Virus record (IMG/VR): IMGVR_UViG_3300044953_000313
Location: 1-28,980 of that record
DNA: 28,980 nucleotides
Source of the DNA: a virus
Strand: one strand, 5' to 3'
The stretch's first letter is position 1. Each line of letters begins with the position of its first letter. Of the stretch, positions 1 through 28,980 are shown in pieces. The position numbers and the translations under genes are program-made. The notes below the pieces were generated by a model. That model was not told the DNA's origin. It ran no database searches and saw only the letters and a program-made list of their open reading frames with translations.

Positions 1-2
1 CG

Positions 3-1070
3 ACGACAGGCACGGCAACGTCGGGTGTCGGTGAGGCCGAGATTGGGCTGCAACACATTCCCGTAGTCAGGAACACTTCTACCGGGACGTTCAATTGGTC
101 GGACATTATCGGCCTCAGATCCGCCCCGACCATCAGTGCAGCAGCCAGCGGCACCACGACGGTCACGAATCGCTATGGCGTCGTCGTCGCGGACGTAACC
201 AAGGCCGCAGCGGGCGGCACCGAGACGGTGACCACCAACATCGGCGTGGACATCGCGGCGCTCTCGACGGCGACCACCAACATCGGCATCCGCAACGCGG
301 ACACGACCGTTTACGTGCCGATCACGACCACGGTCGGCGCCGCGTTCACCCTTACCGCGTCGGAAACCTTGCAGCGTGTAGATGCTACCGCCGCTCGTTC
401 ATCGAGCACGACGACGGCGATCAACGACGGCATCGCAGACGGTCAGATGTTCACGATCATGAACACCGACACGACCGACAACATCACCGTGCTCGACAAC
501 GCCAACACGGTGCTCGGCGTAGATTGCGTGCTGAAGCCGGGAGATACGCTGACCGTCATCTGGGACAACACGAACTCAAACTGGAACAAGGTCAACTGCT
601 CCGGGGACGACGCGCGGCAGACCAAGCGGATGTCGGCGTCACAGGCTCTGAGTTCCACGACGCTCGCCAACATCACCGACCTGTCGTCCTTCAACATGGT
701 CGCTGCCGGTAATTACCTCATCACCGGGCGCATCCTCTACTCTACCAGTGTTGCTGGGGCCGACATCGCGCTTGGATTCGATCTGTCGTCATCGACCAGC
801 TCGACCATCGCCGTGACCACGGTCTGTCAGATTACGGACCCCGCCGCAGGCAACTCGGCAACAAGCGCATGGGAGATCCACAACGCCGATGCGACAAAGC
901 TGCTATCGTCTGACTCGGCTGGCCCACTGAGCAATCTCGCGTGCCTCGTCAACGGCTACATCAAGAACGGCACGTCCGCCGGAACCCTCGCGGTGCAGGG
1001 TGCCACCAACACCGCCGGTACGACGACAATCGAAATCTCGTCCTTCATCGTGCTGGAGAGAGTGTCATGA
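3..1070 (+). CDS. Fibre-like structural protein, 5' end outside window
   Basis: The frame is open from the left edge, so the N-terminus is missing and 355 codons remain. The protein is rich in Thr, Ser, Ala, Asn and Gly with alternating short beta-like stretches (e.g. residues around VTNRYGVVVADVTKAA) and no enzymatic motif. That composition, plus its place directly upstream of a lysis cassette, resembles the distal part of phage tail fibre, spike or other surface proteins; this is inference from context. The C-terminal half (from about position 630) looks like a separate beta-rich domain and could be a head-binding, trimerisation or carbohydrate-binding fold. The TGA overlaps the ATG of the next gene (ATGA at 1067-1070), suggesting translational coupling. 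It could instead be a decoration protein. Confidence 0.6.
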   Translation, partial: TTGTATSGVGEAEIGLQHIPVVRNTSTGTFNWSDIIGLRSAPTISAAASGTTTVTNRYGVVVADVTKAAAGGTETVTTNIGVDIAALSTATTNIGIRNADTTVYVPITTTVGAAFTLTASETLQRVDATAARSSSTTTAINDGIADGQMFTIMNTDTTDNITVLDNANTVLGVDCVLKPGDTLTVIWDNTNSNWNKVNCSGDDARQTKRMSASQALSSTTLANITDLSSFNMVAAGNYLITGRILYSTSVAGADIALGFDLSSSTSSTIAVTTVCQITDPAAGNSATSAWEIHNADATKLLSSDSAGPLSNLACLVNGYIKNGTSAGTLAVQGATNTAGTTTIEISSFIVLERVS

Positions 1071-1579
1071 AGCATCTGATCGCGATGATGGGTGTGTTGC
1101 TCCTCGGCGGATCGGTGTATGCGACCGACTTTTCGCTCTTCCCCGAGGGAGGGCGCACCCCGCTCCAGAAATGCATCCGGCGCTGCGAGAAACTCTACCC
1201 ACCGAAGCCAACACCGGCGCCCACCGTCGTGCCGCCCACGCACACATTCGGCAAGACGTGCGACTACGAGCTGCGCACCAGCCGGACCATTGTGTTCGAT
1301 GCGGGCGCCACGGAGCCGACGCTCATCTGCCACACCCCCGACCCGAGCGCGCAGAACCCGCCGCCGTTCCTCGAGCTCCAGTCCCAGAACCACGGCAACG
1401 CCTCGTGCGCCGACTACTGGCTCCAGATGTACAGCCCAACCGGTGCCATCTCGGAGCCATCGCGTGGCGCGCAGCCGGGTGCGGTGATGCAACGTACGAC
1501 TGGCCGTTACGTGATCGCGGTAGAGCTACGTCAGGCCAGCAACCAAGCGTGTTCGACGCTGACCTTCACGGTGCGATGA
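1067..1579 (+). CDS. Secreted 170-aa hypothetical protein in the lysis cassette
   Basis: It begins with a clear signal peptide: Lys3, a hydrophobic core of about residues 4-14, then a likely cleavage after SVYA (residue 19). There is no lipobox cysteine. The mature part has a Pro-rich linker around residues 45-60 and a C-terminal domain with several Cys (including CIRRC near the N-terminus and CADYW, CSTLTF later) that could form periplasmic disulfides. Start and stop both overlap neighbours by four bases, so it sits in the fibre-lysis operon. The family is not recognised. Periplasmic location and position suggest a role in lysis (outer-membrane disruption or spanin-like) or in host-envelope modification, but no such domain is visible. 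Confidence 0.65.
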   Translation: MKHLIAMMGVLLLGGSVYATDFSLFPEGGRTPLQKCIRRCEKLYPPKPTPAPTVVPPTHTFGKTCDYELRTSRTIVFDAGATEPTLICHTPDPSAQNPPPFLELQSQNHGNASCADYWLQMYSPTGAISEPSRGAQPGAVMQRTTGRYVIAVELRQASNQACSTLTFTVR

Positions 1580-1653
1580 TGGTTGAGGCTGCGCTCTGGG
1601 GCTGTGTGCTCGCCTTTGGGCTTGCATACGTCGTCTGGTGGGCCGGACGATGA
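1576..1653 (+). CDS. 25-aa single-pass membrane peptide, holin-like
   Basis: This tiny ORF starts at an ATGATG in the stop of the secreted-protein gene and ends in an ATGA shared with the lysozyme gene, so it is coupled on both sides. The peptide (MMVEAALWGCVLAFGLAYVV plus a short WWAGR tail) is almost entirely one hydrophobic helix with a basic C-terminus, giving an N-out/C-in or reverse single span. Position immediately before an endolysin suggests a very small holin or a holin regulator. At 25 residues it is shorter than usual holins, so it could be a chance ORF, but the perfect stop/start overlaps on both sides argue that it is translated. Confidence 0.5.
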   Translation: MMVEAALWGCVLAFGLAYVVWWAGR

Positions 1654-2099
1654 CAGCGCCCGTGAATGACGCCACGGTGGACCTCGTGAAGCAGTACGAG
1701 GGGCTGCGGCTGGAGGCGTATCGCTGCGCGGCCGGGAAGTGGACCATCGGCTACGGGCATACGCGGGGCGTATCCGAGGGCGACGCGATCACCGAAGCCG
1801 AGGCCGAGGTGATGCTGGCGGTTGATATCACCGACGCGGCGGCGCACGTTGACCGCCTGATCTCGGCCACGCTGAACGAGAACCAGCGCGGCGCGCTGAC
1901 GTCCTTCGTGTTCAACGTGGGATCCGGCGCGTTCGCGTCGAGCACGCTGCGCAGGCGCCTCAACGAAGGGAATTACGACGCCGTACCGTCCGAGCTCCGG
2001 CGTTGGACAAGGGGGCGGCACCCACTTACCAGAAAACCTGTCGATCTACCGGGGCTGGTGCGCCGTCGCGCGGCCGAGATCGAGCTATGGAGTCGGTGA
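1650..2099 (+). CDS. Endolysin, GH24 lysozyme (T4/RrrD type)
   Basis: This 149-aa muramidase cleaves the beta-1,4 bond between MurNAc and GlcNAc in peptidoglycan. The GH24 active-site block is plain: E17, C26 and T32 in the spacing E-x8-(D/C)-x5-T, followed by IGYGHT. Here the usual Asp is Cys, a known natural variant in phage lysozymes. Downstream motifs NENQRGALTSFVFNVG and a final LPGLVRRRAAEIELW match the family helices. Length is typical of single-domain phage lysozymes and there is no signal peptide or SAR segment, so release through a holin is expected. The ATG at 1650 is chosen because it overlaps the preceding stop; an in-frame GTG at 1638 would add four residues. The stop overlaps the next ATG (TGATG). 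Confidence 0.93.
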   Translation: MTAPVNDATVDLVKQYEGLRLEAYRCAAGKWTIGYGHTRGVSEGDAITEAEAEVMLAVDITDAAAHVDRLISATLNENQRGALTSFVFNVGSGAFASSTLRRRLNEGNYDAVPSELRRWTRGRHPLTRKPVDLPGLVRRRAAEIELWSR

Positions 2100-2392
2100 T
2101 GCTGAAGGAAGCCTTTGATTTCTTGGCGCAGAAGGGGCTTCTGAGCCCGGTGATCCTCGCCGCCGCGATGGTGGCGGTGGTCTACTTCCAGTCCGGCGTG
2201 GACACGGAGCAGCGTGACACGCTAGAGGACTTGAAGGCGCAGGACCGGATCATCACGTCCCAGATACAGCAGACAAGTGAGAACCTGAAGATCACGGCTG
2301 CGCTGCTGAACCGGATCGACGAGCAGGGCACGAAGCACGAGTTGGCGGCGCGAGAGAGGGATCTCTCCCGTCGGGAACCGGCCGGCAAGTAG
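2099..2392 (+). CDS. 97-aa membrane/coiled-coil protein, lysis-associated (holin or i-spanin-like)
   Basis: Starting at the ATG that overlaps the lysozyme stop, the product has a short amphipathic N-terminus, one membrane span (about residues 15-30, LSPVILAAAMVAVVYF), then a charged helical tail of about 65 residues (DTEQRDTLEDLKAQDRI...) that ends in basic residues. A single N-terminal span followed by a coiled coil is the layout of inner-membrane spanins (Rz) and of some holins. No embedded second reading frame for an Rz1-type lipoprotein was recognised. Position after an endolysin supports a lysis role; exact class is unresolved. An ATG at 2087 would add four residues. Confidence 0.65.
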   Translation: MLKEAFDFLAQKGLLSPVILAAAMVAVVYFQSGVDTEQRDTLEDLKAQDRIITSQIQQTSENLKITAALLNRIDEQGTKHELAARERDLSRREPAGK

Positions 2393-2451
2393 CGTGCCAC
2401 ACTTCGGCACAACTCTTGCGGTAGGCCCGGTTTAGGAGTATAGGGGGAATC

Positions 2452-2628
2452 GTGAAGCCTTATAGTGGGATGAAGCGCAGCACGCACAAGGAGTGCGCGT
2501 ACGGCATCGCTGGCAAGTCGTTCATGGCGCAGCCGAAGGTCGTTCAGAACCGGAAGCAGGGGCACCTGGAGCGCCCGCCGTCGCAGGAGCTTGCCGTGGG
2601 GCTCAAGGGTCGGGAAATCACCCGTTGA
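2452..2628 (+). CDS. 58-aa basic hypothetical protein
   Basis: A short ORF starting at GTG 2452 with strong purine-rich ribosome-binding sequence just upstream (TTAGGAG and AGGGGG around 2431-2447). The product is Lys/Arg/Gln-rich (VKPYSGMKRSTHKECAYGI at the start) with a single Cys and no membrane segment. Its TGA overlaps a TTG start of the next gene (TTGA at 2625-2628), which supports translation. It opens the head-gene block after a 59-bp gap following the lysis genes. Family not recognised; it may be a minor head protein. Confidence 0.55.
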   Translation: MKPYSGMKRSTHKECAYGIAGKSFMAQPKVVQNRKQGHLERPPSQELAVGLKGREITR

Positions 2629-3161
2629 AGCTCAAGCACCTCCAGCTCGTTGAGGACGACTCCCGCGTCGTCGCAGGCGAGACCCGCGAGACGTGGGAGG
2701 ACGCCATCGCGGCGTACTTCTCCCGACGCAAGAAGTCTCTGGAGGCCGACTACGCCGGCAAGGCCAGCTTCGACCGCTCGGCTGTCCGGCTACAGGCGAA
2801 GGCTCTGCCCGAGATCCTGCGACTCCTGACGCGCGGCGTTATGTCGATCCCCGACAAGCCGACGCTTATCGAGCGACGGGATGACGAGGACTCGACGGAT
2901 CATATCGTCCGGCTTGCGACCCTCCTGACGCCCCCCGGCTGGCAGGAGCACGTCCGTCCGGTGTTGCTGGAGCGTCGCGCCACGGCCATGTCCGAGGCGT
3001 TCGACGAGAAGGACGAGGAAGCGAACGTCGCTCTCATCACCGAGATCGACTATCTGCTGCGTTTCCTGACGACCACCGACTCGCAAGGGTCGGCGGCAAG
3101 GATGCAGCGACGCGGGATGTCGCCCCGCGCAGCCAAGCAGCTCCGCGAGGCGGCTATGTAG
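2625..3161 (+). CDS. 178-aa helical hypothetical protein upstream of scaffold
   Basis: The frame continues upstream, but the TTG at 2625 overlapping the previous stop is the most likely start, and codons before it are antisense-like. The product is charged and helical, with segments such as TWEDAIAAYFSRRKK and a C-terminal basic stretch (MQRRGMSPRAAKQLREAAM). No catalytic motif is visible. Placed directly before scaffold and capsid genes, it is probably a head-assembly protein. The sequence at its stop (TATGTAG at 3155-3161) is part of an element repeated at two other gene starts. Confidence 0.6.
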   Translation: MKLKHLQLVEDDSRVVAGETRETWEDAIAAYFSRRKKSLEADYAGKASFDRSAVRLQAKALPEILRLLTRGVMSIPDKPTLIERRDDEDSTDHIVRLATLLTPPGWQEHVRPVLLERRATAMSEAFDEKDEEANVALITEIDYLLRFLTTTDSQGSAARMQRRGMSPRAAKQLREAAM

Positions 3162-3167
3162 AGTGGC
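3143..3167 (+). promoter_or_regulatory. TATGTAG start element, copy 1 (scaffold)
   Basis: GAGG at 3147-3150, then TATGTAG (3155-3161), one base, GTGGC. Here the ATG is the last codon of the previous gene and is out of frame with the scaffold start. Confidence 0.6.
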
Positions 3168-3915
3168 GGAGGTAGCCCAGTCCGAGGTCATCACCAGGGA
3201 TGACTTCGTGGCGTTCCAGCAGCAGGTGGCGGATTTTGCGCAGGCGCAGGCCCGCGAACTCCACGAACTGAAGCAGCGCGCAGCGCAGTCGGCACAGCAG
3301 GCACAACAGCCGCCGCTCCCGCCGGACGTTGACGATAAGCTTGACAATAAGCTCCGCGAGGAGATCCAAAGAAACCCGCGTCGGTACACGGCCGAGGTCG
3401 TCGCAATCGCGAAGAAGCAGGCGCGCGACGACATCATGGCGGAGATCCAGAGGGATCAGCTCGCCCGCGATCAGCAGGCGGCTGTCGGTGCCTTCTGGAG
3501 CCAGTTCTACGGTTACAACACCGACCTTCAGGCGTGGCAGGGCGAGATCGCGAGGCACTTCTCGCAGACCAACCCCGACTTGGATCTGTCCCTGCGTGCG
3601 AATTGGGCTGCGGACCAGGTGCGCGCCCAGCTCGGTGAGACGGTCAAGGCGATGCGTGCGCAAGAGGAGCGTCAGAAACGCGGTGCGCGGCAGGCTGCCA
3701 GTGCGCCGGGCAACATGGCGCTGCCGCCGATGGCGCAGGACGCCCAGGTGTCGAATGAGCCGGAGCGCGTGTCCGCGAAGGACGCGCTCATTGATGCGAT
3801 TTCGGAACACGAAGCTGCTCGGGCGAAGCGGATGTGGGACAAGATCGATACGCCCGATTACAGGGCCGCAGCCCGCGACCGTGCTGCGCGAGTCGTTCTT
3901 CAGAGGAGCGCCTAA
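3163..3915 (+). CDS. Putative capsid scaffold protein
   Basis: This 250-aa protein immediately upstream of the major capsid gene is Gln/Ala/Arg-rich and strongly helical. A coiled-coil N-terminus (about residues 10-48, FQQQVADFAQAQARELHELK) leads through a Pro-rich hinge (QPPLPPD) to further charged helices and a Lys/Arg-rich C-terminus, the region by which scaffolds usually grip coat protein. There are no enzymatic motifs. Composition, size and order (scaffold then coat) match phage scaffolding proteins; the identity is inferred from these. Translation starts at GTG 3163, twelve bases after a GAGG, with an ATG-TAG between. Confidence 0.65.
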   Translation: MAEVAQSEVITRDDFVAFQQQVADFAQAQARELHELKQRAAQSAQQAQQPPLPPDVDDKLDNKLREEIQRNPRRYTAEVVAIAKKQARDDIMAEIQRDQLARDQQAAVGAFWSQFYGYNTDLQAWQGEIARHFSQTNPDLDLSLRANWAADQVRAQLGETVKAMRAQEERQKRGARQAASAPGNMALPPMAQDAQVSNEPERVSAKDALIDAISEHEAARAKRMWDKIDTPDYRAAARDRAARVVLQRSA

Positions 3916-3925
3916 GCACGGCGCG

Positions 3926-3945
3926 CGTGGCCTCGTCGGGCCGCG
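3926..3945 (+). other. 7-bp hairpin with TCGTCG loop, upstream of capsid gene
   Basis: CGTGGCC and GGCCGCG (one G-U pair) enclose TCGTCG. It follows the scaffold stop by about ten bases. No U-tract, so not an ordinary terminator. A comparable hairpin with the same loop occurs at 11470-11487. Confidence 0.55.
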
Positions 3946-3963
3946 AAAGCAAACGCAAGAGCA

Positions 3964-3988
3964 CCACGGGGTGGCATATGTAGGTGGC
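3964..3988 (+). promoter_or_regulatory. TATGTAG start element, copy 2 (major capsid)
   Basis: CCACGGGGTGG, then TATGTAG (3977-3983) directly followed by GTGGC. The SD-like GGGG sits six bases from the ATG but twelve from the GTG of the capsid gene. Confidence 0.6.
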
Positions 3989-4958
3989 TGGTCTTAGCTG
4001 GAACAACTCCACTGAAAGGCTGTGGTCAAACAATACCCTGTCGCGCAAGTTCCGCGCGATGGGACAGCCGATGGTTCGCTATCGTCAGTTCTGCGACAAA
4101 GACCCGCAGTACGGCAAGCGTAGCGGCCAGACTCTCCTGTTCAACAAGCGCGGCAACGCGAGCGGCACGGCGGTCGGTGGTCGGATCATCGGCATCGGGC
4201 AGCCCATTCCGCGCGGCAACTTCACGACCACGCAGGGTCAGTGCGTTGCGTACCCGTCAGGCTACGCGATCCCGTGGGACGAGGAGTTCGAGACGTTCTC
4301 CGAGTTCGAGGTCCGCGACCCGATCTCGGCGGCGCTCACCGACGACATGGTGAAGGCGCTGGACTGGCGTGCGTGGGATCAGTTCGACGAGACGGACGTG
4401 GCCTACACGCCGACCGGTGCCGTCGATACGCCGGACAAACTGTGGACCGTGAATGGCGCGACCCCCGCGAGTTCGGCGACGCGCGACTGGCAGCTCTGGG
4501 ACTTCAAGAACTGCATCGACGCACTGAAGAAGGGCGCTTACGACTCAAACGCGTCGAAGCCCGTCCCCCCGTGGGATGGCGTCAATTACATCTGCATCGG
4601 CGGCGTCGATGCGCTGCGCGCCCTGAAGGACGATCCTGACTGGGAGAAGGCGCAGTACTACGGCGACCCCGAGAAGCTGTTCTCTGGTGAGACGGGCCGC
4701 ATCTACACGGGTCGCTGCATCGAGGACAACCACCTCGCCAGCACCATCAACGGCTACAAGGGCGAGGCCGTCATCTTCGGTGCCGACGCGGTCATGGAGT
4801 GCGTCGCGACGCCGGAGGAGATCCGCGAGGGCATCCCCGGCGACTTCGGACGCGACATGGCGCTGGCGTGGTACTACCTCGGCGGCTTCAAGTGCATCTG
4901 GGATTACTCGTCGGATGCCGACAACCGGATCATCAAGATCCGTGGCACCGCGAACTAG
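3984..4958 (+). CDS. Major capsid protein (N4 gp56/P22-coat-like)
   Basis: A 324-aa protein that forms the icosahedral shell. Recognisable features are an N-terminal arm with aromatic/basic residues, a central segment GKRSGQTLLFNKRGNASG leading into a beta-rich region (YPSGYAIPWDEEFETFSEFE), a helix DPISAALTDDMVKALDWRAW, and a C-terminal DRIIKIRG-like strand (here NRIIKIRGTA). This pattern resembles the N4-gp56/P22-like coat family with HK97 fold; family naming is from memory, the role is also supported by the upstream scaffold. The start is GTG 3984, preceded in frame by ATG-TAG (3978-3983). Upstream of it is a 7-bp hairpin (3926-3945). It is followed by a separate SD-led head gene. Confidence 0.85.
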   Translation: MAGLSWNNSTERLWSNNTLSRKFRAMGQPMVRYRQFCDKDPQYGKRSGQTLLFNKRGNASGTAVGGRIIGIGQPIPRGNFTTTQGQCVAYPSGYAIPWDEEFETFSEFEVRDPISAALTDDMVKALDWRAWDQFDETDVAYTPTGAVDTPDKLWTVNGATPASSATRDWQLWDFKNCIDALKKGAYDSNASKPVPPWDGVNYICIGGVDALRALKDDPDWEKAQYYGDPEKLFSGETGRIYTGRCIEDNHLASTINGYKGEAVIFGADAVMECVATPEEIREGIPGDFGRDMALAWYYLGGFKCIWDYSSDADNRIIKIRGTAN

Positions 4959-4986
4959 GGCGCCGGAAGGAGCTTAGGAGCAAGTC

Positions 4987-5484
4987 ATGGCAGAGCAGAG
5001 TTACAGCAGCCTCCGGTCAGTGATGCACACGGCCGCGCTGCCAATCGGCAGCGGCGACACGAACAACGCCGACAGCCTGAACTACACGTTCGGGCTGGCG
5101 TCCAAGGTCACCGGGATCGTGGTGGCCGTGCAGCAGGCGGTGACCGGTGGCACGGCGGTCATCACCGCGCGGCGGCAGATCACGCCGCTGTCCACCACGT
5201 CGCAGATTACCATCGGCACCGTCCCCGTCGCGACCACATGGACGGCCGGCTCGGTTGCCTATGTGGACTGCAACGACTGGGGCGACACCGACTTCAACCC
5301 CGGCGAGTCGATTCTCCTCGAGGTGACGACTCTCGACTCGGGCGCGGCTGGCGATGTCATCCTCGGCATCACCTTCTTTGAGTACCCGGTGCGCGCCATC
5401 ACCGATGCGTACACCTCGGCGTCCACGAAGCCCATCTCTGGCGGCAACGGCTCGCTCTACGTCAGCGCCGGCTCGGAGAGCTGA
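4987..5484 (+). CDS. Beta-rich head protein, possible capsid decoration protein
   Basis: A 165-aa protein with good ribosome-binding sequence (AGGAGC...AGGAGC before ATG 4987). It is Thr/Gly/Val-rich with alternating beta strands (ITARRQITPLSTTSQITIGT; GAAGDVILGITFFEYPV) and no enzymatic motif, signal or membrane segment. Located right after the capsid gene, it is likely a capsid accessory/decoration or head-tail protein. Family not recognised. Its TGA overlaps the next ATG (TGATG). Confidence 0.6.
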   Translation: MAEQSYSSLRSVMHTAALPIGSGDTNNADSLNYTFGLASKVTGIVVAVQQAVTGGTAVITARRQITPLSTTSQITIGTVPVATTWTAGSVAYVDCNDWGDTDFNPGESILLEVTTLDSGAAGDVILGITFFEYPVRAITDAYTSASTKPISGGNGSLYVSAGSES

Positions 5485-5756
5485 TGCCTGACGATCTGGG
5501 CAAGCAGGGCTCGCGACCGGGCTCTACGTTCCAAGATATGCGTGCGAAGGCGCGGGCGGGGTCGCTCGCCGGGAAGTCATATCCCGGTGATGCGCTCCGC
5601 GCCGGCCCGAGCACCGCATCCGAGGGAGCGAAGGCCGCTCGCGTGGGGCAGGGCTCCGGCGTCGTCAAGCGTTCGCCCGTCGGTACGCCCAACACGGGCA
5701 ACAGCCCGTACGAGCGTCAGAGCGGGCGGAAGCCGGGTGCTGAGAGTCTCGGGTGA
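5484..5756 (+). CDS. 90-aa low-complexity Gly/Ser/Arg protein
   Basis: Starts at the ATG overlapping the previous stop. The 90-aa product is predicted disordered, rich in Gly, Ser, Ala, Arg and Pro (e.g. KAARVGQGSGVVKRSPVGTP), basic, without membrane or catalytic features. Its stop overlaps a GTG start (GTGA). Disordered basic proteins in head blocks often act as minor capsid or DNA-contacting proteins, but no function can be assigned here. Confidence 0.55.
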   Translation: MPDDLGKQGSRPGSTFQDMRAKARAGSLAGKSYPGDALRAGPSTASEGAKAARVGQGSGVVKRSPVGTPNTGNSPYERQSGRKPGAESLG

Positions 5757-5935
5757 GTGCGTTCACTGAAGCCCTCGGGCAGCGGCGCCCCGGTCCAAAG
5801 ACGGAGCGTCGCGCCGCGAGGAACGAACACCTACTCCAGTGGGTGAAGCAGGGATATCGGACCATTGGCGAACCGAGGGGAAATCCGAGCGCGGGTGCAG
5901 AGAAACCTCGGCAGAGCCGGGGTGACGAGCACTGA
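5753..5935 (+). CDS. 60-aa basic hypothetical protein
   Basis: GTG 5753 overlaps the preceding stop, continuing the coupled series. The product is basic (RRPGPKTERRAARNEHLLQW) and may contain one helix around residues 20-35. Its last 23 codons overlap the start of the adaptor gene in another frame, a larger overlap than elsewhere in this operon, so the true extent is uncertain. It may serve mainly to carry ribosomes to the TTG start of the adaptor gene. Confidence 0.4.
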   Translation: MSAFTEALGQRRPGPKTERRAARNEHLLQWVKQGYRTIGEPRGNPSAGAEKPRQSRGDEH

Positions 5936-6590
5936 AAATACCGATGTAGACAACTGGATCGACTACACGATCCGCGAGGATCTCTGCGCCGACCACAACT
6001 GGGCCGGCATGGAGTTCACGCGGACGCGAACGCTGACGGCGTCCGTCGCGGACTACGCCTTCGCGAACGCGAGCACCTTCAAGGACTGCAAGTGGATCGC
6101 TATCCGGTACGCCTCGGGGCAGGACTACCAGATCCTGCCCGAGATCAGCCTCGACGCGCTGCACGACCACACGGTCTGGACCGAGCAGAGCGAGGGCTTC
6201 CCGCGCTGCTGGGCGCGCGATGGCAACGGCTACGTCCTGCGCCCGATCCCCGACGACACGTACGCCATGCGCGAACGGGTGTGGGAGTATCCGGCGGCAA
6301 TGACGACCGACAGCGGTGCCACCGGATCCAACTTCGCGACGGACTACTGGCCGAAGCTGGTGGAGTTCGGCGTCACGGCGCGCGGGTTCCTGTACTACGA
6401 CGAGCCCGAACTGTACACCCAGTGGCAGCAGGCGTATCTGAGCGAGCTGGGCAAGGCCGTGGCGGTGGATCGGAGGCGGTTGTCGCAGGCGCGGATGACC
6501 CTCAAGCCGAGCACGGTGGCGGGTCGTCCGACGCCGGGTCTGCCCGGCTTCGACATCGGCGCTCGCATCCCGCCGTACGGGTGGGTGTAA
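5865..6590 (+). CDS. Head-tail adaptor protein (SU10/podovirus adaptor-like)
   Basis: A 241-aa protein whose N-terminus (ANRGEIRARVQRNLGRAG then VDNWIDYTIREDLCADHNW) has the arrangement of phage head-tail adaptors: an R-rich first helix, a short loop, then a helix with WI and a hydrophobic/aromatic residue near D-HNW. These proteins bind below the portal and form the connection to the short tail. The C-terminal part (YLSELGKAVAVDRRRLSQAR) is a charged helix. The start is taken as TTG 5865, which begins the recognised N-terminus; no ATG is present upstream in frame. Order adaptor then tail hub fits the family. Confidence 0.7.
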   Translation: MANRGEIRARVQRNLGRAGVTSTENTDVDNWIDYTIREDLCADHNWAGMEFTRTRTLTASVADYAFANASTFKDCKWIAIRYASGQDYQILPEISLDALHDHTVWTEQSEGFPRCWARDGNGYVLRPIPDDTYAMRERVWEYPAAMTTDSGATGSNFATDYWPKLVEFGVTARGFLYYDEPELYTQWQQAYLSELGKAVAVDRRRLSQARMTLKPSTVAGRPTPGLPGFDIGARIPPYGWV

Positions 6591-7073
6591 GTGGACCCGG
6601 TTGCTGATGCACTGAACCGGCTGGCTGCGATCCTCGCCGGCAATGTTCGCGTCACGACGCTGGAGGGTGGCACCGGAAGGAACATCTTTCAGGGCTTCAT
6701 CGGGGACGCGATCACCGGGACCACGGCGGTCGTGGTCTGGACGCCGAATCCCGGCAAGCGGTACCGGCTGCGCGGATTTTCGATCACCGCCATCGTCAAG
6801 ACGGTTCTGGCTGCGGCGAACGTGGGCGTTCTCTACTTCCACGACTCATCGAACGCGCAATACGTCGTGGCGCCGTGCGGCTCGTTCGCGGCGACAGAGG
6901 CGGCGGGAACGATCATCACCGGCAGCGACTGCGGCTCGTTGACTGTGAATCTGCACGAGGGCGTGCGGGGGAGTGCGGTGGATACCACGCTCAAGCTTGG
7001 CGCGTCGCTGGACATCGGTGCCGGCGCGATCCGCTATTGCGGCGTGGTCTGGGGCGTGGAGGAGGACGGCTGA
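6591..7073 (+). CDS. 160-aa beta-rich hypothetical virion protein
   Basis: GTG 6591 follows the adaptor stop directly. After an N-terminal helix (DPVADALNRLAAIL) the protein is beta-rich with small and hydrophobic residues (TAVVVWTPNPGKRYRLRGFS; VNLHEGVRGSAVDTTLKLG), suggesting a jelly-roll or Ig-like structural domain. No known family is recognised. It lies between adaptor and tail hub, so a head-completion, tail or decoration function is plausible. Its stop overlaps the next ATG (TGATG at 7071-7075). Confidence 0.6.
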   Translation: MDPVADALNRLAAILAGNVRVTTLEGGTGRNIFQGFIGDAITGTTAVVVWTPNPGKRYRLRGFSITAIVKTVLAAANVGVLYFHDSSNAQYVVAPCGSFAATEAAGTIITGSDCGSLTVNLHEGVRGSAVDTTLKLGASLDIGAGAIRYCGVVWGVEEDG

Positions 7074-9133
7074 TGCCGAGGCGCCCCTCACGTCAGGTCG
7101 CGCTCGGGCCGCTGCTCGGTCAGAACGGCACGCGAGTAGCCGACCGGACGATCAACGGCACGTTCATGCGCGGCGGATACAACGTCGGCCTGCGCGATGG
7201 CGAGTGGTGGGTGCGCAAGGGCCAGAAGCTGCTGGACTCGCGCATCGGCGGCGTGCCGTGGTGGTGGGTGATGGACATCAATGCCGATCTGTCCATCGTT
7301 GCAAATGCCTTCTACGCGCTCGCGTACAATGTGCCGGGGGCGAAGGTGGAGCCGCTTTACACGCCGGACGTGACGGAAAGCGTGTCGTTCACGAACAACA
7401 GCGCGACGGCGACGAGCACCACGATGCGCACGGTGGGCCAGTTGATTCTGGTGCCCACTGACGAGGTGTATCGGGTGACGGGTGTCGCCGGCACCACCGT
7501 GACACTGAACCGCGTATACACAGACACGACGGCGTCGGAGACTTGTCGGTTCATTGACCCGCTGAATCGCGACACGACGGGCACCCACACCGGCATCAAT
7601 ACGGCCACCCCCCGGCTCGGCTCGTGCGTGGTGTTCGAGCAGCTCGTGACCAACTCCAGCGCGGCTGTTCACGCAGCCAGTCCGGCCACGACGGCAGGGC
7701 ACAGCTATTTGGTCATCACGAGCGACCGTGGCGTTCCGGTGGCAGTAGACCTGACGGCGTATCAGAACGGCTCCCCGGTCGATCCCGTGCGGTTGTTCTT
7801 CTACAACACGTCCATCGGCACACCCGCACAGATCGGAGCCGACTATGCGTTCACCAGCCTGAACCCACGCGGCGTTTTTGCCGAGGTGTACAGGGGCAGG
7901 CTGTTCATCTCGTATGCGACGGACCCCAGCGGGCTCTACGGCGACCGCACGATCTGGTACTCACAGAGGGGCGACTTGCTGCGTTGGCACACCGGCATCC
8001 AAGGCCAAACTGCGGCGCCGAACTTCATCACGTTTGAGGGCGAGGGGAACGAGATCGCTGAGATGAAGAATCTCAGCGACGACCTTGTCGTGCATCGCTG
8101 GTACTCGCGCGAGTTGCTGACGGCCACCGGGTCGGCGTCGGGACCATTCTCCCGCCGGACGCACAGCGTGAGGATCGGTATTCACGATCAATTCGCGATG
8201 ACCAGCCGAGTCGTCACGGCGAATGGCGTCCACTACATCTGGACTCGGAACGGTCCCGCCGTGTTCGACGGGTCGAACGTGACCCTCATCGCGCAGCGAG
8301 TGTATCGCGATCTGCTCGCGACCGAGGCGATCGACGAGCAGGGTGGCGTTGTCTGCGCGCTGCACGACGAGCGCAATCGGTATGTGGTCTGGGTGCTGGG
8401 CACGAACAGCTCGACGCGGCATCAGGACGCCCTGCCGGCGAGTTCCAGCGACCACGCCACGGTGCTGATCTACGAGTACGACACCGACGAGGCGTGGTTG
8501 GAGGACCACCCGAAGATCAAGGGGGGCGGAACCTGTACCCAGATCGACGGCGGGAGCAACGTGCCGCAGTTGCTCGTGTCGCGGGGGGACGGCTCCATCC
8601 TCATGATGCACGGGCGAACGACCGCCAAGGACGCCGACTTCACAGACCCGGACAACGGGGCTGCGGTCACGGTCAACGCGCAGGTCGAAACCCCGTGGAT
8701 GGACTTTGGCACCCTCCAGACCAAGCAGCTATTGCAGGTGGAGCTGGTGATGCGCTCGATCAGCTCGTCCAACCACACCTGGGACAAGAACACCGACTTG
8801 TCGTCCGGCAACTACTGGATCAACATGAAGGTGTACGGCGACTTCGATGAGGGCACGGCGCTCGCGACCATCGGGCGTGTGTACGACTCGACCGACGGGC
8901 AGCTTACCCAGCGTGGCGAGAACCGGCAGGCGACGCTGTTCGTCGTGACGTTGACCCCGCGCGTCTCGGGGCGCCAGTTCAAGCTGGTATTCTCCAACGC
9001 ACTGACTTCGGCCGCTTCTGCGGCTGGGTACATTCAGGTACCCTTCCGTATCTCGGACATCATTTGCACCGTCGTTGACCGCGACGGGGACTCCCCGCTA
9101 ACCGAACTCGGCGGGGCAAGCATCTCGGAGTGA
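7073..9133 (+). CDS. Tail hub/nozzle protein, beta-propeller (P22 gp10-like role)
   Basis: A 686-aa protein. Near the N-terminus it has DGEWWVRKGQKLL, and further on repeated blades typical of short-tail nozzle or stabilisation proteins: RGRLFISYATDPSGLYG, IWYSQRGDLLRWHTG, HYIWTRNGPAVFDGSNV, WLEDHPKIKGG. These match the recurring 'xGRxFI..S...P..W.S..GD...W' style of phage beta-propeller tail proteins. The product would attach below the adaptor and form the tail conduit. The C-terminal third (from about residue 520) is a separate beta-sandwich-like domain. The ATG at 7073 overlaps the previous stop; upstream codons in the same frame are shadow sequence. Assignment is by motif pattern and gene order. 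Confidence 0.7.
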   Translation: MPRRPSRQVALGPLLGQNGTRVADRTINGTFMRGGYNVGLRDGEWWVRKGQKLLDSRIGGVPWWWVMDINADLSIVANAFYALAYNVPGAKVEPLYTPDVTESVSFTNNSATATSTTMRTVGQLILVPTDEVYRVTGVAGTTVTLNRVYTDTTASETCRFIDPLNRDTTGTHTGINTATPRLGSCVVFEQLVTNSSAAVHAASPATTAGHSYLVITSDRGVPVAVDLTAYQNGSPVDPVRLFFYNTSIGTPAQIGADYAFTSLNPRGVFAEVYRGRLFISYATDPSGLYGDRTIWYSQRGDLLRWHTGIQGQTAAPNFITFEGEGNEIAEMKNLSDDLVVHRWYSRELLTATGSASGPFSRRTHSVRIGIHDQFAMTSRVVTANGVHYIWTRNGPAVFDGSNVTLIAQRVYRDLLATEAIDEQGGVVCALHDERNRYVVWVLGTNSSTRHQDALPASSSDHATVLIYEYDTDEAWLEDHPKIKGGGTCTQIDGGSNVPQLLVSRGDGSILMMHGRTTAKDADFTDPDNGAAVTVNAQVETPWMDFGTLQTKQLLQVELVMRSISSSNHTWDKNTDLSSGNYWINMKVYGDFDEGTALATIGRVYDSTDGQLTQRGENRQATLFVVTLTPRVSGRQFKLVFSNALTSAASAAGYIQVPFRISDIICTVVDRDGDSPLTELGGASISE

Positions 9134-9135
9134 CC

Positions 9136-10155
9136 ATGTACAATCCTTGGATGATGAACCAGATGTACAACCCCCCGCCGCAGCAGGGCGGTGGCGCGCA
9201 GCGCGAGGGCATGGGCTGGCGCGCGGATCGACGCGAGGGCATGGAGCAGCGCGGCGGGATCGAGAACAAGATCGGGCGCACGCAGGACCGGCTCTGGGCT
9301 CTCAAGGAGCAGTTCAAGGGCGCGAGCTCGAGCGACCAGGCGGGAATCCAGGGGCGCATGGACAAGCTCCAAGGGCGCATCAACAACTGGCAGGGGCAGC
9401 TCGACGCAGGACAGGGTGCAAACCGTCTGGGTATGGGGTGGCGCAAGGAGCGTCGGCAGGCAAAGAACGCCGGCCTCTACAACCCAGATGCCGGCTACGG
9501 TGGTGATCCGATGCCGGAGTTGACCGGCGCGCAGCGGCCGGGGATGGAGTACCGCAAGGAGCGCCGACAGGCGCGGCGGCAGGGCGCTGGCGACCTTTAC
9601 GGCGGCGGCCCCGGCAGCGGTCCCAACCCCATCGGCGGGATGCCACCCGTCACTCCGTACAGCCCGCCACCCGTCACTCCGTACAGCCCGCCCCCCATCA
9701 CTCCGTACGGTCCGGCGATGCAGCCACAGCAGGGCGGCGGGCAGCAGGGTGCCGCACCGCCCGGCATGACGTGGCACAACGGGGTGATGATCCCCAATCT
9801 CTCTGGGGCGCCGGGCTCGCAGTACACGGATCAGTTCGGAAACATTATCAGCCGAGATCAGTACGCAGAGCAGCTAAGGGGTGGCCCGCAGGCGGCATAC
9901 AACAATCTGCTGAATCCGTCCGCGTTTCAGACTCAGTTCGGGACGCTAGTCCCGATGTCCGGCGGCAATAGTAACGTGTTCAAGCGCAACGGGTCGGACG
10001 AGAGCATGCTGTATCACTACGACCCGAATCAGGGCTGGAAAACCATGTCGCGGGACGCCTACCGAGGATACGGAGACTACAACTACTTTAATCCCCGGTC
10101 GTCGGTGGAGACGGCACGCAAGGCCGGTGCGATGCCGGCAAACAATCTGTGGTAG
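9136..10155 (+). CDS. Pro/Gln/Gly-rich structural protein with repeats
   Basis: A 339-aa protein starting at ATG 9136, five bases after GGAG; an overlapping GTG at 9130 would add two residues. It opens Met/Asn/Gln-rich (MYNPWMMNQMYNPPPQQGGG). A basic motif GMGWRxxRR occurs three times in variant form (around residues 30, 94 and 134; the last is GMEYRKERRQAR). A short coiled coil (about 48-90) separates the first two. Then follow three 8-residue copies of PPVTPYSP-like sequence (9643-9714). The C-terminal third (from about residue 220) looks folded, with Tyr/Asn-rich sequence. No family is recognised; position suggests a tail or internal virion protein. Confidence 0.6.
   Translation: MYNPWMMNQMYNPPPQQGGGAQREGMGWRADRREGMEQRGGIENKIGRTQDRLWALKEQFKGASSSDQAGIQGRMDKLQGRINNWQGQLDAGQGANRLGMGWRKERRQAKNAGLYNPDAGYGGDPMPELTGAQRPGMEYRKERRQARRQGAGDLYGGGPGSGPNPIGGMPPVTPYSPPPVTPYSPPPITPYGPAMQPQQGGGQQGAAPPGMTWHNGVMIPNLSGAPGSQYTDQFGNIISRDQYAEQLRGGPQAAYNNLLNPSAFQTQFGTLVPMSGGNSNVFKRNGSDESMLYHYDPNQGWKTMSRDAYRGYGDYNYFNPRSSVETARKAGAMPANNLW
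9643..9714 (+). repeat. Three tandem 24-bp repeats encoding PPVTPYSP
   Basis: Units at 9643-9666, 9667-9690 and 9691-9714. The first two are identical and the third differs at a few bases (PPITPYGP). They are in frame within the Pro/Gln-rich gene and form an extended proline-rich linker. Confidence 0.9.
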
Positions 10156-10164
10156 AGGTGATTC

Positions 10165-11469
10165 ATGGAGCGGAGACGGTTCGCGACCACTCAGGGCGGC
10201 GTGTCGCGCGGCGACCGCGTGGACTACGGACAGCGCCCGCCGGGCAGCATGACACGGCAGGAGCAGTGGGACCGGCGCGAGGAGGACTACGGGATGAGCC
10301 CGTGGTACGCGCGCGGCGGCGCGCAGATGCCATGGTCCGGGCCTCCGGGGCAGGAGCGCGGGCAGCGAGCGCCGATCTACACGCCGGACCCCGCAGACCC
10401 GCGCAACGCCGGGTACTGGAAGAACCAGAGCACGCCGGAAGAGGTGGCGGCTGACGAGGCGGCCGCGCGTGATCGGTACGCCCGGAAGCAGGCTCTGCTC
10501 GGTGGTGACGATGCGTACCAGGCGGCGAAGGCATCGGGGGACGTGCGCGCTCAGATTGCCGCGATGACGGCGCTGAAGCAGCGGATGGAGCAGGACCGCT
10601 TCGTCGCGCAGGGCGGCACGCCGGAGACGTGGCAGAACCGCTACCGGAACGAGAACGACTGGCCGCGTCCGGGTGTGGGCGGCGCGGTGCCTGCGCCGGG
10701 TCCGCGCCCGGCTGGCGGTGTCCCCCCGTCTCAGAACCCGATGATGGAGGGCTACCTCGGCGGCGGTCAGGACTCCGCTCGGATACGACCCGCACCTCTT
10801 CCCCTTCTGAACCCGATGATGCAGGGCTACCTCGGCGGCGGTCAGGACTCCGCTCGGATACGACCCGCACCTCTTCCCCTTCTGAACCCGATGATGGAGG
10901 GCTACCTCGGCGGCGGTCAGGGCGTGCCGCCGGGGCCGGGCGGTTTCGGCCCCGCTGGGGGTGGCTACAGCCCGCAGATCGACTTGCTCACGCGCCGCGG
11001 CGGCAGCTTGGGGCCGGGCGGTTTCGGCGGCTATGGTCCGAGGAATGACTATATGTATCGCGGCCCGATGCCGGGCGGCTACAACCCCGAGGGTCCATAC
11101 GGCGGGGTGATGTCGCCCGAGGCCATTGCCTACCGTGCTGGCCAGTCGAAGTCGGGCATGGGGCAGAACTGGATGAACGGCCCCATGGCGACCACGGGCA
11201 ACCCGATGGGTGACCGCATTGCCGAGATGCAGGCGCGCGGCTTTTACATCGGCTCGCCCGCCGACTCGATGCAGAACACGGCTGCGTACCTGCCGCCGTC
11301 CGCTCTCGCGCCGTGGATGAGGCAGTCGATGCCCGGCTACAACATGGGCGGCGGTGGTCTGGGTGCGTGGCTGGGTGGCCTAAGCAACGGCGGGTTCGGG
11401 TACAATCCGGGTGCGCAGTTCTCGCCGTCTGGTGGGGTGCCGTGGTTCATGCGAGGAGTGCCGTACTAA
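10165..11469 (+). CDS. Gly/Pro-rich virion protein with 25-residue repeats
   Basis: A 434-aa protein with SD (AGAGGTGA) before ATG 10165. The N-terminal 180 residues are charged and include a helical section (about 90-145, AADEAAARDRYARKQALLG). Residues 191-252 hold two full and one partial copy of a 25-residue unit beginning NPMMEGYLGGGQ. The rest is Gly/Pro/Met/Tyr-rich and probably flexible, ending in GGVPWFMRGVPY. The related string LAPWMRQSMPGY occurs earlier, and another virion protein here ends in PYWMRQGFR. No enzymatic domain is visible. It is probably a structural or internal virion protein of the same operon. Confidence 0.6.
   Translation: MERRRFATTQGGVSRGDRVDYGQRPPGSMTRQEQWDRREEDYGMSPWYARGGAQMPWSGPPGQERGQRAPIYTPDPADPRNAGYWKNQSTPEEVAADEAAARDRYARKQALLGGDDAYQAAKASGDVRAQIAAMTALKQRMEQDRFVAQGGTPETWQNRYRNENDWPRPGVGGAVPAPGPRPAGGVPPSQNPMMEGYLGGGQDSARIRPAPLPLLNPMMQGYLGGGQDSARIRPAPLPLLNPMMEGYLGGGQGVPPGPGGFGPAGGGYSPQIDLLTRRGGSLGPGGFGGYGPRNDYMYRGPMPGGYNPEGPYGGVMSPEAIAYRAGQSKSGMGQNWMNGPMATTGNPMGDRIAEMQARGFYIGSPADSMQNTAAYLPPSALAPWMRQSMPGYNMGGGGLGAWLGGLSNGGFGYNPGAQFSPSGGVPWFMRGVPY
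10735..10920 (+). repeat. 75-bp tandem repeat, 2.5 copies
   Basis: Units at 10735-10809 and 10810-10884 with a partial third at 10885-10920. The units are near-identical; a visible difference is GAG versus CAG (Glu to Gln) at the fifth codon. Each keeps frame (25 codons: NPMM(E/Q)GYLGGGQDSARIR followed by PAPLPLL). Near-identity at the DNA level suggests recent duplication. Confidence 0.95.
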
Positions 11470-11487
11470 GCGCGGTCGTCGCCGCGC
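11470..11487 (+). other. 6-bp hairpin with TCGTCG loop, upstream of virion gene
   Basis: GCGCGG and CCGCGC enclose TCGTCG immediately after the TAA of the repeat protein gene. The intergenic gap then leads to the same SD/ATG-TAG arrangement as at the capsid gene. Confidence 0.55.
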
Positions 11488-11501
11488 AGGATCGAAAGGC
11501 T

Positions 11502-11525
11502 CCACGAGGTCGGTATGTAGTTGGC
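11502..11525 (+). promoter_or_regulatory. TATGTAG start element, copy 3 (474-aa virion gene)
   Basis: CCACGAGGTCGG, then TATGTAG (11514-11520) directly followed by TTGGC. GAGG is five bases from the ATG and eleven from the TTG start. Confidence 0.6.
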
Positions 11526-12945
11526 CTACAATCCAGCAGATCGGTACGTCACCCCAGCCGGCATCGGCCTGTACAACACCCTCTTTGGGGAGGACAACCC
11601 GGGCGGGCCGGGCAACTTCTTCGGCGGCGGCGGGCTGTTCGGTGAAAACCCGTTCCAGAGCGTCAAGAACGCGTGGGACTTCCAGCGCCTCGGGTACGGC
11701 GTAGTCCCGGCGTCCGACCAGCTCAATGCGGCTTCGTTCCTCGCGACGAACCGCTACATGAACTTCCCCGACCAGTGGGAGCAGTGGAACGCCACCGACA
11801 TCGTCGGACCCGATGGCGTGACGCTCGCCTCCCCGGTGAAGATGACCGGTCTGCGCGTCGGGCAGGACTACGGCGTCAACCGCGATCCGTACGGCAACGT
11901 CGCGGACCCGTGGCACTCGGAGATGTTCCAAGCCGGGCTTGGCGTCAGAAATAACCTGAACAGCGACAGGTGGCTGGACCCGCTGAACGCGCTTCAGGGC
12001 TTGCGCGACGTGCAGGGCTCGTCCGCGTACGGGATGCCCGATCCGGGTGACTACCTCTCCACCATGCGCGGGGCGATTGGTGGACCCGGCGCCGCCGACT
12101 TCTACGGGCAGCGCGGCGTCTCACAGACCAACGACCTCGCGGATACGAACCTCCGGCAGCTCACTCGCGGCATCGACCGGGAAGCGCAGGAGACGCTCGC
12201 GAACCGTCTCCCCGAAATCTCGCAGGCAATGGAGGCGGCGGGACTCGGGCGCAGCGGTGCATCGCAACTACAGATGCTCAACGCGCAGAAGGACATTCTC
12301 GCGCAGGCCAACCGCGACAAGCAGCGGGTGATGGCCGACTACACCGACCGCGAGGCGAACCGTCGCGCGCAGGCCATCAACCTCGGCTCGCAGATCGGCG
12401 CGCAGGGCTACGGGCAGTACGCCGACAGGATGGGCCAAGGCGCGCTTGCGGGGCTCGGTGATCGCTTCACGGCGGAGCAGGCGAACCGGCAGAACGAGCA
12501 GAATCTGTTCGAGCAGATGATGCAGAACAGGTTCGCCAAGAATCAGGGCGACCAGAACGCCCTGTTCAACCTGCTGGGCACGGCCGGGCAGTACACGCTC
12601 GGCGGGCTGGACGCGGAGCGGATGGGTCAGTCGGCCGCGTTGCAGGACTGGCTCGGCTTGCAATCGCAGCGCGACGCGCAGCGCACCCTCTACATGGATC
12701 AGATGCTGAACCTGTCCGACCGGCAGCGGAGCATCGAGCAGGACCGTATCAACCAGATGATGCAGGCGGGCTTCATGCCCCTCGACCTCATCACCCGCAT
12801 GACCACCGGCATCAGTGGATCGAACTACACCCCGCAGCAGTCTGCGCCGTGGTGGTCGGGTGCGCTGAGCGGCGCGAGTGAGGGGGTCGGTGAGGGGGTG
12901 GGCTCGTGGTTCGCCGACTTCTTCGGGGGCAAGGGACCCAAGTGA
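11521..12945 (+). CDS. 474-aa internal virion/ejection-type protein
   Basis: Starts at TTG 11521, preceded in frame by ATG-TAG (11515-11520). The N-terminal 150 residues are aromatic/Gly-rich (GGPGNFFGGGGLFGENPF). From about residue 190 onward it is a long Gln/Asn/Arg/Ala-rich helical region (e.g. GIDREAQETLANRLPEISQA; SQLQMLNAQKDILAQANRDK), resembling the helical proteins that short-tailed phages store in the capsid and eject with DNA. The C-terminus is Gly/Ser-rich with a hydrophobic WFADFFGG. No catalytic motif is seen. Role is inferred from architecture and the run of similar large proteins that follows. Confidence 0.6.
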   Translation: MAYNPADRYVTPAGIGLYNTLFGEDNPGGPGNFFGGGGLFGENPFQSVKNAWDFQRLGYGVVPASDQLNAASFLATNRYMNFPDQWEQWNATDIVGPDGVTLASPVKMTGLRVGQDYGVNRDPYGNVADPWHSEMFQAGLGVRNNLNSDRWLDPLNALQGLRDVQGSSAYGMPDPGDYLSTMRGAIGGPGAADFYGQRGVSQTNDLADTNLRQLTRGIDREAQETLANRLPEISQAMEAAGLGRSGASQLQMLNAQKDILAQANRDKQRVMADYTDREANRRAQAINLGSQIGAQGYGQYADRMGQGALAGLGDRFTAEQANRQNEQNLFEQMMQNRFAKNQGDQNALFNLLGTAGQYTLGGLDAERMGQSAALQDWLGLQSQRDAQRTLYMDQMLNLSDRQRSIEQDRINQMMQAGFMPLDLITRMTTGISGSNYTPQQSAPWWSGALSGASEGVGEGVGSWFADFFGGKGPK

Positions 12946-13391
12946 GAATCCGGCTCGCATTGACGGACGACCTCGATAGTCTCCGCGAACTCGTCGCCAA
13001 GGCGAGCGAGGAGCTGCACGAGACGTTCGACACGCCGCGCATGGATGACCTCATCATGGTGGGGATCACGCACGGCATCCGCTCGGGCGAGGCCGTGGTG
13101 GTCGCGGAGCAGATGGGCGAGATCATCGGCTACTGCGCGTGGGTACATCTCCCCGGCTTGCCACCTGGCGTGGTCGAGGGGCTGGGCACCTACGTCCTGC
13201 CGATGGCGCGCAAGGACTACGTGAGCCACGACATGCGCGTGTACGCGACCGACCACGCGCGCCGGATGGGCTACCAGTACGTGCGCGGCGAGGTGGCGTT
13301 GAACAACGAAGCTGGCCTCAAGTCAGCGCTCGCGAACGGATTCGAGATCAGCGGATATGTGATCCGCAAGGAATTGGGGGGCAGCAGATGA
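12942..13391 (+). CDS. GNAT-family N-acetyltransferase
   Basis: A 149-aa protein starting at GTG 12942, overlapping the previous stop (GTGA). It begins IRLALTDDLDSLRELVAKAS, typical of GNAT motif C (strand then helix). A central strand pair GEAVVVAEQMGEIIGYCAWV is followed by the acetyl-CoA region and a late helix with MRVYATDHARRMGYQYVRGE and NNEAGLKSALANGFEISGYV, the usual motif-B 'N..A...Y.k.GFe' pattern. A strict Q/RxxGxG/A pyrophosphate loop is not obvious, so the family call is good but activity is uncertain. It would transfer acetyl groups to an amine; substrate unknown. It is set between virion genes and coupled to both. Confidence 0.7.
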   Translation: MRIRLALTDDLDSLRELVAKASEELHETFDTPRMDDLIMVGITHGIRSGEAVVVAEQMGEIIGYCAWVHLPGLPPGVVEGLGTYVLPMARKDYVSHDMRVYATDHARRMGYQYVRGEVALNNEAGLKSALANGFEISGYVIRKELGGSR

Positions 13392-14284
13392 GCCCCATCT
13401 TCAGCGGCCTCGGCGCCATGGTCGCGACCCTCGGGACGGCAGCCACGGCGGGCACCGCCACGGGCGTTACCGCCGGCATTGTTGGCAGCGCCATCCTCGG
13501 CGGCGGTGTTGCGGCTCTAGCGAGCGACATCAAGAACCTCGTGTCCGGCAACTACCCGTGGGAAGATCCCGGCAAGTTCTTTGGTGACCACATCAAAGCT
13601 GCCGGCATGGGAGCGGCCACGAGTGCGGTCGGTTCCGCCATCGGTCCCGCGCTCGGCGCTGCCGGTGAGGCTCTGGGCATCGCTGCGAACACGGGCACGA
13701 TTCCCGCCGCTGCGGGTGCGCCAAGCGGGGCGGTGGACCTCGGCGGCAATCTCGCCAAGGAGGCCACGAGCCTGCTCGGTTCCGGCACGAGCCCGACGAG
13801 TCAAGGGTTCTCCAAGGCAGTCGAGAGCGCCCTGCCGGAGCTCGCCAAGACCACGGTGGGTGGCGCGGCCACGGGCGCCGCGAGGGACTACAGGAACCCG
13901 TTGCGCGGTGCGCTCGGTGGCGCTGCCTCCGGCATCGCGACGGGCGTGTTCAACATGGGAACGAACGCGGCGTTCAGGGGGATGGAAAACGGCTTCTGGT
14001 CACCACGGCCCGCCGGGCTGGAGATTTCGCCAGATCCGCCAGCCGCCGCGCAGATGTCGATGATGCACCCCTCGTACGCTTCCGAGTTCCGTATGCAGCC
14101 AACGCAACCGCAGCTCGGTGGGCGGGTGCTCGGTGCGGCGGCGAGGATGGGCGGCAACATGGCGGGTAGCGCCGCGCGCATGGGCGTGTCGAACGCAATG
14201 ACCCCACCGCCGCCCACTCCCCCGCAGAACCCCTACGAATCGTTCGGCGTGACGCCGTACTGGATGAGGCAAGGGTTCCGATGA
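13388..14284 (+). CDS. 298-aa Ala/Gly-rich putative ejection or membrane-active virion protein
   Basis: The ATG at 13388 overlaps the acetyltransferase stop. The first 50 residues are strongly hydrophobic and Gly/Ala-rich (GTAATAGTATGVTAGIVGSA then ILGGGVAALASDI), and more Gly/Ala-rich amphipathic or membrane-like stretches follow (GMGAATSAVGSAIGPALGAA; GGAATGAARDY). Such low-complexity glycine-zipper sequence is common in phage ejection proteins that span the envelope. The C-terminus is Pro-rich and ends FGVTPYWMRQGFR. Function is inferred. The stop overlaps the next ATG (ATGA). Confidence 0.55.
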   Translation: MSPIFSGLGAMVATLGTAATAGTATGVTAGIVGSAILGGGVAALASDIKNLVSGNYPWEDPGKFFGDHIKAAGMGAATSAVGSAIGPALGAAGEALGIAANTGTIPAAAGAPSGAVDLGGNLAKEATSLLGSGTSPTSQGFSKAVESALPELAKTTVGGAATGAARDYRNPLRGALGGAASGIATGVFNMGTNAAFRGMENGFWSPRPAGLEISPDPPAAAQMSMMHPSYASEFRMQPTQPQLGGRVLGAAARMGGNMAGSAARMGVSNAMTPPPPTPPQNPYESFGVTPYWMRQGFR

Positions 14285-16344
14285 ACTACTCGCTCGCAGA
14301 CCAGATCAATGGTGTCAGCCTCACCCCGCTGGGGGAGGATGTTCTGCGCGACCCACGCGCGATGCAGCGCATGAGCAACGATCTCGCCACGATGAGCGCA
14401 TACGGCGAGGGGCCGGGACTCGGCTTCGGAGAGTTGTTCCCCGAGGAGCCGGGCGGTGCCACCGGGCAGTTCGGTACGACCACTTACGCCGCGACCCCGG
14501 AAGATGACCAGAACGTGGTCTTGAGTGCGCTCCAGACAGTGATCGGGGCGCCGTTCAACATCCTGCGCGGCGGGAAGGAACTGCTGGAGGATACCATCGG
14601 GCACCCGAACTCGTACCTCCGGATGGAGGAGGACCGCTTCCTCGACGCGATGGGCGTCGTGGGCGATACCGGGCTCGCGTCGGTGGGGATGCCGGTTGAC
14701 CGGAGCGGGATCAACGCACGGCAGGCGGGTGGCAGCGAGATCGGGACTGGCGTCGGCGGCGGCACGACGGCGTTGATGCAGCCGAAGCGTTCGTGGTTGC
14801 CAGATCTCATCACGGGCGAGCAGCGGAAGCGTCGGCAGCGGATGATGGCCGACCTTCAGGCTGCGCTCAAGGCGCAGGACATCCACCTCAACGTCGAGGC
14901 GCTCAAGTCCGGCATCTACAAGGACGTGGCGACGGGCACCAACGCGATGGCGTCCGCGAACCAGACCAACCTCCGGACCGACTATCTGCGCCGGTACGGC
15001 GACGCGGACTGGCAGGCAAAGATCGACGCACAGCGTGCGAACGCGGAGCAGAGCCGCGCGGGGGCGTTCAACCAGACGCAGCAGGGCATCACGCACCGCG
15101 AGATGCGCCCGCATCAGGTGAGTGGCGCCCAAGCGGAAGCGCTCAACAAGTGGAGCGCCGGTCAGCGCGCTGACGATCAGTATTGGAACATCCAGCGTGG
15201 CGCACTGGAGGACGAGCGCGCGCAGAAGGCCGCAGAGTCGGATGTCAGAATCAAGGAGGCTATCGCCAAGATCGAGGACCGCGACCTCCGCTCCGCTGCG
15301 TACGTGGACGCCATGAATCGCGCCGCCGCAGATCGCGCCCGGCGTACCGATGCGGATGTTGCTCTTACGGGCCAGCAGGGGCTTCTCGTTACGGCGCAGA
15401 CCGGGACCGAGCGGTTCAGGCAGGAGAAGCTCGACGCACAGATCAAGGCGATCTCCGACTACGCCGCTGCGAACCTCGACAAGATCGCTGCTCAGATCGG
15501 GACGTTCTCGGACAGCTCTAAGTTGTTGCAGGCGCGCACGCGCGTCGAGGACATCCGCGCCGGCGCCTTGATGAACCGCGAGGACCGCGACAACGCGATG
15601 GCTGAGGTGAAGCGCGCGGTCCTCGAAACGAAGATGGACCTCGCGAGGCAGGCGCAGACGACCAGCGACCTGATCGCCAAGACGAAGATCAACTTCATCC
15701 TGAAGGACATCGAGCGTCTGGAGTCGGTGATCTCGCTCAACTACGCCCGCGAGAGCGCGGTGGGGCTGGAGTCGTCCGGCGGCGCGGGTGGCGGTGGCGG
15801 TGGCGCATTCGGACGCGCGCTCTTGTCGCAGGCTGGCAAGGAGAGCAACGCCAACCTCAACGCGCTGCTCGATTCCGCAAGCGACAACGTCGGCACGGTG
15901 TATGATCGCGCGAACCGCTGGGAGCTGCTCGGCTTTGAGCCGGGCAGAGACTTCAAAATCGCGCGTGGCTACAAGCCGGGTTGGCCGTTCTATTTGTGGG
16001 AGGAGGAGACTCCCGACCGGGTCGTATTCCCGAGGGGCAGCCGTCTCAGGGGCGCAGCGAAGGGCGTGCAGGAGAATGCCCCGGCGGCGCGGATCATGAC
16101 GGAGAAGCCCGCCGAAAAGACTGCCGAGGCGAACCCGGCGTTCGATGACGAGCCGGCGGCGGTGCGCCCCGAGGTCGCGAACGGGCAGACCAGCCGCGCC
16201 ATGAACGGGCGCACGGCAGAGATCCTGCGCACCTACCCAACCCCCAAGTCCATCGTCGCCGCGCACAAGTCCGGCGCGATCACGCTAGAGGAAGGCGCCC
16301 GAGCACTCGACGCGCTGGGCGTCAAGCGTAGGCCGCGCACTTGA
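14281..16344 (+). CDS. 687-aa helical internal virion protein
   Basis: Begins at the ATG overlapping the previous stop. After an N-terminal section with likely folded segments (about 1-160), residues 170-520 are one long charged helical/coiled-coil region (e.g. KRRQRMMADLQAALKAQDIH; ESDVRIKEAIAKIEDRDLRS). Then comes a Gly-run linker (GGAGGGGGGAFG, about 500) and a C-terminal domain with YKPGWPFYLWEEETPDRV and a final helix. Size, helicity and the position between two other large helical proteins fit internal virion (ejectosome) proteins of short-tailed phages. No lytic transglycosylase or protease motif was seen. Long antisense ORFs in this region are GC-bias shadows. Confidence 0.6.
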   Translation: MNYSLADQINGVSLTPLGEDVLRDPRAMQRMSNDLATMSAYGEGPGLGFGELFPEEPGGATGQFGTTTYAATPEDDQNVVLSALQTVIGAPFNILRGGKELLEDTIGHPNSYLRMEEDRFLDAMGVVGDTGLASVGMPVDRSGINARQAGGSEIGTGVGGGTTALMQPKRSWLPDLITGEQRKRRQRMMADLQAALKAQDIHLNVEALKSGIYKDVATGTNAMASANQTNLRTDYLRRYGDADWQAKIDAQRANAEQSRAGAFNQTQQGITHREMRPHQVSGAQAEALNKWSAGQRADDQYWNIQRGALEDERAQKAAESDVRIKEAIAKIEDRDLRSAAYVDAMNRAAADRARRTDADVALTGQQGLLVTAQTGTERFRQEKLDAQIKAISDYAAANLDKIAAQIGTFSDSSKLLQARTRVEDIRAGALMNREDRDNAMAEVKRAVLETKMDLARQAQTTSDLIAKTKINFILKDIERLESVISLNYARESAVGLESSGGAGGGGGGAFGRALLSQAGKESNANLNALLDSASDNVGTVYDRANRWELLGFEPGRDFKIARGYKPGWPFYLWEEETPDRVVFPRGSRLRGAAKGVQENAPAARIMTEKPAEKTAEANPAFDDEPAAVRPEVANGQTSRAMNGRTAEILRTYPTPKSIVAAHKSGAITLEEGARALDALGVKRRPRT

Positions 16345-18860
16345 ACCTTGATGACATCTACGAGGTCGATCCTGACGACCTGAACGACCTGTTCGATACG
16401 GACAGCTCCGAGCTGGAACTGGAGTACATAGTTTCCTCCCCACTGGAGGAGGATTACAACCTCTTAGAGTCGGAGTCTGACGCGCTGGTTCGCATGGTCG
16501 AGAAGCATAAGAACAACTACCCGACCGCCGGCGAGATGCTCGACCCGGTATTCGAGAACCTGTCTGAGCCTAAGCTCTGGGGGCAGATCGGCAAGGTGGC
16601 GGCCCCGGCGATTGCGGGTGCGGTAGTCGGCGCCGCCGTTCCTCCGCTTGGCGCGGGCTGGCTTGCGACGGTAGGCTCTGGAGCACTCGGCGGCGTCGCC
16701 GGCGGTGCCGTGACGCGCGGGGTGAGCAACCTCGTCAACGGCAAGCCACTTGGCGAGGGCTCGACGCTGGGCACCGTGATGACCGATGCGGCGCTCGGTG
16801 GCGGGAGCAACTTGGCTATCCGCGCCGCCACGCCGTACGTCGTGCGTGGCGCGCAGGCACTCGGGCGCGGAGCGGCTCGGCTCGCGGGGCGGCTGCCACA
16901 GCGCACTCCCGCCGTGTCCACCCTGCCTGGCTACGATCAGGCATTGACGCTCCGGTCACCGCTGCCGGATGTCGAGCCGATGCCGAACATGATGCACGAT
17001 CAGCCGGACATGAGAGTCGCGCGGGACGACCTCGATATGTCCCTGATGGACGACGTGCGGACGGGCGTGTCGAGTTCCGAGTTCGTGCTGCGCCGCAGCC
17101 AGCGGTCGCAGGCGGCGCAGATCGCCGGGCGTCGGATCCGGGGCATGAACCGCGACACGCACACCGAGCGTGCGCTGGCCGAGGATGCGCGTGACCGCAC
17201 CGGCGTCGCGAACCTTGATGAGAACGAGCGGCGCGCGGTGACGGTTGCGCTCGCCGGGCGCTTCGATGAGCTGCCGCCACAGTGGCAGACGCAGCGCGTG
17301 CGGGATGCCGCCACTCTCGCCCGAGACGAGTTCTACGACGCGGCGTCCGAGAAGCTGCTAGCGAACCGGGCGGGAACCGTGGTGACGCAGGGACCAGATC
17401 GTGGTCAGGTGGTGCAGTACGCCCCACGCGCCAACTACATCCCGTGGATCCCGGCAGAGCCCCGGCGCGGCGCCGCGCGACTGCGCGAGTTGCTGGCGAA
17501 CCGTGGGCGTACCCCGCAGACCATGTTCCAGCGCACGGGGGAGCGCGGGCCGGATACGCAGGCGCTGGAAGAACTCTGGGGCATCGAGGGTCCGCAGTCG
17601 ACGAACTGGGTCACCGACGCCGACGAGGCGATGCGGATCTACATCGACGGCGGGCGTGGGCGTGTCGGCTATCCCGAGCTGGTAGCGCGCTCGCGGCACT
17701 TCGGGCCGATCCTTGAGCAGCATCCCGATGCCGCGCACCCGTGGGGACACGACGCGAACATCCTCTACCAGCAGATGCTGGAGGCGACCGCGCCACTGGA
17801 AGCGGAACTGTTCAAGGACACGATGGAGAGCATCTATCGCCCCGACCGTCCTGGTCCCGGCGAGCGCGCCCTGACGTGGCTCAAGAATCAGGTTTCGCAC
17901 ACGCTGCTCGGGCAGACTGCGGCGACGCAGCTCACGCAGGCCGGCACCCCGGCGTGGCGCTTCGGCTTCCTGAACGATCTGCGCGGGAAGTACGACTACC
18001 TGCGCGACCCCAGCTTCCGGCGCCTGACGAACCTGTCCGGCGCGCAGGATGCGGCATACGCGCGAGAGCTTGCCGACTACGATGCGGTTGGCCCCCGCGC
18101 GACGCGGGCCGTCGAGGAGAGCCTGCGCGGGTTCGGCAATGCCGGCGCGAAGCCCTACCTTGAGGATCTGGTCGAGCGCGCGGCGACGGGCAACGTCAAT
18201 GCCGCGACGCGCAAGCAGCTTGAGGAGCTCGGACTGAGCCTTGACGACGTGGCGGATGGCGTCAACGCGCGCAACTTGCGGCAGGCGCTGGAGGAATCCG
18301 CGCACCGGAACCAGTTCCACCCATACGATCCGGGTGGCTCGGGGGAGTGGTTCACGGGACGCACCGGGCGTGCGTTGACCATGTACCAGCCCTTCGGGCA
18401 CGCAGCGTGGCGCAACCTCCAAGAGGACATCATCGAGCCCCTGCTCGGGCCGCAGGGCTGGCGCCGTGCGTACCAGACGGGGGACTATTCGTTGCAGCGG
18501 CTCGGTGCTGCCCGCGCCGCGCGGTTGCCGGTGGCGGCGCTGCCGGCGGCTGCGGTGGCCGAGGGAGTCAAGTCGGCTGTGGGGCTGCGCGGGTTCGATC
18601 CGATGCGCGCGGCGACGACGGCGCTGGAGTCCAACGTCGGCACGCCGGCAATGCTCGGCACGAGCTTTTTCGGCGGATACCGCCCCGAGAACAACTTCAT
18701 CCCCCCGTGGCTCAGTCTCGCGGGGCAGCAGGTTCGCAACCTTCAGAGCGGGCACCCGGAGCGGGTGCTGATCGACGCGGCTGCGTGGGCAGACCCGACC
18801 GGCTGGATGGCCGTGGCGCGCCCGACGCTGCAAAACATGACAAAGGAAGAAAGACGATGA
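16341..18860 (+). CDS. 839-aa large internal virion protein
   Basis: Starts at TTG 16341, overlapping the previous stop (TTGA). The N-terminal 60 residues are very acidic (LDDIYEVDPDDLNDLFDTDS). Next is a hydrophobic Gly/Ala segment of about residues 85-130 (AAPAIAGAVVGAAVPPLGAG; GSGALGGVAGGAVTRGVSNL) that could insert in membrane. A large Arg-rich helical body follows. Late motifs GRALTMYQPFGHAAWRNLQE and NNFIPPWLSLAG recall the C-terminal membrane-proximal region of large phage polyvalent/internal virion proteins. This is the largest product of the structural operon and probably part of the DNA-ejection machine; no enzyme motif was recognised. The stop overlaps the ATG of a mini membrane protein. 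Confidence 0.6.
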   Translation: MNLDDIYEVDPDDLNDLFDTDSSELELEYIVSSPLEEDYNLLESESDALVRMVEKHKNNYPTAGEMLDPVFENLSEPKLWGQIGKVAAPAIAGAVVGAAVPPLGAGWLATVGSGALGGVAGGAVTRGVSNLVNGKPLGEGSTLGTVMTDAALGGGSNLAIRAATPYVVRGAQALGRGAARLAGRLPQRTPAVSTLPGYDQALTLRSPLPDVEPMPNMMHDQPDMRVARDDLDMSLMDDVRTGVSSSEFVLRRSQRSQAAQIAGRRIRGMNRDTHTERALAEDARDRTGVANLDENERRAVTVALAGRFDELPPQWQTQRVRDAATLARDEFYDAASEKLLANRAGTVVTQGPDRGQVVQYAPRANYIPWIPAEPRRGAARLRELLANRGRTPQTMFQRTGERGPDTQALEELWGIEGPQSTNWVTDADEAMRIYIDGGRGRVGYPELVARSRHFGPILEQHPDAAHPWGHDANILYQQMLEATAPLEAELFKDTMESIYRPDRPGPGERALTWLKNQVSHTLLGQTAATQLTQAGTPAWRFGFLNDLRGKYDYLRDPSFRRLTNLSGAQDAAYARELADYDAVGPRATRAVEESLRGFGNAGAKPYLEDLVERAATGNVNAATRKQLEELGLSLDDVADGVNARNLRQALEESAHRNQFHPYDPGGSGEWFTGRTGRALTMYQPFGHAAWRNLQEDIIEPLLGPQGWRRAYQTGDYSLQRLGAARAARLPVAALPAAAVAEGVKSAVGLRGFDPMRAATTALESNVGTPAMLGTSFFGGYRPENNFIPPWLSLAGQQVRNLQSGHPERVLIDAAAWADPTGWMAVARPTLQNMTKEERR

Positions 18861-19015
18861 CGGACATAGATTATCGCTGGTGGGCGCTGTTCGTTGGGCA
18901 GGTGGCCGTTGGCCTCACCCTGCTGTTCTACAACGACGCGGAGTACGGCAAGCTGCTGCTCGCGTCTGCCTTCGGGCAGGGCGTGACCGGCGGGATTGGC
19001 CCGGTACTGCGGTAA
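18857..19015 (+). CDS. 52-aa membrane protein
   Basis: A short ORF coupled to both neighbours (ATGA at 18857, TAATG at 19013-19017). The product has one clear span (about residues 8-25, WWALFVGQVAVGLTLLFY) and a second weaker hydrophobic Gly-rich stretch (GKLLLASAFGQGVTGGIG). Two short hydrophobic segments recall small holins or internal virion membrane peptides. Function unknown. Confidence 0.55.
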   Translation: MTDIDYRWWALFVGQVAVGLTLLFYNDAEYGKLLLASAFGQGVTGGIGPVLR

Positions 19016-19119
19016 TGCCCCGCGACGACAACCAGCTCCCCGGCGTCAAGGAGCAATGGATCAGCGTGGTGATCCGCACGCTGATCGCGGCCTTGTCTGC
19101 CCTCATAGCCGGTAGCTAG
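19015..19119 (+). CDS. 34-aa mini membrane protein
   Basis: The ATG at 19015 uses the last A of the previous TAA. The peptide has a charged N-terminus (MPRDDNQLPGVKEQW) and a hydrophobic C-terminal helix (SVVIRTLIAALSALIAGS) that could form a membrane span. Located between a membrane protein and a phosphoesterase. It may be a lysis-related or virion membrane peptide; the call rests on coupling and hydrophobicity. Confidence 0.45.
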   Translation: MPRDDNQLPGVKEQWISVVIRTLIAALSALIAGS

Positions 19120-19122
19120 GCC

Positions 19123-19878
19123 ATGGCGTGCGCGATTCCGACGCACGTCACAAACACCCTCGTCATCATCTCCGACGTCCACGTCGGGGCGAACGAACAC
19201 GCCGAGCGCGAGTTCGATGAGGCCCTGCGTTGGGTGAAGGACGAGGGTGTGTTGCTGCTTGCCAACGGCGACCTGGCCGACAACGCCATCGTATCCGGCA
19301 AGGCACCCGGCGAGAAGCTGCTCGGGCAGAGCAAGTGGCCCACCGAGCAGGCCAAGATACTTGCGTCCAAGCTGAAGCCCTTCGCCAAGAAGGGCAAGCT
19401 CGTGGGCATCGTGCGCGGCAACCACGAGGCGCGCTCTAGGCGAGAGGCGCTATTCGACCTGTGCGAGTTCATCGCCTACGCAATCGAGGCGCCGTATCTC
19501 GGCGTCGGCGGTTACTTGCGGTTCAACTCTGGTTCGCAGTCCTACACCGTCGCGGTGCAGCACGGCCGCAGCGGGGCGGCGAACGGGTTCTTCGAGCTGG
19601 ACAAGATGCACCGGCTGTATCCGCGCGCGGAGCTGCTTGCTCTGGGGCACAACCACCACCTCGCGTCGCGACGGATCTATGGGCTGGATGTCGGGAAGAA
19701 CGGTACCGAGACCCTGCGCGAAGTCTGGCAGGTACGCACCGGCTCGTTCTTGAGGTACAGCGACTACGTGCGGGAGGCAGTCCTGACCCCGCAGCGTATG
19801 GGGTGCCCGATCATCCGTTTCGACCCGAAGGAGCATCGGATCTCTGTGGATCTCGATACGCTAAGCTGGGGGCTATGA
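19123..19878 (+). CDS. Calcineurin-like metallophosphoesterase
   Basis: A 251-aa enzyme with all metal-binding blocks of the superfamily: D18 and H20 in ISDVHVG, D50 in NGDLADN, N100-H101 in RGNHEARSR, H147 in QHGRSG, and H176/H178 in GHNHH. It should bind two metal ions and hydrolyse a phosphoester. Substrate (nucleic acid, nucleotide or protein) is not revealed by sequence; phage members of this group are usually annotated as putative DNA or protein phosphoesterases. It ends with an ATGA overlap to a 45-aa protein. Being at the end of the virion operon it may be expressed late. Confidence 0.85.
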   Translation: MACAIPTHVTNTLVIISDVHVGANEHAEREFDEALRWVKDEGVLLLANGDLADNAIVSGKAPGEKLLGQSKWPTEQAKILASKLKPFAKKGKLVGIVRGNHEARSRREALFDLCEFIAYAIEAPYLGVGGYLRFNSGSQSYTVAVQHGRSGAANGFFELDKMHRLYPRAELLALGHNHHLASRRIYGLDVGKNGTETLREVWQVRTGSFLRYSDYVREAVLTPQRMGCPIIRFDPKEHRISVDLDTLSWGL

Positions 19879-20012
19879 CGGAGCTGATGTGGAAGCTGCG
19901 CCTCGACGCCGGGAAGTGGACGCTGTTCAGGTGCGACGAGCGTGGCGAGTGGCACGTCGTGCGGCACCTGACTGAGCGGGAGGCACAGCGCCTTGTTCAC
20001 GCAATCGGTTAG
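19875..20012 (+). CDS. 45-aa hypothetical protein
   Basis: The ATG at 19875 overlaps the phosphoesterase stop. The small product (TELMWKLRLDAGKWTLFRCD then ERGEWHVVRHLTEREAQR) looks like a compact beta-beta-alpha domain. No family recognised. The last 20 bases overlap the TTG start of the RHH gene. Confidence 0.5.
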   Translation: MTELMWKLRLDAGKWTLFRCDERGEWHVVRHLTEREAQRLVHAIG

Positions 20013-20292
20013 GCCGCAGAAGTTCAAGGACACGCCGCGCGACCAGAAGCGGAACCTCGACCGGGTTGCGCGTCGGGTCACGCAGGTGGACGTGTTGGCG
20101 CAGATGAAGGAGGACCGAGTGCGCCGGGACCGGCGCTACCCGGAGTCGCTGGTGGTGCAATGTACCTTCACCCTGACGCCGGAGCTTGACGCCGAGATCC
20201 ACGACGCGGCGCAGCGCAAGAATTGCAGCCGGTCTGCCGTGGTGCGGCAGGCGCTGATATTCTACTTCGATGCGACACGTCCGGCTGGGTGA
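19993..20292 (+). CDS. Ribbon-helix-helix (CopG/Arc-like) protein
   Basis: A 99-aa protein with a basic, probably disordered first half (RPQKFKDTPRDQKRNLDRVA) and a C-terminal RHH domain: strand VVQCTFTLTPEL, helix LDAEIHDAAQRKN, turn CS, helix RSAVVRQALIFYFDA. RHH proteins dimerise and read DNA with the paired strand; this one is a candidate late regulator or DNA-binding partner. The TTG start at 19993 has GGGAGG ten bases upstream; an ATG at 20104 is an alternative that keeps the whole domain. Overlaps the next gene by 23 bases. Confidence 0.6.
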   Translation: MFTQSVRPQKFKDTPRDQKRNLDRVARRVTQVDVLAQMKEDRVRRDRRYPESLVVQCTFTLTPELDAEIHDAAQRKNCSRSAVVRQALIFYFDATRPAG

Positions 20293-20557
20293 TGTGCGGT
20301 ACCGGGTGCGCGTCGTGAAGGACGCGCAGCGGCACCGCAGGGAGCGCGGCATCGCCACGCCGCACTCCCTGCTCGGCTACATCGACCCGGAGAACGAGGA
20401 CATCGTGCTGGAGCAGGCCGAACCCAAGACGATGAGCGCGACACTATTCCACGAGATGCTGCACGACGCCTTCCCGTTCCTCGACGAGGACGTCATCCGC
20501 GACGCCGAGGACCGACTATTCCCCGCCCTCTGGAAGCACGGGTTCCGGCCGTTCTAG
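20270..20557 (+). CDS. Small HExxH zinc-metallopeptidase-like protein
   Basis: A 95-aa protein. H61-E62-x2-H65 in ATLFHEMLHDAF gives the zincin motif, followed by a Glu/Asp-rich helix (LDEDVIRDAEDRLFPALWKH) likely to supply a third ligand, as in minimal ImmA/IrrE-like phage peptidases. The N-terminus is a basic beta hairpin (RHVRLGDVRYRVRVVKD). ImmA-type proteins often cleave phage repressors; pairing with an RHH regulator immediately upstream is suggestive but not proof. It is the last gene of the rightward operon and its 3' end overlaps that of a leftward gene by 65 bases. Confidence 0.6.
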   Translation: MRHVRLGDVRYRVRVVKDAQRHRRERGIATPHSLLGYIDPENEDIVLEQAEPKTMSATLFHEMLHDAFPFLDEDVIRDAEDRLFPALWKHGFRPF

Positions 20558-20828
20558 TTCGTGTAGATTGTGGCAGTGGACTCGGCGCCCCCTCCAGCGG
20601 CAGGCCGAGCGCGGCGCGCATGGCGCGGTCCATCTCAGCGGAGACGCGGTACCCGCGCAGCCAGAGCCACGCCGAGCGTGCGGAGACGCCTGCGAGGCGC
20701 GCGAGCCTCGGCGTCGGGATCGTCGCGATGCCGCGCGCATCCGCCGCGAGCAGCACCTCGCGCCGAGGAAGCGCGTGCGCGCTGCGCGCCGTTGAGGGTG
20801 GGGTCCAATCAACTTGATCGTTCTTCAT
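20493..20828 (-). CDS. Helix-turn-helix DNA-binding protein (YdaS/Cro-like)
   Basis: Starts at ATG 20828, overlapping the previous stop (ATGA), giving 111 aa; the longer upstream frame has no support. Residues 37-60 form a HTH (IPTPRLARLAGVSARSAWLW then LRGY), followed by a helix (EMDRAMRAALGLPLEG). The last 30 residues are Pro/Arg-rich and read antisense to the end of the metallopeptidase gene. It is the last gene of the early operon and may be a Cro- or anti-repressor-type regulator. Confidence 0.55.
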   Translation of the reverse strand: MKNDQVDWTPPSTARSAHALPRREVLLAADARGIATIPTPRLARLAGVSARSAWLWLRGYRVSAEMDRAMRAALGLPLEGAPSPLPQSTRTRTAGTRASRGRGIVGPRRRG

Positions 20829-21022
20829 TCTTCTACCTCCAGTCTGGCTATCTCCATCTCGATGTAGTGCTTGGCCTTCCGTAGATCCTCGATGCCACCC
20901 TTGTAGCGGTAGCGGGCGAGGTACTTGAGGGCGTTCGCGGCGCACCACGGCAGATCCCACGCGATGATGACGCTCGTCGGCTCAGGGTTGAGCCGCGTGT
21001 AGTGGTCTGGCCCCTCGCTCAT
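20825..21022 (-). CDS. DUF3310-like small protein
   Basis: A 65-aa protein: DHYTRL near the N-terminus, then WCAANALKYLARYRYKGGIE, then DLRKAKHYIEMEI. This is the signature of DUF3310 ('HY...', 'GNAIKYI.R..KKGG.EDL.KA.WYL'), found in many phages, often near nucleotide or DNA metabolism genes; its biochemical role is unknown. Start at ATG 21022 with GGGAG upstream. Its stop overlaps the HTH gene start. Confidence 0.75.
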   Translation of the reverse strand: MSEGPDHYTRLNPEPTSVIIAWDLPWCAANALKYLARYRYKGGIEDLRKAKHYIEMEIARLEVEE

Positions 21023-21043
21023 GCAGCGTCCAGCTCCCTGCGC

Positions 21044-21535
21044 TCACAACGCACCCAGTGGCGCCCCGGTAGATCGCGGGCTGTATGCAGACAGATGCCT
21101 TTGCCGAGGCCGGATGCTACCCTCGTTCGGTTGCGCTCGGCTGCGCCAACTGGGCCTGACACCCTGCTGAGTATTTTTCCGCACCTTGCCGCCGGACCTG
21201 ATCGCGAGCAGCTTCTCGCGGATCGCCTGCGCGTCGAAGTCGGGGAACAGGCCGCAGACGAACTCGAATGAGCCGACGTACTGCGCGCGACTGATTACCC
21301 AGCGGCGCGCCTCCTCGTATTCGATAGGGCCGGGGCGTCGGCGGCGCGGCCCCATTTGCAAGATGTAGCGCACCGCGTCGATCTGCGCGAGCCAGAGCCA
21401 CTGCTCGGCGGTCAACGTCGGGCGGTAGTCATGATGGTGCGGGTCGTAGTCGATGCCGCGCTCGCGACTGGCGAGGTGGTGGTCAACCACACTATGGTGC
21501 ATCGCCATCGCTGCCATGCTGTGCTTCGTTCTCAT
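21044..21535 (-). CDS. 163-aa hypothetical protein
   Basis: Start at ATG 21535 is preferred because GGGGGAGGG precedes it; a TTG at 21547 is also in frame. The N-terminus is His/Met-rich (HSMAAMAMHHSVVDHHLASR; DYDPHHHDYRP). A helical core follows (TAEQWLWLAQIDAVRYILQM; EEARRWVISRAQYVGSFEFV), then a basic disordered tail (RPSWRSRAQPNEGSIRPRQR). The His clusters could bind metal. No family recognised. The 5' part overlaps the nuclease gene by 44 bases. Confidence 0.5.
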   Translation of the reverse strand: MRTKHSMAAMAMHHSVVDHHLASRERGIDYDPHHHDYRPTLTAEQWLWLAQIDAVRYILQMGPRRRRPGPIEYEEARRWVISRAQYVGSFEFVCGLFPDFDAQAIREKLLAIRSGGKVRKNTQQGVRPSWRSRAQPNEGSIRPRQRHLSAYSPRSTGAPLGAL

Positions 21536-21848
21536 GCCCTCCCCCAATGAGCCACGCCCATATCTCCCACGGCAGGAGCACCAGGGCCGGTGCGTTGTTT
21601 CGTCTCAAGAACAGGAGGTGATTTTCTGCCAACCACCTCTCTAAAGTTCGGAAGCCGTCCCCGCTGGCTCGCGCCTTCACCTCGGCGGTGAGTACACGGT
21701 CGCGCACCGAGATGCGCAGATCGCCCTTGTAGCCTTCCACGGCACCGGAGAGCGGCACGCGGTGCGCGGCCACCCCGAGTGCCCGGTGGAGCGCCACAAA
21801 TTCCCGCTCCACCCTGGCACCCTTGTCCCGGCTCCGCTTGCCACTCAC
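21492..21848 (-). CDS. PD-(D/E)XK nuclease, Hjc-like Holliday junction resolvase candidate
   Basis: A 118-aa protein starting at GTG 21848 (GTGA overlap with the zinc-ribbon gene; G-rich SD upstream). It has SRDKGARVEREFVALHRALG (helix with catalytic-type Glu14/15), then VPLSGAVEGYKGDLRI (Asp43) and RVLTAEVKARASG (E56-x-K58), which is the PD-(D/E)XK core in the order of archaeal/phage Hjc-type resolvases. Such enzymes cut four-way junctions before packaging. It could be another small PD-(D/E)XK nuclease. It belongs with the annealing protein, exonuclease and SSB of the same operon. Confidence 0.7.
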   Translation of the reverse strand: MSGKRSRDKGARVEREFVALHRALGVAAHRVPLSGAVEGYKGDLRISVRDRVLTAEVKARASGDGFRTLERWLAENHLLFLRRNNAPALVLLPWEIWAWLIGGGHENEAQHGSDGDAP

Positions 21849-22009
21849 CCCGCCCCCCGCTTGCAGGACTCGACTACGCCCGAACACCCCGCGGAGCAGA
21901 AGAACAAACATCGCTGTCCCGGCTTCCGCTGGCTCGCTCGAAACCACGCCTTGCACTTGGGGCAGCGCGTCCCGCGACGATCGGGCGGCACCGCCTTCGT
22001 GTCTTTCAT
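21845..22009 (-). CDS. 54-aa zinc-ribbon-like protein
   Basis: A small gene with SD GGGGAGGG before ATG 22009, overlapping its upstream neighbour (ATGA) and downstream neighbour (GTGA). Cysteines are arranged as C16-x2-C19 (RCPKCKAWF), then C34, C38 and C42 (CLFFCSAGC), and C49. CPKC plus a second Cys pair suggests a single zinc site, similar to the small Zn-ribbons found next to phage nucleases. It may be a nucleic-acid-binding accessory of the nuclease encoded next; function is inferred from position. Confidence 0.65.
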   Translation of the reverse strand: MKDTKAVPPDRRGTRCPKCKAWFRASQRKPGQRCLFFCSAGCSGVVESCKRGAG

Positions 22010-22551
22010 GAGCCCTCCCCAACCGACAGCTTGATGATCGTGTCGCTGACGGCATCGAGGACGCCCTGCTTGCGCAGGTTGTCGAGTTCATTGCAGAGGT
22101 TCACGAACGCCCGCAATCGGTCGATCTCGGTCTGGTAGTCGTTGTCCAAGAAGAACTTGCGGATGTCGCGCAGGGCCACGAGCGCATCGCGCACCTCTGC
22201 CACGGCACTCATCCGAGCCTCGCGGATGCGCTTGATTGCACCCAGCAGCTCTGGCTCGATTGCGTCGGACAGCTCGCGCACCTCGTCGGCAAGCGTGGCG
22301 AGTGTTTTCTTCGACTCGGCCACTGCGTCGTTTATCGTTTCGATCTCGACTGCGATGTTGTCCATTGCCAACCCCACTCTCACTATTTCCGTTTCCCATG
22401 TGACGATGAACACCTGACCCTCGGGCGAGCGGCTGTCCTTCCTGAGATTGCGCCGGTGGACCTCGCCCGCGTACTCGTACCAAGGGCGGCGAGACATCTT
22501 GGTCAGCGACCAGCCGATCACGCGGTCCCGCTCGTTAGCGATGTCGTTCAT
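22006..22551 (-). CDS. 181-aa coiled-coil hypothetical protein
   Basis: Start at ATG 22551 overlapping the previous stop (ATGA). An N-terminal basic/aromatic segment (TKMSRRPWYEYAGEVHRRNL) is followed from about residue 58 by a long helical region with heptad-like hydrophobics (AMDNIAVEIETINDAVAESK; TLADEVRELSDAIEPELLGA). No catalytic motif or membrane segment. Possibly a structural or adaptor component of the recombination operon; family not recognised. Confidence 0.55.
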   Translation of the reverse strand: MNDIANERDRVIGWSLTKMSRRPWYEYAGEVHRRNLRKDSRSPEGQVFIVTWETEIVRVGLAMDNIAVEIETINDAVAESKKTLATLADEVRELSDAIEPELLGAIKRIREARMSAVAEVRDALVALRDIRKFFLDNDYQTEIDRLRAFVNLCNELDNLRKQGVLDAVSDTIIKLSVGEGS

Positions 22552-22748
22552 CCCCACATCCACATCCCGAAAAGGTAGCCCAAACCGAACAGCGCGCAGG
22601 CTCGGATGAACACCACGCTATGCTGGTACGCGCGCTCCTCGTGCTGCTCGCGGATGTCGAGCACGCCGCGCAGCCTGGGCTCCCGCGCCCACCGCTCTGA
22701 CGGGTCGTAGTGCCCGCCAATCACCACCTTCAGCTTTGGCTGGTTCAT
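22548..22748 (-). CDS. 66-aa small membrane-anchored protein
   Basis: ATG 22748 begins a product with a soluble charged N-terminal half (KLKVVIGGHYDPSERWAREP) and a hydrophobic C-terminal segment (ACALFGLGYLFGMWMWG) that is likely a tail anchor. The stop overlaps the next ATG. Function unknown. Confidence 0.5.
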   Translation of the reverse strand: MNQPKLKVVIGGHYDPSERWAREPRLRGVLDIREQHEERAYQHSVVFIRACALFGLGYLFGMWMWG

Positions 22749-22758
22749 GCCCGCACCC

Positions 22759-23154
22759 TCAGAACGGAATGTCGTCCGACTCTGCGGGCTCCGCCTCGGC
22801 CTCGACTCCCCCAGCAGTTGCCCTCGGCCCGCCGATGAACTTCACCTCGGAGGCGACGATCTCGGTGACGGACCGCTTGATGCCGTCCTTGTCCTCGTAC
22901 TGCCGGGTGCGGAGCTCGCCCTCGATGTACACGTCGCGCCCTTTGGCGAGGTACTTCGCGCACAGCTCCGCGAGCGCACCCCAAGCGGTGATCTTGTGCC
23001 ACTCAGTCTGCTTCTGGCGCTGGCCGTCCTTGTCCTTCCAGACCGAATCGGTGGCGATCGAGAAGTTCGCCACGGCCTTGCCGGTTCCGGTGTGCCGAAG
23101 CTCCGGGTCGTGTCCGAGCCGCCCCATCAGGATTGCCTTGTTCACCGATGCCAT
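22759..23154 (-). CDS. ssb: Single-stranded DNA-binding protein
   Basis: A 131-aa OB-fold SSB. ASVNKAILMGRLGHDPELRH opens the fold; KAVANFSIATD, the TEWHKITAWGALAELCAKYL segment and KGRDVYIEGELRTRQYEDKD follow in normal order. The C-terminus is the acidic tip ESDDIPF that recruits partner proteins. It would coat single-stranded DNA during replication and recombination. ATG 23154 (TGATG overlap) is preferred to the adjacent GTG 23157. The linker is short. Confidence 0.96.
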   Translation of the reverse strand: MASVNKAILMGRLGHDPELRHTGTGKAVANFSIATDSVWKDKDGQRQKQTEWHKITAWGALAELCAKYLAKGRDVYIEGELRTRQYEDKDGIKRSVTEIVASEVKFIGGPRATAGGVEAEAEPAESDDIPF

Positions 23155-23738
23155 CACTCATTCTCCTCGTAGTAGCGCCGCAGTGCGGCGCCGAAGTTCC
23201 CTAGGTACGCGGAATCATCATATAGCCTCGTCGTCCACGCTCGGTCCTTCCCCACGTACAGTGCAAGCAGTATCTCGGGGGTCGCGTCGCGCTGCGACCA
23301 TGCGTGCGCATAGGCCGCGAGCTGCGCCCCATGCTCGGCGGGGCGCGGGGCGCCGCTCTTTATGTCGATGATCGCCAGTTCGGCGCGCTTACCGAGCAGC
23401 GCCACCCGGTCGATGGTGCCGGCGTAGAGAAGTCCATACAGACTGCCCAGAACCCGAACTTCGGTAGCGACGTACTGCGGCCGGTGCTCCTCTCGCCACG
23501 CGCGGTAGGCGGTGAGGTGGGGCATGACGAGCGGATCGACGCTCGACTCATCTAGGTCGCCCACGTCGTCGTACTCGGCAGCGAGATGTAGCGCGGTGCC
23601 GCGCTGCGCCGTCCATGCCGGGATGCGCGACAGGTCGCGCCCCCAGCTCAGGATCTGCGTGACGCTGGGGATCTTTCGATCCCCCAGCGTGTAGGTGTGG
23701 CTCTCCGCGTCGAAGGAGAGTGCGAGCTGGCTAGTCAT
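23154..23738 (-). CDS. PD-(D/E)XK (RecB/Cas4-like) exonuclease
   Basis: A 194-aa nuclease. An N-terminal DAESHTYTLGDRKIPSVTQI is typical of phage RecB-type exonucleases. Then H51 (GTALHLAAE), E93 (VATEVRV), D110 (AGTIDRV), D125-x-K127 (IIDIKSG) and Q139-x3-Y143 (QLAAY) give the RecB motif set. It should resect double-stranded DNA to make 3' overhangs for the annealing protein encoded in the same operon. ATG start overlaps the previous gene by eight bases. Confidence 0.85.
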   Translation of the reverse strand: MTSQLALSFDAESHTYTLGDRKIPSVTQILSWGRDLSRIPAWTAQRGTALHLAAEYDDVGDLDESSVDPLVMPHLTAYRAWREEHRPQYVATEVRVLGSLYGLLYAGTIDRVALLGKRAELAIIDIKSGAPRPAEHGAQLAAYAHAWSQRDATPEILLALYVGKDRAWTTRLYDDSAYLGNFGAALRRYYEENE

Positions 23739-24204
23739 TGCTCATTGACTCGGACGTCACTGGATCTACCGACAACTCGGCGTCGCAGTTGCAGGGCTCA
23801 TCCCCGTAGATACGGCACATCGGGTCGTGTGCCACGATGATACAAAGCACCCGGTCTTTAGGAATCCAGCCACCCTTAATGAGTTGGCCTATCGCGCTGA
23901 TGTACCTACCCCTAGCCCGCTGCTCGTGCTTGCTCATGGTCTTGAACTTGGTCTTGCTCACCTCACACTCTCCCTCACGCGCGGCGATCAGGCCGCTGAC
24001 GACGAATTCCCGCTCCGGCGGGGCTTCATTGTCGAGGAAGTACTCGACCGTGCACGTCGGGTCGTTGAGCCGCTTTCGCAGCTCCTCGCGCACCGGGTCG
24101 GGCGCTGGCTTATGCGCCTCGGCCTTGTGCTCGTGGACTCGCTTGATCGGACGCTTGCGCTCGAATGGCGCAACCTTGCTGGTGCTCGTGTCGTCCGCCT
24201 TCAT
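23731..24204 (-). CDS. 157-aa hypothetical protein with internal repeat
   Basis: ATG 24204 overlaps the preceding stop (ATGA). The N-terminus is Lys/Arg/His-rich (FERKRPIKRVHEHKAEAHKP). A later helical domain (SKHEQRARGRYISAIGQLIK) precedes a Cys cluster (C...CRIYGDEPCNCDAEL) that may bind metal. Residues CEVSKTKFK share a 28-bp DNA repeat with the start of the 45-aa gene upstream. Family not recognised. Confidence 0.55.
   Translation of the reverse strand: MKADDTSTSKVAPFERKRPIKRVHEHKAEAHKPAPDPVREELRKRLNDPTCTVEYFLDNEAPPEREFVVSGLIAAREGECEVSKTKFKTMSKHEQRARGRYISAIGQLIKGGWIPKDRVLCIIVAHDPMCRIYGDEPCNCDAELSVDPVTSESMSND
23941..23968. repeat. 28-bp direct repeat, copy 1
   Basis: One mismatch relative to 24318-24345. 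Read on the minus strand it encodes CEVSKTKFK inside the 157-aa gene, whereas the other copy contains the leader and GTG start of the 45-aa gene. Confidence 0.85.
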
Positions 24205-24338
24205 GCCGCCACCTTCCCGCCCCGCTCGTGCGCGAGCGCATCGCTCCAGTCCTTGCCGTGCATCGGGGCCGTCGAGTTGACGCTCGCTCCTGCGTCCGCG
24301 AGGTCCGATGCGAGTCGCTTGAACTTGGGCTTGCTCAC
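24201..24338 (-). CDS. 45-aa hypothetical protein
   Basis: GTG 24338 starts one base after the stop of the annealing-protein gene, with GAGGTGTGAG as leader. Product SKPKFKRLASDLADAGASVN continues to a His/Lys-rich end. The stop overlaps the next ATG (ATGA). Too short for family assignment. Confidence 0.45.
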   Translation of the reverse strand: MSKPKFKRLASDLADAGASVNSTAPMHGKDWSDALAHERGGKVAA

Positions 24339-24345
24339 CTCACAC
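24318..24345. repeat. 28-bp direct repeat, copy 2
   Basis: Spans the stop of the annealing-protein gene and the first codons of the 45-aa gene on the minus strand. Nearly identical to 23941-23968. Confidence 0.85.
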
Positions 24346-25113
24346 CTCCAGCGGGCTCGGGTCCGAGAGGCGGTCGCGGATCGCGCCGAACGCGGACACG
24401 GTGATGTCCTTCGACGACGCGAACCCACGCCGAGCGAGCCAACGCTTCACGGCGTCGCGGTCGTGGTTGTTGTCGCGGCGCAGCTTCTCCAGGTAACGCC
24501 GGTCGTTCTCTGAGATGGTCACGTCCGGCACCGCCACGGGCTCGGCGGCAGCCTCGACGACCACAGGCTGCTGTTCGCTCAGGCGCCTGGGCATCATCAC
24601 GGTTGGCTCGGATACCTCGGATGTCTCGGGTCGTGCGCCCGCAACCGTGTCCAGCTCGGACTCGTCCAACATCCCGAGGCCGCACACCGCCAACACGGCG
24701 CGCCGCTTCGCCTTCGTGGACGCTTTCATCAGGGCGTTGCACAGGCTCTCGCCCGCCAAGCCCTTCACCGAGACGGCGCCGATCTCGTCGGTCTGCCGCC
24801 CGTCCTGCGCGATGGCGCGCACGGTGACGACGCGGATCCCCTCCTCGGTCTGCTGGTTCAGGATCTCGCAGCGGATGCCGTGCTTCGCCGCCAACTGATC
24901 GGTGCAAGACTTGAGGGCGTACAGGACCAGCTTGCCGTTGAGGCGCAGGAACTGGAACGGCTGGGCTCGGAAATCTAAGCCCGCCACGTCGCAGCGGGCC
25001 TTGTAGTATGCAAGCTTTTGCTGGTCGGACAGCTTCGAGCAGTCGCCATCGGTGACCAGTGACAGGATCGTGCGGTCGTCTATGTCCGTGGTGGTTGCAA
25101 CCTGCGTGGTCAT
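24340..25113 (-). CDS. Putative single-strand annealing/recombination protein
   Basis: A 257-aa protein with the conserved block of a widespread phage family: LSDQQKLAYYKARCDVAGLD, PFQFLRLNGKLVLYALKSCT, then DGRQTDEIGAVSVKGLAGES and NALMKASTKAKRRAVLAVCG with GLGMLDE. I recall this pattern in phage proteins encoded next to exonucleases and SSB and considered recombination/annealing proteins; the exact family name is not certain. The C-terminal 50 residues form a separate helical domain. With the exonuclease, SSB and resolvase it completes a phage recombination set. Confidence 0.7.
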   Translation of the reverse strand: MTTQVATTTDIDDRTILSLVTDGDCSKLSDQQKLAYYKARCDVAGLDFRAQPFQFLRLNGKLVLYALKSCTDQLAAKHGIRCEILNQQTEEGIRVVTVRAIAQDGRQTDEIGAVSVKGLAGESLCNALMKASTKAKRRAVLAVCGLGMLDESELDTVAGARPETSEVSEPTVMMPRRLSEQQPVVVEAAAEPVAVPDVTISENDRRYLEKLRRDNNHDRDAVKRWLARRGFASSKDITVSAFGAIRDRLSDPSPLEV

Positions 25114-25292
25114 GACCGGTCCTCCATTGCCTCGGCGACCATGTCGGGAATTCCCTTCATCACCGTCGCCGCGTTAGTGAGGTCATCGACGGCGGCGTCG
25201 AGGCCGTCATTTTCGAGCTTGAACAAGGCCGCGCTCAGGAGATCGCGCGCCGTTCGCGCGTAGATCGGGATTAAACCCTTGACCTCGGTCAT
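25110..25292 (-). CDS. 60-aa helical hypothetical protein
   Basis: ATG 25292 overlaps the previous stop and its own stop overlaps the next ATG (both ATGA). The product is helical (YARTARDLLSAALFKLENDG; DDLTNAATVMKGIPDMVAEA) and acidic towards the end. No family recognised. The longer upstream frame is shadow sequence. Confidence 0.55.
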   Translation of the reverse strand: MTEVKGLIPIYARTARDLLSAALFKLENDGLDAAVDDLTNAATVMKGIPDMVAEAMEDRS

Positions 25293-25612
25293 CGGTAGTC
25301 CTCCTCGTCGCAGCGGCAATCGACGTCCGCCAGATTGCCGCAGTCGCGGCAGTAGTCGGCGGGTCCGGTCGCGGCCTCGTGCATCGCGAGCCACGCCGGG
25401 CCGAGGGCGTGGACGATCTGGCAGGCCGTCGCGCGGCTGTGCTCGGCGGCAACGGTGTTGCCCCGCTCGACATCGGAGATGAAGTGCCGCAGCGCGGCGA
25501 TGGCACCGTTGGCGATGTCGATGCAGTCCTGCTGCTCGGGACAGAGAACCGCCGGGAGCGTCTTGTCCGCGTGGGGCGGGACGATCCAGACCGAGGGGAC
25601 CGGGGCGCTCAC
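25289..25612 (-). CDS. 107-aa protein with C-terminal zinc-binding motif
   Basis: GTG 25612 overlaps the previous stop (GTGA). An N-terminal Pro/Val segment leads to a helical core (DIANGAIAALRHFISDVERG), then four Cys as C88-x2-C91-x7-C99-x-C101 (YCRDCGNLADVDCRCDEED), likely a zinc site. Such proteins are common in phage early operons; function unknown. Confidence 0.6.
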   Translation of the reverse strand: MSAPVPSVWIVPPHADKTLPAVLCPEQQDCIDIANGAIAALRHFISDVERGNTVAAEHSRATACQIVHALGPAWLAMHEAATGPADYCRDCGNLADVDCRCDEEDYR

Positions 25613-25854
25613 GACTCCACCCCCAGATGGTTGTGGAAGGCGCCCTCGATCGCGCGGTGCGCGGCCATGTGGACCTCGCGCGCTTCGCGCTCGTTCCCGG
25701 TGAGGCAGGCGATGGCGTCCGCGAGGAACATCGCCGCGCAGCTCAGGTTCGCTGCGGCTCGGGGGGCGTCGGACAGGACCAGCGCGTGCATCGCGGCGGT
25801 CGTCATCTCGTTGGTTCGCCGGATGGCCCCTGCCAACTGCTCGATATTTTCCAT
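25609..25854 (-). CDS. 81-aa hypothetical protein, first gene of early operon
   Basis: Two starts are possible. ATG 25854 has AGGGAGAG upstream at good spacing and leaves a leader after the putative promoter; ATG 25887 would add 11 residues (MSAPMAQGESE) but lies too near the predicted transcription start. The product is helical (ENIEQLAGAIRRTNEMTTAA; AANLSCAAMFLADAIACLTG). No family recognised. It is immediately downstream of the operator region. Confidence 0.55.
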   Translation of the reverse strand: MENIEQLAGAIRRTNEMTTAAMHALVLSDAPRAAANLSCAAMFLADAIACLTGNEREAREVHMAAHRAIEGAFHNHLGVES

Positions 25855-25900
25855 CTCACTCTCTCCCTGCGCCATTGGCGCGCTCATCTTGTCTGTTCTC

Positions 25901-25930
25901 TTGACTAGATGAGGGAGGCAATCTCGTCAA
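25901..25930 (-). promoter_or_regulatory. Putative leftward early promoter
   Basis: On the minus strand TTGACG (25930-25925) and TAGTCA (25907-25902) are 17 bases apart, a sigma70-like layout with a good -35 and a weak -10. It would drive the recombination operon. The -35 lies in operator O2 and the -10 overlaps the lone half-site, so repressor binding would block it. Confidence 0.45.
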
Positions 25931-25947
25931 GGGCTTTGACGAGATTG
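25919..25947. promoter_or_regulatory. Operator O2: 12-bp palindrome with 5-bp spacer
   Basis: CAATCTCGTCAA (25919-25930) and TTGACGAGATTG (25936-25947) are perfect inverted repeats separated by GGGCT. The half-site TTGACGAGAT recurs in O3 (26241-26265), and a variant TTGACTAGAT stands alone at 25901-25910. Probable binding site of the RHH protein encoded next to it. Confidence 0.7.
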
Positions 25948-25951
25948 AGCG

Positions 25952-25988
25952 AAAAAAAACGCCGCTCCCGAAGGAACGGCGCTTTTTA
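25952..25988. terminator. Bidirectional intrinsic terminator
   Basis: A hairpin GCCGCTCC-CGAA-GGAACGGC (one internal mismatch) is flanked by eight A at 25952-25959 and five T at 25983-25987, so either strand yields a U-tract. It most likely ends the leftward RHH transcript and insulates the early operon. Confidence 0.8.
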
Positions 25989-26025
25989 CAGGGGGATCGC
26001 TGCGGCTAGCGGTGGGGGTGGGGTG

Positions 26026-26232
26026 TCAGGACGCCCTGCGAAGCGTTCCCGGCTTGAGGCGTCCGGCCTTCTCCAGACCGTCGCGGAGCACGTCGCGGAT
26101 GATCCGTCCGATGGGCCGGTCCTGCTCGTCGGCCATCGCTTGCAGCGCGTCGTCGATCTCAGGCGGCAGACGGACGTATCGGTTGGGGCGCAGCGCGCTC
26201 GGTCCTTCTTGGGGCTTGCCGGGCATCTTCAT
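26026..26232 (-). CDS. Ribbon-helix-helix repressor (Arc/CopG-like)
   Basis: A 68-aa protein: a basic, Pro-rich N-terminal arm (KMPGKPQEGPSALRP) then strand NRYVRLPPEI, helix DDALQAMADEQ and helix GRIIRDVLRDGLEKAG, the RHH fold. The dimer would place its strand pair in the major groove. The gene is bracketed by two palindromes sharing TTGACGAGAT half-sites (25919-25947 and 26241-26265), making it the probable repressor of the early operon and of itself. ATG 26232 abuts the SD (GGGAGGTATG), so the second ATG at 26226, with an eight-base gap, may be the real start. Confidence 0.8.
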   Translation of the reverse strand: MKMPGKPQEGPSALRPNRYVRLPPEIDDALQAMADEQDRPIGRIIRDVLRDGLEKAGRLKPGTLRRAS

Positions 26233-26239
26233 ACCTCCC

Positions 26240-26270
26240 TATTTAGTCAAGCCCCTTGACGAGATCAAGA
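26240..26270 (-). promoter_or_regulatory. Putative RHH gene promoter
   Basis: On the minus strand TTGATC, 17 bases, then TAAATA, followed closely by AGGGAGGT and the start codon. Operator O3 fills the promoter, so autoregulation is expected. The -10 is weak. Confidence 0.35.
26241..26265. promoter_or_regulatory. Operator O3: inverted repeat upstream of the RHH gene
   Basis: ATTTAGTCAA (26241-26250), spacer GCCCC, TTGACGAGAT (26256-26265). Same half-site length and same 5-bp spacing as O2. It lies just upstream of the RHH start and within the divergent region shared with the integrase. Confidence 0.7.
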
Positions 26271-26349
26271 GGCTTCGCGTATACGGGCCCCGTGAGGCGG
26301 GCAGCGGCGCGGGCAATCGGTAAGCGGCACTGAACCGCAGTTATTGAGA

Positions 26350-26380
26350 TTGACGTGCCGCGGAATACCGCAAATAGGTT
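26350..26380 (+). promoter_or_regulatory. Tentative integrase promoter
   Basis: TTGACG at 26350-26355 followed after 17-19 bases by weak -10-like AT-rich sequence (AAATAGGTT). The rest of the 26266-26428 intergenic stretch shows a small GCGG/CCGC palindrome and no recognisable att core. Confidence 0.25.
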
Positions 26381-26428
26381 GTTTGCTGGGTATTCATTTC
26401 TTGAATTGAGTTGATCTTGGGGCGTGAT

Positions 26429-27448
26429 GTGAAGCAGTATGTGCTCCCGCTGGATGAGCCAGCCACCGACAAGGGGGTTGAACTGAGCGGTTTGCCGAGG
26501 CCCATCACGCTCGCTGTGTTCGCGAGTCAATTTCTCTCGTTGTACGCCGGCCCACCGTGGCACCCGGCAAAGAACGTCCGGCACGCTCGCAACGTGCTCA
26601 ACGCCTACATCCTGCCGGAGCTGGGTGACCTCCAACTTGACGCCATCGAGCCGCGCCACCTGCGCGCCGTGCAGCGAAAGATGCTCGCTCGGGGGCTTTC
26701 CGTGAACACCGTGAAGGGCGCGATCCAGTCCGTTTTCGGCTCGGTCTGGAAGGCGGCCAAAGCCGACGGTTTGGTGTCCGGCTCGCCGCAGTCCGAGCTG
26801 ACGTGGCCGAGGAGCACACCCTCCCCTGATCCGTTCTCGGCCGACGAGCGCGACCAGATCGTTGTGTGGTTCCAGCGCCGCCAGCCGCAGTACCTCGCGC
26901 TTGCGGGTTCCGTGTTCCTCGCCGGGATGCGTCCGTCGGAGGCGTGCGGGCTCCGCTGGGGCGACATCGACCTCGACACGGGCGAAGTGACCATCGCGCG
27001 GCCGATAGCCAGCCGCGAGCAGACCAAGGGCAAGACCAGCAAGAGCCTGCGGCAGATCCGCGTGAGCGACCGCCTGCGCGGGCTGTACCGGATGGCGAAG
27101 CCGTCTTGGGCCGAGGGCAGCGGGCTCGTCAGCTTGAACCGCTACAGGCGCGAGGTGGATTCCAGCCAGTTCGGCCGGATGAACTTCCATCGCTGCTGCG
27201 CGGAGCTCGGGCTGCGGTATCGTGGTTTTTACCACGGCCGGCATACGTTCATCAGCCTGAGCCTTCAGGATGGCGCGAACCCGGCAGAGGTGTCCGCGTT
27301 CTGCGCCGTCTCGCTCGGCACGATGCAGCGGCACTACTGGCAGTGGATGGGCAGCATCGGGGACCCGGTGTCCGAGGCTACGAGGCGCGCGAACGCCCGC
27401 CTGGACCGCGACAAGCGTGGTGGTGACTCCCACAGGGCGAAAGCGTAG
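26429..27448 (+). CDS. int: Tyrosine recombinase/phage integrase
   Basis: About 339 aa from GTG 26429, which has GGGG six bases upstream; TTG 26411 would add six residues. An N-terminal SAM-like core-binding domain (about 30-120, containing NVLNAYILPELGDLQL and SVNTVKGAIQSVFGSVWKAA) precedes the catalytic domain: Arg168 in GMRPSEACGLRWGDID, Lys205 region (GKTSKSLRQI), box II YHGRHTFIS with Arg271, and nucleophile Tyr303 in RHYWQWM. The first His of HxxR is replaced by Tyr, as seen in some integrases, and the LGH motif is SLGT, so the fifth residue differs. It would integrate and excise the phage genome. Its presence marks the phage as temperate. Confidence 0.88.
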   Translation: MKQYVLPLDEPATDKGVELSGLPRPITLAVFASQFLSLYAGPPWHPAKNVRHARNVLNAYILPELGDLQLDAIEPRHLRAVQRKMLARGLSVNTVKGAIQSVFGSVWKAAKADGLVSGSPQSELTWPRSTPSPDPFSADERDQIVVWFQRRQPQYLALAGSVFLAGMRPSEACGLRWGDIDLDTGEVTIARPIASREQTKGKTSKSLRQIRVSDRLRGLYRMAKPSWAEGSGLVSLNRYRREVDSSQFGRMNFHRCCAELGLRYRGFYHGRHTFISLSLQDGANPAEVSAFCAVSLGTMQRHYWQWMGSIGDPVSEATRRANARLDRDKRGGDSHRAKA

Positions 27449-27532
27449 CGCATCGCACTGGTTGCATCAGTGAGGGTCGCTTAGATCAGCGTTCCTACAG
27501 TGAGTTGGGCGGGAATAAGGGGGGGTTGGGTG

Positions 27533-28315
27533 ATGCTAATAAAGAGTGAGTGGCTGCCCACAATGCCGCTGCACGTCGCGATCTGGTCGCAGATCGTGCT
27601 CGACTCGGACCTGTCCTGGGAGGACCAAGGCAAGGCGATCCGGCTGCTGGCGAATGCTTGGAGCAGCGGCGAGCTGGTCCGCAAGCCGTGGGCGAGCGAC
27701 GAGGCGTGGGGCGCAGCCGAGCGGATGTGGCCGGGGATGTCAGCCGAGCGGGACCGGAACATCCGCACGCGGGAGGTCAACGAGGACCGGGCGAGGGTTG
27801 CTGCTGCCGCCCGCTGGAATGCTTCGAGCAATGCTTCGAGCAATGCTCGGAGCAAGGAGCATAAGCATAAGCAGAATCATAATCAGAAGCAGGATCCTAA
27901 GAAGAATATATCCTCACTTCGTTCGGATATTCCGGCGGACAAGCCGCCGGTGCGCGTGGTGGTTCCTGAAGTCGAGCCCCCGACCCGAACGACGTGGCTC
28001 ACCCCGTACGCCGAGGCATGGGCCGCCAGAACCGGCGGCGAGATGGTGGCCAAGCCTGCCCTCAAGCCCCTTGCGAGGCTTCGCAAGACGCACGGGCAAG
28101 CCGCCGTGCTCGCCGCGTGGGGCCGCTACCTCGACGCGACGCCCGTGGAGTTCTGCGGCGTCGCAGCGTTCGCGGCGAAGTACGGCCAGTGGGCCGGGAC
28201 CGCAGCTCCGCCACGGGCGCGGGAGTACCAGCTCGCGGAGCGGATTCTCGCGGAAGGCCCGGTGGACCCGTTCGAGGCGTCGCTGGCAGTGGCGCGGAGG
28301 GGGCTTCTCTCGTGA
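27533..28315 (+). CDS. Replisome organiser/initiator-like protein
   Basis: A 260-aa protein from ATG 27533, with a G-run SD eight bases upstream. The N-terminal domain (PLHVAIWSQIVLDSDLSWED then QGKAIRLLANAWSSGEL) resembles the winged-helix/DUF1376-type domain of phage replication initiators. A hydrophilic linker (about 90-125, rich in Asn, Ser, Lys, His) is encoded by repeats and AT-rich DNA, as in lambda O. The C-terminal domain (YAEAWAARTGGEMVAKPALK; HGQAAVLAAWGRYLDATPVE) is helical, like DnaD/DnaT-type ssDNA or helicase-contact domains. Function is inferred from architecture and position; the next gene looks like a loader. Confidence 0.55.
   Translation: MLIKSEWLPTMPLHVAIWSQIVLDSDLSWEDQGKAIRLLANAWSSGELVRKPWASDEAWGAAERMWPGMSAERDRNIRTREVNEDRARVAAAARWNASSNASSNARSKEHKHKQNHNQKQDPKKNISSLRSDIPADKPPVRVVVPEVEPPTRTTWLTPYAEAWAARTGGEMVAKPALKPLARLRKTHGQAAVLAAWGRYLDATPVEFCGVAAFAAKYGQWAGTAAPPRAREYQLAERILAEGPVDPFEASLAVARRGLLS
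27818..27853 (+). repeat. Three 12-bp iterons within the initiator-like gene
   Basis: AATGCTTCGAGC at 27818-27829 and 27830-27841, and AATGCTCGGAGC at 27842-27853. A further AAGGAGC follows. They encode the NASSNASSNARS linker. Confidence 0.85.
27854..27930 (+). other. AT-rich tract next to iterons, candidate origin
   Basis: About 64% A+T over 27861-27930 in an otherwise GC-rich genome, including ATAAGCATAAGC and AGAATATATCC. It directly follows the iterons inside an initiator-like gene, the arrangement of lambdoid origins. Confidence 0.5.
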
Positions 28316-28773
28316 CACCAGAGCAGGCACTCAGCATCACGACCGGGCTCTCGACGTTCTTCGACCGCCGCCCGTGGACCGCAGAGAAGATCCGGTTCTT
28401 CGCGCAGGCGATCGAGGACCTGAACTACGACTGCGCTCGCGAGGCCGCCGAGCGGTACATGCGGGATGGCGAGTACGCCCCGGTGCCGCGCGACATCCGC
28501 GAGATCGCGCGCACCATCACGCCCAAGCGCGCACTCCTGCCGCCGCAGCTCGACCGGGACGGCTGGCCTGTCCGCTACCACCGCGACGACGACGATGCGG
28601 TCAAGTGCACGCCCGGCGAGCGAGCCGTTCTCAACCGAACGTACGCACGCGCCCGTCGCGAGACGCGAGAGGCGCTTGAGAAGCAGTGGCGCCGCGACAA
28701 GCGACCCCTCTCCGGCCCCCTTCAGGACGCAATCGAGCGCCTACGGACGCTTGGTGATGTGCCCCCGTTCTGA
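28312..28773 (+). CDS. Putative helicase loader-like protein
   Basis: A 153-aa protein from GTG 28312 (GTGA overlap). Helical N-terminal domain: EQALSITTGLSTFFDRRPWT, then AIEDLNYDCAREAAERYMRD and VPRDIREIARTI, a pattern like G39P-type helicase loaders and other phage replication accessory proteins with 'PsirEIa'. The C-terminal part is basic and charged (RTYARARRETREALEKQWRR). No ATPase Walker motif, so it is not a DnaC-type ATPase. Role inferred from coupling to the initiator-like gene. Confidence 0.5.
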   Translation: MTPEQALSITTGLSTFFDRRPWTAEKIRFFAQAIEDLNYDCAREAAERYMRDGEYAPVPRDIREIARTITPKRALLPPQLDRDGWPVRYHRDDDDAVKCTPGERAVLNRTYARARRETREALEKQWRRDKRPLSGPLQDAIERLRTLGDVPPF

Positions 28774-28776
28774 AAT

Positions 28777-28908
28777 ATGGCCATTCCCGGCGATTACAGC
28801 CCCGTAGGAGAACGAACGCGGGGGGGTGGCTACCTGACCCTTGGTGGCGATGGTCGCGGCCCGCAGATCGGTTCCCTCGGTACCGAGGGAACTACCCGAG
28901 GGAACTGA
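28777..28908 (+). CDS. 43-aa small ORF, doubtful
   Basis: ATG 28777, three bases after the loader stop, encodes a Gly-rich peptide (AIPGDYSPVGERTRGGGYLT) ending within the repeat cluster. No convincing ribosome-binding site. It may not be translated; the region is better explained as a non-coding repeat zone. Confidence 0.2.
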   Translation: MAIPGDYSPVGERTRGGGYLTLGGDGRGPQIGSLGTEGTTRGN

Positions 28909-28924
28909 TCTACCCGAGGGAACT
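28871..28924 (+). repeat. Repeat cluster CCGAGGGAACT near right edge
   Basis: Direct copies at 28883-28893, 28896-28906 and 28914-28924, plus an inverted copy GTTCCCTCGG at 28871-28880 that makes a 22-bp palindrome with the first. Downstream of the replication genes. Confidence 0.9.
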
Positions 28925-28980
28925 CCTACCCCAGCTTCGGTCGCGGGGCTCGCTTCGCCATACGGGCTCCCGTGGCTTTG

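Follow-up and report, generated by a model that had tools for sequence, protein, structure and literature searches.

Can a small Arc/CopG-like protein of the RHH family stand in for a CI-type repressor in a bacterial virus? The question arises from a 28,980-bp IMG/VR virus record (hereafter the window, meaning this whole stretch of DNA), in which a 68-aa gene next to an integrase is flanked by palindromes with a common half-site. Our analysis suggests that this RHH module is probably a dormancy switch that works without a CI-type repressor of the usual sort, a reading that we favor because six related records keep the same layout while each has its own site sequence. The sites and the gene between them are as follows (window coordinates).

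25886-25910, no strand: operator O1, ATCTTGTCTG-TTCTC-TTGACTAGAT, over the -10 and start of the predicted early promoter
25921-25945, no strand: operator O2, ATCTCGTCAA-GGGCT-TTGACGAGAT, over the -35 of the predicted early promoter
26026..26232, minus strand: predicted RHH (Arc/CopG-like) repressor gene, 68 aa, assigned by Pfam RHH_1, PHROG, a structure model, and orthologues beside an integrase
26241-26265, no strand: operator O3, ATTTAGTCAA-GCCCC-TTGACGAGAT, over P_RHH and the -35 of the putative integrase promoter

O1, O2, and O3 are 25-bp palindromes with an identical 5-bp spacer length. The original prediction had described two 25-bp inverted repeats with a common half-site and a 5-bp spacer flanking the 68-aa gene, and O2 and O3 are present as described; the "lone half-site" that it placed at 25901, however, is the right arm of O1, which has a 5-bp spacer too, so that there are three palindromes rather than two plus a half-site. 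O2 is a perfect 25-bp palindrome whose arms reach 12 bp when extended. The outer bases of O1 also pair (TCATCT.GTC/GAC.AGATGA), and O1 shows no mismatch to the pattern common to the three sites. Apart from O3 itself, the contig's best match to this site is O2 (21/25, inverted). A search of the rest of the genome for half-site pairs had also been proposed; with the pattern ATCTNGTC-N9-GACNAGAT, derived from the three sites themselves, only O1, O2, and O3 were matched in the contig at ≤1 mismatch (the reversed-pattern control gave 0), and they were still the only matches at ≤3 mismatches of 16.

Perfect palindromes with 10-bp arms and a 5-bp spacer arise by chance at a rate of 0.07 per dinucleotide shuffle of the contig. 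A loose criterion (three palindromes within 400 bp, each with ≥7/10 pairs and with a common half-site) was satisfied in 3/200 shuffles, which makes the loosest reading, taken by itself, only moderately improbable. Chance palindromes were rejected on these shuffle rates, on the restriction of the pattern to the three sites, and on the finding that the two exact matches to the 18-base core palindrome among 2.9 million viral contigs both fall within unrelated coding genes. One other perfect palindrome with 10-bp arms and a 5-bp spacer, at window positions 8055-8079, lies within a large ORF, is unlike the operators in sequence, and is probably due to chance.

The assignment of the 68-aa product to the RHH family was borne out by a score of 24.7 bits against Pfam RHH_1 (cutoff, 20.5). 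The protein also matched PHROG Arc-like repressor families (E values of 2e-4 and 5e-4) and, weakly, a RelB-like family. Its AlphaFold model (pLDDT 78.5) has helices at residues 24-37 and 41-55, with no strand assigned in the monomer to the strand region 18-23, which pairs only in the dimer; the top Foldseek matches of the model were Arc chains in the PDB (prob 1.0; lowest E value 0.05, none ≤0.001). With a profile score above the cutoff and a modeled two-helix Arc-like fold, the window protein is a predicted member of the RHH family. Among its orthologues, those of records L037 and G002 score above the RHH_1 cutoff and those of G009 and G001 score below it. The probable true start of the gene is the second ATG (26226), which has GGGAGGT six bases upstream. 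The window layout was seen neither for a Rhizobium phage Arc (39.5%, E value 0.6) nor for Bordetella BPP-1 integrase regions.

The promoters, terminator, and neighboring genes complete the locus.

23154..25612, minus strand: continued part of the early operon, four ORFs downstream of its first gene
23154-23738, minus strand: PD-(D/E)XK exonuclease, early operon member
23731-24204, minus strand: early ORF, early operon member
24340-25113, minus strand: conserved early ORF of unknown function, early operon member
25289-25612, minus strand: small early ORF, early operon member
25609..25854, minus strand: leftward early operon, first gene, probably starting at ATG 25854 after AGGGAGAGA, homologue in G012
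25902..25930, minus strand: predicted early promoter P_early, TTGACG (25930-25925)-17 bp-TAGTCA (25907-25902), read from sequence, weak -10
25953..25987, minus strand: intrinsic terminator ending the RHH gene just before O2/P_early, fold of -23.3 kcal/mol, z of -5.0, then T8
26240..26268, minus strand: predicted RHH promoter P_RHH, TTGATC (26268-26263)-17 bp-TAAATA (26245-26240)
26256..26285, plus strand: putative integrase promoter, TTGACG (26256-26261)-18 bp-TATACG (26280-26285), read from sequence
26429..27448, plus strand: tyrosine integrase, divergent from the RHH gene, Pfam Phage_integrase 38.1 bits, PHROG integrase E value 2e-35

Along the minus strand, the order is thus O3/P_RHH, the RHH gene, the terminator, O2 and O1 over P_early, and the early operon. 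The proposal that O2 and the site at 25901 lie over the -35 and -10 of the early promoter fits this reading of the sequence, in which O1 and O2 cover the hexamers of predicted P_early (start expected near 25895). So does the placement of O3, which covers predicted P_RHH and, on the integrase side, the -35 of the putative integrase promoter; the latter begins within O3, and its -35 faces that of P_RHH. The further claim that the half-site starts with the -35 held for the early and putative integrase promoters (TTGAC) and failed for P_RHH, where the half-site is on the other strand, within the -35/-10 spacer. No promoter passed the filter of a standard promoter scan of the window, and the hexamers of P_early and P_RHH are weak against the E. 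coli consensus; the early-promoter equivalent of G009 is cleaner (TTGACC-17-TACTAT), with the operator on its -35. The hexamer geometry of P_RHH and its distance to the gene are identical in 6/6 records. A second palindrome overlaps O3 at window positions 26248-26274 (AAGCCcCTTGA-CGAGA-TCAAGaGGCTT) and is made by the facing -35 boxes; its TTG-N7-CAA part recurs at P_RHH in 6/6 records. The first early gene gave no family match in profile searches, and no antirepressor (ant) gene was matched among the window proteins searched, the neighbors of the RHH gene being the integrase and the exonuclease-bearing early operon.

As a query against viral contigs, the window RHH protein found no relatives; these were retrieved via the neighboring early gene, the integrase, and the capsid. 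When RHH proteins of the L091 and L037 types served as queries against viral contigs, only records already in the set came back. The module of early operon, RHH gene, and integrase is present in the window and in G001, G002, G009, L037, and L091, and a terminator-like hairpin with a T run follows the RHH gene in five of these six (window, G001, G002, L037, and L091). Identity to the window RHH protein is 45% in G002, 37 to 41% in G009, 39% in L037, and 32 to 35% in G001, and all the genes lie beside an integrase of the same kind.

In each of the six records, the site upstream of the RHH gene recurs, mostly inverted, before the early operon. Operators vary in sequence between phages (or types) but are matched within each between P_RHH and P_early. 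The window half-site, TTGACGAGAT, occurs only in the P_RHH and P_early regions of the window and in none of the other five records; the half-sites of G002 (TTGACAGGAT), G009 (TTGAC[AC][CG]AAT), and L037 (TTGACA[GC]CGT; longer site form, CCCGTTTC[TC]CTTGACA[GC]CGT) are likewise confined to their own P_RHH and P_early regions and absent from the others, and the operators of G001 and L091 have the form CTTG-N7-CAAG. When the six P_RHH regions were compared with the six P_early regions, no permutation of the 720 other than the identity attained the own-pair score sum observed, in a set whose records are not fully independent because G001 and L091 are related. The half-site TTGAC-NNN-R-T is common to four phages, and the G001/L091 type differs; in the strand through which Arc contacts DNA, the RHH proteins of this type carry VQF and the other four carry VR(L), a difference that may be linked to operator type, the cases being few. 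The full dyad with a 5-bp spacer is found in the window phage only; the relatives keep one half-site with a different flank.

The records are metagenomic contigs, and several have features of their own. In G001 (L033 3032-3153), two tandem ~59-bp copies lie upstream of the RHH gene at 63-bp spacing, and since each carries one operator, the P_RHH operator is duplicated. In G009 (L034 about 2304-2633, plus strand), the RHH gene and the early promoter are separated by an inserted small lipoprotein-like ORF, possibly expressed in the lysogen. The L091 record, a contig of 4.7 kb, was binned with an Actinomycetota MAG; its integrase is absent from 31 other genomes of that MAG's genus.

L091 and L037 share ~93% DNA identity on both flanks and ~50% over L091 positions 2199-2579 (roughly 380 bp), a block that contains the early-promoter operator, the terminator, the RHH gene, and the RHH promoter and encodes RHH as its sole protein. 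Their RHH proteins are 37% identical, versus 92% for the integrases and 93% for the first early gene; the L091 RHH is 77% identical to that of G001, and the L091 operators are of the G001 form. In lambdoid heteroimmunity, as between lambda and 434, a repressor gene and its cognate operators are exchanged as one cassette between otherwise similar phages. The L091/L037 block resembles such an exchange, an operator-plus-RHH specificity cassette having moved between related phages; as in lambda/434, the predicted repressor sites are found at both the repressor's own promoter and the early promoter. Unlike lambda/434, the window has an RHH rather than an HTH repressor and no divergent cro, and a terminator separates its RHH gene from the early operon that follows in tandem. 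Because the operators and the RHH gene fit within ~380 bp, their joint exchange is expected from linkage alone; the informative part of the exchange is the match of the two operator regions flanking the RHH gene.

The same comparison bears on what binds the sites. If they were bound by a different protein, a host factor or another phage protein, with the RHH gene merely lying between them, the factor would need to recognize two unrelated site sets, since the exchanged block encodes RHH only and the sequence on both sides of it is ~93% identical; no result here favors this idea, and we regard it as exceedingly improbable. Scarcely more credible is that the integrase or an excisionase uses the palindromes as arm-type or accessory sites and that they mark attP. 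O3 does lie between the RHH gene and the integrase, but two of the three sites are at the early promoter, 0.5 kb from int and beyond another gene. Moreover, the integrases of L037, L091, and G001 are 92 to 95% identical while the L037 sites bear no relation to those of L091 and G001; therefore, the palindromes do not track integrase identity, and integrase arm sites were rejected.

A putative RHH repressor of the early operon raises the question of whether another regulator acts beside it. A profile search found no HTH_3/S24 CI-type protein in the window, G001, G002 (40 kb), or G012, in agreement with the proposal of an Arc/CopG-like protein instead of a CI-type one; the window protein itself is RHH, without the HTH_3 or S24 peptidase domain of the lambda CI family. 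Among the longer relatives, G012 has the capsid most similar to that of the window (86% identical) and the same early genes, but its contig lacks an RHH gene, an integrase, and palindromes of this kind. At the RHH/integrase place of G012 (L035 12838-13140), there are a divergent promoter pair with the inverted repeat GAGTcTTGACAC-12-GTGTCAAtACTC and a 79-aa Cys-rich ORF without a family match. Window positions 20493-20831 (minus strand) encode a small helix-turn-helix-like protein that matches YdaS weakly, below threshold, and is possibly a further regulator.

Since relatives with longer contigs measure 40 to 44 kb, the window contig is probably incomplete, and another regulator may be missing from it; together with weak sub-threshold HTH-like matches in G009 and G016, this leaves room for a second regulator. 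The RHH protein could then be a local autoregulator, either an orphan antitoxin or a minor early-gene modulator like P22 Arc, with lysogeny maintained by a CI-like protein encoded in the portion of the genome that the contig lacks, and the best known phage RHH repressors, Arc and Mnt, indeed act in a secondary immunity circuit (PMC2629481, PMC7549136). We consider this unlikely: RHH has no toxin partner, since the terminator directly follows its gene; no HTH_3/S24 protein was found even in the 40 kb of G002; the RHH gene is paired with the integrase, and both are missing from G012; and it is typically in primary immunity regions that a cassette is exchanged along with its cognate operators. 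A type II toxin-antitoxin module was rejected, with no adjacent toxin gene, a terminator after RHH, and the next gene lying beyond the early promoter.

CopG, RelB, and ParD, RHH autoregulators of plasmids and toxin-antitoxin operons, bind repeats at their own promoters. The window protein is akin to them in its predicted binding to repeats at its own promoter and in its weak RelB-like match; in contrast to theirs, its operon lacks a toxin or replication gene, and a second operator set lies on the phage early operon. In P22 immI, Arc is a repressor of both its own and the antirepressor's synthesis, and Mnt acts in the lysogen (PMC7549136, PMC2629481). Both are small phage-encoded RHH repressors, and Arc is the closest solved fold to the window protein. 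The P22 pair, however, controls antirepressor genes in a secondary immunity region, c2 being the primary repressor, whereas the window RHH gene adjoins an integrase, its candidate sites include those at the early operon, and a CI-like gene was not found. Among Pseudomonas filamentous Pf prophages, 12/182 have an Arc-family gene in place of repressor C (PMC7549136), which suggests that an RHH gene may take the repressor's place in a temperate phage, although these are another type of virus, with no operators or mechanism described in that paper. An Arc-type domain is also predicted in YosL of SPbeta, which is suspected to be part of lysis-lysogeny control (PMC10516654).

The six-record layout, the matched phage-specific operators, the cassette exchange, and the joint absence of RHH and integrase from G012 support the original prediction of an Arc/CopG-like early-gene switch. 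As expected of the immunity repressor of a temperate phage, the candidate operators lie, judged by sequence, on its own promoter and on the early lytic promoter. From these features we infer RHH binding, the arrangement of dimers, repression, and the maintenance of lysogeny, and hence the "lysis-lysogeny" role. We are fairly confident that the RHH protein is an autorepressor that also represses the early operon and is the phage's repressor; the protein is most likely its immunity repressor. The RHH protein would bind O1, O2, and O3, probably as dimers paired on the two arms. On O1 and O2 it would block the leftward early (recombination/replication) operon, and on O3 it would limit its own synthesis and probably also the facing integrase promoter, while transcription of RHH would end at the terminator, short of the early operon. 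Such repression would hold the prophage of a lysogen silent and give superinfection immunity specific to the operator type.

We found no description of an RHH protein as the sole phage immunity repressor in the open-access literature that we searched, most subscription journals lying outside it. Phage RHH repressors of described role, such as P22 Arc and Mnt, act in side circuits, and the RHH protein of these viruses appears to fill the place of the primary repressor. The six records also make up a natural set of protein/operator pairs for reading specificity, a natural cassette exchange included. On balance, we lean toward the view that they represent environmental temperate phages of one family, in which an RHH protein of ~65 aa would be the sole master repressor and exchangeable cassettes with cognate operators may define immunity groups.
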